From positions 38,912 to 102,911 of the forward strand of contig JAPLEJ010000050.1 in NCBI GenBank assembly GCA_026391435.1: DNA of 64,000 bases. Reading direction: 5' to 3'. The notes under the pieces were generated by a model. It had not been told where the DNA came from. It worked only from the letters and a program-made list of their open reading frames with translations, and ran no database searches. This stretch comes from Bacteroidota bacterium. Its GTDB lineage: Bacteria > Bacteroidota > Bacteroidia > Chitinophagales > Chitinophagaceae. How positions within the stretch are numbered: the first letter of the stretch is position 1; every line of letters begins with the position of its first letter. The position numbers were made by a program, and so were the translations under genes. This document shows positions 1-64,000 of this stretch, piece by piece.

Positions 1-119
1 GGTCCAGTCTTGAAAATTGCTCAGATAGTTTAAGAATAACGGTGGGAACGGAACAAGAAAATACACAATTAGTGGATGCTATGGCGAAATGGATCGAATT
101 GACATTCTCAAATGACTAG
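1..119 (+). CDS. hisC: Histidinol-phosphate aminotransferase, C-terminal fragment (5' end outside window)
   Basis: Open frame from the window start translates to SSLENCSDSLRITVGTEQENTQLVDAMAKWIELTFSND*, matching the HisC C-terminal LRITVGT-EEN motif; his genes lie downstream. Confidence 0.85.
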   Translation, partial: SSLENCSDSLRITVGTEQENTQLVDAMAKWIELTFSND

Positions 120-181
120 ATATTCTATTAATTTATTAAATTACATATTCAATCAATTTTAATTATAACAAACAATAACAC

Positions 182-1438
182 ATGAAGAAAATAATTTATT
201 TCTTATTTCTATTTTTGTTTTGCATTGGAATATTTGCAAATGCACAAGACAATGCTGGATTAACTTTACCTGCCGGTTTTAAGGCCAATTTATTTGCTGA
301 AAATATCGGTGGCGCAAGGCATATCGCTATCACAAAAAACGGAATTGTTTTTGCAAAATTAAATCGTGCTAATAAACAAGGTCAATCTATTGTTCGATTA
401 GAAGATGCCAATAAGGATGGCGTAGCAGATAAGATAACTGGATTAGCTAATTATGGAGGTACGGGTATTTATTTAAATGGTAATAGTTTATATGCTAGTT
501 CGAACGAGGCCATCTTTAAATACGAATTAGATAATAAGGACGAAGTATTGAATCCACTAAGTCCCGTTACAATAGTGAGTGGCCTTATTAATCGTCGTCA
601 ACATGAATCAAAGTCAATTACTTTTGATAAAGCGAATCATATATATGTAAACATTGGGGCTTATTCTAATGCATGTCAAGAACAAGACAGAACACCTGGT
701 TCAAAAGGTAAAATACCATGTCCAATTTTAGATTCAGCAGGCGGTATTTGGAAATTTGATGGTAACAAAGAGAATCAGACTTATGGAGATGGTATGCGAT
801 ATGCAACTGGATTAAGAAATGTAGTAGGATTAGATTGGAATACGCAAACGAATAAATTATATGTTTCACAACATGGTCGCGACCAGTTAAATACTTTTTT
901 CCCAAGTTTATATAATGATGCTCAAAATGCAGAATTACCTGCAGAAACATTTTATGAAATCAATGAAGGAGACAATGCAGGCTGGCCTTATATATATTAT
1001 GATCCAAGTCAACATAAAAAAATAGTATCACCAGAATATGGTGGAGATGGACAAAAAGAGGGTGCTAGTAATTTTATCAATCCTGCAGTTGCCTTCCCAG
1101 CACATATGGCACCCATGGCTGTATTATTTTATACAGGAGATCAATTCCCTGCAAAATATAAAAATGGAGCATTTATTACTTTTCATGGCTCATGGAATAG
1201 AGCTCCTTTGCCACAGGAAGGATTTTTTGTTGCATTTGTCCCTTTTAAAAATGGAAAAGCAACAGGCGAATGGGAAATTTTTGCAAATGGATTTGCAGGA
1301 ACCATTGATGGCGCAAAAGTGACTAGTACCAATAAGGCAAAAGCAAGACCATGTGGTTTGGCCCAAGGTCCTGATGGATCTATCTATGTAAGTGATGATA
1401 CGAAAGGTGCTATTTTTAAAATTAGTTATAATAAATAA
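182..1438 (+). CDS. PQQ-dependent sugar dehydrogenase / L-sorbosone dehydrogenase family protein (secreted)
   Basis: Signal peptide, then LPAGFKANLFAENIGGARHIAI and GLRNVVGLDWN...GRDQ...GDNAGWPYIYYD...GPDGSIYVSDD motifs. Confidence 0.85.
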   Translation: MKKIIYFLFLFLFCIGIFANAQDNAGLTLPAGFKANLFAENIGGARHIAITKNGIVFAKLNRANKQGQSIVRLEDANKDGVADKITGLANYGGTGIYLNGNSLYASSNEAIFKYELDNKDEVLNPLSPVTIVSGLINRRQHESKSITFDKANHIYVNIGAYSNACQEQDRTPGSKGKIPCPILDSAGGIWKFDGNKENQTYGDGMRYATGLRNVVGLDWNTQTNKLYVSQHGRDQLNTFFPSLYNDAQNAELPAETFYEINEGDNAGWPYIYYDPSQHKKIVSPEYGGDGQKEGASNFINPAVAFPAHMAPMAVLFYTGDQFPAKYKNGAFITFHGSWNRAPLPQEGFFVAFVPFKNGKATGEWEIFANGFAGTIDGAKVTSTNKAKARPCGLAQGPDGSIYVSDDTKGAIFKISYNK

Positions 1439-1449
1439 AGTATTTTAAA

Positions 1450-1875
1450 ATGGTGCAATATAAATGGAAGGGCATTTTTTTGGCAGGTATGTTGTTATTT
1501 GGTTTAACACAAAGCATTCAAGCACAAAATGTCATCAATGGAAAAAAGATTTATGAAACTAGATGCTTAGTTTGTCACCAAGCAGATGGGGGTGGGGTGC
1601 CCAATATGAATGCACCATTGGATGGATCTACCAATGTGGTTGGAAATGATATCAGTAGGCTAGTTAAGATTATAAAAAATGGATTTAAAGATAAGGTGGA
1701 ACTAGATGGAAATTATTATAGTAATGACATGACACCCAATCCTGATTTAACGGACGCGGCAATAGCTGATGTTTTAAGTTATATCAGAACTAGTTGGAGT
1801 AACAAATCTTCTATAGTGACATTGGCGCAAGTTAAAAATGCCAATAAGGGCAATCAAAAAAAGAATTCGAAATAA
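1450..1875 (+). CDS. Cytochrome c, class I-like, secreted
   Basis: Signal peptide, CLVCH (CxxCH) heme motif and distal Met (NDMTPNPDLTD). Confidence 0.85.
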   Translation: MVQYKWKGIFLAGMLLFGLTQSIQAQNVINGKKIYETRCLVCHQADGGGVPNMNAPLDGSTNVVGNDISRLVKIIKNGFKDKVELDGNYYSNDMTPNPDLTDAAIADVLSYIRTSWSNKSSIVTLAQVKNANKGNQKKNSK

Positions 1876-1886
1876 ACACAATAATC

Positions 1887-3017
1887 ATGCGACCTATTTT
1901 ATTCATTGATCGAGATGGCGTTATTTTAGAAGAACCAAAGACAGATTTTCAAATTGATCATATTGAAAAAACGAGTTTTGTTCCTGGGGTCATTACGAAT
2001 TTGCATAAGATTGCAACTGAACTAGGTTACTATAAAGTGATGGTCACCAACCAAGACGGTTTAGGTACGGCATCTTATCCAACTGAACAATTTGAGCCCT
2101 TACAACAATTAATGTTGAGAACCTTAGCAGCAGAAGGGTTTGTATTTGATGAAATTAAAATTGATACTACTTTCGCTAAAGACAATGCGCCTAATAGGAA
2201 GCCAGGTACGGGACTTGTCCAACACTTATTAAATAACGAGTCATTTGATATCGCCAACTCTTTTGTCATTGGAGACAGGTGGAGTGATATTGCGCTTGCA
2301 AAAAACATAGGTTGTAAAGCTATTTATCTAAAATCAGATCTTCATACATTAACAGAGGATCAAGAAAAGGAACTTAGAAGTACCATTGTTTTTGAAACCA
2401 ATAGTTGGTCTGGTATTTATTCATTTCTTAAATTAGGATTACGACTGGTAAAACACGAACGCAATACCAAAGAGACAAAAATTAAAATCGCCCTCAATAT
2501 GGATGGAAGGGGGCATGCTAATATTCATACAGGACTTGGATTTTTTGATCATATGTTAGAACAAATTGCTAGACATGGATCAATTGATTTAGACATTCAG
2601 TGCGATGGTGATTTACATATTGACGAACACCACACCATTGAAGATGTGGGTATTGCTTTAGGGGAGGCTTTTGCAAAAGGGTTATCAGATAAAAGAGGAA
2701 TGGAACGATATGGCTATGCTTTACCAATGGATGAGGCCGAGGCCAAAGTATTGATTGATTTTGGGGGTCGTAATTGGTTGGTTTGGGACGCCAATTTTAC
2801 AAGAGAGAAGGTAGGGGAAATGCCTACTGAAATGTTTTTCCATTTTTTCAAATCCTTCAGTGATGCAGCCAAAGCCAATCTAAATATTAGCTGTAAGGGA
2901 GAAAATGAACACCATAAAATAGAGGCCATTTTTAAAGCTTTCGCTAAGGCCATCAAAATGGCGGTGCATCGCAATCCCACTAATGACCAATTGCCTAGTA
3001 CCAAGGGGGTTTTATAG
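1887..3017 (+). CDS. hisB: Bifunctional histidinol-phosphatase / imidazoleglycerol-phosphate dehydratase
   Basis: N-terminal HAD motif FIDRDGVI; C-terminal IGPD motifs (GFFDHMLEQIARHG, DEHHTIEDVGIALG). Confidence 0.95.
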   Translation: MRPILFIDRDGVILEEPKTDFQIDHIEKTSFVPGVITNLHKIATELGYYKVMVTNQDGLGTASYPTEQFEPLQQLMLRTLAAEGFVFDEIKIDTTFAKDNAPNRKPGTGLVQHLLNNESFDIANSFVIGDRWSDIALAKNIGCKAIYLKSDLHTLTEDQEKELRSTIVFETNSWSGIYSFLKLGLRLVKHERNTKETKIKIALNMDGRGHANIHTGLGFFDHMLEQIARHGSIDLDIQCDGDLHIDEHHTIEDVGIALGEAFAKGLSDKRGMERYGYALPMDEAEAKVLIDFGGRNWLVWDANFTREKVGEMPTEMFFHFFKSFSDAAKANLNISCKGENEHHKIEAIFKAFAKAIKMAVHRNPTNDQLPSTKGVL

Positions 3018-3054
3018 GTTTTGGACTAACAACTGATAGGTTATCTGGCCTTTA

Positions 3055-3086
3055 TTTGGATTTATAATTTCATTGTCTTAAATTTG
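3055..3086 (+). promoter_or_regulatory. Bacteroidota-type promoter for trp operon: TTTG (3055-3058) - N20 - TAAATTTG (3079-3086)
   Basis: Match to TTTG-N19-21-TAnnTTTG; ends 7 nt before the trpL ATG. Confidence 0.75.
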
Positions 3087-3093
3087 CGATACG

Positions 3094-3150
3094 ATGATAA
3101 AAACAAACAATATTTGGTGGTGGCATACAAACTCCGTTGGGGTACTGTAG
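3094..3150 (+). CDS. trpL: trp operon leader peptide MIKTNNIWWWHTNSVGVL*
   Basis: Manual translation: 18 codons with three tandem TGG codons (3115-3123), 83 nt upstream of trpE and followed by a terminator hairpin. Absent from the ORF track because of its length. Confidence 0.9.
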   Translation: MIKTNNIWWWHTNSVGVL

Positions 3151-3180
3151 TGACATATCTATATTGTCAAATGATACATG

Positions 3181-3214
3181 AACCCTAACAGCAATGTTGG
3201 GGTTTATTTTTTTT
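3181..3214 (+). terminator. trp attenuator terminator
   Basis: AACCCTAACA (3181-3190) / TGTTGGGGTT (3195-3204) stem with GCAA loop, then TATTTTTTTT. The 5' arm also pairs with GTTGGGGT at 3136-3143 inside trpL. Confidence 0.88.
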
Positions 3215-3233
3215 AATAAATGAAAGGGGGAAT

Positions 3234-4646
3234 ATGAAAAAGGTTATGATACAAACGGAGGTCACTAAAATGTTGGCCGATACTTTTACACCTGTAGGTA
3301 TTTACTTACGGTTAAGAGATCGTTTTCGTGACACTATATTACTAGAAAGCACCGATTCGCATGCTGCCGAAAATAGCTATTCCTTTATTGGAGTGAATGC
3401 GATTGGAGGTATCGAAATTTCATCTTTGAATCAAATTGAATTTAAGTATCCCAATCAGGAGCCAGAAAAAGAGACCATCAAAAATGTACACGATGCACCT
3501 GATCGTATTTGGTCCTATATGCAACAATATGAAATGCAAAGTACCAATATTAAAGAGGCTTCCTTTGGGCAAGGTTTGTATGGGTATACGACTTATGACG
3601 CCATTCCTTTTTTTGATACTATTGAATTTAAAAAAGAAGAAAACATTATTCCATTAATGCGATATAGATTATATCAATATGTTATTGCATTTAATCACTT
3701 TAAAGATGAAATATTTATTTGTGAAAATAAATTAGCTGGAGTGGATTCTGAATATGAAGCACTATTGTCTTATATCAAAAGTAAAGATGTACCCCAATAT
3801 CCTTTTTTTATAAAAGGAACCGAAACGGTGAATCAGACTGACGAGGAGTTTAAAAAAGTAGTAGAACAAGGTATCAAGCATTGTATGAGAGGGGACGTGT
3901 TTCAAATTGTATTGAGCAGGCGTTTTCAGCAATCTTTTCAAGGCGATGAATTCAATGTATATCGCACTTTAAGAAATATTAATCCTTCTCCTTATTTATT
4001 CTTTTTTGATTATGGTGATTATAAATTAATGGGGTCATCTCCTGAGGCACAAATTATTATTAAAAAGGGTAAAGCAGTAGTGCACCCAATAGCGGGTACA
4101 TTTAAAAGAAGTGGGGATGAGGCAGTTGATGCAATAATGACACAAAAATTACTGGATGATCCTAAAGAAAACGCCGAACATGTGATGTTGGTTGATTTAG
4201 CTCGAAATGATTTAAGTAGGGTTTGTAGCGAAGTCCGTGTTAAGCAATATCGCCAAGTACACTATTATAGTCATGTGATACATTTAGTGAGTGAAGTGGA
4301 AGGTACGGTTGCAGAGAATGCCAATCCTTTTCAGTTGGTTTCAAAAACTTTTCCAGCAGGAACCTTAAGCGGTGCTCCTAAATTTAAAGCCATGCAATTG
4401 ATTGATGCCATGGAACCTACTAAACGCTCTTATTATGGAGGTTGTATTGGATTTGTTGGTTTTGATGGTAGTTGTAATCAGGCCATTATGATTCGTACTT
4501 TTTTAAGTCAACAAAATACCCTTACATATCAAGCAGGTGCTGGAGTGGTCGCAGCGAGCGTTCCAGAAAATGAATTACAGGAAGTAAATAATAAATTAAA
4601 TGCATTAAAAACTGCCATATTGATGGCTGAAAAAATTCATGCATAA
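3234..4646 (+). CDS. trpE: Anthranilate synthase component I
   Basis: Chorismate-binding motifs (PIAGTFKRSGDE, DDPKENAEHVMLVDLARNDLSRV, AGTLSGAPKFKAMQLID). Confidence 0.96.
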   Translation: MKKVMIQTEVTKMLADTFTPVGIYLRLRDRFRDTILLESTDSHAAENSYSFIGVNAIGGIEISSLNQIEFKYPNQEPEKETIKNVHDAPDRIWSYMQQYEMQSTNIKEASFGQGLYGYTTYDAIPFFDTIEFKKEENIIPLMRYRLYQYVIAFNHFKDEIFICENKLAGVDSEYEALLSYIKSKDVPQYPFFIKGTETVNQTDEEFKKVVEQGIKHCMRGDVFQIVLSRRFQQSFQGDEFNVYRTLRNINPSPYLFFFDYGDYKLMGSSPEAQIIIKKGKAVVHPIAGTFKRSGDEAVDAIMTQKLLDDPKENAEHVMLVDLARNDLSRVCSEVRVKQYRQVHYYSHVIHLVSEVEGTVAENANPFQLVSKTFPAGTLSGAPKFKAMQLIDAMEPTKRSYYGGCIGFVGFDGSCNQAIMIRTFLSQQNTLTYQAGAGVVAASVPENELQEVNNKLNALKTAILMAEKIHA

Positions 4647-4674
4647 AATGTTACTTTACTACAAAAAATAAAAA

Positions 4675-5244
4675 ATGAAAATATTAGTTTTTGATAATTA
4701 CGATTCCTTTACTTATAACTTAGTTCAGTTGATTAAGGAAATAGCACCTAGCTCAATGGTCGAAGTGTATCGTAATGATGAAATTGCTTTAGAGCAAGTG
4801 AAGGGATATGATAAAATATTGCTTTCTCCTGGCCCAGGTTTGCCATCGGAGTCGGGTTTGTTATTAGACTTGATTAAAGAATATGCGGCTAGTAAATCCA
4901 TTTTGGGTGTTTGTTTAGGGCAGCAAGCTATAGGTGAATCATTTGGCGGGAAATTGACAAATTTAGCAAAAGTGTATCATGGTATCGCAACGCCAGTCAC
5001 CTTAACAAATCCATCTTCTTTGTTTGAAGGATTGCCATCTACGTTTAATGTAGGGCGTTATCATAGCTGGGTAGTGGATGAAATTAATTTTCCATCTGAT
5101 TTAACGATTACTTCAATAGATGAAAATGGATACATCATGTCTTTGGAGCATAAACAATATGATGTAAAGGGAGTTCAGTATCATCCCGAAAGTGTACTCA
5201 CTCCTGAGGGCGGAAAAATAATCAGTAATTGGTTAAAACTATAA
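4675..5244 (+). CDS. trpG: Anthranilate synthase component II (glutamine amidotransferase)
   Basis: FDNYDSFTYNLVQ, GVCLGQQAIGE, VQYHPESVLTPEG. Confidence 0.96.
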   Translation: MKILVFDNYDSFTYNLVQLIKEIAPSSMVEVYRNDEIALEQVKGYDKILLSPGPGLPSESGLLLDLIKEYAASKSILGVCLGQQAIGESFGGKLTNLAKVYHGIATPVTLTNPSSLFEGLPSTFNVGRYHSWVVDEINFPSDLTITSIDENGYIMSLEHKQYDVKGVQYHPESVLTPEGGKIISNWLKL

Positions 5245-5291
5245 TTCAAGTGGAATTGCTAAAATGATTTAAAATCGAATATCAAACCAAG

Positions 5292-6284
5292 ATGAAAAAA
5301 GTATTACAATATTTATTTGAACACAAAACCTTAACAAGGACTCAGGCGATGGAAGTATTGCTTAATATTTCAAATGAAAAATACAATGAGCACGAGATCA
5401 CCTCTTTTATTACGGTGTATTTAATGCGTAGTATTACCATTGATGAATTATTGGGATTTAGAGATGCTTTATTATCCTTAGCTGTAAAAGTGAACTTAGG
5501 TGTTGATAATGCGATAGACATTGTAGGAACAGGAGGAGATGGTAAGGATACTTTTAATATTTCAACATTAGCTTGTTTTATAGTAGCTGGTGCAGGACAG
5601 CCTGTAGTGAAACATGGAAATTATGGTGCTTCGAGTGTGAGTGGGGCTTCCAATGTGATGGAACAATTAGGATATACATTTAAAAACAAAGAAGCCGCAT
5701 TAGCCAAGGAAGTGAAGGAGGCAGGGATTTGTTTTTTACATGCACCTTTATTCCACCCAGCTTTGAAAGCAGTAGGTCCCATGAGAAGAAACATAGGAGT
5801 GCGCACTTTCTTTAATATGTTAGGGCCCATTGTGAATCCAGCACAACCTAAATTTCAATTGATTGGGGTATATAATTTAGAAATGGCAAGAATTTATAAT
5901 TATGTATTACAATTATTAGATAAGGAATTTACTTTAATTCATAGTTTGGATGGATATGATGAAATTTCATTGACAACGGATACCAAAATAATAACGAATA
6001 AAGGAGAGTCCATTAAAACACCTTATGAACTTGGAAAGAAAAAAGTGTTTGCTTCCGAATTGCATGGAGGTGCTACAGTGCAGGAAGCAGCTGCTATTTT
6101 TAAAACTATAATAGCAGGCAAAGGCAGCTGGTCTCAAAATGCGGTGGTACTAGCCAACGCCGCAATGGCATTACATGTGACTGGAAAATATCAAAATTAT
6201 GATGCTGCTTTTCAGGCAGCGGTGACTAGTTTGGAAACGGGCGCGGCGAATCAATGTTTACAAAAATTAATAAGTCTACAATGA
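5292..6284 (+). CDS. trpD: Anthranilate phosphoribosyltransferase
   Basis: DIVGTGGDGKDTFNISTLACFIVAGAG and VKHGNYGASSVSGASNVMEQLG motifs. Confidence 0.96.
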   Translation: MKKVLQYLFEHKTLTRTQAMEVLLNISNEKYNEHEITSFITVYLMRSITIDELLGFRDALLSLAVKVNLGVDNAIDIVGTGGDGKDTFNISTLACFIVAGAGQPVVKHGNYGASSVSGASNVMEQLGYTFKNKEAALAKEVKEAGICFLHAPLFHPALKAVGPMRRNIGVRTFFNMLGPIVNPAQPKFQLIGVYNLEMARIYNYVLQLLDKEFTLIHSLDGYDEISLTTDTKIITNKGESIKTPYELGKKKVFASELHGGATVQEAAAIFKTIIAGKGSWSQNAVVLANAAMALHVTGKYQNYDAAFQAAVTSLETGAANQCLQKLISLQ

Positions 6285-7084
6285 GCCAAAATATTTTAGC
6301 AAATATAGTAGCGCAAAAATTAGGGGAAGTGGCCCATCGCAAACAAGAAGTGAGTATTGCGCAACTTGAGGCCATGCCATTGTTTGGAAAAAAGGCCTAT
6401 TCTTTAAAATCGAATATTCTAGATAAAAATAAAACGGGCATCATTGCCGAATTTAAACGACAATCTCCTTCCAAAGGCATTATTAATAATACAGCACAAG
6501 TGCATGAAGTCACTAAAGCGTATTCCGATTTTGGCGCATCAGGTATTTCCGTATTAACTGATCAGTCTTTTTTTGGAGGCACATTAGCCGATTTGGCAAT
6601 CGCAGTTCAACATACTACACCCGTGTTAAGAAAGGAATTTATTATTGATGAATTTCAAGTGATTGAAGCCAAAGCTTATGGCGCATCGGTCATATTATTA
6701 ATAGCCTCATGTTTAACACCTGCTGAAACACAATTATTAGCCGGCACCGCTAAGGAATTAGGTATGGAAGTGTTATTAGAATTACATGATGCATCTGAAT
6801 TAGAATATATCTGTGATGAGGTTGATTTTGTGGGTATTAACAATCGAAGTTTAAAATCTTTCGAAGTAAATATTGAACATTCATTACAATTAAGGAGTCA
6901 ATTGCCAAAAAATAAATTAAGTATTGCCGAAAGCGGTATTTATGATCTAGCCACTTTTGAATTATTGAAAAAAGAAGGGTTTGACGGATTTTTAATGGGT
7001 GAATATTTTATGAAACAAGATAATCCTGCAGCAGCTTTTGAATTATTTGTATCACAAATTAAAACAAATAGCAATGCAGTATAA
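6281..7084 (+). CDS. trpC: Indole-3-glycerol phosphate synthase
   Basis: IAEFKRQSPSKGII, VLRKEFIIDEFQV, GINNRSLKSFEV; ATGA overlap with trpD. Start placed at MSQNILANIV. Confidence 0.95.
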   Translation: MSQNILANIVAQKLGEVAHRKQEVSIAQLEAMPLFGKKAYSLKSNILDKNKTGIIAEFKRQSPSKGIINNTAQVHEVTKAYSDFGASGISVLTDQSFFGGTLADLAIAVQHTTPVLRKEFIIDEFQVIEAKAYGASVILLIASCLTPAETQLLAGTAKELGMEVLLELHDASELEYICDEVDFVGINNRSLKSFEVNIEHSLQLRSQLPKNKLSIAESGIYDLATFELLKKEGFDGFLMGEYFMKQDNPAAAFELFVSQIKTNSNAV

Positions 7085-7700
7085 AGTGTGTGGCATTACC
7101 CAAGTAGAACAAGCTAATGCTTTAGACAGTATGGGCGTGGACTATATTGGATTTATATTTTACCCTTTATCAAAAAGGTATGTATTGAATTCATTAAGCA
7201 TAGATGATCTTGCCAAGTTGAAGCCCACTCATGCCAAAAAAGTGGGCGTATTTGTTAATGAAACAGCTGCAAAAGTGTTGGAGATAGTAGAAAAAGCAAA
7301 ATTGGATTTGGTTCAGTTGCATGGGGAGGAAGATGTAGATTATTGTAAACTCATTGAAAAAGTAGTTCCAGTTATTAAAGTTTTTAGAGTAGGAAATGCC
7401 GTACCTGATTTTAATGCCTTTGAACAAGCAGCTTCCTATTATTTGTTTGATACAGATACTGCTTTATATGGAGGCACTGGACAACATTTTAATTGGGAGT
7501 TAATAAAAAATACTACTATTCAAAAGCCTTATTTTTTAAGTGGAGGAATTGGCCCCCATGATGTTCAAGGAATTGAAGTAATGCAAAAAACAAAAGCAGG
7601 AAAGGATTTGATGGCAATAGATATCAATAGCCAATTTGAAACAATACCTGGGATTAAAAATTTAGAAATGATTAAAACTTTTATAGATGTCCATATTTAA
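7074..7700 (+). CDS. trpF: Phosphoribosylanthranilate isomerase
   Basis: KVCGITQVEQANAL, VDYIGFIFYPLSKRYV, VQLHGEED; starts inside the trpC 3' end. Confidence 0.95.
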   Translation: MQYKVCGITQVEQANALDSMGVDYIGFIFYPLSKRYVLNSLSIDDLAKLKPTHAKKVGVFVNETAAKVLEIVEKAKLDLVQLHGEEDVDYCKLIEKVVPVIKVFRVGNAVPDFNAFEQAASYYLFDTDTALYGGTGQHFNWELIKNTTIQKPYFLSGGIGPHDVQGIEVMQKTKAGKDLMAIDINSQFETIPGIKNLEMIKTFIDVHI

Positions 7701-8892
7701 CACACAAAATGATTACCAAACACCAAGTGCAGAAGGTTACTATGGTGAATTTGGAGGCGCCTTTATTCCTGAGATGCTTTATGAGAATGTAGCAACTTTA
7801 CAATCTCAGTATTTAAAAATAATGCAGGATCCTTCTTTCAAAGCAGAAGTAGATGCTTTATTAAAAGATTATGTAGGTCGACCCACTCCACTTTTTTTAG
7901 CTGAAAGGTTGAGCAAGGAAATAGGAGCTACCATTTATTTAAAGAGAGAGGATTTATGCCATACGGGTGCGCATAAAATTAATAACACCATTGGTCAAAT
8001 TATATTAGCACAAAGATTAGGGAAAACTAAAATAATTGCAGAAACAGGGGCAGGACAACACGGCGTTGCAACTGCAACAGTCTGTGCTTTAAAAGGGATG
8101 GAGTGTGTCGTGTACATGGGTGAAAAAGATATTGAAAGACAAGCCCCTAATGTAGCTAGAATGAAAATGTTAGGCGCAAAAGTAGTGCCAGCAAAAAGCG
8201 GAAGTAAAACTTTAAAAGATGCCACAAATGAAGCCATTCGCGCATGGATCAACGAACCTAATGAAACACATTATATTATTGGTAGTGTAGTTGGACCGCA
8301 TCCTTATCCGGATATGGTAGCTCGTTTCCAAAGTGTGATTAGTGAAGAAATTAGAACTCAATTAAAACAAATAACAGGTAATGAACTTCCAACGCATGTG
8401 GTGGCTTGTGTGGGTGGCGGTAGTAATGCAGCGGGCGCTTTTTATCATTTTTTAAATGAAGCCTCTGTTGCATTAATTGCTGTAGAAGCAGCAGGGCATG
8501 GAGTTAATTCAGGATTAAGTGCGGCAACAACACAATTAGGTACGCATGGTATTTTACATGGCAGTAAAAGTATAGTGATGCAAACAAAGGATGGTCAAGT
8601 AGTAGAGCCACATAGTATTTCTGCTGGTTTAGATTATCCTGGAATTGGACCCTTGCATGCTTATTTATATGAAAGTAAAAGAGGTACTTTTTTAAGTGCT
8701 ACCGATGAAGAAGCTTTGGCTTCTGCTTTTCATATTTCTGAAACGGAAGGAATTATTCCTGCATTAGAAACAGCACATGCTTTTTCGGTTTTACCAAAGT
8801 TGAATTTAAAACCAACAGATGTCGTGGTGATATGTTTAAGTGGAAGAGGCGATAAGGATTTAGATACCTATATGAAATACATTAAAGATTAA
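7687..8892 (+). CDS. trpB: Tryptophan synthase beta subunit
   Basis: KREDLCHTGAHKINNTIGQ, ETGAGQHGVATAT, CVGGGSNAAG. Confidence 0.97.
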   Translation: MSIFNTQNDYQTPSAEGYYGEFGGAFIPEMLYENVATLQSQYLKIMQDPSFKAEVDALLKDYVGRPTPLFLAERLSKEIGATIYLKREDLCHTGAHKINNTIGQIILAQRLGKTKIIAETGAGQHGVATATVCALKGMECVVYMGEKDIERQAPNVARMKMLGAKVVPAKSGSKTLKDATNEAIRAWINEPNETHYIIGSVVGPHPYPDMVARFQSVISEEIRTQLKQITGNELPTHVVACVGGGSNAAGAFYHFLNEASVALIAVEAAGHGVNSGLSAATTQLGTHGILHGSKSIVMQTKDGQVVEPHSISAGLDYPGIGPLHAYLYESKRGTFLSATDEEALASAFHISETEGIIPALETAHAFSVLPKLNLKPTDVVVICLSGRGDKDLDTYMKYIKD

Positions 8893-8904
8893 AGCATTAC
8901 AATT

Positions 8905-9678
8905 ATGTCAAGGTTAGAAATATTATTCCAAAAGCAATCAAAGCGAGTGCTAAATGTGTATTGCACTGCGGGCTATCCAAATTTAAATAGCACACTGCCT
9001 ATTATGGAAAGCTTACAAAGCAATGGGGCCAATATTATAGAATTAGGCATGCCTTATAGTGATCCTTTGGCAGATGGCGAAGTTATTCAGTCTAGCAGCC
9101 AAATGGCATTAAATAATGGGATGACGATAGAAGTTTTGTTTGAACAACTAAGCAGCATGCGCAATACCATTCACTTACCTGTGGTATTGATGGGGTATAT
9201 GAATCCGATTTTACAATATGGGTTTGAGGCATTTTGTAAAAAAGCAAAACAAGTTGGTATTGATGGACTCATTTTACCTGATTTGCCTTTGTATGAATTT
9301 GAAAATGGGTATGGAAAAATAATTTCGGAGAATGGGTTGGATTTTATTTTTTTAGTAACACCCGAAACGCCCGAAACAAGACTTAGAAAACTAGATAGTT
9401 TAAGTACAGGATTTTTATATGCAGTAAGTTCTTCTGCTACTACTGGTAAGGACAAAGATTTTTCTAAAGTAGCACAATATTTACAACGTATCACCTCGAT
9501 GGGTTTAAAGAACCCCATTTTGGTAGGATTTGGAATCAAAGACAAAGAAAGCTTTGACGCTGTTAATGTATATACCAATGGTGCCATTATTGGGTCGGCT
9601 TATATTAGTGCATTATCAAAAGGGGGTGACATTGAGCAATGCACAAAGCAATTTTTAAATGAAGTATTAGGTAATTAA
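8905..9678 (+). CDS. trpA: Tryptophan synthase alpha subunit
   Basis: IELGMPYSDPLADGEVIQ, LPVVLMGYMNPI, GFGIKD. Confidence 0.96.
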   Translation: MSRLEILFQKQSKRVLNVYCTAGYPNLNSTLPIMESLQSNGANIIELGMPYSDPLADGEVIQSSSQMALNNGMTIEVLFEQLSSMRNTIHLPVVLMGYMNPILQYGFEAFCKKAKQVGIDGLILPDLPLYEFENGYGKIISENGLDFIFLVTPETPETRLRKLDSLSTGFLYAVSSSATTGKDKDFSKVAQYLQRITSMGLKNPILVGFGIKDKESFDAVNVYTNGAIIGSAYISALSKGGDIEQCTKQFLNEVLGN

Positions 9679-9684
9679 AATAGA

Positions 9685-10275
9685 ATGAAAATAGTTATCA
9701 TACAATACAACGCGGGCAATATTCAATCTGTACTATATGCATTGGAGCGAATAGGAGTGTCGGCCATTGTTACAGATCGTGCCGACTTGATTCAAACTGC
9801 CGATAAAGTGATATTTCCAGGAGTAGGGGAAGCAAGTACAGCGATGCAATATTTAAAGGAGCGAAACTTAGATACACTCATTAGTGAATTAAAGCAACCC
9901 GTTTTAGGTATTTGTTTGGGTATGCAATTAATGTGTAAGCATTCCACCGAAAATAATACCCCCTGCATGGGTATTTTTGATGAACAAGTGCAACTATTTT
10001 CAAGTTCGGATTCAAAAATAAAAGTGCCTCAGATGGGATGGAATAATATACATCATTTAAAAACGAATTTATTCACTGGGGTGCCAGAAGATAGTTATGC
10101 ATATTTTGTACATGGCTATTATGCAACAATGGGTAATCATACCATTGCAACTACTGATTATATTCAGCCCTATAGCGCTGCATTACAAAAGGATAATTTT
10201 TATGGAGTGCAATTTCATCCTGAAAAATCGGCTATCATCGGCGAACAAATTTTAAAAAACTTTATCACACTTTAA
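9685..10275 (+). CDS. hisH: Imidazole glycerol phosphate synthase subunit HisH
   Basis: NAGNIQSVLYALERIG, PGVGEAST, GICLGMQLM, GVQFHPEKS; starts 6 nt after the trpA stop. Confidence 0.96.
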   Translation: MKIVIIQYNAGNIQSVLYALERIGVSAIVTDRADLIQTADKVIFPGVGEASTAMQYLKERNLDTLISELKQPVLGICLGMQLMCKHSTENNTPCMGIFDEQVQLFSSSDSKIKVPQMGWNNIHHLKTNLFTGVPEDSYAYFVHGYYATMGNHTIATTDYIQPYSAALQKDNFYGVQFHPEKSAIIGEQILKNFITL

Positions 10276-10290
10276 TATTATAACCCAACA

Positions 10291-11007
10291 ATGCAAATTA
10301 TTCCAGCCATAGATATTATTGATGGTAAATGTGTCCGATTAACAGAAGGAGACTATACGCAAAAAAAAATTTACAATGAAGATCCTTTGGAAGTGGCAAA
10401 AGCTTTTGAGGGAATTGGATTAATGCGCTTGCATTTAGTGGATTTAGATGGAGCGAAAGCTGGACAGGTAGTCAATTGGAAAGTGTTAGAAAAAATCGCT
10501 AATGGAACAAAGTTAAAAATTGATTTCGGAGGAGGGATTAAAACCGAAGCAACTTTAAAAACAGTGATGGATACAGGGGCTACTTTTGCAACAATTGGAA
10601 GTTTAGCTGTGAAAAGTCCCGATTTATTTCAAGAATGGATCGCTCGATTTGGCGCAGCCGTTTTTATGTTGGGGGCGGATGTATATGAGGAGAAAATTGC
10701 TATTGGTGGCTGGCTTGAAAAAACAGAAATTACAGTCTTTGATTTTGTGACCTTGTATATGAATAAGGGAGTAACACAAATATTTTGTACCGATATACAA
10801 AAGGATGGCAAGCTACAAGGGCCTTCTATTGCACTTTATCAAAAGATATTAGAACAATTCCCTTCATTGCAATTAATAGCAAGTGGAGGTGTGAGCTGCT
10901 TAGATGATTTAATTGAGCTTGAAGAGATAGGCTGTACTGCCGCTATTGTAGGGAAAGCTATTTATGAAAATAAAATAACCATTTCGGAATTAGCTAATTT
11001 TAATTAG
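10291..11007 (+). CDS. hisA: ProFAR isomerase (HisA)
   Basis: [44 protein letters not shown]. Confidence 0.96.
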
Positions 11008-11020
11008 CGATAAAATAAAT

Positions 11021-11779
11021 ATGTTAACCAAACGAATTATACCTTGTTTAGATATTAAAGACGGCCGAACGGTGAAGGGGGTCAACTTTGAGCAATTGCG
11101 TGATGCGGGCGACCCCATTGAATTAGGGGCATTATATGCAAGTCAGGGTGCGGACGAATTGGTTTTCTTAGACATTACGGCTACTGTTGAAAAGCGCAAA
11201 ACCCTAAGTGAGTTGGTCAATAAAATTGCACATCGTATCAATATTCCATTTACGGTAGGCGGAGGTATAAAAACAGAAGAGGATGTGAGTATATTATTAC
11301 AAAATGGGGCAGATAAAATTTCAATTAATACCGCAGCCTTTTTAAATCCTAACATCATACAAAGTTTTGCCAAAAATTTTGGTAGTCAATGTGTGGTATT
11401 GGCCATTGATACCAAATGCGAGTCAGATGGCCAATGGTATGTTTATTTAAATGGAGGCCGTCAAAAAACAGATACTTTAACAACAGAATGGGCAAAAAAA
11501 GCAGTAGATCTAGGCGTGGGTGAAATTTTATTAACTTCGATGAATCATGATGGCACCAAACAAGGGTTTGCTTTAGATATTACAGCCACCTTATCAGAAA
11601 CCTTGTCAGTGCCCATTATTGCATCAGGAGGGGGTGGAAATGAATCTCATTTTTATGATGTATTTACCAATGGTAAGGCAGATGCTGCCTTAGCTGCAAG
11701 TATATTTCACTATAAGGAATTAGCGATACCTACTTTAAAAAATTATTTACACGAAAAAGGAATACCCATTAGATTATAA
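11021..11779 (+). CDS. hisF: Imidazole glycerol phosphate synthase subunit HisF
   Basis: [59 protein letters not shown]. Confidence 0.97.
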
Positions 11780-11798
11780 ACTTTATTTAATTTTAATT

Positions 11799-12392
11799 AT
11801 GAATATCAATTTTACAAAATATGCAGATGGACTGGTGCCTGCGATCATTCAGGATGCTCAAACCAAAACAGTGTTAATGTTGGGTTTTATGAATCAAGCG
11901 GCCATAGATCTTACTGTGTCCGAAAAAAAAGTAACCTTTTTTAGTCGAACCAAAAATAGATTATGGACCAAGGGAGAAGAGAGCGGCCATTACCTTCATT
12001 ATATAAGTATGGAAGTAGATTGTGATCAAGATACTTTGCTAATACAAGCGAACCCATCTGGTCCTGTTTGTCATAATGGGACCGCTACTTGTTGGGGCGA
12101 TGATCATGCTAGCTCCTTTTTGCCTCAGCTTGAATCCATTATTGCGGAACGAAAAAATGCAGATCCAGCCTCATCCTACGTGGCAAGTTTGTTTGAAAAG
12201 GGAATCAATAAAATTGCACAAAAAGTAGGGGAGGAAGCGGTTGAATTAGTTATAGAAGCAAAGGATAGTAATCATGATTTGTTTTTAAATGAATCAGCAG
12301 ATTTATTATTTCATTACCTTATACTACTTCAAGTAAAAGGTTACCAGCTTAGTGATGTTAGTGAAATTTTAAAACAAAGGCATAAAAACTAA
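11799..12392 (+). CDS. hisIE: Bifunctional phosphoribosyl-AMP cyclohydrolase / phosphoribosyl-ATP pyrophosphatase
   Basis: FFSRTKNRLWTKGEESGHYL, GPVCHNGTATCWG, KVGEEAVELVIEAKD. Confidence 0.96.
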   Translation: MNINFTKYADGLVPAIIQDAQTKTVLMLGFMNQAAIDLTVSEKKVTFFSRTKNRLWTKGEESGHYLHYISMEVDCDQDTLLIQANPSGPVCHNGTATCWGDDHASSFLPQLESIIAERKNADPASSYVASLFEKGINKIAQKVGEEAVELVIEAKDSNHDLFLNESADLLFHYLILLQVKGYQLSDVSEILKQRHKN

Positions 12393-12426
12393 ATCACCTA
12401 TCTTTATTCCCTGAAATTTAAAAAAT

Positions 12427-13512
12427 ATGAAGAAATTAATTTTTGTTGTAATTGTTCTTTTTGCATGTAACCATTTAATGGCACAAAAAAGTATCTTAAT
12501 CAAAGGAGATTTAAAAAATGTTCCTGATAGTACGGTTGTTACTTTGCTAGATGGTATGGCAAATAAGGAGGTCTCTACAGATATAGTGATCAAAGGGAAG
12601 TTTACTTTAAAAGGAAAAACACCTATTACATCTTTTTTTATCATTGGATTTAGCAAAATGACTGTAAAGCTACCTTTGTTTATAAGTAATGATCCGCTCA
12701 AGATTACAGGAGATATCATGTTGCCTAATAATATTGTTTATGAAGGTTCTGCTAGCCATGCTATTTATATGTCCTATATGAAAGTGTTAAATCCTAAAAT
12801 GGAAGGATATTTTAAAACTTTGACAGCTATACAATCTGAAAAAAATACAAAAGCAAAAGATTCACTTACGTTAATATCAGAAGTTCAGTCAAAAGAATTA
12901 ATATTAACTTATGTGGTAATGAGTAAAAAGTATGCTCAGTCCCCAGTTACTACTTTTTTCTTATTTCAATTTGCGAACATTTTCCCAACCGTAAAAGAGA
13001 AATTGGGAACTTATTTTGATCAACTTCAAGGAGCAGCTAAAACAGGTCCTTTTGCTGAAATTTTAGGTAAAACTATACAATCAATTGGTATTGGTTCCAT
13101 TGGATCTTTTATGCCTGAATTCAAACAAAATGATGTGAATGGAAATGCTGTAAGCCTTTCTTCTTTTAAAGGAAAATATGTATTAGTTGATTTTTGGGCA
13201 AGTTGGTGTGGCCCATGTCGAGCCGAAAATCCAAATGTAGTAAAAGCTTATAATGAGTTTAAAAATAAAAACTTTACCATTTTAAGTGTCAGCTTAGATC
13301 AGGATAAAGCTAAGTGGCTGGATGCCATCCAAAAAGATGGTTTAACATGGACACATGTGAGTGATTTGAAATATTGGAATAATGCTGTTGCCCAACAATT
13401 TGGCATTCAGAGTATTCCTGCTAGTTTCATTATAGATCCAGCTGGTAAAATAATTGGAAAGGATTTAAGAGGCGAGGATTTAAGAAATTTTCTAATTCAG
13501 AATTTAAAATAA
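12427..13512 (+). CDS. TlpA-like thiol:disulfide oxidoreductase with N-terminal DUF4369-like region
   Basis: Signal peptide; thioredoxin-like VLVDFWASWCGPCRAENPNV (WCGPC). Confidence 0.88.
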   Translation: MKKLIFVVIVLFACNHLMAQKSILIKGDLKNVPDSTVVTLLDGMANKEVSTDIVIKGKFTLKGKTPITSFFIIGFSKMTVKLPLFISNDPLKITGDIMLPNNIVYEGSASHAIYMSYMKVLNPKMEGYFKTLTAIQSEKNTKAKDSLTLISEVQSKELILTYVVMSKKYAQSPVTTFFLFQFANIFPTVKEKLGTYFDQLQGAAKTGPFAEILGKTIQSIGIGSIGSFMPEFKQNDVNGNAVSLSSFKGKYVLVDFWASWCGPCRAENPNVVKAYNEFKNKNFTILSVSLDQDKAKWLDAIQKDGLTWTHVSDLKYWNNAVAQQFGIQSIPASFIIDPAGKIIGKDLRGEDLRNFLIQNLK

Positions 13513-13531
13513 TAATTTTAGCTTTCTTTCT

Positions 13532-13563
13532 AAAAAGCCTTGAATCACTTCAAGGCTTTTTTT
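13532..13563. terminator. Terminator hairpin, copy 1 of a duplicated terminator/arsC tail
   Basis: AAAAAGCCTTGAA-TCAC-TTCAAGGCTTTTTTT. Confidence 0.85.
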
Positions 13564-13633
13564 ATATGAATACAAATGCCCCTCATCTTATATGAATTAA
13601 TACTTAATTTATATATTTTATATAAAAATATAT

Positions 13634-14377
13634 TTGATACATAAAATTAAATATATGAAAAAAATAAAATTGGGTTCCGAAGTCTATTTTTTGTTGAGTT
13701 TATCCATCTTTTCAATTTTCTTCTTTTGTAGTTGTAAAAAATCAGAATCATTACCTATAAATACAAAGGTAGAATCTGAAGTTTCGATTTTTAAATCTGT
13801 ACCCACTATTGAAAAGACGGTCTATATTAATAAAAATGATTCATTGTTTCAACAATTTAAATCAGTTGAAAAAGTATTTTTAACTGGTATTGACTTTTCT
13901 AATATATCCATTAAAAAGGTTGTATTTAAAGGGTTACTTGATATAATAGGCTTACAAATTAATTTTTTAAATGACACTAGTTCAGTAATGGATTTATTTT
14001 TTGTTTATGAATCAAAATCAAAGACGCATTTGTCACTATTTCGAGAATTAAGTAAAGTAAGTAAATCAAATCTTGGAACCGGAAGCATAATTTTCAAAGA
14101 TTTGTCTGGCAATGAGTTATTCAATGACCAATATTTTAATAATAAAATTGTTGTTAAGCAAGATGTTCATAATTTAGATATTTTGAAATTTGGTATAGAA
14201 AAAATTCGAAGTACAGCGATTTGGAATTGTACGAAAGCTCAATTTGATAATTTTTATAAAGAGGCAAAAAAAACATGTGAAGAAGATACTTTCTGCGATT
14301 TTGCTTGTAGCTTTAATCCATGTGCTATTTCGTATTTAGCTTTTGCTGTTGGGAAATGCACCGGACTTATTCAATAA
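13634..14377 (+). CDS. Putative lipoprotein with Cys-rich C-terminus, unknown function (start possibly 13655)
   Basis: Lipobox-like IFFFCSCKKSES; C-terminal NCTKAQ...TCEEDTFCDFACSFNPCAISYLAFAVGKC. Confidence 0.65.
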   Translation: MIHKIKYMKKIKLGSEVYFLLSLSIFSIFFFCSCKKSESLPINTKVESEVSIFKSVPTIEKTVYINKNDSLFQQFKSVEKVFLTGIDFSNISIKKVVFKGLLDIIGLQINFLNDTSSVMDLFFVYESKSKTHLSLFRELSKVSKSNLGTGSIIFKDLSGNELFNDQYFNNKIVVKQDVHNLDILKFGIEKIRSTAIWNCTKAQFDNFYKEAKKTCEEDTFCDFACSFNPCAISYLAFAVGKCTGLIQ

Positions 14378-14395
14378 CTTATAAAAATATATAAA

Positions 14396-14569
14396 ATGAA
14401 AAAAACGTTAATTTATATTACGGTAGGTATTATTTTAGTATTGATTGGTGTATTTATAACTATAGAATCAAATGATAATACAATACAATATGCTTTTATT
14501 TTAGCAGGGATTGGAATTGAAACTTTCGCAATGATCCAAATTGTCAGAAATAGTTTCACAAAAAAATAG
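14396..14569 (+). CDS. Small (57 aa) predicted two-helix membrane protein MKKTLIYITVGIILVLIGVFITIESNDNTIQYAFILAGIGIETFAMIQIVRNSFTKK
   Basis: Manual translation; start 19 nt after the preceding ORF; two hydrophobic segments. Below the ORF-track cutoff. Confidence 0.6.
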   Translation: MKKTLIYITVGIILVLIGVFITIESNDNTIQYAFILAGIGIETFAMIQIVRNSFTKK

Positions 14570-14595
14570 CCACCTATTTATTTAAATAAAAATAT

Positions 14596-14627
14596 AAAAA
14601 AGCCTTGAATCACTTCAAAGCTTTTTT
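14596..14627. terminator. Terminator hairpin, copy 2; overlaps the 3' end of the arsC-like gene
   Basis: AAAAAGCCTTGAA-TCAC-TTCAAAGCTTTTTT; the TGA stop of the minus-strand gene lies in the loop. Confidence 0.8.
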
Positions 14628-14966
14628 ATATTCAGCTTCATCGAAACCTAGAGCAATCACTTTATCATTGCGTTCAATTAAAGGTCTTTTTATGATGGAG
14701 GTTTTTTCGATCATTAAAGCGATGGCGGCTTTTTGGTTGGTGATTTTAGATTGTAGTTCAGGAGATAATTGTCGCCAAGTAGCCCCTTTTTTATTGAGTA
14801 AGGCTTCCCAACCAACTTGTTTACTCCAATTGGTTAAAGTGCCGGCCGTGACGCCTAATTTTTTATAGTCGTGAAATGTATATCCCACTTTATTTGCTTT
14901 TAACCAGTCTAATGCTTTTTTAACTGTGTTGCAATTAGGAATGGCATATACTTTTATTGTACTCAT
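14610..14966 (-). CDS. ArsC/Spx family reductase-like protein
   Basis: MSTIKVYAIPNCNTVKKALDWLKANKVGYTFHDYKK resembles the ArsC/YffB fold; start moved to MSTIKV. Confidence 0.82.
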   Translation of the reverse strand: MSTIKVYAIPNCNTVKKALDWLKANKVGYTFHDYKKLGVTAGTLTNWSKQVGWEALLNKKGATWRQLSPELQSKITNQKAAIALMIEKTSIIKRPLIERNDKVIALGFDEAEYKKALK

Positions 14967-14971
14967 TCGTT

Positions 14972-15475
14972 TTATTTTATGTATTTTTTGCCTAACCAGC
15001 TTTGTGATATAGGTTGAAGCCAATCTGCTTCCATATCTGCCTTGGTTGCTACTAAATTATTAAAATACAAGCTGTCTTTTTCTAATAATCCATTTTCAAT
15101 GGCATAAGCCACTTGTGCAAGCGGGATGGTTTGAACTTTATCTTTCACCCAAAATGCTAATAGCTCACGATTAAACATTTGTAAATTAAATCTTTTTTCA
15201 ACTTCTTTAATGATATGTACTGAGCTGTCTGTGCTACAACCACCCACGCCAGTTTGTGATTCATCCGCCATGAGTATGATAAACTGACCATATAAAATAG
15301 TGGCAAATCCTTTTACTTGAGCCCCATGACTTTTCCATATATTAGTGAAATCTTCTAAAATGGTTTCGATTTCAAAAATTTCCACCATAGAAAATAATCT
15401 GTTGGATTGGTATATCCATATTTTTGATTGTGGATGAAAATTTGCGGGTAGTATATTAGGTAAGTGAACTGTCAT
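14972..15475 (-). CDS. Conserved hypothetical protein of Bacteroidota
   Basis: Full-length ORF in a tight minus-strand cluster; no Walker motifs. Confidence 0.65.
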   Translation of the reverse strand: MTVHLPNILPANFHPQSKIWIYQSNRLFSMVEIFEIETILEDFTNIWKSHGAQVKGFATILYGQFIILMADESQTGVGGCSTDSSVHIIKEVEKRFNLQMFNRELLAFWVKDKVQTIPLAQVAYAIENGLLEKDSLYFNNLVATKADMEADWLQPISQSWLGKKYIK

Positions 15476-15485
15476 TATGATTAAT

Positions 15486-16265
15486 TTATTGAATGGCTTT
15501 TTCTATGATTTCGGCAATGTCTAAAACCGAAGTATTCATATCCTCATCTCTATTTTTAATGCCATCGGTTAACATCGTATTACAAAATGGACAGGCACTT
15601 GCAACAAAATCTGATTTTGTTTCAATGGCTTCGTCTGCTCTTTCTGTATTAACCCTTTTGTCTCCTTTTTCTTCTTCCTTAAACATTTGTGCCCCACCAG
15701 CACCACAGCATAAACCTTTGGATTTACATCTTTTCATTTCGCGTAATTCCATATCTAAGCTTTCTAACACTTTTCGAGGAGCTTCGTATATTTCATTGGC
15801 CCTACCTAAATAACAACTATCATGGTAAGTAATTGATTTTCCTTTCCATTCATTACTATCTAGTATTTTTATTTTTCCAGAGGCGATCAATTCTTCTAAA
15901 AATTGGGTATGATGTATGACATCGTAATTTCCTCCCAATGCAGGATATTCATTTTTCAAGGTATTAAAACAATGAGGGCAAGTAGTGACAATTTTCTTTA
16001 TTTGATAGCCATTCAAAATTTGGATATTCTGATAAGCCATCATTTGAAACATAAATTCATTTCCAGCACGCCTTGCAGGATCACCTGTACAGGATTCTTC
16101 CTTTCCTAATATAGCGTAACGAATTCCAGCTTTATCTAATATGGTGGCAAATGCTTTAGTTATTTTTTGAGCGCGTTGATCAAAACTACCTGCGCAGCCC
16201 ACCCAAAATAATATTTCAGGTTGTTCGCCATTTGCAGCCATCTCGGCCATTGTCAATACCTTCAT
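15486..16265 (-). CDS. (Fe-S)-binding protein with CCG domains (HdrB/GlpC/LutA-like)
   Basis: TCPHCFNTLKNEYP, SCYLGRANEIYEAPRKVL, CKSKGLCCGAGGAQMF; start moved to MKVLTMAEM. Confidence 0.85.
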   Translation of the reverse strand: MKVLTMAEMAANGEQPEILFWVGCAGSFDQRAQKITKAFATILDKAGIRYAILGKEESCTGDPARRAGNEFMFQMMAYQNIQILNGYQIKKIVTTCPHCFNTLKNEYPALGGNYDVIHHTQFLEELIASGKIKILDSNEWKGKSITYHDSCYLGRANEIYEAPRKVLESLDMELREMKRCKSKGLCCGAGGAQMFKEEEKGDKRVNTERADEAIETKSDFVASACPFCNTMLTDGIKNRDEDMNTSVLDIAEIIEKAIQ

Positions 16266-16275
16266 ATATTTATTT

Positions 16276-17553
16276 TTATACCTGTTTTGTCCATGCATCC
16301 CGATCATCGGGCGCAAATTTCCAGGGTGCAAAATTATTTTCTATATTACTAAACATGCCATTCCATTCTTGAGGGGCATTGCTTTGTTCCATGACCAAGG
16401 ATCTTCTTAATTCCATAATGATATCCAAAGGAGAAATACTGATAGGGCATTCTTCCACACATGCATTACAAGTAGTGCATGCTCTTAATTCTTCTACACT
16501 AATATAATCATGTAATAATGTTTTGCCATCTGGAATGAACTGTTTGTTTTGTTGGATATTTTTTGAAATAGATTCAATCCGATCGCGCGTGGCCATCATT
16601 ATTTTACGAGGACTTAATAATTTACCTGTACTTGTTGCTGGGCAAGCCGTTGAACATCTTCCACATTCAGAGCAACTGTAGGCATCCATTAAATTTTTCC
16701 AACTTAATTCAGTAGCTTCCTTGGCTCCAAAACTTTCAGGAGCTGTTGCGTTAGTAGGCGCTAATTCGGGTTGCATTGCATACAATACCTCATTTTGTAT
16801 AGCGGGCATATTGTGCATGACTCCTTTTGGAGTGAGTGGGGCATAATAAGCATTAGGGAAAGCTAATATAATATGTAAGTGCTTTGAATAAGGCAGATAG
16901 TTCATGAAAGCATAGATACCTAAAATATGCAGCCACCATGCGGTTTTTTCGATCAGATGTAAAGTGTCTTCAGTACTACCATGAAGCCAAGGGCTCATTT
17001 TACTTGAAATAATAAATTGATAATTAGTGTCCGTCGCATTCATGAGTAAAAATAAACTCATTAATATTATTTCTGCTATGAGAATATAATTAGCATCCGT
17101 TCTTGGCCATCCATTTAAGTCCTTACTAATAAACCTTTTTATATTTAAAACATTTCGTCGAACTAAAAATACAACACAAACAATGGTTACTAAGAATGCT
17201 AAAATTTCAAAACAGTTAATGAATAGTGGATAGTAATTTCCTAAGGGTTGCGCTAAAATACGATGAGTACCCATTAGGCCATCTAGGATGATTTCAATTA
17301 ACTCTATATTGATAATAATAAATCCAATATAAATAATAAGGTGAAGTAGTGCCACAATCGGATTTCGAAACATTTTCTTTTGCCCTAATGCTAAAAGAAA
17401 TACATTTTTCCATCTTTGAAGGGGTGCGTCATTTAAGAAAGCAACTTTTCCTAATAAAATAGAACGACGAATCCTATTTATATTTTTTATAAATATGCCA
17501 AATGCCAATAAGGTCAGCAAGCTAAAAATAATTTCAGAGAATAAACCCATCAT
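16276..17553 (-). CDS. Membrane-anchored 4Fe-4S dicluster protein (HdrC-like/respiratory Fe-S)
   Basis: Several TM helices, then CSECGRCSTACPATSTGKLLSPR and CTTCNACVEECPISISP clusters. Confidence 0.87.
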   Translation of the reverse strand: MMGLFSEIIFSLLTLLAFGIFIKNINRIRRSILLGKVAFLNDAPLQRWKNVFLLALGQKKMFRNPIVALLHLIIYIGFIIINIELIEIILDGLMGTHRILAQPLGNYYPLFINCFEILAFLVTIVCVVFLVRRNVLNIKRFISKDLNGWPRTDANYILIAEIILMSLFLLMNATDTNYQFIISSKMSPWLHGSTEDTLHLIEKTAWWLHILGIYAFMNYLPYSKHLHIILAFPNAYYAPLTPKGVMHNMPAIQNEVLYAMQPELAPTNATAPESFGAKEATELSWKNLMDAYSCSECGRCSTACPATSTGKLLSPRKIMMATRDRIESISKNIQQNKQFIPDGKTLLHDYISVEELRACTTCNACVEECPISISPLDIIMELRRSLVMEQSNAPQEWNGMFSNIENNFAPWKFAPDDRDAWTKQV

Positions 17554-17633
17554 GCGTTTTATCTTTAAGAGATAAGCAAATTTAAACCATTTTATAAAGT
17601 AATCGTACGAATCTGAACTAAATAGCTCCTAAA

Positions 17634-18602
17634 TTAGAAGTATAACCATTGGCCACTCCATTTTCCATTCGCTAAAACGAGGGTGGGGGCAGGAAATTTT
17701 ATCGAGTTTAATACAAAAAACAAAGATTTAACCCATTTTTTATGCGTGGGTATTTTTTCAAAATCAACATCAAGCGATAAATACCATTGTCGATACCTTT
17801 TTAAGTCATCTCTAATAATATCACCTTGAGGGCTTGGCCAATTATTTCCGTATCCTCCAAACATATTTTCTCCACCCATTCCTACCGCGATGCTTAACCA
17901 TTTAGGTACCGGAAGGTTTTCATTAAAGTCATGAAGGTTGGCGCTTAGCCAATAAGTTTGTGCGTTATAGTCCTTGACTAACCTTTCGCTCCATAATTTG
18001 CCAAATAGCTGTTTATTTCTTTCTTGTAATTGTGCGTCAGCATAGCTGTTATAATGAGTACTAAATTTTAGCTTAACTTTTTGTTTCTTCCATAGTAACT
18101 CTTGTCCCATCCATAATCCAATTCCAGCAGTATTACTTCCGATATCTGACCAACTCCAACCCCATTGGCTTGCAAATCCATCCAAGGTTTCTATGATGGT
18201 TTGATATCCCATTCCTGTGAGGCCGGCTAATAAAATAGCCTTTTTGTCCTTTACGCCAGCCCATTGCCATGAGGCATAACTGAGCCTACTTAATGTGTAG
18301 GCAGTAAAGGCATGACCTGCTTTATCCATATCTAACCATTCCCCTGCATCATTGTAAAAATGAAAGGAGCTTCGAGGGTAACCATCATACCAAATTTTAT
18401 TTAATCCAACCATCGAACCTCCATAGGTTAGGGTTTGAAGCGAGGAAACAATGCGTAGTCTTTTTTTAAAATTTGTCTCCTGATTGGCATATTTTGTAAT
18501 AGGGGTGAAAGTAGAGTCTTGAATTTGTCCCCAACATGAAATGGAGATCAAAATGGCAGTAAAAAAAAGTAGCGTAGTAAGTTTCATACTTGGAAAAATC
18601 AA
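17634..18602 (-). CDS. DUF2279 family protein
   Basis: DKAGHAFTAYTLSRLSY and ETLDGFASQWGWSWSDIGSNTAGIGLWMGQ. Confidence 0.75.
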   Translation of the reverse strand: MIFPSMKLTTLLFFTAILISISCWGQIQDSTFTPITKYANQETNFKKRLRIVSSLQTLTYGGSMVGLNKIWYDGYPRSSFHFYNDAGEWLDMDKAGHAFTAYTLSRLSYASWQWAGVKDKKAILLAGLTGMGYQTIIETLDGFASQWGWSWSDIGSNTAGIGLWMGQELLWKKQKVKLKFSTHYNSYADAQLQERNKQLFGKLWSERLVKDYNAQTYWLSANLHDFNENLPVPKWLSIAVGMGGENMFGGYGNNWPSPQGDIIRDDLKRYRQWYLSLDVDFEKIPTHKKWVKSLFFVLNSIKFPAPTLVLANGKWSGQWLYF

Positions 18603-18686
18603 ATTTATACATTAATATTAATAATCAGTCATTGCGAATTGGTGGATTTGCAATTATTGCTTAAAATTGCTATTAAACGAGGATTT

Positions 18687-20414
18687 ATGAGTCAAACTAT
18701 TGAAATGAATGTGCAACGCTGGTTAACAGGCAATTATGATGATGCCACCAAGCAAGCAATTCTTGCATTACAAACTCATAATAAAGAGGAATTACAAGAT
18801 TCGTTTTATAGAAATTTGGAATTTGGAACTGGTGGATTAAGAGGGATTATGGGAGTAGGAACCAATCGTATTAATAAATATACCATTGGAATGGCAACGC
18901 AAGGTTTCTCGAATTATTTACTTAAAACTTATCCTGGCGAAAATATTTCAGTTGCCATAGGGCATGATAGCAGAAATAATGCTCGTTTTTTTGCTGAGAC
19001 CACTGCGCAAGTTTTTGCTGCCAACGGTATTCAAGTGTATTTGTTTGAATCATTGAGACCTACGCCGGAATTAAGTTTTGCAATTAGACAATTAAAATGC
19101 AAAGCTGGAGTGGTATGTACTGCCTCTCATAATCCAAAGGAATACAATGGCTATAAAGCTTATTGGAATGATGGAGGGCAATTGGTACCTCCACATGATA
19201 GCAATGTGATCACCGAAGTGGAAGCCATTCAAAGTGTTGACGATGTCAAATGGTCGGGGGAATCGGATCGTATACAGTTATTAGGTTCCGACATGGATAA
19301 TGCCTATACCAAAATGCTGAGCTCATTAAGTGTGTATCCAGAAATGATTGCAAAACAACATGATTTAAAAATTGTATATACGCCTATTCATGGAACTGGA
19401 ATTACTTTAGTTCCAAAAGTATTGGCCGAATTTGGATTTACAAATGTGCATGTAGTAGAAGAGCAGTCTAATCCAGATGGTAATTTCCCCACCGTTATAT
19501 ATCCTAATCCGGAAGAAAGTGAAACCATGAGTATCGGATTGGCAAAAGCGAAAGCTTTAGATGCCGACATTTTATTAGGAACGGATCCCGATGCAGATAG
19601 AGTAGGCGTAGGCGTTAAGAATCATAAAGGAGAGTGGGTTTTAATGAATGGAAATCAAACAGCAGTTTTAGCCTTTGCCTATATGATGGAAGCGCGTAGG
19701 TCAAAGGGAATCGCCAAACCCAATGATATGGTGGTTACTACCATCGTTACCACTGAAATGATCAACCAAGTGGCTAAAATCAATGAAGTGAATTGTTATA
19801 ATGTATTGACAGGCTTTAAATGGATTGCTGAATTAGTGAAAGAAAAAGAAGGTAAAGAAAACTATATCATTGGAGGAGAGGAGAGTTTTGGATTGATGAT
19901 TGGAGATCAGATTAGAGACAAGGATGCTGTCAGTGCAGTGGCTTTATTGTGTGAGATGGCAGCTTATGAAAAGAGTAAAGGCAAAACCTTATTTGATAAA
20001 ATGATTGAATTATATATTCAATACGGTTTTTATTATGAAAATTTAATAAGCATTACCAAAAAAGGAATGAATGGTCAGCAAGAAATCAAAGCAATGATGG
20101 AAGGGTATAGGCAAAGCCCGCCTGCTACTATCAATGGCGCTTTGGTAGTGACCATTTTAGATTACGAATTACAACTAGGAAAAAATATACAAACAGGAAG
20201 TACTTGGAAATTAGATTTGCCTAAGAGTAATGTGTTGCAATTTATAACTGCAGACGGAAGTAAAATATCCGCTCGACCTTCTGGTACCGAACCAAAAATC
20301 AAATTTTATTTTAGTGTCAACACTGTTTTAAAGGACAAAGCCTCCTTTGATGCTCAATATCTGCTATTACAAGATAAGATAAGTGATATCATAAAAGATA
20401 TGCAGTTAAATTAA
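18687..20414 (+). CDS. Phospho-sugar mutase (phosphoglucomutase/phosphomannomutase family)
   Basis: TASHNPKEYNGYKAYW, GTDPDADRVGVGV, GGEESFG, ARPSGTEPKIKFY; start set at MSQTIEMN. Confidence 0.92.
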   Translation: MSQTIEMNVQRWLTGNYDDATKQAILALQTHNKEELQDSFYRNLEFGTGGLRGIMGVGTNRINKYTIGMATQGFSNYLLKTYPGENISVAIGHDSRNNARFFAETTAQVFAANGIQVYLFESLRPTPELSFAIRQLKCKAGVVCTASHNPKEYNGYKAYWNDGGQLVPPHDSNVITEVEAIQSVDDVKWSGESDRIQLLGSDMDNAYTKMLSSLSVYPEMIAKQHDLKIVYTPIHGTGITLVPKVLAEFGFTNVHVVEEQSNPDGNFPTVIYPNPEESETMSIGLAKAKALDADILLGTDPDADRVGVGVKNHKGEWVLMNGNQTAVLAFAYMMEARRSKGIAKPNDMVVTTIVTTEMINQVAKINEVNCYNVLTGFKWIAELVKEKEGKENYIIGGEESFGLMIGDQIRDKDAVSAVALLCEMAAYEKSKGKTLFDKMIELYIQYGFYYENLISITKKGMNGQQEIKAMMEGYRQSPPATINGALVVTILDYELQLGKNIQTGSTWKLDLPKSNVLQFITADGSKISARPSGTEPKIKFYFSVNTVLKDKASFDAQYLLLQDKISDIIKDMQLN

Positions 20415-20423
20415 TCAATACGA

Positions 20424-21095
20424 ATGAAAAAATTAGAGACATTAGTTGACGCCTATCTACATAAAGGATTGAGAGAAAAGCTAGTGCTACTTTTGAGAGA
20501 GAAAGGCATTACCGATGAAAATGTCTTAGCAGCGATAGGCAAAATTCCTCGACATTTTTTTTTAGATTCTGCTTTTGATAAAATCGCATACGAGGACCGT
20601 GCATTCCCCATAGCGGCAGATCAAACTATTTCGCAGCCCTATACCGTGGCGTATCAAACTCAATTATTACAAATTAAAAAAGGGGAAAAGGTACTCGAAA
20701 TTGGAACAGGGAGTATGTATCAAACAACCGTATTAGCTGAAATGGGCGCCCAGGTTTTTACAATTGAGAGACAAAAGCAATTATTTGAAAAAACGGCTAA
20801 GTATATTTTTAAAGACACCTATCCACAAGTGCAGTTTTTTTTTGGAGATGGTTTTGAGGGCTTGCCTAGTTTGGCACCTTTTGATAAAATTTTAATCACA
20901 GCAGCTGCTCCGAAGATTCCTGAAAAGTTATGGGCGCAATTAAAAACAAGTGGAAAAATGGTCATCCCCTTGGACGAATCTGCTTCCACTCAGCGAATGC
21001 TTAGGCTAACTAAAAAACGAGATGGTTCTGTCAAAAAGGAGGCCTTTGATGCTTTTTCATTTGTACCTATGCTGCAAGGAAAAACCCAAAAATAA
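20424..21095 (+). CDS. pcm: Protein-L-isoaspartate O-methyltransferase
   Basis: IPRHFF, QTISQPYTVAYQTQLL, KVLEIGTGSMYQTTVLAEMG. Confidence 0.92.
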   Translation: MKKLETLVDAYLHKGLREKLVLLLREKGITDENVLAAIGKIPRHFFLDSAFDKIAYEDRAFPIAADQTISQPYTVAYQTQLLQIKKGEKVLEIGTGSMYQTTVLAEMGAQVFTIERQKQLFEKTAKYIFKDTYPQVQFFFGDGFEGLPSLAPFDKILITAAAPKIPEKLWAQLKTSGKMVIPLDESASTQRMLRLTKKRDGSVKKEAFDAFSFVPMLQGKTQK

Positions 21096-21110
21096 ATTCG
21101 AATTTATTTT

Positions 21111-23717
21111 TTATTGTTGCATTTGATCCATCGCGCCTCCATCTTCCGTTTTATTATTTTTTCGTTTAAGTAAGTTCAAATCAAACTTTCCAAATCGGTA
21201 TGAAAAATTAAGTCTGAAAAATTGTTGGTCTCTAATACGAGTTACATTTTGAATAAAGAATTGACTTTCAGAATAAGTTTTATTCACCCTTGTTTTAAAC
21301 ACATCGCTCACACTTAAGGATAAACTAGCAGTACGGCCACCTGATAAGGTCCAATCTTTTTTAATAGCCATATCAAAATCATAGTAAGCAAAGTTGTAAC
21401 CTTGTGCTGTAGATTGTGGGCCGCCAAATCCGCCACCACCCATACCGCCACCCATACCACCTCTACCGCCACCTGATGAGCTTCCGCCCCCTGGAGGTAA
21501 GATAGTCTTAGCTTGATACTGACCACTAAATTGGAAAGAATAGCCTTTCGGAAATTTGAATGTATTATTCATTTTACTGAACCAACTGGTTAGGTTGTTA
21601 TTGACATTTTGGCCAGGTATTGTTGCTTGAATAGAAGAGTTAAATAAGTTAAAGCTCAAATTCATATCCCACCATTTAGTGATGGTTGTTTTATTACTTA
21701 ATTCTAATCCATAAGTAACAGCGGTGTTGGCATTAATATAGGAGCTATAATAAGCACTATCGTTTGTTGTTGGATTGATGGCTCTATAAATATAATTAGT
21801 AATTAAATCAGTACTGTATTTATAATAGACACTTGCTAACAAGTTGGATCCTTTTTTATATGCGTTATTATAATTCAATTCAATGGAGTGTGTGAATTGT
21901 GGTTTCAAGCCAGGGTTTCCTACTGTAATATTTAAAGGATCGCTGTAATCAGGAAAGGGTTGTAATTGAAAAAAGTTAGGTGCGTTGATTCGTTTCGAAT
22001 AATTGATTTGTAAATCATTTTTATCATTCAATTTATAAGTTACGAATGCACTAGGGAATAAGGAAATGGGTAAAGAAGTTTTAAAATGCAAAGAATCCAT
22101 TCCTGCATGGTTTTGAACATCAACTGTGAATGTTCTGCTTTCGGCTCTTAAACCTAATTGGTAACTAAGTTGACCTTTTTTACCACTTAAATTAACATAT
22201 TCAGCCATAATACTTTCACCGTATTTATATTTATTACTAATACTACCTAAAAAAACATCATTCCTAAATTGATCACGACTATTGTACTCGTCTCTAAAAT
22301 TATAACGCATTCCAGCTTCAAATTTTATATCATCTGTAATTTCGCGTGCATAATCAAGATTGGTCGTGTAATTTTTACTATTCCCAACGCCGTTGCTTTT
22401 TTGATTTAAAAAAGACGAATTAATATTAGACCAACTATTACTATTACTTTCATTATAATTAAAATCAGAGGTTATTTCGTGCCCCTTTTCGGCAAATAAA
22501 TGTTTGAAACTTAATTGCGCACCCTTATTTAAGAAATCAAAATAATTACTATTTGTTAATTGGTATGGAGCTTGAGTATGTACCCCTGCTTTGACACTAT
22601 CAATGGATTGGCTTCCAGAAGAGCCCATATTTCCTTGCATTAAATTACCATATAGTGAAAATGTATTTCGATTGTCTGGTAAATAGTCCAACCCTGCACG
22701 ATAAAAATTAAAAGACCCATTTCCAGTACTATTATTGATGGTGGTGACTTGGGTAGGCATAGTAGCTCCTAATATATCACGAACAGTGGTATTGGTATTC
22801 ACTGATTTTCGACCATTGATATTAGCACTTACTGAAAAATTTAATTTATTATCTCTGACATTCAAATCTCCACCGCCATTAAACTTGCCGCGCATATCTA
22901 CCCCTGCTCTAATGCCTCCATTATAACCATTCTTTTTATTTTTCTTTAATACGATATTTAAAATACCGGCATTACCACCTGATGCATCATATTTTGCAGA
23001 CGGGTTCGTAATGATTTCAACTCTGTCTATAATATCAGCAGGAATTTGATCCATTGTCAAAGTAGTGGGTCGATTGTCAATCAGTAAAGTGGGTGTTGCA
23101 TTTCTTAATGTTACATTGCCATCAATATCCACATTTAAATTAGGAATGCTTTTCATTACTTCCACAGCAGTTTGTCCAGTGCTCATTATATTTTTGTCAA
23201 CATTGAAAATTTTACGATCAATGCCCATTTCAAATTGAGGGCGTGCGGTGCTCGTCACAGTTACACTTTGTAAATCATTAGCAGATTCTTCTAATTTAAT
23301 ATTGCCTAAATCCTTGTCCACTGCAGCCAATAATTCTTGCATATTTTGACCAGGAGTCATTTTGATATTAAAGTTGAGGGTCTTTTCCAATTTTGTAAAG
23401 CCGATATTAGTAATGGTTAATTTTAAACTTCCCATCACCGGTAAGTTTTCAAAACTAAAGTCTCCATTTGCTGCACTTAGTTGCGTTCCTAAAATGCGCT
23501 CTATCATTTTTTTGCTTACTGTATCAAATTTGTTTCCTTTAATTTGAAGCGTGGCTCCGTCGATGCCTTTTTTATTAGCATCTACTAATTTTCCATAATA
23601 TCTACCCATGTTCATATTGCCAGCACCTGCTTTTGGTAAAACACCAGTAGGTCTTTGCGAAAAGCTTTGTACTTGAATAAATAGGGAAAGGAAAGAAATG
23701 ATAATTATATTTTTCAT
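21111..23717 (-). CDS. Outer membrane beta-barrel / TonB-dependent receptor-like protein
   Basis: Signal peptide, carboxypeptidase-regulatory-like domain, plug-like region (IPADIIDRVEIITNPSAKYDASGGNAGILNIVLKK), beta-barrel C-terminus. Confidence 0.85.
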   Translation of the reverse strand: MKNIIIISFLSLFIQVQSFSQRPTGVLPKAGAGNMNMGRYYGKLVDANKKGIDGATLQIKGNKFDTVSKKMIERILGTQLSAANGDFSFENLPVMGSLKLTITNIGFTKLEKTLNFNIKMTPGQNMQELLAAVDKDLGNIKLEESANDLQSVTVTSTARPQFEMGIDRKIFNVDKNIMSTGQTAVEVMKSIPNLNVDIDGNVTLRNATPTLLIDNRPTTLTMDQIPADIIDRVEIITNPSAKYDASGGNAGILNIVLKKNKKNGYNGGIRAGVDMRGKFNGGGDLNVRDNKLNFSVSANINGRKSVNTNTTVRDILGATMPTQVTTINNSTGNGSFNFYRAGLDYLPDNRNTFSLYGNLMQGNMGSSGSQSIDSVKAGVHTQAPYQLTNSNYFDFLNKGAQLSFKHLFAEKGHEITSDFNYNESNSNSWSNINSSFLNQKSNGVGNSKNYTTNLDYAREITDDIKFEAGMRYNFRDEYNSRDQFRNDVFLGSISNKYKYGESIMAEYVNLSGKKGQLSYQLGLRAESRTFTVDVQNHAGMDSLHFKTSLPISLFPSAFVTYKLNDKNDLQINYSKRINAPNFFQLQPFPDYSDPLNITVGNPGLKPQFTHSIELNYNNAYKKGSNLLASVYYKYSTDLITNYIYRAINPTTNDSAYYSSYINANTAVTYGLELSNKTTITKWWDMNLSFNLFNSSIQATIPGQNVNNNLTSWFSKMNNTFKFPKGYSFQFSGQYQAKTILPPGGGSSSGGGRGGMGGGMGGGGFGGPQSTAQGYNFAYYDFDMAIKKDWTLSGGRTASLSLSVSDVFKTRVNKTYSESQFFIQNVTRIRDQQFFRLNFSYRFGKFDLNLLKRKNNKTEDGGAMDQMQQ

Positions 23718-23842
23718 ATGTATTGGACGAATAATGGGTATATAAGTTTACTGTGGGGTGCAAATATCAAACTAATAATCTAAGGATGGTATCAAGTTGG
23801 TATGAGCGGTAATTTCAATAGATAAGTGTTGGAGTTTTGTGG

Positions 23843-24367
23843 CTAAATATGGCGTAATAAATAGACAATAATGAAGCCCCAAATGGAACCGATTGCAAAT
23901 GCCATCCATTGCAGTGGTTTAATAGATTTCATGATGATGGGCTTTAAAACCAAGATCAATTTTGAGGAAAGGGTTTGAGTCATTTCCTTTTTTGCGTTTT
24001 CTGAAAATTGTTGGATAATTTGCGGAAATAGGCCCGCTAGTTCTTCTAAAAAAACTGTTTTAAGTTGTACCACCGTTTTATCCCCAATAAACATAGAAAT
24101 CATAGGTAATTTCTCCTTGATGGTTTTATCAAAGAATTGGTCCAATTTCTCATCAATTAAGGGCAAGATGGCATTGTATGCGTCTTTATTTGGAGTCGGA
24201 GCCAAGGCCTCAAATGGGAAATGGCGGAGGAAGGAATGGATAGCGGGCTCCCATCTAAATCCAAGAAAGGAAATGGGCTTGGTAGGATAAAAAAGACTTT
24301 TTGCCAATAACCAGATCAAAATCCAGCCCAAGAGGCCCGACATAAGGGTGATCAAAATTGTTTGCAT
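23843..24367 (-). CDS. DUF445-like membrane protein
   Basis: N- and C-terminal TM segments with C-terminal MAFAIGSIWGFIIVYLLRHI. Confidence 0.5.
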   Translation of the reverse strand: MQTILITLMSGLLGWILIWLLAKSLFYPTKPISFLGFRWEPAIHSFLRHFPFEALAPTPNKDAYNAILPLIDEKLDQFFDKTIKEKLPMISMFIGDKTVVQLKTVFLEELAGLFPQIIQQFSENAKKEMTQTLSSKLILVLKPIIMKSIKPLQWMAFAIGSIWGFIIVYLLRHI

Positions 24368-24434
24368 AATGACTTTTTTTAATCAAAAATCCTATCCAGA
24401 TCACGCATTTACGTAAAGGATAGGATTTAAAGGG

Positions 24435-24508
24435 GGAGAACGATGGGTCTCGAACCCACGACCTACACTGCCACAAAGTGTCGCTCTAACCTACTGAGCT
24501 ACGCCCTC
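24435..24508 (-). tRNA. tRNA-His (GTG anticodon)
   Basis: Reverse complement folds as a cloverleaf: acceptor GAGGGCG/CGTTCTC, anticodon arm ACACT-TTGTGGC-AGTGT, T loop TTCGAGA, discriminator C73 opposite G-1 as expected for tRNA-His. CCA not encoded. Confidence 0.95.
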
Positions 24509-24591
24509 CATTTAGGGGAGCAAAAATAAGGTAATTTTAAGGACGAATAAAATTAGTTTTAGTGTTTTTATAATTTTATCATAAAAACAAG

Positions 24592-26808
24592 GTGTTTGTC
24601 CTATTTAAGCACATTCAAACTCATTTTGCGCTATTTTTGAAAATATACATGCGAAACATTATGACATATTTACGACAAAATAAGTGGAAGGTATTCACTA
24701 CTGTAGTTTTATTGGGCGTTGTTTTATTTGCGTTTAAAACATTCGATAAGCAAAATGGCGAATTGCCCGAAGTGAGGCATAGAAAATTATTATCCACCAT
24801 CGGACATTTATTAGAAACAGAACATTATAGTCCTCGAAAAATTGATGATGAATTTTCACGTGATGTTTTCAATGGCTTTTTAAAAACGTTAGATCCTGAA
24901 AAAAATATTTTTTTAAATACAGATATTCAAGCACTTCAAATTTATCAGAATAAGATAGATGAAGAAATTCACGGAGCAGATATTTTATTTGAACCTGCGG
25001 TGAGTATTATTTATGAAAAAAGATTAGTAGAAGCGCGTAAGATTTTTGAAACCATCATTCAGACTCCTTTTGATTATAATATGGATGATTCGATTTCGTT
25101 GGATTTAGAAAATAAAAAAGCGCCCATCAATGAAGCGGATAGGTATAAAAATTGGTACCAGATTTTGAAATATAAATCATTAGATCGATATGCCAATTTA
25201 GTGGAAGAAAGAGAGAAAAATAAAACAAAGGAGAAGTTCGTTGTAAAAGCAGATTCCACTTTAGAGAGGGAAGCGCGAGGTACTGTAAAAAAAGAGTATG
25301 CAAAGAGATTTGAGCGATTAGAAAAAACTTTTGATAAGGAAAAAAGGTTCGAAACATTTTTGAATACCATCACTGGATTAATGGATCCGCATACTGATTA
25401 TTTTGCACCAGTGGAGAAGCGATCTTTTACCGAACAAATGAGCGGCACTTTTTATGGTATTGGAGCACAATTGACACAGGATGACAATGGCATTAAAATT
25501 GCCAGTATTCAGCCAGGGGGCGCGGCTTGGAAGTCAGGTCAGTTGGTTGTTAATGATGTGATAACCAAAGTGGGTCAGGGTTCTGAAGAGCCTGTTGATG
25601 TGACTGGATATGAAACAACAGATGCTGTAAAATTGATAAGGGGAAATTTAGGCACAGAAGTTAGATTAACCATTCGCAAACCGGATGGTTCTACTAAAGT
25701 GGTTTCATTAAAGCGAGAAAAAATCATTTTAGATGAAGGTTTTGCACGTAGCGCCATTATTCAAAAAGGCAATGATAAATATGGATACATATTACTTCCT
25801 GATTTTTATGCCGACTTTGATAGGGAAGAAGGTGCAAGATGTGCAAGAGATGTAGCCAAAGAAATTGAAAAATTAAAAGCCGAAAAAGTAAAGGGTATTG
25901 CTATAGATATTAGGTATAATGGCGGGGGTTCTTTGTATGAAGTGGTTCAAATGGCAGGTCTTTTTATTGACCAAGGTCCTATTGTTCAAATCAGAAATAA
26001 AGAAGGGCGTTCGCAAATTTTAGCTGATGAAGTACCAGGCACTATTTATAATGGTCCATTGGTGGTGATGGTCAATGAATTTAGCGCATCGGCAAGTGAA
26101 ATTTTTGCAGGTGCTATTCAGGATTATAAAAGAGGAATCATTATGGGTAGCACTTCGACATATGGTAAAGGAACGGTGCAACGCAATGTTGCTTTTGGAA
26201 AGCCATTGGATGATATGGGAATTCAAACTGAGTATGGTGCTGTGAAATTAACATTCCAAAAATTTTATAGGGTCACTGGAAGTTCTACACAAAAAAAAGG
26301 AGTTGTGCCAGATGTAATCTTTCCTGATGAATATGAATTTTTAAAGTACAGAGAAAAGGACAATGAAGCTGCGCTTCCATGGGATGAAATGGAAAGGGCT
26401 AAATTCCAAGTATGGCCAAATAATGCAGCCATCGCAGCTATTGCAGCAAAAGCAAATGAAAAAATTGCAAAGGATACGGCGATCGCTGAATTCAAAAAGA
26501 CACTTCAATGGGTGTCCACGCAAATGGACCGACCTGTGAATTTAAAATTAGATAAGTATGTCACTTATAGAAAACAACTCATGGTTAACATGCGCATCAA
26601 CGATAACAGGATTAAATTAAAGGATTCTATGCAAGTGACTTCACTCAAAGCAGATTACGATAAATTTTATAACAATCCTGATAAAACAAAACAAGATCGT
26701 TATCAAGCTTGGCTTAAAATGGTAGCAAAGGATGCTCAAGTGAATGAAGCAAGTAAATTATTAGCTGAATTTTTACCACAAAATTGGGTTGCTAAAAAAG
26801 GGAACTAA
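24592..26808 (+). CDS. Carboxy-terminal processing protease (tail-specific, S41 family with PDZ)
   Basis: PDZ (GIGAQLTQDDNGIKIASIQPGGAAWKSG), IDIRYNGGGSL, NEFSASASEIFAGAIQDYKRG, STYGKGTVQ. Start may be 24661. Confidence 0.92.
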   Translation: MFVLFKHIQTHFALFLKIYMRNIMTYLRQNKWKVFTTVVLLGVVLFAFKTFDKQNGELPEVRHRKLLSTIGHLLETEHYSPRKIDDEFSRDVFNGFLKTLDPEKNIFLNTDIQALQIYQNKIDEEIHGADILFEPAVSIIYEKRLVEARKIFETIIQTPFDYNMDDSISLDLENKKAPINEADRYKNWYQILKYKSLDRYANLVEEREKNKTKEKFVVKADSTLEREARGTVKKEYAKRFERLEKTFDKEKRFETFLNTITGLMDPHTDYFAPVEKRSFTEQMSGTFYGIGAQLTQDDNGIKIASIQPGGAAWKSGQLVVNDVITKVGQGSEEPVDVTGYETTDAVKLIRGNLGTEVRLTIRKPDGSTKVVSLKREKIILDEGFARSAIIQKGNDKYGYILLPDFYADFDREEGARCARDVAKEIEKLKAEKVKGIAIDIRYNGGGSLYEVVQMAGLFIDQGPIVQIRNKEGRSQILADEVPGTIYNGPLVVMVNEFSASASEIFAGAIQDYKRGIIMGSTSTYGKGTVQRNVAFGKPLDDMGIQTEYGAVKLTFQKFYRVTGSSTQKKGVVPDVIFPDEYEFLKYREKDNEAALPWDEMERAKFQVWPNNAAIAAIAAKANEKIAKDTAIAEFKKTLQWVSTQMDRPVNLKLDKYVTYRKQLMVNMRINDNRIKLKDSMQVTSLKADYDKFYNNPDKTKQDRYQAWLKMVAKDAQVNEASKLLAEFLPQNWVAKKGN

Positions 26809-26821
26809 TTAAATTTGAACT

Positions 26822-27340
26822 ATGAAAGTGGATGAATCTGCAAGTATTAAAAAGTGGCATGTTATTTATACAAAGTCGAAGTGGGAGAAAAAAGTAGATG
26901 GGTTATTATTAAAAAATGGCATTGAAAGCTGGTGCCCTGTTCAAAAAAAGGAAAGACAATGGTCGGATAGAAAAAAAATTATCGAAGAGCCTTTATTCAG
27001 ATCTTATGTCTTTGTTAAAATAAATAAATCAGAACATTCTAAAGTACTGGGTATTATAGGGGTGGTTAATTTTTTATATTTTGAAAAAAAACCAGCCATT
27101 ATTAGAGACAACGAAATTGAAGTCATTCGAAAATATTTGGGACTAGCCAATACGGCAATTCAAGTAGTGAATTTAACCAACCTACCTGCGCAAACCAAAG
27201 TATCCATTAACCAAGGTTTATTTATGGGCCAAAAAGGAGAAGTGATCCGATCCAGCAAAAAAACTGTTTTTGTTCAATTGCAAAGCATCAACATGATGAT
27301 GATTGTAGAATTCAAGGTAGAGGAAGTATCGCTGCACTAA
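26822..27340 (+). CDS. UpxY-type NusG-like transcription antiterminator
   Basis: WHVIYTKSKWEKKVDGLLLKNGIESWCPVQK and PLFRSYVFVKI; C-terminal KOW-like GLFMGQKGEVI. Confidence 0.85.
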   Translation: MKVDESASIKKWHVIYTKSKWEKKVDGLLLKNGIESWCPVQKKERQWSDRKKIIEEPLFRSYVFVKINKSEHSKVLGIIGVVNFLYFEKKPAIIRDNEIEVIRKYLGLANTAIQVVNLTNLPAQTKVSINQGLFMGQKGEVIRSSKKTVFVQLQSINMMMIVEFKVEEVSLH

Positions 27341-27341
27341 T

Positions 27342-28637
27342 TTACGCCACAGTCCAATCAATTAACTGATTACTCCATTCTGGTCGATAAGGGGTTTCTA
27401 CTCGAATATAATTATCTGTATATCCTTCTAACATGAGTAGTTCATTGTTATCTTTTGCCGCCTTGGGAGATTCAAATAAAACTTTCCGAGTGGAGCCTGC
27501 ATGTTGTGCAGTAAAATATTGTAGTTTTTGATACGATAAATTTCTTAATATTTTATTACGCTCCTGTCTAACAGAAATAGGTACTACTGGTTTAATGGTT
27601 AATGCTTTTGTAGCCGCTCGTTCAGAGTAAGTGAATACATGTAAATAGGAAATATCAAGTGCATGTATGAAGTCCATACTTTCTTTAAAATAATCTTCTG
27701 TTTCACCAGGAGAACCCACAATCACATCTACTCCAATACAAGCATGCGGCATTATTTTTTTAATCAAGTTCACTCTATCTAGATAAACATCTCTTGTATA
27801 CCTTCGCTGCATTAATTTTAAAACAGCATCTGATCCGCTTTGCAATGGGATATGAAAATGGGGCATGAATTGATCGCTCTTAGCAACCCATTCAATAATT
27901 TCGTTGGTCAATAAATTGGGTTCGATAGAAGAAATACGATATCTAGGTATCGTGGTTTGTTCATCCAATGCTTTTACTAAATCAAAAAAGGATTCATCGT
28001 GTTTTTTCCCTCCTGTTTGTCCTTTTCCAAAATCACCTAAATTAATTCCAGTTAAAACAATTTCTTTCACTCCCTTTTCTGCTAATCCTTGTGCTTGGGC
28101 AACCACATTTTCAATCCGATCGCTACGGCTTTTGCCGCGCGCTAATGGAATGGTACAAAAAGTACAACTATAATCACATCCATCCTGTACTTTTAAAAAT
28201 GTACGGGTACGGTCATTGACCGAAAAAGAGGAATGAAAGTCAGATACAGTATCTATATCACAACTACATATTTTGGTAGCATCACCCTTGGTTAAATTGG
28301 AAAGGTGTTGAATTAAATTAAATTTTTCTGCAGCACCTAATACTAGATCTACTCCTGGAATAATTGCAATCTCATTAGGCTTTAATTGAGCATAGCAACC
28401 TGTTATCACTACAAAGCTTTCAGGGGAGCGTCTTTGTATACGACGCACTAATTGACGACATTCTTTATCTGCATTTTCAGTGACAGAACAGGTATTGATC
28501 ACATAAACATCCGCTTTGTCTGTAAATTCCTTCTTTTCAAATCCGCCCTGCTCCAATTGTCTTGAAAGGGTAGATGTTTCTGAAAAGTTGAGTTTGCAGC
28601 CTAGGGTATGAAAGGCGACACTGGTGGGTTGGCTCAT
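27342..28637 (-). CDS. mtaB: tRNA (N6-L-threonylcarbamoyladenosine(37)-C(2))-methylthiotransferase
   Basis: TLGCKLNFSET, CSVTENADKECRQ, radical-SAM QDGCDYSCTFCTIPLARGKSRS, HIPLQSGSDAVLKLMQRRY. Start moved to MSQPTSV. Confidence 0.93.
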   Translation of the reverse strand: MSQPTSVAFHTLGCKLNFSETSTLSRQLEQGGFEKKEFTDKADVYVINTCSVTENADKECRQLVRRIQRRSPESFVVITGCYAQLKPNEIAIIPGVDLVLGAAEKFNLIQHLSNLTKGDATKICSCDIDTVSDFHSSFSVNDRTRTFLKVQDGCDYSCTFCTIPLARGKSRSDRIENVVAQAQGLAEKGVKEIVLTGINLGDFGKGQTGGKKHDESFFDLVKALDEQTTIPRYRISSIEPNLLTNEIIEWVAKSDQFMPHFHIPLQSGSDAVLKLMQRRYTRDVYLDRVNLIKKIMPHACIGVDVIVGSPGETEDYFKESMDFIHALDISYLHVFTYSERAATKALTIKPVVPISVRQERNKILRNLSYQKLQYFTAQHAGSTRKVLFESPKAAKDNNELLMLEGYTDNYIRVETPYRPEWSNQLIDWTVA

Positions 28638-28643
28638 GGACAA

Positions 28644-28651
28644 CAAAGATA
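28644..28651 (-). promoter_or_regulatory. Candidate -7 element TATCTTTG, 6 nt from mtaB start
   Basis: TAnnTTTG match on the minus strand; weak TTTT about 20 nt upstream. Confidence 0.45.
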
Positions 28652-28728
28652 AAAAACCTTGAGGGAACCTTAAAATCTTAAAATATACTTAAAGCGGCTA
28701 TTAATTTCCCATTTTGGCTAGATTCAAT

Positions 28729-28736
28729 TAAGTTTG
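28729..28736 (+). promoter_or_regulatory. Candidate -7 element TAAGTTTG upstream of DUF2723 gene
   Basis: Exact TAnnTTTG match 21 nt before ATG 28758; no good -33 element. Confidence 0.4.
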
Positions 28737-28757
28737 CAACTACTAAAATGGTCAAAA

Positions 28758-31700
28758 ATGGACTTCAAAAAAATTAATAATTGGACGGGTTGGGTGGTTA
28801 CTTTAATCGCTTGTACCGTCTATGTGATGACAGCAGAAGCCGCCGGCAGTTTTTGGGATTGCGGTGAATTTATCAGCAGTGCTTATAAATTACAAATACC
28901 ACATCCTCCAGGAGCACCTATGTTTGTTTTATTAGGTAGGGTATTTATTATTTTATTTGGAGACAATCCACTCACAGCTGCCAAGGCAGTGAATACCATG
29001 AGTGCTTTAGCAAGTGGTTTTACCATTTTATTTTTATTTTGGACCATCACCCATTTTGCGAAACGAATTGTAACCAAGCAAACTGGCGCTGAACCAGTAG
29101 GATATCAAATTATGGCCATTATGGGTGCCGGTATTGTAGGTGCCTTAGCCTATACTTTTAGTGATTCATTTTGGTACAGTGCAGTTGAAGGGGAAGTGTA
29201 TGCATTGAGTTCTTTTTTCACTGCATTGGTTTTTTGGGCCATTTTGAAATGGGAGCATAAGGCCGATCAGCCAGGCGCTGATAAGTGGATTATTTTTATT
29301 TTTTACATGATGGGCTTATCGATAGGAGTTCACTTATTAAATATTTTAACCATTCCTGCTATAGTCATGGTCTATTATTTTAGACAATACAAGCCTACTT
29401 TAATGGGAGGGTTTATTGCTTTTTTAATAGGCGTGGTCATCACTGGATTTATTCAAGTGGTCCTTATTCAGTATACTGTTAAATGGGCGGGGGCTTTTGA
29501 TGTTAGTTTTGTGAATTCATTAGGCTTGCCCTTTTTTAGTGGATTCATTTTCTTTTTTGTATTATTAGCTGCCATTTTAGGTTTCGGTATTTATTATGCC
29601 AATAAAAAAGGACTTTATTTTTTAAAGTTGGGGGTATGGTCCATGATATTTATGTTATTAGGGTATACCACTTATGTCACTACCATGATTCGCTCCAATG
29701 CAGATCCTTCGGTGGATATGTATAATGTTGACAATCCTGTTACCTTGGTCGGATATTTAGGTAGAGAGCAATATGGTGATTGGCCTATTTTATTTGGTCC
29801 AGATTATGTAGACAAAGTGGAGAATGTTGAAAATGGAGATCAATATGTGAAAGCACCTAAGCAATATGACTTATCAGGTAAAAACTATAAGAGAGATTGG
29901 ACTTCGGCACCCTCTTCGCATTTATTTCCAAGAATGTGGGATGGCGAGAATGATAGAGGTCAAATGGATAGTTATAGAGCATTCGCTGGAGTAGTGGATG
30001 GCGAAGCGCCCACATTGCGTGACAATATCAAATACTTTACCAATTATCAATTCGGGTTTATGTATTTGCGATATTTCTTATGGAATTTTGCAGGTAAGCA
30101 AAATGATTTACAAGGATTTGGAAATGTAAGAGATGGTAATTTTAGTACTGGAATTTCGGTGGTAGATAATTTATTTTTTGGTGATCAGTCTAAATTACCA
30201 GACACCATAAAAAATAACAATAAAGCACACAACAATTTATTCTTCTTACCATTTCTTTTAGGATTAATTGGTTTAATATTCCAATACCAACAAAATAAAA
30301 AAGATTTTATCGTAACAGGTTTACTTTTCTTTTTTACAGGGGTGGCCATCGTGCTTTATCTTAATCAAGTGAGTTTGCAACCTCGTGAGCGTGATTATGC
30401 TTATGTGGGGTCCTTTTATGTATTTGCTATTTGGATAGGATTAGGCGTATTGCAAGTGATTACTTGGCTATCTAGAGTAGTGAATCAAAGAACGGCGAGT
30501 ATTATAGCTACCGTTATTTGTTTTTTTGCAGTACCTGCATTAATGGCACAACAAGAATGGGATGACCATGATCGTAGTCAAAAAACGTTGCCTCGTGATT
30601 TGGCCCGTAACTATTTAGAAAGCTGCCCTCCTAATGCAATACTATTTTCATTTGGAGACAATGACACTTACCCATTATGGTATGCACAAGAAGTGGAAGG
30701 CATCCGTCCAGATGTGCGTGTGGTGGTGAATAGTCTATTGGGTTCCGATTGGTATATGAAGGAGTTGAGGTATAAGGTGAATCAAAGCGATAAATTCGAT
30801 GTCATATTTACTGAAGAACAAGTATCGGGTAATAAGTTAAATGTCGCCTATTATAATGCATTGCCAGAATTTGGTGAAACAAGGTACCATAACTTAGATT
30901 CCGTATTTAGATATGTCATTGGTGATCCTACAGGGAAATATATGGCTTCAACGCAAGATGGACCTGTCAATATTTTCCCAACACATAAATTTAAAGTGCC
31001 TGTCAATAAAGCCAATGCATTGGCATCAGGAATTGCTAAGGCAACAGATACCATTGTAGACAATTTGCTTATCGACTTTAATCCTAACAGACAATATCTA
31101 TTAAAAAATGAATTGGCGATGTATTCCATTATAGCGACCTCTCAATTCAAAAGACCTATATGCTTTACTTCTACACAAGAATTAAAGGAGTTAGGTTTAG
31201 ATAAATATGTTCGTCAGACAGGGTTGTCTTATCAATTGGTTCCTGTTTTGAATCAAAATATGGATGCTGATTTAGCTTATAAAAATATGATGACTAAATT
31301 TGCTTTTGGGAATGCTAAAAATCCGAATGTCTATTTTGATGAAGAAAATAGACGTCATTTAAATTCATTAAGATTGGCATTTGCTCAAGTAGCGCAAGCA
31401 TTAGTAGCAGAAGGAAAAAGAGAGAAAGCGCAGCAATTACTAAGAAAATTTGATTCCGAAACCAATGAAAAAAGTTTCCCTTATGGAATGACTTCTAATA
31501 GAGGTAATCAACATAATTATTTCTCTTACTTATTCTTACAAGCATGTTACGCTTCTGGCGAATTAAATTTGGCTAAAAAAGTAACTACTTCATTATTAAA
31601 GGATTTAAAGCAGGAGGTAACTTATTATAAGGGGTTGGGTGATTCTATGAGTAATGATCAATTTTTGCAAAATGCCGAAAATGCATATCAAGGAAAACCG

Positions 31701-31811
31701 AATACTTTAGCAAGTAAGCAAATAGCATTTGTGCAGGATATTTTAACCTGCTCACAACTAGTAGATGCAGTCAGTAAAATGGAGAAGGATTTTTCAGCTA
31801 TAAAGAAATAA
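28758..31811 (+). CDS. DUF2723 family membrane protein (GT117-type protein O-mannosyltransferase-like)
   Basis: MTAEAAGSFWDCGEFISSAYKLQIPHPPGAPMFVLLGR and many TM helices; start moved from 28734 to ATG 28758. Confidence 0.88.
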   Translation: MDFKKINNWTGWVVTLIACTVYVMTAEAAGSFWDCGEFISSAYKLQIPHPPGAPMFVLLGRVFIILFGDNPLTAAKAVNTMSALASGFTILFLFWTITHFAKRIVTKQTGAEPVGYQIMAIMGAGIVGALAYTFSDSFWYSAVEGEVYALSSFFTALVFWAILKWEHKADQPGADKWIIFIFYMMGLSIGVHLLNILTIPAIVMVYYFRQYKPTLMGGFIAFLIGVVITGFIQVVLIQYTVKWAGAFDVSFVNSLGLPFFSGFIFFFVLLAAILGFGIYYANKKGLYFLKLGVWSMIFMLLGYTTYVTTMIRSNADPSVDMYNVDNPVTLVGYLGREQYGDWPILFGPDYVDKVENVENGDQYVKAPKQYDLSGKNYKRDWTSAPSSHLFPRMWDGENDRGQMDSYRAFAGVVDGEAPTLRDNIKYFTNYQFGFMYLRYFLWNFAGKQNDLQGFGNVRDGNFSTGISVVDNLFFGDQSKLPDTIKNNNKAHNNLFFLPFLLGLIGLIFQYQQNKKDFIVTGLLFFFTGVAIVLYLNQVSLQPRERDYAYVGSFYVFAIWIGLGVLQVITWLSRVVNQRTASIIATVICFFAVPALMAQQEWDDHDRSQKTLPRDLARNYLESCPPNAILFSFGDNDTYPLWYAQEVEGIRPDVRVVVNSLLGSDWYMKELRYKVNQSDKFDVIFTEEQVSGNKLNVAYYNALPEFGETRYHNLDSVFRYVIGDPTGKYMASTQDGPVNIFPTHKFKVPVNKANALASGIAKATDTIVDNLLIDFNPNRQYLLKNELAMYSIIATSQFKRPICFTSTQELKELGLDKYVRQTGLSYQLVPVLNQNMDADLAYKNMMTKFAFGNAKNPNVYFDEENRRHLNSLRLAFAQVAQALVAEGKREKAQQLLRKFDSETNEKSFPYGMTSNRGNQHNYFSYLFLQACYASGELNLAKKVTTSLLKDLKQEVTYYKGLGDSMSNDQFLQNAENAYQGKPNTLASKQIAFVQDILTCSQLVDAVSKMEKDFSAIKK

Positions 31812-31828
31812 ACGAACAGGTATAAAAT

Positions 31829-31868
31829 AAAAGCCCTCTTTTTTCTATTGGAAGAAAGAGGGCTTTTT
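31829..31868. terminator. Bidirectional Rho-independent terminator between convergent genes
   Basis: AAAAGCCCTCTTTTTTC-TATT-GGAAGAAAGAGGGCTTTTT. Confidence 0.85.
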
Positions 31869-31889
31869 AATATCCTATATTTTACAGCT

Positions 31890-33017
31890 TTATAATAAAG
31901 AAGTTAATGCTTGAACTACAGTATCAATTTCTTGTTTTGTATTGTATTTTGAAAAAGAAAAACGAACGGTCACGATATCTGAACCCTTATTTAAAGCGGC
32001 TATAACATGAGAGCCTTGTTGTGCGCCACTAGAACATGCACTTCCACCGCTAGCACAAATATTTTGAATATCTAAATTAAACAAGAGCATCTCTGTCTTT
32101 TGATTTTTAGGGAAATTAACACTTAGTAAAGTGTACAAACTTTCACCAAAGGGATCACCATTAAAGCTAACACTAGGAATATGTGTATTCAAAGCGTCAT
32201 ACATATATTTTTTTAGTTCTTGAATATAGGTTTTATCTGCTTCGTGGTTTTCATGTGCCAATGTTAAAGCTTTTGCAAGTCCCACGATGCCATATACATT
32301 TTCAGTACCTGCGCGCATATTTCTTTCCTGAGCACCCCCGTGCAAAAAGGGATGTATTTTAATATTTTCATTAATGTAAAGTATGCCCACTCCCTTAGGG
32401 CCATGAAATTTATGACCTGCTCCTGTGATAAAATCGACATTAGTGTTTTTTAAATCAAAAGGGAAATGCCCCACTGTTTGAACTGTATCGCTATGGAAAT
32501 AGGCATTATACTTTTTACATATTGCCCCCACTGTATCAAGATGGATACAATTACCAATTTCATTATTAGCATGCATAATACTGACAATGGTTTTGCCTGT
32601 ATCTTCTTTTAATAATGCTTCAAGATGTGAAGTGTCGATATGCCCATTGGGTAAAATAGAAACATAAGACAATTTAATCTGATGGGCTTTGGCTAAATAT
32701 TCGACAGTATGCAAAGTGGCATGATGTTCGATAGGGGAGCTGATGATATGAGTACAACCAAGATCGGTTACTGCCGCATGTAAAATAGTATTACTGCTTT
32801 CAGTACCGCCACTGGTAAAAAATATTTCAGCAGGTTTTGCTCCCAAGATGGAGGCTACCGTTTTTCGGGCTTGTTCAATGGCCATTCGCGTTTCACGACC
32901 GTAACTATAAATAGACGATGGGTTGCCAAATTGCTCTTTAAAAAAGGGCAACATGCTTTCTAGTACCAATGGGTCAATGGGCGTGGTAGCCGCATTATCA
33001 AAATAGATTCTTTCCAT
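31890..33017 (-). CDS. Cysteine desulfurase (NifS/IscS family)
   Basis: YFDNAATTPIDPLVLE, FTSGGTESSN, GAGHKFHGPKGVG, CASGGSACSSG. Confidence 0.93.
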   Translation of the reverse strand: MERIYFDNAATTPIDPLVLESMLPFFKEQFGNPSSIYSYGRETRMAIEQARKTVASILGAKPAEIFFTSGGTESSNTILHAAVTDLGCTHIISSPIEHHATLHTVEYLAKAHQIKLSYVSILPNGHIDTSHLEALLKEDTGKTIVSIMHANNEIGNCIHLDTVGAICKKYNAYFHSDTVQTVGHFPFDLKNTNVDFITGAGHKFHGPKGVGILYINENIKIHPFLHGGAQERNMRAGTENVYGIVGLAKALTLAHENHEADKTYIQELKKYMYDALNTHIPSVSFNGDPFGESLYTLLSVNFPKNQKTEMLLFNLDIQNICASGGSACSSGAQQGSHVIAALNKGSDIVTVRFSFSKYNTKQEIDTVVQALTSLL

Positions 33018-33028
33018 ACAAATCGAAG

Positions 33029-34411
33029 TTACTGAATGGCTTGAATAATTGAAATAATTTTATCTGCTAATTGATCTGCCTCTATTTGCGTGGGAGCTTC
33101 GGTATAAATACGAATAATTGGCTCGGTATTACTTGACCTTAAGTGTACCCATTCACTTTTGAAGTCAATTTTCATCCCATCTTCTCTATTCATTGGGTAG
33201 TTTGAAAATTGCTTTTCTAAATGTGCAAAAATATTTTCTAATGAGATGCTATCGTTCAATTCCATTTTCTTTTTGCTCATGAAATAGACAGGGTAACTTG
33301 CTTTTAAAGTGGAAGCGGTTATTTTCGACTTTGCTAAATGAGTTAAAAATAAAGCAATACCAATTAAGGCATCTCTGCCATAGTGTAAATCTGGAACTAT
33401 AATACCGCCATTGCCTTCACCCCCAATTACTGCATGTTCTTGCTTCATTTTATTTACCACATTCACTTCACCGACGGCGCTAGCAAAATAAGTACCTCCT
33501 CTTTTTTCAGTGACATCTTTTAATGCCCTTGTGGAAGAAAGATTGCTGACCGTCGCTCCTTTTTTGTGTTGTAAAATATAATCTGCAATCGCAACTAAAG
33601 TGTATTCTTCTCCAAATAATTCCCCATCCTCACTCACGAAACACAAGCGGTCTACATCAGGATCAACAGCGATACCTAAGTGTGCTTTATTATTGATGAC
33701 AGTGGTGCAAAGTTGGGTTAAATTTTCTTTTAAAGGTTCTGGGTTATGTTCAAAATTCCCATGCATCTCTGCATTTAAAACTTTAATGTTGGTTACGCCT
33801 ATTGCATTTAACAAGGCGGGTACCGTAAATGCGCCCGAACTATTGATCGCATCTACTACCACAGAAAATTGCGCATCTTCTATGGCTTGGATATCCACTA
33901 ATGGGTAATTAATAATGGCTTTAATGTGATTTTCTAAACTAGCATTATCGGAAATGAGATGACCCATATGGTCAATATCTGCATAATTAAAATCTTCCTT
34001 GGCGGCAATTGCTAATATAGTTTTACCTTCTTCTGCACTCACAAATTCACCTTTATTATTTAATAGTTTTAAAGCATTCCACTCTTTGGGATTATGACTT
34101 GCTGTGATGATAATACCGCCATTGGCTTTTTCAAAAACAACCGCCATCTCTACAGTAGGTGTGGTGCTCAATCCCAAATGAACCACATCGATTCCTAGAG
34201 ACAAAAGACTTTGTTCAACAAGTGTTTCAACCATGGCGCCACTCATTCTGCCATCTCTACCTAAAACCACTTTGATGCGTCCTGTTGATTGGCTCATAAG
34301 CCAAGTGCCATAAGCAGAGGCAAATTTAACGATATCAATAGGAGTGAGGTTCTCATTCGGTTTTCCACCAATGGTGCCTCTAAAACCAGAAATGCTTTTA
34401 ATCAGTGCCAT
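33029..34411 (-). CDS. glmM: Phosphoglucosamine mutase (GlmM-like phosphohexomutase)
   Basis: GRDGRMSGAM, ITASHNPKEWNALKLLN, AVDPDVDRLCF, GGEGNGGII, RSSNTEPIIRIY. Confidence 0.85.
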   Translation of the reverse strand: MALIKSISGFRGTIGGKPNENLTPIDIVKFASAYGTWLMSQSTGRIKVVLGRDGRMSGAMVETLVEQSLLSLGIDVVHLGLSTTPTVEMAVVFEKANGGIIITASHNPKEWNALKLLNNKGEFVSAEEGKTILAIAAKEDFNYADIDHMGHLISDNASLENHIKAIINYPLVDIQAIEDAQFSVVVDAINSSGAFTVPALLNAIGVTNIKVLNAEMHGNFEHNPEPLKENLTQLCTTVINNKAHLGIAVDPDVDRLCFVSEDGELFGEEYTLVAIADYILQHKKGATVSNLSSTRALKDVTEKRGGTYFASAVGEVNVVNKMKQEHAVIGGEGNGGIIVPDLHYGRDALIGIALFLTHLAKSKITASTLKASYPVYFMSKKKMELNDSISLENIFAHLEKQFSNYPMNREDGMKIDFKSEWVHLRSSNTEPIIRIYTEAPTQIEADQLADKIISIIQAIQ

Positions 34412-34484
34412 TTATATGAAGTTGCTTGTTAAATTAAGTTATGCAAATTTACTTTATTTTTTTGCATTCTTGTATCTTTATGCC

Positions 34485-35081
34485 ATGATGCAACATTTAT
34501 TAGAATGGCTATTAGATAAGGATCAATCTCTCTTTTTTCGTATCAATGGTCACTGGACCAATGGGGTCCTTGATAAGTGCCTTCTTTGGTTTAGGACTTC
34601 TGATCATTGGATTCCATTTTATGTTATTTTATTGTTCTTTTTATTTAAAAAAATAGGAACTCGGACCTGGAAATGGCTTTTATTAGCTATTGTGAATGTT
34701 GCATTGACCGATCAAGTAAGTAGTAATTTTTTTAAACCCTTCTTTCATCGATTAAGGCCATGCGCTGATCCATTAGTTATGAATAAGGTAAATATGTTGG
34801 TCGATCATTGTTTGACTTCATTTAGTTTTACTTCCTCTCATGCGGCCAATCATTTTGGAATAGCGATGTTTATTTTTATAACCTTGCAACCTTTATTTAA
34901 AAAATTTCGTTTTTTATTTTTAGTATGGGCTGGAATTATCTCCTATGCTCAGGTTTATGTAGGGGTGCATTATCCAGTTGATGTAATAGCGGGGGCTGTC
35001 ATTGGAATGTTATTTGGTTGGGCCTCTGCAAAAATTTATAAAAAGTGGGAGCCTACACTTCCTATTTTGCAATCAAACTAA
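34485..35081 (+). CDS. Phosphatase PAP2 family protein
   Basis: KPFFHRLRPC, FTSSHAANHFG, GVHYPVDVIAGAVIG; start set at MMQHLLEW. Confidence 0.88.
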   Translation: MMQHLLEWLLDKDQSLFFRINGHWTNGVLDKCLLWFRTSDHWIPFYVILLFFLFKKIGTRTWKWLLLAIVNVALTDQVSSNFFKPFFHRLRPCADPLVMNKVNMLVDHCLTSFSFTSSHAANHFGIAMFIFITLQPLFKKFRFLFLVWAGIISYAQVYVGVHYPVDVIAGAVIGMLFGWASAKIYKKWEPTLPILQSN

Positions 35082-35566
35082 AAATTAAACTGAGCAACAT
35101 TTTTTGGATAAATGAGCTCGTAACTTTTTCGAACTCCTTTTTCTTTTACATGTAAAATATTAATTTGCTGATTGTTGACACCAAACAAAACTTCGCAAAA
35201 AATATTTAATTGATTTATTTGTTTGCAATTTTTTACTTCAAAATAAGTCCAAGTACTTTCTTTTTGAATTTCAAATCCAACATATTCTAAATTGCATTTA
35301 ATGCCATTGGCAGTTAATCCAAGTCGCTTGCTCAAATAGGCGGATATTAAAGCGTCTGCTTTATTTTTTTGGCTTGCTTGTGATAAATCGATCGTGGTTT
35401 TAGCATCAGCCGAAATCATTTTTTCAAGGTCGTTGGTGAAAGTGCGTACACTAATTTCAAGGGTGGCTTCTTTCTCATTGTGATTAATGTCAATGACAGA
35501 CACAAAAAAGGGGTGAACCAAAGCAACCATTGCAGTAAAAAAGGTATTCCATCCAATCCAGGCCAT
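35078..35566 (-). CDS. DUF6702 family protein
   Basis: HPFFVSVIDINHNEKEATLEISVRTFTNDLE; divergent from a HupE/UreJ-like gene. Confidence 0.6.
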   Translation of the reverse strand: MAWIGWNTFFTAMVALVHPFFVSVIDINHNEKEATLEISVRTFTNDLEKMISADAKTTIDLSQASQKNKADALISAYLSKRLGLTANGIKCNLEYVGFEIQKESTWTYFEVKNCKQINQLNIFCEVLFGVNNQQINILHVKEKGVRKSYELIYPKNVAQFNF

Positions 35567-35626
35567 AGTGATTATTTGTATATTGCAAAGGTCTTGATTA
35601 ATTTAACAATTCAAAATTTTGATTTT

Positions 35627-36223
35627 ATGAATGATATGCTCATTTATGCGCATTTGGGATTTAGGCATATCATTGATATTAATGGCTCTGATCATATATT
35701 GTTCATTGTAGCATTGGTCATTAGATATATGGTATTAGACTGGAAAAAAGTGCTCATTTTGGTGACCTCTTTTACGATTGGGCATTCTATTACGCTGGCT
35801 TTGAGTACTTTAGAATGGGTAAATTTCCCCGTTCAGCTCATTGAATTGCTTATTCCAATGACCATCCTTTTTACAGCGGTCTCTAATTTTTTTGTTAAGG
35901 GCTTCACTTTTCAATCTAAATACCCCATTATTTACTATTTAGCCTTGTTTTTTGGCTTAATTCATGGTTTAGGATTTAGCAATTACCTTAAAAGTTTACT
36001 TGGAAAGGAAGAAAGCCTTATTGCGCCTCTTTTCTCCTTTAATTTGGGCTTAGAGCTAGGTCAGCTATTGATTGTTAGTATTATTTTACTTTTTTCATTT
36101 ATATTCGTATCCCATTTTAAGGTTGACCGAAAATTATATCTCCGAATAGGATCTATATTAACAATTGGGTTCGCTTTAAATATGGTACTTGATAGAATCA
36201 TTCCTTTTTTAAAATCAAATTGA
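35627..36223 (+). CDS. HupE/UreJ-like membrane protein
   Basis: GFRHIIDINGSDHILFIVALVI, VTSFTIGHSITLALSTL, GLIHGLGFSNYLKSLLG; start set at MNDMLIYAHLG. Confidence 0.75.
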   Translation: MNDMLIYAHLGFRHIIDINGSDHILFIVALVIRYMVLDWKKVLILVTSFTIGHSITLALSTLEWVNFPVQLIELLIPMTILFTAVSNFFVKGFTFQSKYPIIYYLALFFGLIHGLGFSNYLKSLLGKEESLIAPLFSFNLGLELGQLLIVSIILLFSFIFVSHFKVDRKLYLRIGSILTIGFALNMVLDRIIPFLKSN

Positions 36224-36227
36224 TTAT

Positions 36228-38648
36228 ATGCAAATCAAAAAATTAGTTTTATTTACTCTTGTTTTATTAACAAGTTTAAGTTTTGTCATGGCACAAGACA
36301 TTCGTAACAATCCTACTTCCAATCATGGAAATAAGTTTGAGCAACTTGGGACTATTTTAGCAACTCCCAACGAGTATCGTACAGCGAGTGGTGCCCCAGG
36401 AACAAAATATTGGCAACAAAGAGCTGATTATGACATCAAAGCCAACTTGGATGAAAAAAAATTATTATTAACAGGTTCCGAAACGGTTACCTATTTCAAT
36501 AACTCACCTGATGTGCTTACTTATTTATGGTTGCAATTGGACGAAAATGAGCACAGCACCATCAATAACGGAGGCTTCCCTGAAGAATCTAGATTAAGTC
36601 GTGCAGTAAGTCCTGCAACGATTGATAAATTAATTGAAGCGAAATCTGATAATGGTTTAGGTCATATCATTTCTTCTTTAACTGATGCACTAGGAGCAAA
36701 ATTAAAATATACAATTAATGGAACGATGATGCGTATTGAAGTACCCACTCCATTAAAACCTGGTCAAAAATTTACTTTTAAATTAAGTTGGACTTATAAA
36801 ATTACAGACCGCATGACCGTTGCAGGTCGTGGAGGTTTTGAATATTTCCCTGAGGACGGTAACTACCTATTTACCATGGCACAATGGTATCCTCGTTTAT
36901 GTGTTTATTCTGATTTCCAAGGATGGCAAAATCATCAGTTCACAGGTCGTGGTGAATTTGCTTTAGTTTTTGGAAATTATAATGTTGCCATAACCGTTCC
37001 AGGTGATCATGTCGTGATGGCAACAGGTCAAGGACAAAATTATCCAGCTGTACTTTCTGCTGCGCAGTTAGCAAGATGGACAAAGGCACAAACATCAACA
37101 GAGCCAGTAGAAGTGGTGACATTAGATGAAGCAAAAGCTGCTGAAAAAAATAAAGCAACCACAAGCAAAACATGGGTATTTGCTGCAAATAATGTGCGTG
37201 ATTTTGCATTTGGAAGTAGCCGTAAATTTATATGGGATGCGATGGCTGCCAATGTAGAAGGAAAAAAAGTAATGTGCATGAGTGCTTATGGAAAAGAAGC
37301 TTATGGTTTGTATCGTAAGTTTTCAACGAAAGCGGTAGCACATACGATTAAGAGTTATTCTAAATTTAGTGTTGCCTATCCTTATCCTGTAGCACAAAGT
37401 ATTGAAGCATCTAATGGAATGGAATATCCTATGATTTGCTTTAACTATGGCCGTACTGAGAAAGATGGTAGCTATACTGAGTCTGCTAAACATGGTATGT
37501 TAGGTGTGATTATTCATGAGGTAGGACATAACTTTTTCCCAATGATCATCAATAGTGATGAGCGTCAATGGTCTTGGATGGATGAGGGACTTAATTCTTT
37601 TGTTGAATATTTAACTGAAGAATTGTATGATAATAAATTTCCTACAAGAGGTGGTCCAGCCTGGACTATTTCAGATTATATGCGTCTACCAAAGGATCAA
37701 TTAGAGCCTATTATGACTAATAGTGAAAATATTATTCAATTTGGACCTAATGCTTATACAAAACCCGCAACCGCTTTAAATATTTTAAGAGAGACGGTGA
37801 TGGGTCGTGAATTATTTGATTATTCGTTTAAAGAATATGCACGTCGATGGGCGTTTAAACATCCAACACCTGCTGATTTATTTAGAACAATGGAAGATGC
37901 AAGTGCAATCGATTTAGATTGGTATTGGAGAGGTTGGTTTTACGGCATTGATCCAGTAGATATTGCCATTGATACGGTGAAGCATGCTGTCTATGATGCA
38001 ACTGCTGCGGCACCTGCTGCTGGTGGTGGCATGATGATGATGCGTGGTGGTCGTGGTGGTGGAATGGTAGGTGGCCCAAGAGGTTTAGATAAACCAGCTA
38101 TTCCTGAGTTTGATGATATTTCAAAAGTTAGAAACAGAGCCGATAAGTCTATTGTTTTTTTAACAGATGCGGATACCACACTTCGTGATTTTTATTGGAG
38201 ATACGATAGAGGGATTGAGCCTTATGATTCAGTCACCAAACAACCTGCAATGAGCTTTCCAGCTCCAGATGCTTTAACAGATGCAGAGAAAGCGAAGTAC
38301 GCTGATGTTAACTTATATGAAATCACATTCTTAAATAAAGGCGGATTGGTGATGCCGATCATTGTAGAGTTTACATTTGCAGATGGCACCAAAGAAATGC
38401 AAAAATTATCAGCTCAGATTTGGAGAAAAAATGAGAATAAAGTAACAAGAGTATTTTTGACAAATAAAAAAGCAGTATCTATTCAATTGGATCCAATGCG
38501 TGAAACAGCGGATATTGATGAAACTAATAATAGATGGCCTAATGTGTCAGCTCCTTCTAAATTCACCTTATTCAAATCAAGAGGATTTGGTCGTGGACAA
38601 TCGATGGGATTATCGCCTATGCAAAGTGCACAGAATAAGAAAAACTAG
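36228..38648 (+). CDS. M1 family metallopeptidase, secreted, paralog A
   Basis: GMEYP exopeptidase motif, HEVGHNFFPMIINSDERQWSWMDE (HExxH-x18-E), signal peptide. Confidence 0.92.
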   Translation: MQIKKLVLFTLVLLTSLSFVMAQDIRNNPTSNHGNKFEQLGTILATPNEYRTASGAPGTKYWQQRADYDIKANLDEKKLLLTGSETVTYFNNSPDVLTYLWLQLDENEHSTINNGGFPEESRLSRAVSPATIDKLIEAKSDNGLGHIISSLTDALGAKLKYTINGTMMRIEVPTPLKPGQKFTFKLSWTYKITDRMTVAGRGGFEYFPEDGNYLFTMAQWYPRLCVYSDFQGWQNHQFTGRGEFALVFGNYNVAITVPGDHVVMATGQGQNYPAVLSAAQLARWTKAQTSTEPVEVVTLDEAKAAEKNKATTSKTWVFAANNVRDFAFGSSRKFIWDAMAANVEGKKVMCMSAYGKEAYGLYRKFSTKAVAHTIKSYSKFSVAYPYPVAQSIEASNGMEYPMICFNYGRTEKDGSYTESAKHGMLGVIIHEVGHNFFPMIINSDERQWSWMDEGLNSFVEYLTEELYDNKFPTRGGPAWTISDYMRLPKDQLEPIMTNSENIIQFGPNAYTKPATALNILRETVMGRELFDYSFKEYARRWAFKHPTPADLFRTMEDASAIDLDWYWRGWFYGIDPVDIAIDTVKHAVYDATAAAPAAGGGMMMMRGGRGGGMVGGPRGLDKPAIPEFDDISKVRNRADKSIVFLTDADTTLRDFYWRYDRGIEPYDSVTKQPAMSFPAPDALTDAEKAKYADVNLYEITFLNKGGLVMPIIVEFTFADGTKEMQKLSAQIWRKNENKVTRVFLTNKKAVSIQLDPMRETADIDETNNRWPNVSAPSKFTLFKSRGFGRGQSMGLSPMQSAQNKKN

Positions 38649-38671
38649 TTGATTGGTTTTATAGACCTATC

Positions 38672-38709
38672 AAAATGTCCTCCCTATTGCTAGGGGGGAC
38701 ATTTTTTTT
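38672..38709 (+). terminator. Rho-independent terminator
   Basis: AAAATGTCCTCCC-TATTGCTA-GGGGGGACATTTTTTTT. Confidence 0.8.
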
Positions 38710-38774
38710 AATCTCATCACAATTCCTACTTTACTCATGGTTTTTTAATTAAATTGTTTATTCAAACTTTATCT

Positions 38775-40760
38775 ATGAAAATGTTACGAGCCCTTTTTAT
38801 TGTTTTTTTATTCCTTATGAATACACAATTTTTATTGGCACAAACCACTGCACCCCAATCAAAGTATGATTATCATGATGCTTTTGCTCCTTTCTTTTAT
38901 ACTAAAAATGGTAATGAATATAGAGCAGCCACTGGTGAGCCAGGGCCAAAGTATTGGCAAAACAGAGCCGACTATCAATTAGCGGTAAAGCTGAATGATG
39001 TAACCAATGAAATTTCAGGAACTGAAATATTGACTTATACCAATAATAGTCCTTCGAAATTAAATTTCATATGGATGCAATTGGATCAAAATTTATTTAA
39101 ACAAGATTCTCGAGGATCAGCAATCATGCCTTATGTGGGTAGTCGCAATGGAGGAAGAGGACAAAATTTTGACGCAGGCTATAAAATCAAATCGGTTAAA
39201 ATAGTAAGCAGCACATCTGCAACAGTAACTACCGATGTGCCCTTTTTGATTGAGGATACGCGTATGCAGGTGTTGCTTCCAAAGGAAGTGGCTGCTAATG
39301 GAGGGCAATTAAAATTAAAAATCGAATACGCTTTTATATCACCTGAATATGGTTCCGATAGAATGGGGATTATGCAAACCAAGAACGGAAAAATATTTAC
39401 AGTGGCACAATGGTATCCTAGGGTTTGTGTTTTGGATGATATTGTGGGTTGGAACACGCTTCCTTATACAGGGCCTGGTGAATTTTATTTAGAGTATGGT
39501 GATTTTGATATATCGATTACCGCGGGTGCTAAAATTATGGTAGTGAGTTCGGGAGAATTATTAAATGCAAATGAAGTATATACGCCTGAACAAATAAAGA
39601 GATGGGCATTGGCTAGTGCTTCAGATAAAACAGTCGTTATTCGAACAGCAGAAGAGGTGACCGATATTCATTCAAGGCCTGCTGGAAAAAATGAATTAAC
39701 CTGGCATTTTAAAATTAAAAATGCGCGTGATGCTGCATGGGCTGCTTCTGCTTCCTTTATTATTGATGCAGCAAAAATGAATCTTCCTTCTGGAAAAAAA
39801 TCGATTGCCATTTCCGCTTATCCTATTGAAAGTAATGGAGACAGCGCTTGGGGCCGATCTACAGAATATGTAAAAAAATCAATTGAATTTAATTCTGCCA
39901 AATGGTATGAATTTCCTTATCCAGGAGCTACTTGTGTTGCAGGGACGCCCGGCGGAATGGAATATCCAGGCATTGTATTTTGTGGTGCACGTGCCAAGCG
40001 TGGTGGTTTGATGGGAGTGAATGACCATGAATTTGGACATACTTGGTTTCCTATGATTGTAGGTTCTAATGAAAGACAATATGGTTGGATGGATGAGGGT
40101 TTTAATACTTTTATAAATACCTTATCCACTCAGGATTTTAATCATGGCGAGTATCGTTCTGGTCAGCCACAGGATATGCATCGCATTGGTGCTTTATTTA
40201 CAAGAGATGGATTAGAGCCCATGCTTAGTTATGTTGATAATTATAAGGAAATGAATAATGGAACACTTTCTTATAGTAAGCCTTCTGCAGGATTAGTATT
40301 ACTTCGTGAGCAAATACTAGGGAAGGATCGATTTGATCGTGCTTTTAAAACTTATATCAACAGATGGGCATTTAAACATCCCACACCCGATGATTTTTTC
40401 CATACGATTGAAAATGTGGCAGGTGAAAGTTTGCAATGGTTTTGGAGAGGATGGTTTGTAAATAATTGGAAATTAGATGTGGCTGTTCGTAAAGTAACTT
40501 ATATCGACAGTGCCGATTATTCTAAAGGGGCGTTGATTACTTTAGATAATTTAGAAAAGATGGCGATGCCTGTTATTTTAGAAATTAAAACAGTGTCTGG
40601 AAATGTGAGCCGTATTAAATTACCTGTTGAAGTATGGGAGCGCAATATTTCATGGACATTTAAAATTCCAAGTACAGAGGCCATTGAATCAGTCACCTAC
40701 GACCCTGATAAAGTGTTACCTGATTTTAATCCTACAAATAATGTTTGGATAAAAAAATAA
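38775..40760 (+). CDS. M1 family metallopeptidase, secreted, paralog B
   Basis: [34 protein letters not shown]; start set at MKMLRALF. Confidence 0.92.
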
Positions 40761-40763
40761 GGA

Positions 40764-41810
40764 CTATTGGTGAGCGGAAGCTTTATAGTTGCGCCATTTC
40801 TCGATCACTCCCTGCATATCATTAGGAAGGTTGCTTTCGAATACCATTTTTTCATTGGTGAAGGGGTGAACGAATCCTAGTGTCGCTGCATGCAAGGCAC
40901 ATCTTGGACATATTTCAAAACAGTTCTCAACAAACTGTTTGTACTTTGTATAAATGGTGCCTTTTAAAATTTTATCTCCACCATACTCCCAATCATTAAA
41001 CAAAGTATGGCCAATATGTTTCATGTGAACTCTAATTTGATGGGTCCTGCCTGTTTCTAAAATACAAGAAACCAAGCTTACATAGTTTAATCTTTCCATG
41101 ACCTTATAATGAGTAATGGCATGTTTACCAATTTCTCCTTCTGGGTAGGCGTCAAACATTTTTCTATTTTGTTTATGACGTGCGATATGTGCTTCAACGG
41201 TTCCTGTTTCTTGCTCCATATCTCCCCAAACCAAAGCCACATATTTTCGTTCAACGGTATGATTAAAAAATTGTTTAGCTAAATGAGAAGCCGCTTCGGG
41301 TGTTTTAGCAAGTACAATAAGTCCAGTAGTATTTTTATCAATGCGGTGCACTAATCCAAAGCGAGGCAATACATCCTCGCTCAGTGTTGGATTCAAAGAC
41401 AGTAAGTGGTGGGCGACGCCATTAAGTAAAGTGCCCGTATAATTTCCAATTCCTGGATGCACCACCATATTGGATGGTTTGTTGATGACCATGACATAAT
41501 CATCCTCATACACAATATCTAAATCCATCGCCTCAGGTTTCAATTCGGTGTAATCCGGATTGATAAAACTCATGTAGACCACTTCGTCTCCTGGGCGGGT
41601 TTTATAATTACTTTTAACTACTTTGCCATTGACGGTTAAAAAGCCACCATCAATACCGTTTTGTATTTTATTTCTTGTGATGCCTTCGATACGACTTTGA
41701 AGCCATTTGTCAATGCGAGTGGGTTCCTGACCTTTATCAATTGTAAAGACCGATTTTTCGTAAAGCGATTCGTTTTGTTCCTCTCCTGATAATTCAATTT
41801 CTTCTGACAT
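40764..41810 (-). CDS. rluD: RluA/RluD family pseudouridine synthase
   Basis: S4-like N-terminus; VVHPGIGNYTGTLLNGV, GLVHRIDKNTTGLIVLAKT. Confidence 0.92.
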   Translation of the reverse strand: MSEEIELSGEEQNESLYEKSVFTIDKGQEPTRIDKWLQSRIEGITRNKIQNGIDGGFLTVNGKVVKSNYKTRPGDEVVYMSFINPDYTELKPEAMDLDIVYEDDYVMVINKPSNMVVHPGIGNYTGTLLNGVAHHLLSLNPTLSEDVLPRFGLVHRIDKNTTGLIVLAKTPEAASHLAKQFFNHTVERKYVALVWGDMEQETGTVEAHIARHKQNRKMFDAYPEGEIGKHAITHYKVMERLNYVSLVSCILETGRTHQIRVHMKHIGHTLFNDWEYGGDKILKGTIYTKYKQFVENCFEICPRCALHAATLGFVHPFTNEKMVFESNLPNDMQGVIEKWRNYKASAHQ

Positions 41811-41815
41811 GATGC

Positions 41816-41823
41816 AAAAGTAG
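41816..41823 (-). promoter_or_regulatory. Candidate -7 element TACTTTTG, 5 nt from rluD start
   Basis: TAnnTTTG match on the minus strand; divergent partner TAACTTTG lies at 41843-41850. Confidence 0.5.
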
Positions 41824-41842
41824 GATATTGCGGCTTAGTTTG

Positions 41843-41850
41843 TAACTTTG
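41843..41850 (+). promoter_or_regulatory. Candidate -7 element TAACTTTG, 4 nt from lipB start
   Basis: Exact TAnnTTTG match immediately before ATG 41855. Confidence 0.5.
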
Positions 41851-41854
41851 TATT

Positions 41855-42565
41855 ATGCGACAAAAAGTGTTTTTTGAAGATTTAGGGCTAAAATCCTATA
41901 AACCTACCTGGGATTATCAGGAGGCTTTATTATTAAAAAACACTCAAATTAAATCCATCCATAGGACCCAAAACCTACCTGCAGATCAATCACAGACCGA
42001 ACATCGTTTTATTTTAGTAGAGCATCCTCCAGTGTTTACATTAGGTAAAAGTGGTAAACCTGAGCATATTTTGGTGTCAGAGCAACAATTAGAAAATTTA
42101 GGTATTGAATTTTATCATATTAATAGAGGAGGTGATATTACTTATCATGGACTACAGCAAGTGGTGGGCTATCCTATTTTAGATTTGGATAAATTTAAAA
42201 CTGATTTAGGTTGGTACCTCCGTAGTTTGGAGGAGGTCATCATTCAAGTGTTGGCTGAGTATGGTATTCATGGGGAACGAAGTGCAGGGGAGACCGGTGT
42301 TTGGATATCACCCGATGATCCCTTCATGGCTCGAAAAATTTGTGCCATGGGTATTAAATGTAGTAGGTGGATTACGATGCATGGATTTGCATTAAATGTA
42401 AATACCGATTTATCTCATTTCGAATATATCGTTCCATGTGGTATTCAAGGAAAAGCAGTGACATCCTTGGAAAAAGAATTAGGAAAAAAAGTAGACTACG
42501 AGGAAGTCAAACAGAAAATAAAATTTCATTTTGAAAAAGTATTTGACTGCGAGTTGTTGTCCTAA
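41855..42565 (+). CDS. lipB: Lipoyl(octanoyl) transferase
   Basis: LVEHPPVFTLGKSGKPEHIL, RGGDITYHGLQQVVGYPI, GVWISPDDPFMARKICAMGIKCSRWITMHGFALNV. Confidence 0.95.
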   Translation: MRQKVFFEDLGLKSYKPTWDYQEALLLKNTQIKSIHRTQNLPADQSQTEHRFILVEHPPVFTLGKSGKPEHILVSEQQLENLGIEFYHINRGGDITYHGLQQVVGYPILDLDKFKTDLGWYLRSLEEVIIQVLAEYGIHGERSAGETGVWISPDDPFMARKICAMGIKCSRWITMHGFALNVNTDLSHFEYIVPCGIQGKAVTSLEKELGKKVDYEEVKQKIKFHFEKVFDCELLS

Positions 42566-42577
42566 TTCTATATAATA

Positions 42578-43462
42578 TTAAAAGACCAAAGTGCCCAAAG
42601 GCAAGGACCTATTGCCTTGCAAGCCACCACTGTGAATGACAAGAATTTTGGTATTTTGTTCAAAATAATTTTGATCAATCAGTTGTTCCACTGCCATTAA
42701 TAATTTGCTTGTATAAACGATATCGGTTGGAATATGATCCGTCTTCCAAAGTTGGTTCATAAAATCAAATTGTGTTTGATTTGTTTTAGCATAACCACCT
42801 AAATGAAATCCAAGTAGTATGGTAAATGATTTTTCTTCACAAAGCAATAATGCTTTAATCTCCTCTTGAATGCTGTTTTCGTTTTTTAAAATCGGGATTC
42901 CAATGATCTGTTGATGAGCATGGCTGGCATTGATTAATCCTGCGATCATAGTTCCAGTGCCCACCGCGCAAATAATATGGCTATAGGCATTCGTTTTTTC
43001 GTTCGCTAATATAGTGGCTGCACCTTGCGCTCCTAATCTGCCATATCCACCTTCGTCAATATAATAAACACCATTTGATGCATTGCTTTGCGATTGAAGT
43101 AATTTATTTTTTAATAATGAAAAGTCGTTCCTACCTAAAAAAAATAATTCCATTCCATATCCAATCGCTTCTTGAAGGGTTGGTGTAATGGCTTCGTTGG
43201 CATTGGATCTAACATAACCTATACTTTTAAAACCATTTTGTTTGGCTGCAAAGGCAAGTGCGACTAGGTGATTGGAATAGGGGCCACCAAAGCTTGCGAT
43301 GGTATGGGCTTTTTGTTGTTCGGCCTGTTGTATATAAAACCTAAGCTTAAACCATTTATTGCCACTCACCACTGGATGTAATTCATCTAATCTTAATATA
43401 TCGACTTGAATGAAGTCTCTTTTAAAACTTGGAATGGATTGTATTGTAATGTTTTCGTTCAA
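42578..43462 (-). CDS. PLP-dependent ACC deaminase / D-cysteine desulfhydrase family protein
   Basis: DELHPVVSGNKWFKLRFYIQQA, TIASFGGPYSNHLVALA, YIDEGGYGRLGAQGAA. Confidence 0.87.
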   Translation of the reverse strand: MNENITIQSIPSFKRDFIQVDILRLDELHPVVSGNKWFKLRFYIQQAEQQKAHTIASFGGPYSNHLVALAFAAKQNGFKSIGYVRSNANEAITPTLQEAIGYGMELFFLGRNDFSLLKNKLLQSQSNASNGVYYIDEGGYGRLGAQGAATILANEKTNAYSHIICAVGTGTMIAGLINASHAHQQIIGIPILKNENSIQEEIKALLLCEEKSFTILLGFHLGGYAKTNQTQFDFMNQLWKTDHIPTDIVYTSKLLMAVEQLIDQNYFEQNTKILVIHSGGLQGNRSLPLGTLVF

Positions 43463-43544
43463 ACTTTCTCATTTAATTAAAATCAGTTATTTTTGCCCGT
43501 ACTTTTCCCCTAGTAGGTAAAATTACAACTAAAAATTATTAAAC

Positions 43545-44447
43545 ATGAGTGCACCCACATTGGTGATTTTGGCGGCGGGAATGGCAAGTAGGTATGGAAG
43601 TATGAAACAAATTGAAGGTTTTGGTCCTCATGGCGAAACCATTATTGAATATTCTATTTATGATGCCATTCGGGCTGGTTTTGGGAAAGTCGTGTTTATC
43701 ATTAGAGAAGAGTTTGCAGAGCCCTTTAAAAATATTTTTGAGCCAAAGTTAAAAGGGAAAATTCAAACTGAATATGTGTATCAATCCTTGGATAAATTCA
43801 CAGATCATTATGCTGTTCCAGCTGAAAGGACAAAGCCTTGGGGTACTGCGCATGCAGTGTTATGCACAAAGGGCATTGTCAATGAACCATTTGCCGTAAT
43901 CAATGCTGATGATTATTATGGAGCAGCTGCCTTTCAGCAGGCTTATGATTTTTTAACGACAATTTGTAACGAAGAAACCTATTGTATTTTAGGATATGAA
44001 TTATCTAACACCTTAAGTGATAATGGCACAGTGAGTAGGGGCGTTTGTACTTTAGACAATGAAAATTATTTGACTAAAATTAATGAGTGTACTAAAATTT
44101 ATAGGGCCGCGAATGGTCAAATTGTATTTGAGGAAAATGGAATTGAGACACCATTAAAAGAAGATACAAGAGTGAGTATGAATTTTATGTGCTTTGCTCC
44201 CGGATTTATTAATTTGTGTGAGCGAGAATTTGCATTATTCTTACAAAAGCAAGGACAGGAACTTAAGTCTGAGTTTTTTATACCAGTGGTTGCAGGCCGA
44301 TTTACCGAATTAAATTTAGGAAAAGTAAAAGTGATCCCTACTAATGCAAAATGGTTTGGCGTTACTTATAAGGAAGATGCACCAGGTGTAAAAGCTTGTA
44401 TTGATCAACTCGTATCCGAAAAGGTATATCCAACCCAGCTCTGGTAA
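43545..44447 (+). CDS. Sugar-phosphate nucleotidyltransferase family protein
   Basis: LVILAAGMASRYGSMKQIEGFGPHGETIIEYSI; AVINADDYYGAAAF. Confidence 0.85.
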   Translation: MSAPTLVILAAGMASRYGSMKQIEGFGPHGETIIEYSIYDAIRAGFGKVVFIIREEFAEPFKNIFEPKLKGKIQTEYVYQSLDKFTDHYAVPAERTKPWGTAHAVLCTKGIVNEPFAVINADDYYGAAAFQQAYDFLTTICNEETYCILGYELSNTLSDNGTVSRGVCTLDNENYLTKINECTKIYRAANGQIVFEENGIETPLKEDTRVSMNFMCFAPGFINLCEREFALFLQKQGQELKSEFFIPVVAGRFTELNLGKVKVIPTNAKWFGVTYKEDAPGVKACIDQLVSEKVYPTQLW

Positions 44448-45560
44448 TTAGTCAAAAGAGCGAATACTGAACATATAATTTTTCAACTGCTCAAGTTGTG
44501 CTTTACGACCAGCGCTGCTTAAACTTGTATATTTTGCCAATTTAAGATTAAGGCCTTTAGTTTTTTTATCTTTCTTTAGTTCATTGAGGACTTCAAATAT
44601 TTTAGTTGATTTAACTGCAAAAGCCACTCCTTCGATTAATTTTTGTCTTGTGCTAATGACGCCAATTAATTCTCCATTATTATTAAAAATAGGAGCGCCA
44701 GAGTAGCCTGGATTAGCACTAATTTGAATCTGGTAAGAATTACTATCTCCTTCGTATCCTGTTTGGGCACTTAAATAACCTTTGCCATAAACAATATCAT
44801 AATCGTTCCTTGGGAAACCCAAAGTAAAAATCTCTTCGCCTAAATCTGAGATTTTGTGTCGAATAGTATAGGGAATACTTTTAGGTTGTATATAATCCTT
44901 GTCTTCGATTTTTAATAAAGCTAAATCATTATTGATGTCACTATAAATAATAGTAGCATTGAGTTCGCGGCCTTTATTATCAATGACAATAGCACCATCT
45001 CCTTTTAATACATGTGCGTTAGTAATGATAAAACCTTTTGTGTCAATTAAAAAACCAGAACCGCCACTAATTAATTTAGCGTTCTCTGGCACTTTTGATT
45101 TTACTTCATTTAATAAATGGCCTTGCACTTGTTGATTTTTCTTAATTACTTCTACCGCCTTACTTAATTGCAATAATTGAGTGCCATTTAAGCTAGGAGA
45201 AAGATACATGACTAATAAGAAAGTGAATATGGCAATAAATCCACCAAAAGAAGCAGCAATGGCGATGGTCTTTTTGTATTTCGTCCAAAGCTGGATTACT
45301 TTATATTTAGGTAATTCAAGTTCCAATGGGCTCCATTCTCCTTCTGCTAATAAATGATTAAAAGTTTGTTGTGAAGTTTGTTGTACATTTTTGCGTTGCG
45401 CATAAGCTTCCATTTGGTGTAAGAACAGTTTATGCTCTACCACCATTTGATCAATTTCGGAAGTATTTTTCCTAGTTAATTCAAATTGGATGATCTCCTC
45501 TGAGGACATTTCTCCTGAAAGGTATCTTTCTATTGTTTCTAATAATTGTATGTCTTCCAT
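44448..45560 (-). CDS. Membrane-anchored trypsin-like (HtrA/Deg-like) serine protease with anti-sigma-like cytoplasmic N-terminus
   Basis: N-terminal ERYLSGEMSSEEIIQFELTRK..., one TM (TIAIAASFGGFIAIFTFLLVMYL), triad context ITNAHVL / NNDLALLKI / NPGYSGAPIFNN. Confidence 0.8.
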   Translation of the reverse strand: MEDIQLLETIERYLSGEMSSEEIIQFELTRKNTSEIDQMVVEHKLFLHQMEAYAQRKNVQQTSQQTFNHLLAEGEWSPLELELPKYKVIQLWTKYKKTIAIAASFGGFIAIFTFLLVMYLSPSLNGTQLLQLSKAVEVIKKNQQVQGHLLNEVKSKVPENAKLISGGSGFLIDTKGFIITNAHVLKGDGAIVIDNKGRELNATIIYSDINNDLALLKIEDKDYIQPKSIPYTIRHKISDLGEEIFTLGFPRNDYDIVYGKGYLSAQTGYEGDSNSYQIQISANPGYSGAPIFNNNGELIGVISTRQKLIEGVAFAVKSTKIFEVLNELKKDKKTKGLNLKLAKYTSLSSAGRKAQLEQLKNYMFSIRSFD

Positions 45561-45562
45561 AA

Positions 45563-46153
45563 TTAATCTCCTATATTATATTGCGCGAAAAAAAGTTTTT
45601 TAAGCCGCATCAAACATTTATATTTTTGGTTCTTGGTATTATCAGCATTGGTATATCCAAACTGATTCGCTAGTTCCTGCATTCCTTTTTTATTGATATA
45701 GTACCCTTCTAATAAACTTTTACATGGCTCGCCTAAACTATTTAAGGCCCGATTCATAATTGCAAAAGCCGCCTCTTTTTTTTCAAACATCCCCATGTCT
45801 GTTTCTACCGAAATACTTTCCTCATGGGCATTTAAAGGACTACTATATTTCCCCATTTGATGTAAGCGTTTTAACCATAAGTGCTTACATATGGAAAAGA
45901 GGTAGGTTTTAATTTGACAAGTAAGTACAAATGAATCCAATTGTACTTTTTCATATAAGGCAATCATGGCCTCTTGAAAAACATCCCTTGCGTCGTCAAA
46001 ACTTCCGTTGTTATTTTCCACGAAATGCTGAATCATGGTAAAATGACTTTTGTACAGGGTTTCCACTGCTTTGGAGTCATTTTGGGCTAACCCCTTTAAA
46101 AGGGCCTGTTCATTTAATTCAGCTTTCAATGTATTTATACTTATTTGGGTCAA
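45563..46153 (-). CDS. RNA polymerase ECF-type sigma factor
   Basis: Region 2 DARDVFQEAMIALYEK, region 4-like GMQELANQFGYTNADNTKNQKYKCLMRLKKLF; start uncertain (track start is TTG inside a TACTTTTG box). Confidence 0.82.
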   Translation of the reverse strand: MTQISINTLKAELNEQALLKGLAQNDSKAVETLYKSHFTMIQHFVENNNGSFDDARDVFQEAMIALYEKVQLDSFVLTCQIKTYLFSICKHLWLKRLHQMGKYSSPLNAHEESISVETDMGMFEKKEAAFAIMNRALNSLGEPCKSLLEGYYINKKGMQELANQFGYTNADNTKNQKYKCLMRLKKLFFAQYNIGD

Positions 46154-46257
46154 AAGTAACCCAAATTGAGATCTTTTATTAATTTTTAAGGGTAGCAGGT
46201 TACCTTTTACTGCATTTTGTATTAAGGGTATTAATTAATTAATTTAAACAAAATTTT

Positions 46258-46425
46258 ATGAAAAAAGTATTCGCAATCGTAGCTATCGCTGCATTAACTG
46301 CTTGTGGTGGCGCTTCAACTGAAGCAAAAACTGATACTGCTGCTGCAACTGTAGATACAGCTAAAGCTGTAACTGTTGACACTGCTGCTGTAACTGTTGA
46401 CACTGCTGCAAAAGCTAAAAAATAA
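46258..46425 (+). CDS. Small Ala/Thr/Val-rich lipoprotein MKKVFAIVAIAALTACGGASTEAKTDTAAATVDTAKAVTVDTAAVTVDTAAKAKK
   Basis: Manual translation: 55 aa, lipobox LTAC, internal T-V-D-T-A repeats. Below the ORF-track cutoff. Confidence 0.75.
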   Translation: MKKVFAIVAIAALTACGGASTEAKTDTAAATVDTAKAVTVDTAAVTVDTAAKAKK

Positions 46426-46507
46426 TTGAACTGTTGGTGGGTTCATTAGAACCCTTTATTGCCAATTGACAGTTATCAGAAGAATTTCATAGGCAAGCAA
46501 TCGTAAG

Positions 46508-46541
46508 AGCCGCCTCGTTTCTACGGGGTGGCTCATTTTTT
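46508..46541 (+). terminator. Rho-independent terminator
   Basis: GAGCCGCCTCG-TTTCTA-CGGGGTGGCTC followed by ATTTTTTT. Confidence 0.8.
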
Positions 46542-46674
46542 TAGATCTTCTACATGCTTAAATTGCTGGGTCACTCTATTCAATAATGTTCAGGTAAATT
46601 AAGCTAGCCAATTGCTAATGAAAGAGTTATAAAACAAATATTTGTTAGTTTTGGACGAATTTAAAGCAAACTAT

Positions 46675-46705
46675 TTTGTCAATTAGGCTATTTAGATTAA
46701 CTTTG
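46675..46705 (+). promoter_or_regulatory. Bacteroidota-type promoter for pheA/aro operon: TTTG (46675-46678) - N19 - TAACTTTG (46698-46705)
   Basis: Consensus match ending 5 nt before the leader ATG. Confidence 0.78.
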
Positions 46706-46710
46706 ACCCG

Positions 46711-46797
46711 ATGAAAGCAAATATTAACAATTGGTTTTACTTTTTCTTTTATTTCTACTTTAACCAAAGTAGCCGGGTAGTATTTGTAAAAGCTTAA
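46711..46797 (+). CDS. Phe/Tyr-rich leader peptide MKANINNWFYFFFYFYFNQSSRVVFVKA*
   Basis: Manual translation: 28 codons with the run FYFFFYFYF, upstream of pheA and followed by a terminator. Not in the ORF track. Confidence 0.9.
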   Translation: MKANINNWFYFFFYFYFNQSSRVVFVKA

Positions 46798-46816
46798 ACG
46801 AAATAACTAAATATAC

Positions 46817-46846
46817 AATCCCGGCCCACCAGTCGGGATTTTTTTT
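46817..46846 (+). terminator. pheA-operon attenuator terminator
   Basis: AATCCCGGC-CCACCA-GTCGGGATT (one G-T wobble) then T6. CCCGGC (46820-46825) can instead pair with GCCGGG (46772-46777) in the leader ORF. Confidence 0.87.
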
Positions 46847-46897
46847 ATCCCTAACGTAAAGCAGGAAAAACATAAAAACGAATAGGATTTATCAAGA

Positions 46898-47734
46898 ATG
46901 AATAAAAAGGTGACGATACAAGGATACGAAGGGAGCTTCCACCAAGTGGCAGCCATGCATTTTTTCGGAAAAAATGTAGAAGTAATTACTTGTGATACTT
47001 TTAGAGAAGTGGTAAAAATAGGCGCTGATCTCAAATTGTCAGATGGCGCAGTGATGGCCATCGAAAATTCAATCGCTGGAAGTATTTTACCCAACTATAA
47101 TTTACTGCAAAAAAGTAATCTACAAGTGATAGGGGAAGTGTATTTATCCATCAGTCAAAATTTATTAACCTATCCAGGTGTCAAGCTAGAAGATATCAAG
47201 GAAGTGCATAGCCATCCTATGGCAATTTTACAATGTTTGGATTATTTAGAAAAATACAATTGGAAATTAGTTGAATCAGAGGATACGGCATTAAGTGCAA
47301 AATTGGTACACCAACATAAATACAAACATGTTGCAGCCATCGCTAGTAAATTAGCTGCACAGTTGTATGATTTGAATATAGTATCTCCTGACATACATAC
47401 TTTAAAAAATAATATTACTCGTTTTTTAGTGATGGCGCCCACGGCGGCTAAAATTAAAGTAGCAGATGCAAATAAAGGGTCTATCTATTTCCAAACGGAT
47501 CATTCTAGAGGTATCCTTTCCAAAGTGTTGGCTAAAATCGCGCAAGGAAAAGTAAACTTGAGCAAGTTGCAAAGTATGCCTATTCCTGGAAGCACATTTA
47601 AATATGGGTTTTATGCAGATTTGGAATTTGAGAACAACAAACAAATGGGAAAAGTATTGGAGGAAATAAAATCCCTTACGAATAGTTTGAAAATATTTGG
47701 TATGTATAAAAAAGGTAAAGTAGTTAAAGGTTAA
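46898..47734 (+). CDS. pheA: Prephenate dehydratase
   Basis: VTIQGYEGSFHQVAAMHFFG, AIENSIAGSILPNYNLL, NITRFLVMA; ACT-like C-terminus. Confidence 0.93.
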   Translation: MNKKVTIQGYEGSFHQVAAMHFFGKNVEVITCDTFREVVKIGADLKLSDGAVMAIENSIAGSILPNYNLLQKSNLQVIGEVYLSISQNLLTYPGVKLEDIKEVHSHPMAILQCLDYLEKYNWKLVESEDTALSAKLVHQHKYKHVAAIASKLAAQLYDLNIVSPDIHTLKNNITRFLVMAPTAAKIKVADANKGSIYFQTDHSRGILSKVLAKIAQGKVNLSKLQSMPIPGSTFKYGFYADLEFENNKQMGKVLEEIKSLTNSLKIFGMYKKGKVVKG

Positions 47735-47735
47735 T

Positions 47736-48904
47736 ATGGAATTTAAAGTATCACATAGATTAGAGGGAATTGGAGAATATTATTTTTCATCCAAACTACG
47801 CGAAATTGATGAACTCAATAAAGCGGGTAAGGGTATTATTAATTTAGGCATCGGAAGCCCCGATTTGCCACCACATCCTGAAGTGATCAAAGTATTACAA
47901 GAAGAGGCTAGTAAGGACAATGTCCATGCCTATCAATCTTATAAAGGTTCTCCCATTTTAAGGGAAGCCGTAGCAGAGTGGTATAAGAAGTATTTTAAAG
48001 TAGGAGATATAAATCCTGCTACTGAAGTACTTCCCTTACTAGGAAGCAAGGAAGGGATCATGCATATATGTATGACCTATTTAAACGAAGGCGATCAGGC
48101 GTTAATCCCTAATCCTGGTTATCCGACGTATACAAGTGCAGTTAAGTTAGCGGGCGGCACTCCGCTTTATTATGCATTAACTGCCGAAAACAGTTGGGCA
48201 CCTGACTTTGAAAATTTAGAAAAATCAGATTTATCAAAAGTCAAGTTGATGTGGGTGAATTATCCGCATATGCCAACAGGTCAAAGTCCTACTAAGCTAA
48301 GGAATTGTTTGAAAAATTAGTAGCCTTTGGAAGGAAGCATCAAATATTGATTTGTCATGACAATCCTTATTCCTTTATTTTAAATGATAAACCCGAAAGT
48401 TTATTGTCTATTGAAGGGGCGAAAGAGGTAGTGATCGAATTAAACTCTCTGAGTAAAAGTCAAAATATGGCAGGATGGAGAGTGGGCATGCTCATAGCAG
48501 CCGAGGACCGAATCAATGAAATACTTAGGTTTAAATCCAACATGGACAGTGGCATGTTTTTGCCTGTTCAATTAGCAGCGGCCAAGGCATTAAGCTTGGA
48601 TCAAAGTTGGTATGACTCCGTGAATAAAATATATACAGCACGACGTGAAAAAGTATTCGAATTATTAGATGTTTTAAAATGTGTTTATTCAAAACAACAA
48701 GTGGGAATGTTTGTATGGGCAAAAATTCCAACTACTTACAAAGATGGGTATGCGTTAAGTGATAAGGTATTGTATGAAGCGAATGTTTTTATCACACCTG
48801 GAGACATATTTGGTTCTGCGGGTAACAATTACATCCGAGTAAGTTTGTGTGGTTCATTAGAAAAATTTACTGAAGCAATTAAAAAAATAAAAGCATGCGT
48901 TTAG
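47736..48904 (+). pseudogene. Class I/II aminotransferase split by a frameshift near 48290-48320 (ORFs 47736-48320 and 48305-48904)
   Basis: First ORF ends NYPHMPTGQSPTKLRNCLKN*; second continues the fold (ELFEKLVAFGRKHQILICHDNPYSF...SLSKSQNMAGWRVG with PLP Lys). The frames differ by 1 nt. Confidence 0.8.
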
Positions 48905-49734
48905 CAGTGATTGGTATTGGTTTAATGGGTGGTTCGCTTGCATTGTCTTTGAAAAAGAAAGGCATTGTTTCCAAAGTCATTGGAGTGGATCAAAACATAG
49001 ATCACCAAAAGCAAGCCTTGCAATTGGGTATCGTAGATGAAGTGATGTCTTTAGAAGACGCTATCGCCGCATCGGATATCATTGCACTTGCAACACCAGT
49101 GAACGTAGCTGAAAAATTATTGCCGACTATTTTAAATTTAGTGAACAAGCAAGTTGTGTTTGATTTAGGGTCTACTAAGGAAAGTATTGTCAATGTCGCG
49201 AATACGCATTCCAATAAAGGAAGGTTTGTTCCAACGCACCCAATGTGGGGTACGGAATTTAGTGGTCCAGCAGCTGCGCAATCAGATGCATTTATAGATA
49301 AAGCAACCGTCATTTGTAATAAAACACAAATTGATCCAGACGCTTTACTACGTATAGAGCAATTGTATGAGCAGTTAGGGATGCATATATTATACATGGA
49401 TGCCATAAAGCACGATATCCATGTGGCTTACGTGAGCCATATATCGCATATTACTTCATTTGCACTGGCCAATACCGTGTTAGAGAAGGAAAAAGAATCG
49501 AATGCGATTTTTGAGTTAGCAAGTGGTGGGTTTGAAAGCACAGTGCGTTTGGCAAAGTCCAATGCTGAAATGTGGGTTCCCATCTTTATGCAAAACAAGG
49601 AAAATGTATTAGATGTGCTTAATGAGCATATTAGTCAACTTAGAAAATTTAAAGCAAGTTTGGAAAAAGAAAATCCAGATTACTTATTGGAGTTGATTCA
49701 AAATGCGAATAAGATAAAAAGGATTTTAAAATAA
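48895..49734 (+). CDS. tyrA: Prephenate dehydrogenase
   Basis: VIGIGLMGGSLALSLKKKG, DLGSTKESIV, PTHPMWGTEFSGP. Confidence 0.93.
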   Translation: MRLAVIGIGLMGGSLALSLKKKGIVSKVIGVDQNIDHQKQALQLGIVDEVMSLEDAIAASDIIALATPVNVAEKLLPTILNLVNKQVVFDLGSTKESIVNVANTHSNKGRFVPTHPMWGTEFSGPAAAQSDAFIDKATVICNKTQIDPDALLRIEQLYEQLGMHILYMDAIKHDIHVAYVSHISHITSFALANTVLEKEKESNAIFELASGGFESTVRLAKSNAEMWVPIFMQNKENVLDVLNEHISQLRKFKASLEKENPDYLLELIQNANKIKRILK

Positions 49735-49783
49735 TTAAAAAAAAGGAAGGCTCTTAAAGGAGACTTTACAAAAAATATATAAA

Positions 49784-51607
49784 ATGAAGAAGAAAGAAGA
49801 GATGAATGATACAAATGAATTGATAGAAGCGTCAAAGTCAAAAAAGACTTTTATAGAAATCGGCATCAATGATCAATTAGTAAAAGCGGTAACAGAATTG
49901 GGTTATACCCATGCTACTGAAATTCAGGAGCGTTCTATTCCAGTTTTGATTAGTGGAACAAAGGATTTTATTGGATTAGCACAAACGGGAACTGGTAAAA
50001 CGGCCGCCTTTGGTTTGCCCTTATTACAATTAATTAAAACAGCAGATAAATTTCCGCAAGCCTTAGTAGTTTGCCCTACAAGAGAATTGTGTATGCAAAT
50101 TGTAAGCGAATTAAATTTATTTAAAAAGCATCTTCCAGGTGTACAAGTATTAGCTGTATACGGAGGTACTTCAATAGGTTTACAAATTAAAGATTTAAAA
50201 AGAGGGGTGCAAATTATTGTAGCTACTCCAGGTCGTTTGATTGACTTAATCGAGCGCAAGGCGATTAACCTAGAAAAAATTGAATATGTGGTATTGGATG
50301 AGGCCGATGAAATGTTAAACATGGGTTTCCAAGACGACATTGAATTTATCTTAAAAAATACACCCAATAGAGAAAGTATTTGGTTGTTTAGTGCGACCAT
50401 GCCTGCTGAAATTAGAAAAGTAAGCAAGCGTTACATGAAAGAACCAGTAGAAGTAACGATTGGTAAAGTAAATGCGACAAACAAAAGTATTGATCACCAA
50501 TACTATTTAACTTCTGCACAGCATCGTTATGAGACTTTAAAAAGAATCATCGATTTTAATCCAGGTATTTATGGTATCATCTTTACTCGTACCAAGGCAG
50601 ATGCGCAAGATGTAGCACAAAGATTAACAAGAGAGGGTTATGATATTGATGCCATACATGGTGATTTAACACAACAACAAAGAGATAGGGTAATGGGTCA
50701 ATTCAGAGATAAAAGTTTGCAATTGTTAATTGCGACCGATGTGGCTGCTCGAGGAATTGATGTAAAAGGAATAACGCATGTGATCAACTTTGAATTACCG
50801 GATGATGTGGAAGTATATACCCATCGTAGTGGTCGTACAGGCCGAGCTGGAAGTCAGGGTATATGTATTTCTATCGTTCATGCTCGTGAATCTTATCGTT
50901 TGCGTCAGATTGAAAATATGAATAAGTGTACTTTTCATAAGTTAGATATCCCTAGTGGAAAGGATGTTTGTAGAAAACAATTTTTTCATGTGATGGACAA
51001 GTTAATGTCTACAGATGTAAGTCATGGTGATTATGAAACTTATGTACCTATGTTGGCCGAAAAATTTGCCGATATGACAAAGGAAGAAATTTTAAAGCGC
51101 GTCGCAGCTTTGGAATTTAATCGCTTTTTAAGTTATTATGAAAATGCGCAGGACTTAAATATAAGAGCTGCTGATAAAGGCCGTCGTGAACCCATGCAAC
51201 AACAGGATCGCAATCGCGACAGAGGTCGTCAAGAATTTGGCGGTGCAGATCGTGGTCGCGCTAGAACCAATGATCGTGGTATGGAGCGCAGTAGTAGCTC
51301 GGATCGCGGAAGTCGTGGTGCTGAAAGAGGCGCATCTGGCTATACTCGTTTGTTTGTGAACTTAGGTACTAAAGATGGTTTTTACAAAGCAAGCTTTTTG
51401 CAATTTATTTTAGATATGAGCGACTTAAGAAAAGAAGCTTTAGGAAAAATAGATATGCGTGATATGAACAGCTGGGTAGAAATTGAATCAGGTGCTGCAA
51501 AACAAATGATTAATGCAGTAGATGGTAAAAACTATAAAGGGCGTCGTATTAGAATGAATGATGCAGATAGTGGTGGTCCAAAAGGATTCAGCAAAAATGC
51601 AGGATAA
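49784..51607 (+). CDS. DEAD-box RNA helicase with Arg/Gly-rich linker and DbpA-like C-terminal RNA-binding domain
   Basis: AQTGTGKTAAFGLPLL, VLDEADEMLNMGF, SATMP, HRSGRTGRAG; linker QQDRNRDRGRQEFGGADRGRARTNDRG. Confidence 0.93.
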   Translation: MKKKEEMNDTNELIEASKSKKTFIEIGINDQLVKAVTELGYTHATEIQERSIPVLISGTKDFIGLAQTGTGKTAAFGLPLLQLIKTADKFPQALVVCPTRELCMQIVSELNLFKKHLPGVQVLAVYGGTSIGLQIKDLKRGVQIIVATPGRLIDLIERKAINLEKIEYVVLDEADEMLNMGFQDDIEFILKNTPNRESIWLFSATMPAEIRKVSKRYMKEPVEVTIGKVNATNKSIDHQYYLTSAQHRYETLKRIIDFNPGIYGIIFTRTKADAQDVAQRLTREGYDIDAIHGDLTQQQRDRVMGQFRDKSLQLLIATDVAARGIDVKGITHVINFELPDDVEVYTHRSGRTGRAGSQGICISIVHARESYRLRQIENMNKCTFHKLDIPSGKDVCRKQFFHVMDKLMSTDVSHGDYETYVPMLAEKFADMTKEEILKRVAALEFNRFLSYYENAQDLNIRAADKGRREPMQQQDRNRDRGRQEFGGADRGRARTNDRGMERSSSSDRGSRGAERGASGYTRLFVNLGTKDGFYKASFLQFILDMSDLRKEALGKIDMRDMNSWVEIESGAAKQMINAVDGKNYKGRRIRMNDADSGGPKGFSKNAG

Positions 51608-51661
51608 TTTTTTAAAATAATTTTATAAACAATAGTATTTAAATTTTAAAATTCAATAATA

Positions 51662-52747
51662 ATGGGAGACTTAACAGAACAACAAAAAAAAGTAAACATT
51701 TTATTAAAAAAATCACCTTTGATTATTTCAGGACCTTGTAGTGCTGAAACAGAGGAGCAAGTGATGCAAACAGCTATTCGTTTAGCGGCCACAGGTAAAG
51801 TAGACATTATGCGTGCAGGTATCTGGAAACCAAGAACCCGTCCTGGAAGTTTTGAAGGGATTGGTACGAAGGGGTTGCCTTGGTTACAACAAGCTAAAAA
51901 AGAAACGGGTTTGCCTGTAGCTATTGAAGTAGCCACTGCAAAACAAGTGGAAGATGCTTTGCATTTTGATGTAGATGTTTTATGGGTTGGAGCGAGAACA
52001 ACAGTGAATCCTTTTAGTGTGCAAGAAATTGCAGACGCTTTAAAAGGAGTTAAAGTACCTGTGTTAATTAAAAACCCAATCAATCCTGATTTAGAATTAT
52101 GGATTGGCGGGATGGAGCGTATTGCAAAAGCAGGTATCGAAGAATTAGGTTTAATTCACCGTGGATTTAGTTCTTATGGAAATACGGAATTTAGAAATGC
52201 CCCTATGTGGCACTTAGCTATTGAAATGAAGCGCCGTTATCCAGGTATCCCAATGATTAATGATCCTTCCCATATTTGTGGTCGTCGTGATATTTTACAA
52301 GAAGTAGCACAACAAGCCATGGACTTAGATTTTGATGGGTTGATCATTGAATCGCATATTGATCCTGATAATGCTTGGAGTGATGCAAAACAACAAATTA
52401 CACCTGAAGTTTTAAAGGAAATGTTGAATGCCATTCGTTGGAGAAAGGAAGATGTCGCATCAGCTGAATACCATGCGGCATTGGAAAAATTACGTCAACA
52501 AATCAATCAATTGGATGACGAGTTATTACAAGTTTTATCTACTCGTATGAAAGTGGCTGAAAAAATTGGAGAATATAAAAAGAACAATGACATCACCATC
52601 TTGCAAACCAATCGTTGGAATGAAATTTTAGAACGCGCAGTAGGTAAAGGAAATAAAATAGGATTAAGCGAGGATTTTATTACAAAGTACATGGATGCTG
52701 TCCATATGGAAAGTATACAGCATCAAAATAAAGTAATGAATAACTAA
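51662..52747 (+). CDS. Bifunctional DAHP synthase / chorismate mutase type II
   Basis: IISGPCSAETEEQVMQTA, RAGIWKPRTRPGSFEGIG, DPSHICGRRD; C-terminal CM domain LRQQINQLDDELLQVLSTRMKVAEKIGEYKK. Confidence 0.94.
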   Translation: MGDLTEQQKKVNILLKKSPLIISGPCSAETEEQVMQTAIRLAATGKVDIMRAGIWKPRTRPGSFEGIGTKGLPWLQQAKKETGLPVAIEVATAKQVEDALHFDVDVLWVGARTTVNPFSVQEIADALKGVKVPVLIKNPINPDLELWIGGMERIAKAGIEELGLIHRGFSSYGNTEFRNAPMWHLAIEMKRRYPGIPMINDPSHICGRRDILQEVAQQAMDLDFDGLIIESHIDPDNAWSDAKQQITPEVLKEMLNAIRWRKEDVASAEYHAALEKLRQQINQLDDELLQVLSTRMKVAEKIGEYKKNNDITILQTNRWNEILERAVGKGNKIGLSEDFITKYMDAVHMESIQHQNKVMNN

Positions 52748-52779
52748 GTTTTTTTCCGACTTGACTAAAAATAAATAAG

Positions 52780-53802
52780 ATGAAAAACTGGAAAGTTAAA
52801 TTGTCTACAAGTACAGTGTCATTTATATTAGATGGCAGGTTTAGTGCTATTGATAAATTAGTCAATAAAGCCAATGCCTTTTATATTACCGATGAAAATG
52901 TATATGCATTACATCAAAATAAATTCAAAGGTAAAAAAACCATTGTATTCCCTTCGGGCGAAGAGCATAAACAACAAGCCACGGTCGACTTTATAGTGGA
53001 GGCGCTACTTAATTTAGGGGCTACCCGTGAAGCCCTATTAATTGGTGTAGGCGGTGGCGTTGTGACCGACATGGTTGGCTATGTAGCTGGCATTTATATG
53101 CGTGGGGTGCAAGTGGGTTTTGTGCCTACCACTATTTTAGCCATGGTGGATGCAAGTATTGGAGGTAAAAATGGTATTGACGTGGGGGTATATAAAAATA
53201 TGGTGGGATTAATTAGACAACCTTCTTTTTTATTATACGATCTTGATTTTTTACAAACCCTTCCTTCTCATCAATGGGAAAATGGGTTTGCTGAAATCAT
53301 CAAACACGCTGCGATCAAAGATGCTAAAATGATGAAGGCATTAGCCAGTCACGATTTAGCGTTTTACCAAAAAAATAAAAAAGAATTAGCTGCACTGATC
53401 CAAAAAAATGTGCAAATAAAAATGAAAGTGGTACAAAAAGATGAGTTTGAAAAAGGCGATCGAAAGTTGCTGAATTTTGGACACACTATTGGACATGCGA
53501 TCGAAAATCAGCATGCTTTATTACATGGTCATGCCATTAGTATTGGAATGGTGTATGCGGCTAAAATATCACAAGTGTTACAAGGTTTTAATGATACAGG
53601 ATTATTGGTTGCAACCTTAAAGCAATATGGATTGCCTACGAATATGCATTTTAATATTGAGCAAGCCATGCAAATAATGCAAAAGGATAAGAAGAAGGCA
53701 ACGGCAGGTATGCAATATGTAGTATTAAAAAAAATAGGGCAAGCTATGTATGAAACCATACCCATGAAATCATTAGAAAAATTAATCAAGTTATATTCTT
53801 AA
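52780..53802 (+). CDS. aroB: 3-dehydroquinate synthase
   Basis: FPSGEEHKQ, GVGGGVVTDMVGYVAGIYMRGV, PTTILAMVDASIGGKNGIDVG, NFGHTIGHAIE. Confidence 0.96.
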   Translation: MKNWKVKLSTSTVSFILDGRFSAIDKLVNKANAFYITDENVYALHQNKFKGKKTIVFPSGEEHKQQATVDFIVEALLNLGATREALLIGVGGGVVTDMVGYVAGIYMRGVQVGFVPTTILAMVDASIGGKNGIDVGVYKNMVGLIRQPSFLLYDLDFLQTLPSHQWENGFAEIIKHAAIKDAKMMKALASHDLAFYQKNKKELAALIQKNVQIKMKVVQKDEFEKGDRKLLNFGHTIGHAIENQHALLHGHAISIGMVYAAKISQVLQGFNDTGLLVATLKQYGLPTNMHFNIEQAMQIMQKDKKKATAGMQYVVLKKIGQAMYETIPMKSLEKLIKLYS

Positions 53803-53803
53803 G

Positions 53804-55072
53804 ATGCGCGTGACTGTATATCCATCACATTTAAAAGGAGTCCAATTAGCTCCTGCAAGTAAAAGCAGTATGCAAAGGGCTTGTGCAGCTGCACTATTGC
53901 ATGTGGGTGAAACAGTGATTCATAATCCGGGTCATTCGAATGATGATATTGCAGCAATCGATGTAATACAAAAACTAGGTGCTGTTATTGAAAAAAATAA
54001 AGAGGGTATACATGTCCAATCATCTGGGGTAAAACCAATAGGTCCTGAAATGAATTGTGGGGAAAGTGGACTAGGTATTAGAATGTTTACTCCAATTGCA
54101 GCTTTATCCAATCAACCTATCCTAATTAATGGCAAAGGAAGTTTGGTCAAAAGACCGATGCATTTTTTTGATGACATTTTTCCAGCATTAGGCATACAAA
54201 TCAATTCAAACCAAGGATTTTTACCCATTCAAATTCAAGGACCATTACAAGCTGCCACTATCACAGTAGATGGGTCATTAAGTTCTCAGTTTTTAACTGG
54301 GTTATTAATGGCCTATGCTGCCAGTGATGCACATGAGTTTGAAATTAATGTATTGGATTTAAAAAGCAAACCCTATATCGATTTAACATTAGCAGTACTA
54401 AATGCTTTTGGATGGAATGTGGCACATAGAGATTATAAAAGTTTTCAATTTTTACCCCACGCGCCATTAAAAGCAAAAATCGAATATACAGTTGAAGGGG
54501 ATTGGAGTGGTGCTGCATTTTTATTAGTAGCAGGTGCCATTGCAGGCCCCATTATTGTAAAGGGGTTGCAGTTGAATTCAACACAAGCAGATAAAAAAGT
54601 ATTAGAGGCATTAAAAAATGCAAACGCAAATATTGAAATAAATGAGGATGAAATTAAAATAGGACCGAGTACATCATTAGCGGCTTTTCAGTTTGATGCA
54701 ACAGATTGCCCTGATTTATTTCCTCCCTTGGTCGCTTTAGCTTCGGTGTGTAAAGGGATTACGGAAATTAAAGGAGTAAATCGTTTGGCGCATAAAGAAA
54801 GTGATCGTGGGATAACCTTACAAATAGAGTTTGCTAAAATGGGTATTCGAATTGATTTAGAAGGGGACTTGATGAAAATACACGGTGGAACTGTAATTCA
54901 AGCATGTACCGTATTCTCACAACACGATCATAGAATTGCAATGGCTTGCGCAGTAGCCGCACTTTGTGCCAATGGCCCTATTGAAATAACAGAGGCAGAA
55001 GCGATTAATAAGTCCTATACCGATTTCTTTGAGCATCTTGAACAATTAGGTGCAAAAGTAGATATACAATAA
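53804..55072 (+). CDS. aroA: 3-phosphoshikimate 1-carboxyvinyltransferase
   Basis: APASKSSMQRACAAALL, CGESGLGIRMFTP, DGSLSSQFLTGLLMA, DHRIAMACAVAAL. Confidence 0.94.
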   Translation: MRVTVYPSHLKGVQLAPASKSSMQRACAAALLHVGETVIHNPGHSNDDIAAIDVIQKLGAVIEKNKEGIHVQSSGVKPIGPEMNCGESGLGIRMFTPIAALSNQPILINGKGSLVKRPMHFFDDIFPALGIQINSNQGFLPIQIQGPLQAATITVDGSLSSQFLTGLLMAYAASDAHEFEINVLDLKSKPYIDLTLAVLNAFGWNVAHRDYKSFQFLPHAPLKAKIEYTVEGDWSGAAFLLVAGAIAGPIIVKGLQLNSTQADKKVLEALKNANANIEINEDEIKIGPSTSLAAFQFDATDCPDLFPPLVALASVCKGITEIKGVNRLAHKESDRGITLQIEFAKMGIRIDLEGDLMKIHGGTVIQACTVFSQHDHRIAMACAVAALCANGPIEITEAEAINKSYTDFFEHLEQLGAKVDIQ

Positions 55073-55103
55073 ATTTCTTACCTTGTAATATTGAATTAAA
55101 GAC

Positions 55104-56102
55104 ATGAACAAATTTGGAACTTTATTTACGGTGCAAATATTTGGAGAATCACATGGTGCATGTGTGGGTATTACCATTGATGGTTGTCCTGCAGGTTTGC
55201 CATTAAGTGCATCTGATTTTACAGAAGATATGGAGCGTCGAAAAGGCGGAAAACAAAAAGGAACCACTCCAAGACAGGAGGATGATATTCCTATTTTCAA
55301 GGCAGGACTATTTAATGACATCACAACAGGTGCGCCCATTATGATGTTATTTGAAAATAACAATACTAGGAGTGGAGACTATGAAAAACAAAGAGCAGTG
55401 CCACGTCCAGGACATGCGGATTTTACAGCCCATCATAAGTTTGGCGGGTTTGAGGATTACAGAGGAGGCGGGCATTTTAGTGGAAGACTAACAGCAGCTT
55501 TAGTTGGTGCAGGTGTTGTTGCAAAAAAATTATTAAATGGAGTTCAAGTAGCTTCTCATATTGTAAGTATTGGAGGAGAAGCAGATTTGGAAAAAGGCCT
55601 TCAAAGAGCCATTGACAATAAAGACAGTGTAGGAGGTATCGTAGAATGTATTGTGAAAGGACTTCCGATTGGATTGGGCGAACATTTTTTTAATTCAGTC
55701 GAATCTTTATTGAGTCATGCAGTGTTTTCCATACCTGCTATCAGGGGTATTGAATTTGGAACGGGTTTTGCTGCTGCCAACATGTTTGGAGTGGAGCACA
55801 ATGACGCCATTTTAGATGCTAGTGGAAAAACTAAAACCAACCATGCAGGTGGCGTAGTTGGCGGATATACTAATGGTAATGATCTTGTGTTTAGAATAGC
55901 TGTAAAACCTACCTCTTCTACACCAAAGGAGCAAATAACACTCAATTGGGAAACCAATGAGCAAGAAAATTTTTCCGTAAAAGGAAGACACGATTTATGC
56001 ATTGCACTTAGAGTACCGGTTGTCTTGGAAGCGGTGACTGCTATTGTCCTTGCTGATTTAATGTTAATCGATCAAAAAATTCCAAGAGTCATTAAAAATT
56101 AA
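55104..56102 (+). CDS. aroC: Chorismate synthase
   Basis: FGESHGACVGITIDGCPAGLPL, RPGHADFTAHHKFGGFEDYRGGGHFSGRLTAALVGAG. Confidence 0.96.
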   Translation: MNKFGTLFTVQIFGESHGACVGITIDGCPAGLPLSASDFTEDMERRKGGKQKGTTPRQEDDIPIFKAGLFNDITTGAPIMMLFENNNTRSGDYEKQRAVPRPGHADFTAHHKFGGFEDYRGGGHFSGRLTAALVGAGVVAKKLLNGVQVASHIVSIGGEADLEKGLQRAIDNKDSVGGIVECIVKGLPIGLGEHFFNSVESLLSHAVFSIPAIRGIEFGTGFAAANMFGVEHNDAILDASGKTKTNHAGGVVGGYTNGNDLVFRIAVKPTSSTPKEQITLNWETNEQENFSVKGRHDLCIALRVPVVLEAVTAIVLADLMLIDQKIPRVIKN

Positions 56103-56106
56103 ATTT

Positions 56107-56415
56107 ATGGAAAGCGAATACATATATCATGTTACTACTCTGAAAGAGTGGGAGCAAGCAAAATTAAACAATGAATACCTCCCTCTGAATTATGAGCAGG
56201 ATGGTTTTATTCATTGCTCTATAGAAAGACAAATCTCAGGAGTATTAGATCGATTTTATGAAGGTCAAAAAGGATTGGTAAAACTTAAGATTGAAAAATC
56301 TAAAGTGCAAAGGCCTGTATTATTTGAATTAGCGCACGATATGAATGAGTTATTCCCGCATATTTACGGCTCACTTAATATCGATTCAGTGGTGGAAGTA
56401 ATCACATTGTCATAA
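56107..56415 (+). CDS. DUF952 domain-containing protein
   Basis: IYHVTTLKEWEQAKLNNEYLP...DGFIHCS, HIYGSLN. Confidence 0.85.
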   Translation: MESEYIYHVTTLKEWEQAKLNNEYLPLNYEQDGFIHCSIERQISGVLDRFYEGQKGLVKLKIEKSKVQRPVLFELAHDMNELFPHIYGSLNIDSVVEVITLS

Positions 56416-56419
56416 TCTA

Positions 56420-56911
56420 ATGCGATCTTTATCCATTTTGGGATTTTTATTTTATTTAGCATTGCCTATCCATTTAAGGGCGCAAGAAATTTATCCCAAT
56501 ACTTTAACCAATGCCAATTTTTTGGACAGCGTTAATATAAAACGCTATAAATATTTTATTGGTCGTTCTCGCATCAAGATTGAAATAAATCGAATTACAG
56601 GGATTGCTAGTTTTTACAGTACCAATTTGACAGGCACTTTGACTGCTACAGGTGAAATTTTCAAGAATATAAAATTGACGGCCGCTTGTAATCTATTCAA
56701 GTTAAATACTTTAGTAAGGGTCACCAATCTACGAAATGGGGCTTATGTCGTTGTGCGGATTAATGACCGAATGCACCCAAATATGCTAAAAAAAGGGAGA
56801 GTGATAGATTTAAGTCAGGCAGCAGCTAAAAAATTGATTCTCAATACAAAAGGGATCGTAAAAGTGACCGTAGAAGCCATTGGGTATTCAAAAATTACGC
56901 CCAAAGCCTAA
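56420..56911 (+). CDS. RlpA-like double-psi beta-barrel protein
   Basis: GIASFYSTNLTGTLTATGEIF, LTAACNLFKLNTLVRVTNLRNGAYVVVRINDRMHPN, VIDLSQAAAKKL. Confidence 0.82.
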   Translation: MRSLSILGFLFYLALPIHLRAQEIYPNTLTNANFLDSVNIKRYKYFIGRSRIKIEINRITGIASFYSTNLTGTLTATGEIFKNIKLTAACNLFKLNTLVRVTNLRNGAYVVVRINDRMHPNMLKKGRVIDLSQAAAKKLILNTKGIVKVTVEAIGYSKITPKA

Positions 56912-56957
56912 GAAAAGGGCTATCTATAAATTATTTCAATATTTCGGCTTTTAGAAC

Positions 56958-56965
56958 TAAATTTG
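56958..56965 (+). promoter_or_regulatory. Candidate -7 element TAAATTTG upstream of the OmpA-family gene
   Basis: Exact TAnnTTTG match; TTTC 20 nt upstream as an imperfect -33. Confidence 0.45.
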
Positions 56966-56989
56966 TATAAATATTAACTATTTAATACC

Positions 56990-58342
56990 ATGAAAAAAAT
57001 ACTATTTTCTCTAGTCGTCTTAACATTTGCAAGTTCACTTTTTGCACAAACAGAGGACAATGTGAAAAAACCATCTCTTGCTTTAAGAGTTTCTGCTTTT
57101 GATTTTACAACAGCAAAAAACATTCAAGTTAATACACTTGGAGGTGTATATAATAATAGGTCTTGGGCAAGTTCCGATAAATTACACAAAAGTATTGGTG
57201 TTCAATATTTTAAAGGAATTACAAGTAAAGTGGATTTGATGATCAACCTTGATTTTGCTGTATTGGCATATCCATATGATTCAACATTAGGACTTAAAAC
57301 AGCATGGCCTTCACCCCAAGGTCTAGAAACGGAGAAATTATATACTGCAATAGATGCTAATTTAAACTTTAAGTTATTACCAGACGACTATAGTGTTGTT
57401 CCTTATCTTACTGCTGGTCTTGGTGTAGGTAATTTTGTGAGCAATTATATGGCTTATGCTCCGATAGGATTGGGCTTACAAATTAAAGCGAAACATGGTT
57501 CATTTATCAATATCAATAGTACTTTTAGAATGGAGATGTCTCATATTTCAACACCACATTTGAATCATGGCATCAGTTATTCATTCCCATTGAAAGCAAA
57601 GGATAAAAAACCTGTGGTTTTACCTCCTCCACCTCCGCCAGCTGATACGGATAATGATGGAGTGATTGATGAAAATGACAAATGTCCTACAGTAGCAGGT
57701 TTAGCAAAATATGGTGGTTGCCCAATTCCAGATACCGATAAAGATGGTATCAATGATGAGCAAGATAAATGTCCTACAGTAGCAGGTTTAGCAAAATATG
57801 GTGGTTGCCCAATTCCAGATACAGATAAAGATGGTATCAATGATGAGCAAGACAAATGTCCAACTGTGGCAGGCTTAGCTCGTTATAATGGATGTCCAAT
57901 ACCTGACACAGATAAAGATGGTATCAATGATGAAGTTGATGCTTGTCCTACAGAAGCAGGTATTAGCGCAAATCATGGCTGTCCAGATGTTCAACCTATT
58001 TTAAATCAGGCAGCTTCAGATTTAAAATTTGTAACGGGTAAATCTAATTTAACTAAAAAGCAATTAGCAGGCATAAGCAATGTCATTATGATGTTAAATA
58101 AATATACAAATGTGAACATAGCGATTGGTGGTCATACAGATAATACTGGTGCTGAAAGAATAAATACTAAATTATCTATCAATAGAGCATCTACAGTAGC
58201 TAAATTCCTGACTAAAAATGGTGTTAAGGCAAATCGTTTCACTACTAGTGGATACGCTTTTTCTAAACCTGTTGCTGACAATAAAACAAAAGCAGGTAGG
58301 GCACAAAATAGAAGAGTTGAATTAACTGCAGTATACAACTAA
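56990..58342 (+). CDS. OmpA-family outer membrane protein with thrombospondin type-3-like Ca-binding repeats
   Basis: N-terminal barrel; repeats DTDKDGINDEQDKCPTVAGLAKYGGCPIP; C-terminal OmpA domain (IGGHTDNTGAERINTKLSINRASTVAKFL). Confidence 0.92.
   Translation: MKKILFSLVVLTFASSLFAQTEDNVKKPSLALRVSAFDFTTAKNIQVNTLGGVYNNRSWASSDKLHKSIGVQYFKGITSKVDLMINLDFAVLAYPYDSTLGLKTAWPSPQGLETEKLYTAIDANLNFKLLPDDYSVVPYLTAGLGVGNFVSNYMAYAPIGLGLQIKAKHGSFININSTFRMEMSHISTPHLNHGISYSFPLKAKDKKPVVLPPPPPPADTDNDGVIDENDKCPTVAGLAKYGGCPIPDTDKDGINDEQDKCPTVAGLAKYGGCPIPDTDKDGINDEQDKCPTVAGLARYNGCPIPDTDKDGINDEVDACPTEAGISANHGCPDVQPILNQAASDLKFVTGKSNLTKKQLAGISNVIMMLNKYTNVNIAIGGHTDNTGAERINTKLSINRASTVAKFLTKNGVKANRFTTSGYAFSKPVADNKTKAGRAQNRRVELTAVYN
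57678..57940 (+). repeat. In-frame 87-bp (29 aa) tandem repeats, about three copies
   Basis: AATGTCC recurs at 57681, 57768 and 57855 (87-nt spacing); the first two units are near-identical. Confidence 0.88.
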
Positions 58343-58362
58343 GTATATACTTAGTTAAATAT

Positions 58363-58400
58363 AAAAAAGATCCCCTCGAGAAATCGAGGGGATCTTTTTT
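58363..58400. terminator. Bidirectional Rho-independent terminator
   Basis: AAAAAAGATCCCCTCGA-GAAA-TCGAGGGGATCTTTTTT, perfect 17-bp stem. Confidence 0.92.
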
Positions 58401-58434
58401 ATAGGCAGTATATAAACCCAATAGGAGGTTGTTT

Positions 58435-60870
58435 TTAGTTAGGGTCGATATCAATAACAATTTGAACCGATTTGTATCTCGGGTGAACTTGTATTAATCG
58501 AATAAAGTGAAGTAGCTGTTGCTTTGCTAATTTTAGTTGCTGTGGTTGTCTTGAAATTTTTACTGACAACTCCCAGATGTATTTATTTCGCACACGATTC
58601 ACATTAGGTTGCGCGGGACCAAGTACTGTTTTTTGAATCGCAGGGCCTAAGGATTGATAAAAATGAAGGGAGGCTTCCTCTGCAATATTATTTTCGGGAT
58701 GCTTAAAAAGAATACTCATTAATCTGCTAAACGGAGGGTAAGCAAAATGTTTTCTATTTTGAATTTCAAATTGATAAAAAGCAAAGTAGTCATGTGCTTT
58801 TACAAACTGAACAATAGGATGTTGTGTTTGACTCACTTGCATGATTACTTTTCCATTGTCATTTTTTCGACCAGCTCTACCACTTACTTGTTCCATCATT
58901 TGGAATGCCCTTTCATTGACTCTGTAATGATTAAAGTTGAGTAAACTGTCTGCATCTACAATACCTACTAAATCTACATTTTCAAAGTCTAATCCTTTTA
59001 CTACCATTTGAGTCCCTACTAGAATATCAATTTGTTTTTGTTCAAATTGTTGAATTAAAGAATCGTGTTCATTTTTCCCTTTTACATTGTCAAAATCCAT
59101 TCGGGCGATATGCACTCCAGGAAGTGATTGAGTCAATTTTTCTTCAATTTGCTCAGTCCCAAAACTTTTTTGCTTAAAGCTTGTTTTGCCACAGGCTTCA
59201 CAAGTATTCACAATAGGGTAGCCAGTACCGCAGTAATGGCAGGATAGTATATTTTTTGCTTTGTGATAGGTGAGGGTAACATCACAATGTTTACAATGCG
59301 GTATCCAACCACAGGTGTCACATATAAAGTAGGGGGCGTAGCCTCTTCTATTTTGAAATAAAATCACCTGTTTTTTATTTTCAATCGTTTTTCTAATTTC
59401 TGCTAATAAAGTGGGCGTTAAAATAGTTTGTTGTGCTGTTTGTTTTTTAGTGTCCACTAATTCAATCTTGGGAAGGCCAGCTTGACTAAAACGCTCATTT
59501 AAATAAGTGTATCCAAATTTTTTATGTTCTGCATTATAAAAAGTCTCTACCGAAGGGGTCGCAGAGCCTAAAATTACTTTTGCATTAATTTGGTTTGCAT
59601 AATAGATCGCAGTATCTCGTGCCTGGTACCTAGGCGCAGGCTCTTGTTGCTTATAAGAGGCATCATGCTCTTCGTCAATTACGATTAAGGATAAGTTTTT
59701 ATAAGGTAAAAACAAAGCAGATCTGGCGCCTAAGACAATTTTAATTTCTCCTGACTTTACTTTGTTCCAAATTTCAACGCGTTCATTTGGATTAAATTTT
59801 GAATGATAGATAGCCACAGCACCACCAAAATATTGCTTTAATCGACGAATCATTTGTGCTGTTAAAGCAATCTCAGGCAGCATGTATAAAGCCTGTTTGT
59901 TTTGCTTTATTATATCTTGAATAAGGTTAACATATATTTGTGTTTTACCACTTCCAGTCACACCATGTAAAAGACATACATTTTGTTTTTCTAATTGTGA
60001 TTGTATGTCTTGGAGCGTTATTTTTTGTTGCTCAGTTAGGGTATGTAATTGGCTATTACCCTTTGTTAAATCAACAGCCAATCGGTCTGTTTTCCTTTTT
60101 TCTGCTATTAATACGCCTTTATCTATGAGGGCCTTTAATTGAGCATGCGAGCTATTGGCTTTGTCTAGAATTGACTTTTGTTTTACATCCCCTTCTGTTT
60201 TTTGATAATGTAAAAATGCCAATAATAAATCAAGTTGCTTAGGGGCTCTAGTCCATTCATTTAATAGTTTTTCTAGTGCCAATTCATTTTGGTAGTTAGG
60301 GTGTAATAAAAGGAAGGTTTCCATCTTGGAACTGAATTTATCCTTCATCGTTTCTTGCACCATACAAATTCCCTTTTGAATCAATTTATTGATTACTGGG
60401 TATACCGATTTTTTATTCAAAAGTTTTTGAATCTCTATTAAACTTAGTTGTTTTTTAATTTCTAAGGCTTCAGAAATAATATATTCCGAATCTGATAAAT
60501 TTTTTATATCAATGGAGGCGTCATCTAGTAATATGAAAATACTTTCACTTGAATTTTTTAAATGGCTAGGAATAGCAGCTTGCATGACTTCACCTTCGGA
60601 ACACATATAATATTCGGCCATCCATTCCCACAATTTTAATTGATGTTCGAATACAATAGGTGCTTCATCTAAAATGGCCACTATAGGTTTTGGATTAAAA
60701 CCATCTGGTTTTTGATCGCTTAATTTTTTTATAATCCCAGCATATCTTTTATTAGCGCCTAGCATTACTTCCACACGCATACCAATGAGCACCTCGGACT
60801 TCATTTCTTCGGGGATACTCCAAGTGTAGTTTTTTGGAAGGGATAAGGGTATGATGATTTCTGCGTACAT
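58435..60870 (-). CDS. priA: Primosomal protein N' (replication restart helicase)
   Basis: LLHGVTGSGKTQIYVNLI, VIDEEHDASYKQ, zinc-binding CDTCGWIPHCKHCDVTLTYHK...CHYCG, GRAGRK. Confidence 0.95.
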   Translation of the reverse strand: MYAEIIIPLSLPKNYTWSIPEEMKSEVLIGMRVEVMLGANKRYAGIIKKLSDQKPDGFNPKPIVAILDEAPIVFEHQLKLWEWMAEYYMCSEGEVMQAAIPSHLKNSSESIFILLDDASIDIKNLSDSEYIISEALEIKKQLSLIEIQKLLNKKSVYPVINKLIQKGICMVQETMKDKFSSKMETFLLLHPNYQNELALEKLLNEWTRAPKQLDLLLAFLHYQKTEGDVKQKSILDKANSSHAQLKALIDKGVLIAEKRKTDRLAVDLTKGNSQLHTLTEQQKITLQDIQSQLEKQNVCLLHGVTGSGKTQIYVNLIQDIIKQNKQALYMLPEIALTAQMIRRLKQYFGGAVAIYHSKFNPNERVEIWNKVKSGEIKIVLGARSALFLPYKNLSLIVIDEEHDASYKQQEPAPRYQARDTAIYYANQINAKVILGSATPSVETFYNAEHKKFGYTYLNERFSQAGLPKIELVDTKKQTAQQTILTPTLLAEIRKTIENKKQVILFQNRRGYAPYFICDTCGWIPHCKHCDVTLTYHKAKNILSCHYCGTGYPIVNTCEACGKTSFKQKSFGTEQIEEKLTQSLPGVHIARMDFDNVKGKNEHDSLIQQFEQKQIDILVGTQMVVKGLDFENVDLVGIVDADSLLNFNHYRVNERAFQMMEQVSGRAGRKNDNGKVIMQVSQTQHPIVQFVKAHDYFAFYQFEIQNRKHFAYPPFSRLMSILFKHPENNIAEEASLHFYQSLGPAIQKTVLGPAQPNVNRVRNKYIWELSVKISRQPQQLKLAKQQLLHFIRLIQVHPRYKSVQIVIDIDPN

Positions 60871-60891
60871 AATGGCGATTACAAAAATACG

Positions 60892-61662
60892 CTAAGCGGG
60901 TGGATAGTTTCTATATCTTCTTAGGCCTTTGTCCATTGCATCGTACACTCTTTGTTTTAATTCCTCAACTTGATCCATGTCATACTGGTCCACTTGGATT
61001 GTTTCTAAATAAACAACCCTGCTTATGCCGGGTGTTAAAGTGAAAATACTATCAAAGTGCATTCTTTCCACTGCATCTACAAATAAAACAGGTTGAATTG
61101 GAATTTTCATTTCAATGGCTAATTTAAATGCCCCATTATAAAAAGATTTAAGAGGCTTTTGATCGGTCATACTAAAAGTCCCTTCTGGAAAAATAAAAAT
61201 AGAGGTTTTATTTAATAAGGCGGCCTTTAAGTTACGCAGACTTTGTGCTCTATTCTCTTGACTAGTTCTGTCCACCATGATGACCGCTTCTCGATAAATC
61301 CAGCCAAATATGGGTATTTTGGAAGACTCGAATTTGGCTAATGGTTTTATGGGTTGATGTTTTAATCTTACAATTGGGGGGATGTCCATATAAGAATTAT
61401 GGTTCCCTACAAAAATATGTGGTTCATTAAAATCATGAACAGATTCATAAATTTCACGGTGACGAATGCCTAAGAATAGATACAATAATTGTGACCAGTA
61501 CCTGCATATTTTATAAATGCGGTCACTTAATTTTTCTCTACCAAAAGGCAAAATGAAAGCCATCGCAATGACCGATAAAATGGTTAAAAGGGCAAAAATA
61601 AGAATGGCATAAACGCAGTAAATTAGTTGAATCCCTCTTTTGGCTTTTTTCATATATGCCAC
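60892..61662 (-). CDS. 1-acyl-sn-glycerol-3-phosphate acyltransferase (PlsC-like)
   Basis: VGNHNSYMDIPPI (NHxxxxD), FPEGTFS. Confidence 0.9.
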   Translation of the reverse strand: MAYMKKAKRGIQLIYCVYAILIFALLTILSVIAMAFILPFGREKLSDRIYKICRYWSQLLYLFLGIRHREIYESVHDFNEPHIFVGNHNSYMDIPPIVRLKHQPIKPLAKFESSKIPIFGWIYREAVIMVDRTSQENRAQSLRNLKAALLNKTSIFIFPEGTFSMTDQKPLKSFYNGAFKLAIEMKIPIQPVLFVDAVERMHFDSIFTLTPGISRVVYLETIQVDQYDMDQVEELKQRVYDAMDKGLRRYRNYPPA

Positions 61663-61729
61663 TAATATAATAAAAAAGGCCCGAATAGAAATTCAGGCCG
61701 TACGATTGCTTGCTTAAAACCAATAAAAA

Positions 61730-62773
61730 CTAAAATTTGTATAAAGCGGCTAATATAAAGCTGGTATTTTGGCCAGTAGCTATATTATCACTATTGAAGA
61801 ATATATTATTTTTTGCATTATCCATTCTGATTTCAGGGATAAGTGTTAATTTTTTAATCTTATAATTAATAGATAGGGTATTTGAAAAAATAGAAGTCCC
61901 AAATTGCCCTGCGGATAAAGCGCTATTGTCATCAAAAATTTCTGATCTAAAGCTGAGGCCGAAGTTGAGCAAAGGGTCGTAGTTAATATAAATGGCATTG
62001 CTTTTCCAATTGGTTGTTTGTACATTTTTTGAACTGAAAATAGTGCCGTCGTAATTTAGTGCCCATTGACTAGATAATGTATTGTTTATAACTATATCCA
62101 ATTGTGAAAAGCTACTACTTCCTCCTGTATTACCTCCTTGGTAGTTTGCGTAAATAGTTGTTTTATCGTCAAATAATTTTGTACTCAATTGTGCTAATAT
62201 CACTTTTGAACCTGATTGAGCATCAATATAATCAGTAGGATTAGCGATGCCAATCATTAAGCTTGTTTTGCCAGTAATTGCATATTCTGCTTTAATGCCA
62301 GTATGAAAAAAGGGACCATATGAAAAACCATAAGACATACTATAGTTTCTATTTAAAGGGGCGTCTAACAATTCATAACCCACATGTGTAGCCCATTTAC
62401 CCGCACTAATTTTTAATTGATTAGAAAGATTGTATGAGATAAATGCTTGTTTAATATTAGCCAACAATCCATTGTCATTATAGGAGAATTCTTCTGCGCG
62501 TTTACCATAACCTAGATCAATTGATGCCGCCCATTTTCCAAAACTTTGATCCACTTTAAAAGAAGCCATACCTAGGGCTAATTTTTGTTGTGTATTTGTA
62601 AAGCTGGTAAAATTATTGGTGATCCCAGAGGGAGTGGTGAAGCTGTTTCGGAAATAAGCATCAATAAATCCAGAGGTAGTTACAGTGTATTTAGAAGCGG
62701 TCGAATCTGATTGTGCATAATTAGAGATATAAATGGCAAACAAAATGGCCATTAACGATATTTTTTTTATCAT
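61730..62773 (-). CDS. Outer membrane beta-barrel porin (BBP2/OmpL-like)
   Basis: Signal peptide, repeated amphipathic strands, C-terminal aromatic ILAALYKF; adjacent to amt. Confidence 0.72.
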   Translation of the reverse strand: MIKKISLMAILFAIYISNYAQSDSTASKYTVTTSGFIDAYFRNSFTTPSGITNNFTSFTNTQQKLALGMASFKVDQSFGKWAASIDLGYGKRAEEFSYNDNGLLANIKQAFISYNLSNQLKISAGKWATHVGYELLDAPLNRNYSMSYGFSYGPFFHTGIKAEYAITGKTSLMIGIANPTDYIDAQSGSKVILAQLSTKLFDDKTTIYANYQGGNTGGSSSFSQLDIVINNTLSSQWALNYDGTIFSSKNVQTTNWKSNAIYINYDPLLNFGLSFRSEIFDDNSALSAGQFGTSIFSNTLSINYKIKKLTLIPEIRMDNAKNNIFFNSDNIATGQNTSFILAALYKF

Positions 62774-62849
62774 TGTAGTAGTGTTTTATAGATAGGTACA
62801 GCAGATGCGCTTTTCTCAGAAGCTTATCACCGCTGTACCTGTTTTTTGT

Positions 62850-64000
62850 TTATGATTTAAGTGGGTTTCTTCCGTATTTTTCATCATGTTGTGAAGCGTC
62901 CAATCCTAATTCTTCATCTTCTTCTGTTACACGCAAAGGCATGATGATATTGATGAATTTGAATATGATAAATGAAACGGTGAAGCTATAGGCTACCACA
63001 ATCAGCATTGCTTTTAGTTGAACAAGGAAAAATGCGGGGTTGCCATAAAATAAGCCATCATTCCCAGCTGCATTGACACCTTTTGATGCAAAGATGCCCG
63101 TCATTAACATACCTACCATACCTCCAATACCATGACAAGGAAAAACATCTAATGTATCATCCACTCTAGATAATTTAAATGCATGACTAGCCACATTCGA
63201 AATAATAGCAGCTACCATTCCAATAAAAATACTTTGAGGGATACCGACAAAACCAGCAGCTGGAGTAATGGCTACTAATCCCACTACTGCACCAATACAA
63301 AATCCAAGTACGGATGGTTTTTTCCCTTTTAACACATCAAAAAACATCCAAGCCAAACCTGCTGCGGCTGCTGCGGTATTAGTTGTTGCGAATGCATTGA
63401 TTGCAAGCGCGTTGGCACCTAATGCAGATCCTGCATTAAATCCAAACCAACCAAACCAAAGTAAACCTGTTCCAATTAGAACATAAGGAATATTAGCAGG
63501 TGGAATTTCTTGTTGTTCTAATTTTGAGCGACGAGATTTTAAAACAATAGCACCTGCTAATGCAGCACAACCCGCGCTTATATGAACCACTGTACCTCCT
63601 GCAAAATCCAATGCGCCCATTTTGAATAAGAACCCTTGTGGATGCCAAGACCAATGCGCTAAAGGAGCGTATACGAGTATAATAAATAAGACTATAAATA
63701 AAATGTAAGCAGTGAATTTAATTCTTTCTGCAACTGCTCCTACTACTAATCCTGGAGTGATAATGGCAAACATTAATTGAAACAAGGCGAATAATAAAAG
63801 AGGAATGGTCATTGCTGATCCACCTTGTAATGAGGGTGCGCCATTAACGACTCCTTTAAAAAATAAATGAGTCATCGGATTGCCAATGATACCATTAATA
63901 CTTTCACCAAAACTTAAACTATAACCAAAGCTTACCCAAATCACAGATACAATACCTGCAGATACGATACTTTTGATCATTGTAGAAATGATGTTTTTAC
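62850..64000 (-). CDS. amt: Ammonium transporter, N-terminus outside window
   Basis: Amt motifs (DFAGGTVVHISAGCAALAGAIVLKSRR, GTGLLWFGWFGFNAGSA, DDTLDVFPCHGIGGMVGMLMTGIF). The frame stays open upstream of 63980 (KNIISTMIKS), so the gene starts beyond 64000. Confidence 0.93.
   Translation of the reverse strand, partial: KNIISTMIKSIVSAGIVSVIWVSFGYSLSFGESINGIIGNPMTHLFFKGVVNGAPSLQGGSAMTIPLLLFALFQLMFAIITPGLVVGAVAERIKFTAYILFIVLFIILVYAPLAHWSWHPQGFLFKMGALDFAGGTVVHISAGCAALAGAIVLKSRRSKLEQQEIPPANIPYVLIGTGLLWFGWFGFNAGSALGANALAINAFATTNTAAAAAGLAWMFFDVLKGKKPSVLGFCIGAVVGLVAITPAAGFVGIPQSIFIGMVAAIISNVASHAFKLSRVDDTLDVFPCHGIGGMVGMLMTGIFASKGVNAAGNDGLFYGNPAFFLVQLKAMLIVVAYSFTVSFIIFKFINIIMPLRVTEEDEELGLDASQHDEKYGRNPLKS

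Follow-up and report, generated by a model that had tools for sequence, protein, structure and literature searches.

A probable tryptophan attenuator with three tandem Trp codons between hisB and trpE in Chitinophagaceae, and related leaders across the Bacteroidia

Does the short region that separates hisB from trpE in the window (the whole 64,000-nt stretch of Bacteroidota DNA that was analysed) sense tryptophan, and if so, by which arrangement of the RNA? Downstream of hisB (1887-3017) there follow a promoter, a leader ORF, a small hairpin and a terminator, and then trpE (3234-4646; PF00425 and PF04715), the first structural gene controlled. The remaining genes, trpG-D-C-F-B-A (4675-9678), were assigned by Pfam in the case of the glutamine amidotransferase TrpG, and by translation and the gene order kept in relatives for the others. 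All these elements from the promoter to trpA lie on the plus strand. The nearest TrpE records, in a scan of one genome per species, belong to Sediminibacterium and to unclassified Chitinophagaceae MAGs. A first-pass annotation, made from the sequence alone, had read the region as a Trp-sensing attenuator in which the terminator 3' arm has a second copy upstream that serves as the antiterminator. Its coordinates (ORF, WWW, both copies of GTTGGGGT, ACCCTAAC, TGACA/TGTCA and T-tract) hold to the base, and the reading itself is strongly supported by conservation, covariation, own-versus-swapped pairing and masked folding. The locus is very probably a classical ribosome-mediated transcription attenuator of the trp operon, given the conservation of WWW, the covariation, the class-wide fit of the arms, the masked folding and the likeness to E. 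coli.

The leader ORF, trpL (3094-3150), has 18 codons and encodes MIKTNNIWWWHTNSVGVL, with three tandem Trp codons (TGG TGG TGG, 3115-3123) as the control codons and a stop codon (3148-3150) 83 nt from trpE. Relatives were collected by a TrpE scan with one genome per species, giving 80 loci, four of which are cut by contig ends. All 76 Chitinophagaceae loci with sufficient upstream sequence carry a WWW leader 5' of trpE, so that the leader is not a chance ORF. The peptides of the 76 relatives nearly always read WWWHT...RGL or WWWHT...VGVL. The last leader codons retain GGGG, but it is read as AGG GGA in some relatives and as GGG GTA in others; this difference in frame suggests selection on the RNA and not on the peptide, and peptide-level selection for RGL/VGVL was rejected as the main cause. 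The conserved peptide end and the precedent of peTrpL and rnTrpL in S. meliloti (PMC7298713) would also fit an additional action in trans of the peptide or of the short terminated RNA, but RNA pairing explains the conserved end, and the same GGGG is read in two frames (RGL; VGVL/SGVL), which makes such an action improbable.

The leader is preceded by a promoter of the Bacteroidota sigma-A type (3055-3086), read directly and found in relatives, with TTTG at 3055-3058, a 20-nt spacer and TAAATTTG at 3079-3086. The first position of the finding, 3055, falls on the -33 box of this promoter, which the first-pass annotation had not named. In 70 of 74 relatives (8.5 in shuffled sequence) a -7-like box is located at most 45 nt upstream of an in-frame leader ATG, TTG stands at the -33 spacing in 70/70 of the relatives having the box, and the gap between box and leader ATG is 7 nt in 52 of these 70. 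A scan for E. coli-type promoters did not detect the leader promoter. The F. psychrophilum consensus, TAnnTTTG, covers positions -12 to -5 (PMC9723704); if this box position is assumed valid here, transcription is predicted to start at 3091, with a 5' UTR of 3 nt (3091-3093), and the leader mRNA would be near-leaderless. Leaderless mRNAs are rare in F. psychrophilum (5.5%, PMC9723704), and 5' UTRs shorter than 10 nt make up ~3.7% in B. thetaiotaomicron. Some relatives have longer gaps between box and ATG, and the predicted very short 5' UTR is thus common, not universal.

The intrinsic terminator (3178-3214) consists of a 13-pair stem with a 4-nt loop, as given by the consensus scan (0.3 expected in shuffles), and a T-tract (3207-3214) that ends 19 nt before the trpE ATG (3234). 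The terminator 5' arm, segment 3 (3178-3190), contains ACCCTAAC (3182-3189), common to antiterminator and terminator, and the 3' arm, segment 4 (3195-3207), includes GTTGGGGT at 3196-3203. The upstream copy of GTTGGGGT is segment 2, the antiterminator 5' arm (3136-3143), which lies within the last leader codons and starts 12 nt behind the last Trp codon. Segment 2 is complementary to 3182-3189 with one G-U pair, and the potential of the two GTTGGGGT copies to compete for ACCCTAAC, first pointed out by the earlier annotation, is confirmed in the sequence. The small spacer hairpin that it described (TGACA/TGTCA, 3151-3155 and 3165-3169, together 3151-3169) is present and recurs in aligned close relatives. 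The leader RNA (143 nt) folds better than its shuffles (z -2.9). A terminator was found in 77/77 aligned loci, the window counted, and its 5' arm begins 29-39 nt past the leader stop codon in relatives.

Segments 2 and 3 covary. Over 53 distinct arm sets the offset-0 pair is GC in 45, AT in 7 and GT in 1, paired in 53/53, while the mean after shuffling is 47.1 and 0/2000 shuffles are as good; the neighbouring positions are likewise above the shuffled values, and the window holds the G-U intermediate. The A-T arm set forms one clade, so within-family covariation alone amounts to one or a few events, and the exchange of A-T and G-C looks like a single evolutionary event in that clade. At the level of sequence, the class-wide comparison of own with swapped arms is stronger evidence. 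For 41 leaders outside the family, pairing with their own terminator 5' arm has a mean of -10.98 kcal/mol, against -8.81 (sd 0.38) when permuted, with 0/5000 permutations as good (p < 1/5000). These arm pairs are of unrelated sequence, e.g. GTGAACGGC/GCTGTTCAC, ACAGTAGG/CCTACTGT and AGGCAGCC/GGGTTGCC, and in most of the 41 loci 12-20 nt separate the last Trp codon from the start of the arm, irrespective of whether the stop codon precedes or follows the arm. The many leaders with exchanged arms are a natural data set on the geometry of ribosome stalling.

The same observations bear on whether the locus is only a plain terminator or insulator after hisB, with a small ORF that is spurious or unregulated and without Trp sensing. 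Such a terminator alone would insulate the trp genes from his read-through, and many ordinary terminators of similar sequence occur in the genome; this reading, however, leaves the WWW leaders (76/76), the conserved promoter and the leader-arm covariation unexplained, and many relatives have the same arrangement without hisB upstream. We consider it very improbable.

For the attenuator, the fate of the arms was followed by folding with ribosome-occupied segments masked, as the first-pass annotation had proposed. The masks were assumed to reach 12 or 18 nt beyond the first Trp codon and 10 nt beyond the stop codon; the nascent RNA was cut off before the terminator 3' arm, and the stalled ribosome was placed on the first or the third Trp codon. 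With a ribosome stalled at WWW the antiterminator is formed (segment 2:3 has P 1.00 for the near group and 0.88-0.93 for the far group), and with the stop-codon mask it is not (P 0.00 in both groups), as expected if a ribosome at the stop codon covers the arm, which the annotation had stated. A few far relatives (e.g. L042, L043, L045, L047) have an antiterminator of only 4 contiguous pairs, with P ~0.2-0.7. The trpL of E. coli K-12 (MG1655), used as a positive control, gives an alike pattern. When the whole RNA is folded to equilibrium, almost every near-group state has the terminator, including the one with a stalled ribosome, and the same holds for E. coli. The earlier statement that a stalled ribosome frees an arm which blocks the terminator is therefore borne out in the nascent-RNA folds but not in terms of stability, and since the terminator prevails at equilibrium in most loci even when the ribosome is stalled, we infer that the switch has to be kinetic, set by the order of synthesis.

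In the mechanism proposed, transcription would start ~3 nt 5' of the leader ATG, and the translating ribosome would follow RNA polymerase closely along the leader. Under a shortage of charged tRNA-Trp, the ribosome would stall at WWW (3115-3123), leaving 3136-3143 free to pair with 3182-3189 before the terminator 3' arm is synthesised; with the antiterminator formed, the polymerase would pass the T-tract and transcribe trpEGDCFBA. When Trp is abundant, the ribosome would reach the stop codon (3148-3150) and cover 3136-3143, allowing the terminator (3178-3207) to form. Without translation, leader RNA further upstream would capture the arm, and the terminator would again form. The main effect could instead be translational, with leader translation feeding reinitiation at trpE, as short leader ORFs near a start codon have been hypothesised to raise translation of the next gene (PMC4833913). 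Here, however, 83 nt lie between the stop codon and trpE, this distance ranges from 72 to 283 nt across relatives, and a strong terminator with a T-tract is placed between them, so that we give this possibility hardly any weight next to control by termination.

The first-pass annotation had set the locus apart from E. coli as a system of two helices rather than four segments. This contrast is overdrawn, because E. coli trpL shows the same competition and an upstream partner of arm 2 is predicted here too; complementary triples of this kind are normal in proteobacterial and actinobacterial attenuators (PMC1262725). The candidate segment 1, ACTCC (3131-3135), to which the fold, the AAC bias and the arm sequestration point, can pair with 3139-3143. 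When the leader is folded without a ribosome, upstream RNA is predicted to sequester the GGGG of segment 2, at P 0.97 in the window and at P >0.5 in 41/41 distinct relatives. The Asn codon after WWW is AAC in 50 cases and AAT in 2, whereas before WWW the counts are 64 and 86, and the near-fixation of AAC suggests an RNA-level constraint at the site of segment 1. Shuffling of segment 1 makes its hairpin with segment 2 only slightly weaker (-2.88 vs -2.26 kcal/mol; 28/41), which speaks only weakly for selection on this pairing. This small cost, and the fact that in masked folding antiterminator and terminator suffice to explain both the stalled state and the one at the stop codon, would suit a strict model of these two helices without a functional segment 1. 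We regard that model as rather unlikely, as it accounts neither for the predicted upstream sequestration of arm 2 nor for a codon preference that is seen after WWW and not before it. With sequestration and AAC bias on one side, yet a small shuffle effect on the other, a compact four-segment layout is likely, although not proved.

In its general plan the locus is similar to E. coli trpL (RF00513). In both, a short leader ORF contains tandem Trp codons, the terminator 5' arm is complementary to arm 2 as well as to the terminator 3' arm, and a T-tract and then trpE follow; in E. coli, too, the antiterminator arm (CGGGC) is similar to the 3' arm of the terminator. Arm 2 is found 14 nt downstream of the Trp codons in E. 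coli and 12 nt here, after the stop codon in E. coli and inside the last leader codons here. The 1:2 hairpin is much smaller in the window, and the predicted 5' UTR of 3 nt is without a Shine-Dalgarno site. Such sites are little used in Bacteroidota. The S. meliloti trpLE(G) attenuator also has a trp leader peptide and its RNA begins at the leader ATG (PMC7298713), but it comes from an alphaproteobacterium, the peptide is unrelated, and the leaderless start here is only predicted. Within the phylum, 'strong clues' for leader-peptide attenuation 5' of amino-acid operons were described in F. psychrophilum, with structured 5' elements upstream of pheA and hisG (PMC9723704); this species belongs to a different family, and the main text of that paper is without leader sequences, arms, a mechanism or tryptophan.

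The closest described family is Bacteroid-trp, RF01692 (Weinberg et al. 2010, PMC2864571), a Bacteroidota RNA 5' of trp genes; those of its matches that were retrieved contain WW/WWW leaders and a terminator, as here. The locus has no match to this model at E <= 10 within 2900-3400, and 0/61 relatives, the source genome among them, were matched. Against RF00513 (Trp_leader) it scores 13.9 bits, not significant at a cut-off of 41. At gathering score only a tRNA was matched by Rfam, and with loose thresholds the matches near the locus are all sub-threshold and chance-like. RF01692 matches 11/198 genomes, a part of the trp loci with WW/WWW leaders; in one of them (G253) it falls at the same place as the covariance model built here. 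The RF01692-type leaders pair better with the terminator loop and 3' arm, while here pairing is with the 5' arm: GTCGTGA in their last codons pairs with TCACGAC, which spans the loop and the first part of the 3' arm, and not with the 5' arm, and for Bacteroidaceae-like leaders this pairing gives -10.9 vs -7.9 when swapped. Bacteroidaceae-like loci of this type (L101, L107, L111, L113, L117, L118, L120, L121, L182) would have a different way to block the terminator.

How widely the arrangement occurs was estimated in a class sample taken by the TrpE N-terminal domain, independently of the leader, in which a WW/WWW leader and, behind it, a T-tract precede the gene in 22 of the best 30 trpE loci. 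Attenuators were counted only where a WW leader lies upstream of a trp gene, and the loci confirmed in this way come from 16 family codes. The tally of our covariance model R1 (294/397) was set aside as an attenuator count because the model is dominated by the terminator; it has 36 matches at E <= 1 in its own genome, and those inspected are ordinary terminators. A pattern search for promoter, WWW and T-tract was also discarded as unspecific, a reversed control pattern giving similar matches.

The his operon encloses the trp operon, in the order hisG-D-C, two other genes, hisB, trpL-EGDCFBA and hisH-A-F-IE (L195:5805-9031 and window 1887-12392). The hisG-D-C genes adjoin the window on its upstream side, and the two genes between hisC and hisB, on the same strand, are glucose/sorbosone dehydrogenase-like and cytochrome c genes (window 182-1875). 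hisB is directly 5' of trpL in 36/38 close relatives, the remaining 2 loci being cut, and the order trp then his is retained in 6/8 genomes inspected downstream. hisH-A-F-IE is directly 3' of trpA, and with a trpA-hisH gap of 7 nt the trp attenuator may also govern the distal his genes; if hisH-IE are without their own promoter, Trp attenuation would lower them too.

The attenuator mechanism is already known; it is new for Chitinophagaceae and outside the existing Rfam models, and the interest lies in its distribution and in the his and phe parallels. A 2010 survey stated that leader-peptide attenuation, to the knowledge of its authors, had not been shown outside Proteobacteria and Actinobacteria (PMC2965389), and in a 2013 survey the models of amino-acid attenuators were limited to the enterobacterial type (PMC3766115). 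A trp attenuator conserved in most of the Bacteroidia sampled would imply that ribosomes trail RNA polymerase closely enough for control, and transcription-translation coupling in Bacteroidota becomes directly testable. Tentatively, and with somewhat less than even confidence in the whole, we propose that Bacteroidota may have their own widespread leader-peptide attenuators (trp, his, phe), often leaderless or nearly so, with an arm that follows the control codons at a fixed spacing, may precede, span or follow the stop codon, and turns over freely in sequence; the Bacteroidaceae form would be a distinct type attacking the terminator loop and 3' arm, and where trp genes lie between his genes, the distal his genes would be limited by Trp attenuation too.

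A Phe/Tyr-rich leader of the same design, MKANINNWFYFFFYFYFNQSSRVVFVKA, is found in the window at 46711-46797, followed by a terminator at 46818-46847 and by pheA at 46898 (region 46711-46860). Its arm GCCGGG (46772-46777) complements CCCGGC of the terminator 5' arm, and such a leader occurs at 17/22 pheA loci of the relatives search (18 by script; L250 was judged spurious). A His leader peptide of this design, MNLNNHTHHHFLTNR, with a terminator, precedes hisG ~3.2 kb before the window (L195:5673-5790; G000:C52:35672). Its -7 box, TAATTTCG, is located 4 nt before the ATG, and its arm GGTAAGC spans the stop codon and complements GCTTACT of the terminator; such a leader is present at 22/25 hisG loci of the relatives search.

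Follow-up and report, generated by a model that had tools for sequence, protein, structure and literature searches.

Two leaders in the window (the whole stretch of 64,000 nt analysed here), trpL ahead of trpE and a Phe/Tyr leader ahead of pheA, are very probably ribosome-mediated transcription attenuators whose RNAs begin at or within about 3 nt of the start codon. We base this on computed anatomy, conservation, covariation and a fold switch. In both units a run of cognate codons (WWW before trpE, nine F/Y codons before pheA) is followed by a terminator, an anatomy which recurs with HTHHH before hisG and is kept in relatives. A previous reading of the DNA from its letters alone (here the sequence-only reading) had taken both units for near-leaderless attenuators. 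Their anatomy agrees with ribosome-mediated attenuation, and they are near-leaderless if the usual spacing between box and transcription start site (TSS) applies. The positions it gave for both -7 boxes and ATGs are exact, and a single terminator follows each leader as it had described (Table 1).

Genomic setting of the leaders

The window is derived from a metagenome-assembled genome (MAG) of 1.9 Mb that is 84% complete. PheA of the window shows 96% identity to an uncultured Bacteroidetes MAG and about 83-88% identity to records labelled Sediminibacterium or Chitinophagaceae. These identities place the host within the Chitinophagaceae, as a Sediminibacterium-like organism.

The trp operon lies directly next to the end of hisB at 3017. 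No strong terminator was found between hisB and trpL (3017-3094), so that his-operon transcripts might run on into the trp attenuator. hisG and trpE are near each other in several relatives too. A glucose/sorbosone dehydrogenase-like gene and a cytochrome c gene (182-1875) are located directly upstream of hisB in the same direction, apparently within the his operon. Between pheA and tyrA, the aminotransferase (47736-48904) is represented by two overlapping ORFs of 194 and 199 aa matching two halves of Aminotran_1_2, which would reflect either a frameshift or an assembly error.

Table 1. Features of the trp and Phe/Tyr leaders in the window
Feature	Position	Strand	Basis or remark
trp promoter -33 element TTTG	3055..3058	+	20 nt upstream of -7 box
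trp promoter -7 box TAAATTTG	3079..3086	+	kept at gap 5-7 from ATG in half of relatives
Predicted trp TSS, 5′UTR 2-3 nt	3091..3092	+	inferred from published Flavobacterium box-to-TSS spacing
trpL leader ORF MIKTNNIWWWHTNSVGVL-stop	3094..3150	+	ATG 7 nt after -7 box; stop codon 3148-3150; WWW core kept in 26 leaders
Three Trp control codons	3115..3123	+	leader sequence
trp antiterminator 5′ arm, GTTGGGGT plus CTGTA, overlaps stop codon	3136..3149	+	duplex test, folding, covariation
trp antiterminator 3′ arm, overlaps terminator 5′ arm	3175..3189	+	duplex test, folding
trp intrinsic terminator and T-run	3178..3214	+	hairpin 3178-3207, then T-run
trpE, first structural gene of trp operon	3234..4646	+	gene annotation
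phe promoter -33 element TTTG	46675..46678	+	19 nt upstream of -7 box
phe promoter -7 box TAACTTTG	46698..46705	+	gap 4-9 in 70/73 phe leaders with recognisable box
Predicted phe TSS, 5′UTR 0-1 nt	46710..46711	+	inferred from published Flavobacterium box-to-TSS spacing
Phe/Tyr leader ORF MKANINNWFYFFFYFYFNQSSRVVFVKA-stop	46711..46797	+	ATG 5 nt after -7 box; stop codon 46795-46797; kept in relatives
Nine Phe/Tyr control codons	46735..46761	+	leader sequence
P1 hairpin CTACTTTaaccAAAGTAG, partly last control codons, abuts antiterminator	46755..46772	+	covariation, folding
phe antiterminator 5′ arm, GCCGGG plus TAGTATTTGT	46772..46788	+	duplex test, folding, covariation
phe antiterminator 3′ side, overlaps terminator 5′ arm	46808..46825	+	duplex test
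phe intrinsic terminator and T-run	46817..46846	+	hairpin 46817-46840, then T-run
pheA (prephenate dehydratase), first structural gene	46898..47734	+	gene annotation

Transcription start and conservation of the box-to-ATG gap

In F. johnsoniae, the TSS of probable promoters is reported to follow the -7 element at a distance of 4-5 nt (PMC6847099), and for F. psychrophilum a box at -12 to -5 is given (PMC9723704). Since the published TSS lies 4-5 nt past the -7 box, 5′UTRs of only 2-3 nt (trp) and 0-1 nt (phe) are predicted; a gap of 4 nt would put the TSS on the ATG itself. The sequence-only reading had additionally pointed to the missing Shine-Dalgarno sites, but their absence is no evidence for leaderlessness here, because Bacteroidota mRNAs are reported to lack such sites generally (PMC6847099).

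A third case is provided by the his operon of this genome, which is located 3.2 kb ahead of the window: TAATTTCG is followed after 4 nt by the leader MNLNNHTHHHFLTNR-stop, whose HTHHH run lies ahead of hisG and is followed by a terminator. For comparison, upstream regions of trpE, pheA and hisG were collected from relatives, giving 26 trp, 78 distinct phe and 30 distinct his leaders. A box is recognisable in 73 of the 78 phe leaders, with a gap of 4-9 nt in 70 of these 73 and of exactly 7 nt in 44. All 30 distinct his leaders show gaps of 4-9 nt. The trp leaders vary more: the gap is 5-7 nt in 13 of 26, about six more have gaps of 6-8 nt by way of a variant box or another start, and six lie at 11-23 nt, gaps that are found in several Sediminibacterium trpLs. 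Within other Chitinophagaceae genera, trpL gaps of 4-7 nt and of about 17-22 nt both occur (read by eye). Relatives also possess an ilv leader (e.g. MQNKKNIVITSTNTVINMIAIAIIIITALQGGGLN) with a gap of 15-19 nt, the tail antiterminator of which looks alike by eye. In the families sampled across the class Bacteroidia, most genomes that have hisG carry a His-rich leader ahead of it, in most cases followed by a terminator. The gap of these leaders ranges from 4 to 35 nt; it is at most 9 nt in 15 of 39 (three with variant boxes), 10-15 nt in about ten and larger in 14.

Ordinary genes at the compared loci show a gap of 4-9 nt at 8 of about 49 box-bearing starts (about 16%), with a dip at 10-15 nt; loci retrieved by the box pattern were left out of this count. 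As gap counts are phylogenetically correlated, the contrast between leaders and ordinary genes is suggestive only. The combination of promoter and ATG is by itself near chance frequency: the -33/-7/ATG motif is seen three times in the window against 1.45 expected, and box-N3-8-ATG occurs 222 times in the genome against 170 times in a reversed control. What does exceed chance is the persistence of the spacing in dozens of related species and in three operons. A lineage-wide leaderless attenuator class, as suggested by the sequence-only reading, does not hold in any strict form, given the ilv gaps of 15-19 nt, the trpL gaps of 11-23 nt, the mere 15 of 39 Bacteroidia hisG leaders with short gaps and the roughly 16% of ordinary genes. 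Judging from the compared sequences, the near-leaderless start is rather a common option in the clade which is nearly fixed in phe and his leaders.

The layout also extends beyond the two operons of the window, an outcome whose opposite the sequence-only reading had named as speaking against itself: it is present in the his operon of this genome and in dozens of relatives. Of the operons proposed there for a wider search (ilv, leu, his and thr), his thus shows the layout, the ilv leader of relatives has the longer gap given above, and no leader was found directly before either thrA or ilvD in this genome; in most relatives examined, other genes precede these two within their clusters. When the whole genome was scanned for box-N3-9-ATG with a T-run after it, the leaders of trp, phe and his were recovered, and the pattern matched no more often than it did in the reversed control. 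The scan gave no fourth unit of this kind, the other loci inspected from it being without a further attenuator by the filter used. A loose order-wide pattern containing TGGTGG was dropped as too noisy. At two of the compared loci, the region ahead of a 2-isopropylmalate synthase-like gene has a TAAATTTG box and, no more than about 12 nt past it, a terminator-like hairpin (AAACGGGC..GCCCGTTT); a leader ORF is missing between the two. Such a box-hairpin arrangement might possibly represent a different regulator of the leu operon.

Antiterminator position and covariation

The complementarity between leader tail and terminator 5′ arm exceeds that of shuffled sequences at p ≤ 0.01 in 75 of 77 phe leaders and at p ≤ 0.05 in 19 of 26 trp leaders and nearly all his leaders; class-wide, 17 of 30 his leaders pass at p ≤ 0.05. 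According to the sequence-only reading, the antiterminator arm is coded by the last sense codons of the leader. For trp and phe the arm is indeed located in the leader tail, starting 13 nt before the stop and extending across the stop codon in trp, and spanning 24 to 7 nt before the stop in phe. The his arm departs from this description, as it crosses the stop, reaching from 3-5 nt before to about 18 nt past it. A duplex test confined to the his ORF yielded no arm, and extension past the stop codon revealed it. Nearly all leaders have 9-16 nt between the last control codon and the antiterminator arm, and the position of the arm relative to the stop is more variable than this distance, also class-wide. 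A constant codon-to-arm distance of this kind would be needed if the switch were read out by the leading edge of a stalled ribosome.

Covariation was evaluated for helices defined from one member per set, a procedure which favours the helices over slid controls. In the phe antiterminator core, 99.4% of cells are paired and two pairs have changed on both sides; the extension contributes four pairs and the P1 hairpin 12 cells. Five cells covary in the trp antiterminator arm, the trp extension being uninformative, and 25 cells in the his terminator. The his antiterminator core is 98.5% paired without two-sided compensatory changes and is therefore more weakly supported than those of trp and phe. 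P1 is possibly an RNA polymerase pause hairpin. In nine more distant phe leaders, the conserved tail reads RPGMLLL... or nearly so and not SRVVFAKA, which suggests that the arm may have been re-coded in another frame.

Fold switch

Equilibrium folding of full transcripts was dropped as a test of states, since the terminator is always favoured and the states are not discriminated. Instead, 134 leaders were folded with a ribosome mask and with the terminator 3′ arm not yet made. With the ribosome stalled at the control codons, nearly all of the 134 leaders form the antiterminator, with a median P(antiterminator) of 0.98-1.00. With the ribosome at the stop codon this median drops to 0.01 in trp and 0.00 in his. 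Phe behaves differently: with the ribosome at the stop and an upstream footprint of 13-16 nt, the GC core of the antiterminator stays unmasked (P 0.98), and a footprint of about 22 nt upstream is needed for the antiterminator to be lost. The sequence-only reading had cautioned that masking of the phe arm may be partial, a caution that holds in part, although its distance of 17 nt between arm and stop has to be corrected to 7 nt.

Without a ribosome, the antiterminator is formed in 96% of the 78 phe leaders, whereas about half of the trp and his leaders have a P(antiterminator) under 0.5; the three leaders from this genome all form it. Consensus folding of trp additionally shows a conserved hairpin of the control codons with sequence past the stop, situated around the arm, which competes with the antiterminator and could protect the arm. 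As a control, the E. coli trp leader was subjected to the same procedure. In the established segment numbering of that leader, it formed 1:2 without a ribosome (P(antiterminator) 0.00), mostly 2:3 with the ribosome at the second Trp codon and neither of the two at the stop, as established.

Proposed mechanism and alternative explanations

From these data we infer transcription start, translation, stalling and regulation in vivo as follows. RNA polymerase would start 4-5 nt past the -7 box, the AUG would emerge at the very 5′ end and a ribosome could load at once. If charged tRNA is scarce, this ribosome would stall on the control codons with its leading edge just short of the antiterminator 5′ arm; the arm, lying free 9-16 nt past the last control codon, would pair with the terminator 5′ half and transcription would go on. 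If charged tRNA is plentiful, the ribosome would travel over the arm to the stop, and with the arm covered the terminator would form. For phe, the switch at the stop codon would hinge on the assumed footprint. The his operon of the same genome would follow the same design.

The leaders could also be ordinary leader-peptide attenuators with a normal short 5′UTR, transcribed from TSSs upstream of the boxes or from upstream promoters, i.e. by his-operon read-through in the case of trp and from an alternative TAnnTTGY box (46673-46680) in the case of phe. The TSSs of both leaders are predicted ones, hisB ends at 3017 with no strong terminator found before trpL, and the TAnnTTGY readable ahead of the phe leader is like the SM5 motif of F. 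psychrophilum. We nevertheless consider this explanation improbable. Species differ in the flanking sequence but share the TAnnTTTG box and its spacing of 4-9 nt, TAnnTTGY overlaps the -33 element and is absent from many phe leaders, and the his leader shows the same spacing although it cannot use his-operon read-through. It is easier to imagine, although we lean against it, that the short gap is not specific to attenuators, the clade being rich in near-leaderless promoters and the leaders having drawn this state without functional need. Both the short gaps among ordinary starts, with the dip at 10-15 nt, and the longer ones of ilv leaders in relatives and of most hisG leaders across the Bacteroidia would be in line with this. 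On the other hand, nearly all phe and his leaders of the family keep the gap over large divergence, compared to about 16% of other genes and to the 5.5% of leaderless mRNAs reported for F. psychrophilum (PMC9723704), a comparison that is likewise suggestive only.

With respect to the switch itself, the leaders might follow the three-segment logic of E. coli. There, untranslated RNA terminates because a protector hairpin keeps the arm sequestered, and a stalled ribosome sets the arm free by melting this hairpin. The conserved hairpin around the trp arm and the low ribosome-free P(antiterminator) in about half of the trp and his leaders are consistent with such a protector, yet the ribosome-free antiterminator of 96% of the phe leaders and of all three leaders of this genome, as opposed to the 0.00 obtained for E. 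coli trp, makes this logic somewhat unlikely. The opposite possibility is a two-state, 'default-on' class of Bacteroidota attenuators with the arm in the leader tail and no effective protector, in which untranslated RNA would read through. A leaderless start would then have been selected, because termination needs a ribosome on every transcript from its first nucleotides. As a whole we hold this reading to be unlikely; in the folding models default-on logic as such would be possible, best for phe.

Relation to known systems

Regulation by leader-peptide attenuation is known as such, and the leaders described here share with E. coli trpL, pheL and hisL the repeated cognate codons in a leader ORF, the mutually exclusive antiterminator and terminator and, as predicted here, the stall-dependent switch; in the folding test, trp and his also behave like the E. 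coli leader under stall and at the stop. They differ from E. coli trp, where the antiterminator 5′ arm (segment 2) follows the leader stop and segment 1 protects, in that the arm is placed within the ORF tail or extends over the stop, and an effective protector is absent from the phe leaders. The 5′UTR of the E. coli trp leader measures 26 nt. A comparative study from 2010 by Lopatovskaya et al. (cited in PMC4833913) may also list Bacteroidetes attenuators.

Leaderless leaders are known from Streptomyces and Sinorhizobium. In Streptomyces lividans (PMC8079986), leaderless leader ORFs with control codons (trpL1, ilvL, leuL, thrL and others) precede biosynthesis or tRNA-ligase genes and were mapped by RNA-seq; phylum and promoter type are different, and several of these attenuators lack a clear terminator. 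The attenuator RNA of Sinorhizobium meliloti, rnTrpL, likewise begins directly at the trpL ATG (PMC7298713), but this organism is an Alphaproteobacterium, and its leader RNA and peptide have roles in trans. Within the same phylum, signs of attenuation and 5′ elements upstream of amino-acid operons, including pheA and hisG, are reported for Flavobacterium psychrophilum, some of the elements being conserved in other Flavobacteriaceae (PMC9723704). The main text of that report is silent on near-leaderless leaders and on the position of the antiterminator. As far as the papers considered here show, the near-leaderless state in this phylum, its near-fixation in phe and his and the location of the arm within the leader tail or over its stop would be new.

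No convincing Rfam family for the trp and phe leaders of the window was found at gathering thresholds or at E ≤ 10. Bacteroid-trp (RF01692; PMC2864571) is a candidate cis-regulatory RNA of Bacteroidetes named for trp, and its covariance model gave no match to the trp leader of the window at the gathering threshold or at E ≤ 10. Phe_leader (RF01859), also a Phe leader, matches the phe leader weakly (32.0 bits, E 0.0012), below the gathering score of 55; the run of Phe codons and the terminator appear to account for this match.

The near-leaderless design in trp, phe and his offers a concrete case for the question of how Bacteroidota ribosomes, which operate without Shine-Dalgarno sites, load fast enough for an attenuator that is coupled to transcription. 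It also yields a recognition rule, namely TAnnTTTG, 4-9 nt, a start codon, control codons, an arm about 9-16 nt past the last control codon and a terminator. This rule may serve to recognise leaders which are too short for most ORF callers and, in the window, are not recognised by Rfam.

Follow-up and report, generated by a model that had tools for sequence, protein, structure and literature searches.

A putative phenylalanine/tyrosine attenuator, probably leaderless, upstream of the pheA-tyrA-aro operon in Chitinophagaceae, with counterparts in much of the class Bacteroidia

Results

The window, i.e. the whole 64,000-nucleotide stretch of DNA analysed here, comes from a 1.9-Mb draft genome (84% complete) of a freshwater Bacteroidota whose named relatives are Sediminibacterium and other Chitinophagaceae. 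On its forward strand, a row of aromatic amino acid genes starts with pheA, encoding prephenate dehydratase (46898-47734; several NCBIfam matches, the best one under its curated cut-off), followed by a PLP aminotransferase (47736-48904) which is split by a frameshift into two overlapping ORFs in this assembly. The aminotransferase is read in a single frame in the close relative L031, and the split is probably an assembly error or else a recent mutation. Next come tyrA, encoding prephenate dehydrogenase (48895-49734; NF006307 above cut-off), a DEAD-box RNA helicase (49784-51607), a DAHP synthase fused to chorismate mutase (51662-52747; profile match) and the genes aroB, aroA and aroC (52780-56102; all above curated cut-offs). 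The helicase lies within the gene row, and none was detected between tyrA and the DAHP synthase in the other operons read downstream of pheA. The gene row behind the leader thus carries pheA, tyrA and shikimate-pathway genes, as an initial annotation of this DNA had held.

The region in front of pheA contains, on the same strand, a predicted promoter, a short ORF and a terminator. The promoter elements are TTTG (46675-46678) and, 19 nt further, TAACTTTG (46698-46705), the latter an exact match to TAnnTTTG; they correspond to the -33 and -7 elements of the Bacteroidota sigma-A consensus TTTG/TAnnTTTG (PMC6847099). The leader ORF (MKANINNWFYFFFYFYFNQSSRVVFVKA*; 46711-46797) has 28 codons and starts with the ATG at 46711. 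Its codons 9-17 (46735-46761) read F Y F F F Y F Y F, that is nine consecutive Phe/Tyr codons, in a near-frozen synonymous choice. Three segments of the leader RNA are considered in the following: segment 1 (GCAAATATTA; 46717-46726), segment 2 (46772-46787), which lies inside the ORF, consists of GCCGGG (46772-46777), GTAT (46780-46783) and the bases that follow and is the 5' arm of the antiterminator, and segment 3 (46813-46825), which runs from ATAC (46813-46816) to CCCGGC and serves as the 3' arm of the antiterminator and at the same time as the 5' arm of the terminator. The intrinsic terminator (46817-46846) has the form AATCCCGGC-CCACCA-GTCGGGATT-T6, with AATCCCGGC at 46817-46825, GTCGGGATT at 46832-46840 and six more T, and its hairpin has a predicted energy of -13.1 kcal/mol. 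Direct reading of the sequence confirmed the 28-codon ORF with its nine-codon Phe/Tyr run, the terminator and the complementary arm inside the ORF, all of them before pheA, and every coordinate given in the initial annotation was correct to the base.

Conservation was assessed in two sets of loci. The first comprised 110 loci fetched with the pheA of the window as query; 107 of them have a Phe/Tyr-rich short ORF upstream of pheA, the remaining three being cut short, either by the contig end or in the match. The second comprised 80 additional regions upstream of pheA, sampled at the level of genus, family, order and class; only genomes in which pheA was detected by the search entered it, namely 53 of 120 for the order and 42 of 149 for the class. 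Using a short ORF with at least six Phe/Tyr per ten codons as the criterion, leaders were present in 61 of these 80 regions: in 6/6 of the genus, 13/13 of the family, 21/27 of the rest of the order and 21/34 of the rest of the class Bacteroidia. The same Phe/Tyr density was reached in 1.5% of dinucleotide shuffles and in 0/80 reverse complements. The ORF and the hairpin, on whose conservation in close relatives the initial annotation had staked its reading at the sequence level, are conserved there and far beyond, and the search for F/Y-rich leaders upstream of pheA found them across Chitinophagaceae and much of Bacteroidia. Two loci with unexpected labels, L107 (Ignavibacteriaceae) and L040 (Comamonas), carry pheA with Chitinophagaceae-like leaders; these labels are probably binning or naming errors. 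Separately, locus L160 shows a strong match to the Flavo-1 RNA (positions 446-523, 78.6 bits) on the strand opposite pheA, upstream of its Phe/Tyr leader.

A trivial explanation would be a low-complexity, T-rich ORF that happens to lie before an unrelated terminator. Seven-codon Phe/Tyr runs do occur several times in this AT-rich genome (four on the forward and three on the reverse strand), without enrichment over a control pattern (six and four), and no aromatic-acid genes were seen beside two other clusters of such runs in the genome. Because the runs are no commoner than the control pattern, the run alone was not counted as evidence and the genome-wide count was dropped. What goes beyond chance is the position and the conservation of the leader ORF, not the run itself, and the chance explanation, which is contradicted by the leader's conserved position across the class and by the co-variation of the pairings presented below, is vanishingly improbable.

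Alternatively, the ORF might code for a small hydrophobic protein with an independent role and be unconnected to the terminator; the leader peptide is in fact identical in many species of the genus. Against this stands that synonymous sites are conserved as much as the amino acids: among 16 close relatives, the synonymous codons of the control run are identical in 0.985 of comparisons versus 0.793 for the Phe/Tyr codons of pheA, and those of the leader as a whole are 90-99% identical versus 64% for all pheA codons. Outside the family, moreover, only the aromatic run persists and the remaining residues change along with the RNA pairing. We therefore consider a protein with its own function extremely improbable.

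For 144 of the 148 leaders a terminator was called. Its 5' arm finds a pairing partner directly behind the control codons in 92% of these leaders. Permuting the partners between leaders showed that this pairing of segments 2 and 3 is specific: within the family, leaders paired with their own partner at a mean of -18.8 kcal/mol compared to -15.7 kcal/mol after permutation, and outside the family at -16.8 compared to -10.5 kcal/mol, with 0/5000 permutations as good in either group (kinship being ignored in this comparison). In a control independent of kinship, in which the partner was shuffled, the median z was -4.0 in the family and -3.2 outside. The pairing cores themselves are diverse (GCCGGG, CCGGAGG, GAGGAT, GCGGGA, CGAGAC, GGGAC, GAGAACT, CAAGG, TCAGGATTGT and ACGAGG). 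The antiterminator, which shares the 5' arm of the terminator, therefore changes in step with the terminator between species, and the pairing of CCCGGC with GCCGGG proposed in the initial annotation is borne out by co-variation within and outside the family. The proposed extension of this helix by GTAT and ATAC is plausible for the window, and relatives with GGGTTGTAT opposite ATACAGTCCC or ATACAATCCC (e.g. L009 and L110) favour it, but the minimum-energy fold of the window prefers TAGT/ACTA for the inner part.

In other systems, translated leader ORFs can work by peptide-dependent ribosome arrest, by Rho-dependent polarity or by translational control of the downstream gene, and the leader of pheA could act by one of these routes. 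We judge this very unlikely, given that nearly all leaders combine a U-run intrinsic terminator (the 144 of 148 above) with a co-varying antiterminator, and that the peptide outside the aromatic run is not conserved between families.

A third pairing can join segment 1, within the N-terminal codons, to 46778-46787 in the predicted full-length fold; a protector pairing of this kind would favour termination when the leader is not translated. In relatives, the codons for an N-terminal TKAY (ACAAAAGCAT) are perfectly complementary to ATGCTTTTGT, which lies in the MLLL tail. For this 1:2 pairing, 0/5000 permutations were as good within the family, where the median z against shuffles was -2.1; outside the family 6/5000 permutations were as good and the shuffle control gave nothing (z -0.2). 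In the window sequence taken alone the pairing is weak and beats 93% of shuffles. Together, the comparisons indicate that the 1:2 pairing is probably real in the family. A local hairpin, CTACTTT-AACC-AAAGTAG (46755-46772), was also considered; it gave 0/5000 in the family and co-varies only weakly outside it (157/5000), and was for this reason left out of the main claim.

The position of the control codons relative to the antiterminator is tightly constrained. From the last Phe/Tyr codon to the antiterminator arm the median distance is 10 nt (IQR 9-10), and in the diverse set this distance is the least variable one (MAD 2, versus 5.5 measured from the start codon and 12.5 from the stop codon). 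Toeprinting places the leading edge of a bacterial ribosome 10 nt past the A-site codon; a reach of 12 nt was taken for a ribosome at the stop codon in PMC4833913. For the window, the leading edge of a ribosome stopped at codon 17 would fall on 46771, the base immediately preceding GCCGGG. Folds were predicted with ribosomes represented as fixed, rigid footprints of E. coli dimensions. A footprint on the last control codon left the terminator arm able to pair upstream in 73/82 leaders of the family and 39/42 of the others; a footprint on the stop codon did so in 4/82 and 7/42, respectively. In these predictions, a kind of check that the initial annotation had suggested, a stalled ribosome thus frees the antiterminator arm in most leaders of the model and a ribosome at the stop codon does not, and the control codons are, by this model, positioned accordingly. 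Without any ribosome, the minimum-energy fold up to the terminator 5' arm is still the antiterminator in 75/82 family leaders.

Concerning the amino acids sensed, at least two Phe and at least two Tyr codons are found in 139/140 leaders, also where the peptide and the RNA have otherwise changed, and most operons read downstream carry tyrA as well as pheA. These comparative data support the earlier suggestion that the leader would sense Phe and Tyr jointly. They also argue against an attenuator that senses a single amino acid (e.g. Phe), with the Tyr codons as filler keeping the run aromatic and T-rich. Such a leader would have a precedent in enterobacterial pheL, which senses Phe alone, and would fit the excess of Phe over Tyr codons (means of 5.5 and 3.2 per family leader); we regard it as unlikely. 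Among 40 operons (L198-L237), the DAHP synthase gene was present in 25/25 with a leader versus 6/15 without one; as some of these 15 are contig-limited, the contrast is indicative, and it suggests that the leader guards the entry into the common pathway.

We further asked where transcription starts. In F. johnsoniae, TAnnTTTG ends with a G at position -5, and the start follows at a spacing of 4-5 nt (PMC6847099). Applied to the window, this rule predicts the transcription start at 46710 or 46711 on the forward strand and hence a 5' UTR of 0-1 nt. In the family, 89/97 leaders have a -7 box 4-8 nt upstream of an in-frame start (77 of them with an exact box), compared to 13/42 outside the family; as a control, an exact -7 box at the leader spacing precedes 4/56 ORFs of the window, or 12/56 if one mismatch is allowed. 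Since the ORF follows directly after the predicted promoter with this spacing in most family leaders, the Phe/Tyr leader ORF of Chitinophagaceae is probably leaderless. Among mRNAs, 5.5% are leaderless in F. psychrophilum according to a transcriptome report (PMC9723704), and 3.7% have a UTR of less than 10 nt in B. thetaiotaomicron (PMC7366714); both species belong to a phylum without Shine-Dalgarno sequences.

When the whole window was scanned for the combination of -7 box, short ORF and terminator, two places emerged, the pheA leader and position 3094. Position 3094 holds a trp leader (MIKTNNIWWWHTNSVGVL), which has a terminator and, at a distance of 7 nt upstream, an exact -7 box. It lies 140 nt before trpE at 3234, and the gene row from 3234 reads as a trp operon with trpE first and further trp genes behind it. 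A WW-containing ORF before trpE was found in 29/30 family genomes (29 plus the window); in 22 the -7 box adjoins its start, and the trp leader is probably leaderless in these. As this leader has the same layout, the design is not peculiar to pheA.

Discussion

Conservation, co-variation and geometry support the reading of the element as a ribosome-mediated transcription attenuator of the pheA-aminotransferase-tyrA-aro operon, which on these comparative grounds we hold to be highly probable. What we infer from the sequences is that transcription starts at the ATG, that the ORF is translated, that ribosomes stall on uncharged tRNA and that the operon is regulated in response, as follows. Transcription would start at the leader ATG or one base before it, so that a ribosome can load on the RNA 5' end while this emerges from RNA polymerase. 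If Phe-tRNA and Tyr-tRNA are both in sufficient supply, the ribosome would pass the nine control codons, reach the stop codon and cover segment 2, in which case the terminator would form and transcription would end before pheA. If either tRNA is uncharged, the ribosome would stall within codons 9-17 with its leading edge at or before 46771, leaving segment 2 free to pair with segment 3 once the latter is made; this pairing would block the terminator and allow the operon to be transcribed. A shortage of Phe or Tyr would thus very probably turn on the gene cluster via the leader.

The mechanism as such is known from the pheL type of E. coli, and there is a partial precedent in Flavobacterium. 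The enterobacterial pheL/pheA attenuator likewise comprises a short ORF with control codons, an antiterminator arm inside this ORF and an intrinsic terminator before pheA. It differs in that pheL has Phe control codons only, whereas the Bacteroidota leader mixes Phe and Tyr, is predicted to control tyrA and shikimate genes as well, and has a Bacteroidota promoter and probably no 5' UTR. Leaderless leader peptides, in which the attenuator ORF lies at or next to the RNA 5' end, occur in Actinobacteria and with Sinorhizobium trpL, but these belong to other phyla, use other promoters and respond to other amino acids than the Phe/Tyr leader. The best Rfam match, the model Phe_leader (RF01859), fits the window at the right place and over its full length with 32.0 bits (E 0.0006), below its gathering score of 55 bits, and the leader of the window is hence not a curated member of this family; at the gathering threshold, Rfam found no leader in the window. 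In Flavobacterium, the F. psychrophilum transcriptome report (PMC9723704) contains hints of leader-peptide attenuation at operons for amino acids and describes, in front of pheA, a structured 5' element that is shared with other genera of Flavobacteriaceae and has no Rfam hit; the passages covered here give no Phe/Tyr composition, alternative pairing, Chitinophagaceae or leaderless architecture. No account of a Phe/Tyr leader from Bacteroidota came up in a literature search of mainly open-access papers.

From the comparison of sequences, the element would accordingly represent a lineage-specific form of the classical mechanism that reads two amino acids, probably lacks a 5' UTR and extends class-wide. 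The probably leaderless architecture and the candidate 1:2 pairing had gone unnoticed in the initial annotation, and the trp leader of the same design goes beyond it as well. On a broader proposal we are evenly divided: the Phe/Tyr and Trp attenuators of Chitinophagaceae may form a lineage-wide leaderless class in which, given the lack of Shine-Dalgarno sequences in the phylum, initiation at the 5'-terminal AUG sets the ribosome close enough behind RNA polymerase for attenuation to operate, the mixed-codon leader integrating the supply of Phe and Tyr for the whole common pathway.

The present analysis places probable ribosome-mediated attenuation of the classical kind, absent from Rfam at these loci and so far only hinted at, at pheA operons across the class Bacteroidia with base-level detail and co-variation. 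If the mechanism works as proposed, translation must keep pace with transcription in the Phe/Tyr leaders, which would make transcription-translation coupling, not universal as seen in B. subtilis (PMC7858274), directly testable in Bacteroidota. The leader would then also provide a natural sensor for two amino acids simultaneously, and the probably leaderless small ORFs lend themselves to work on initiation in the absence of Shine-Dalgarno sites, which this phylum lacks.
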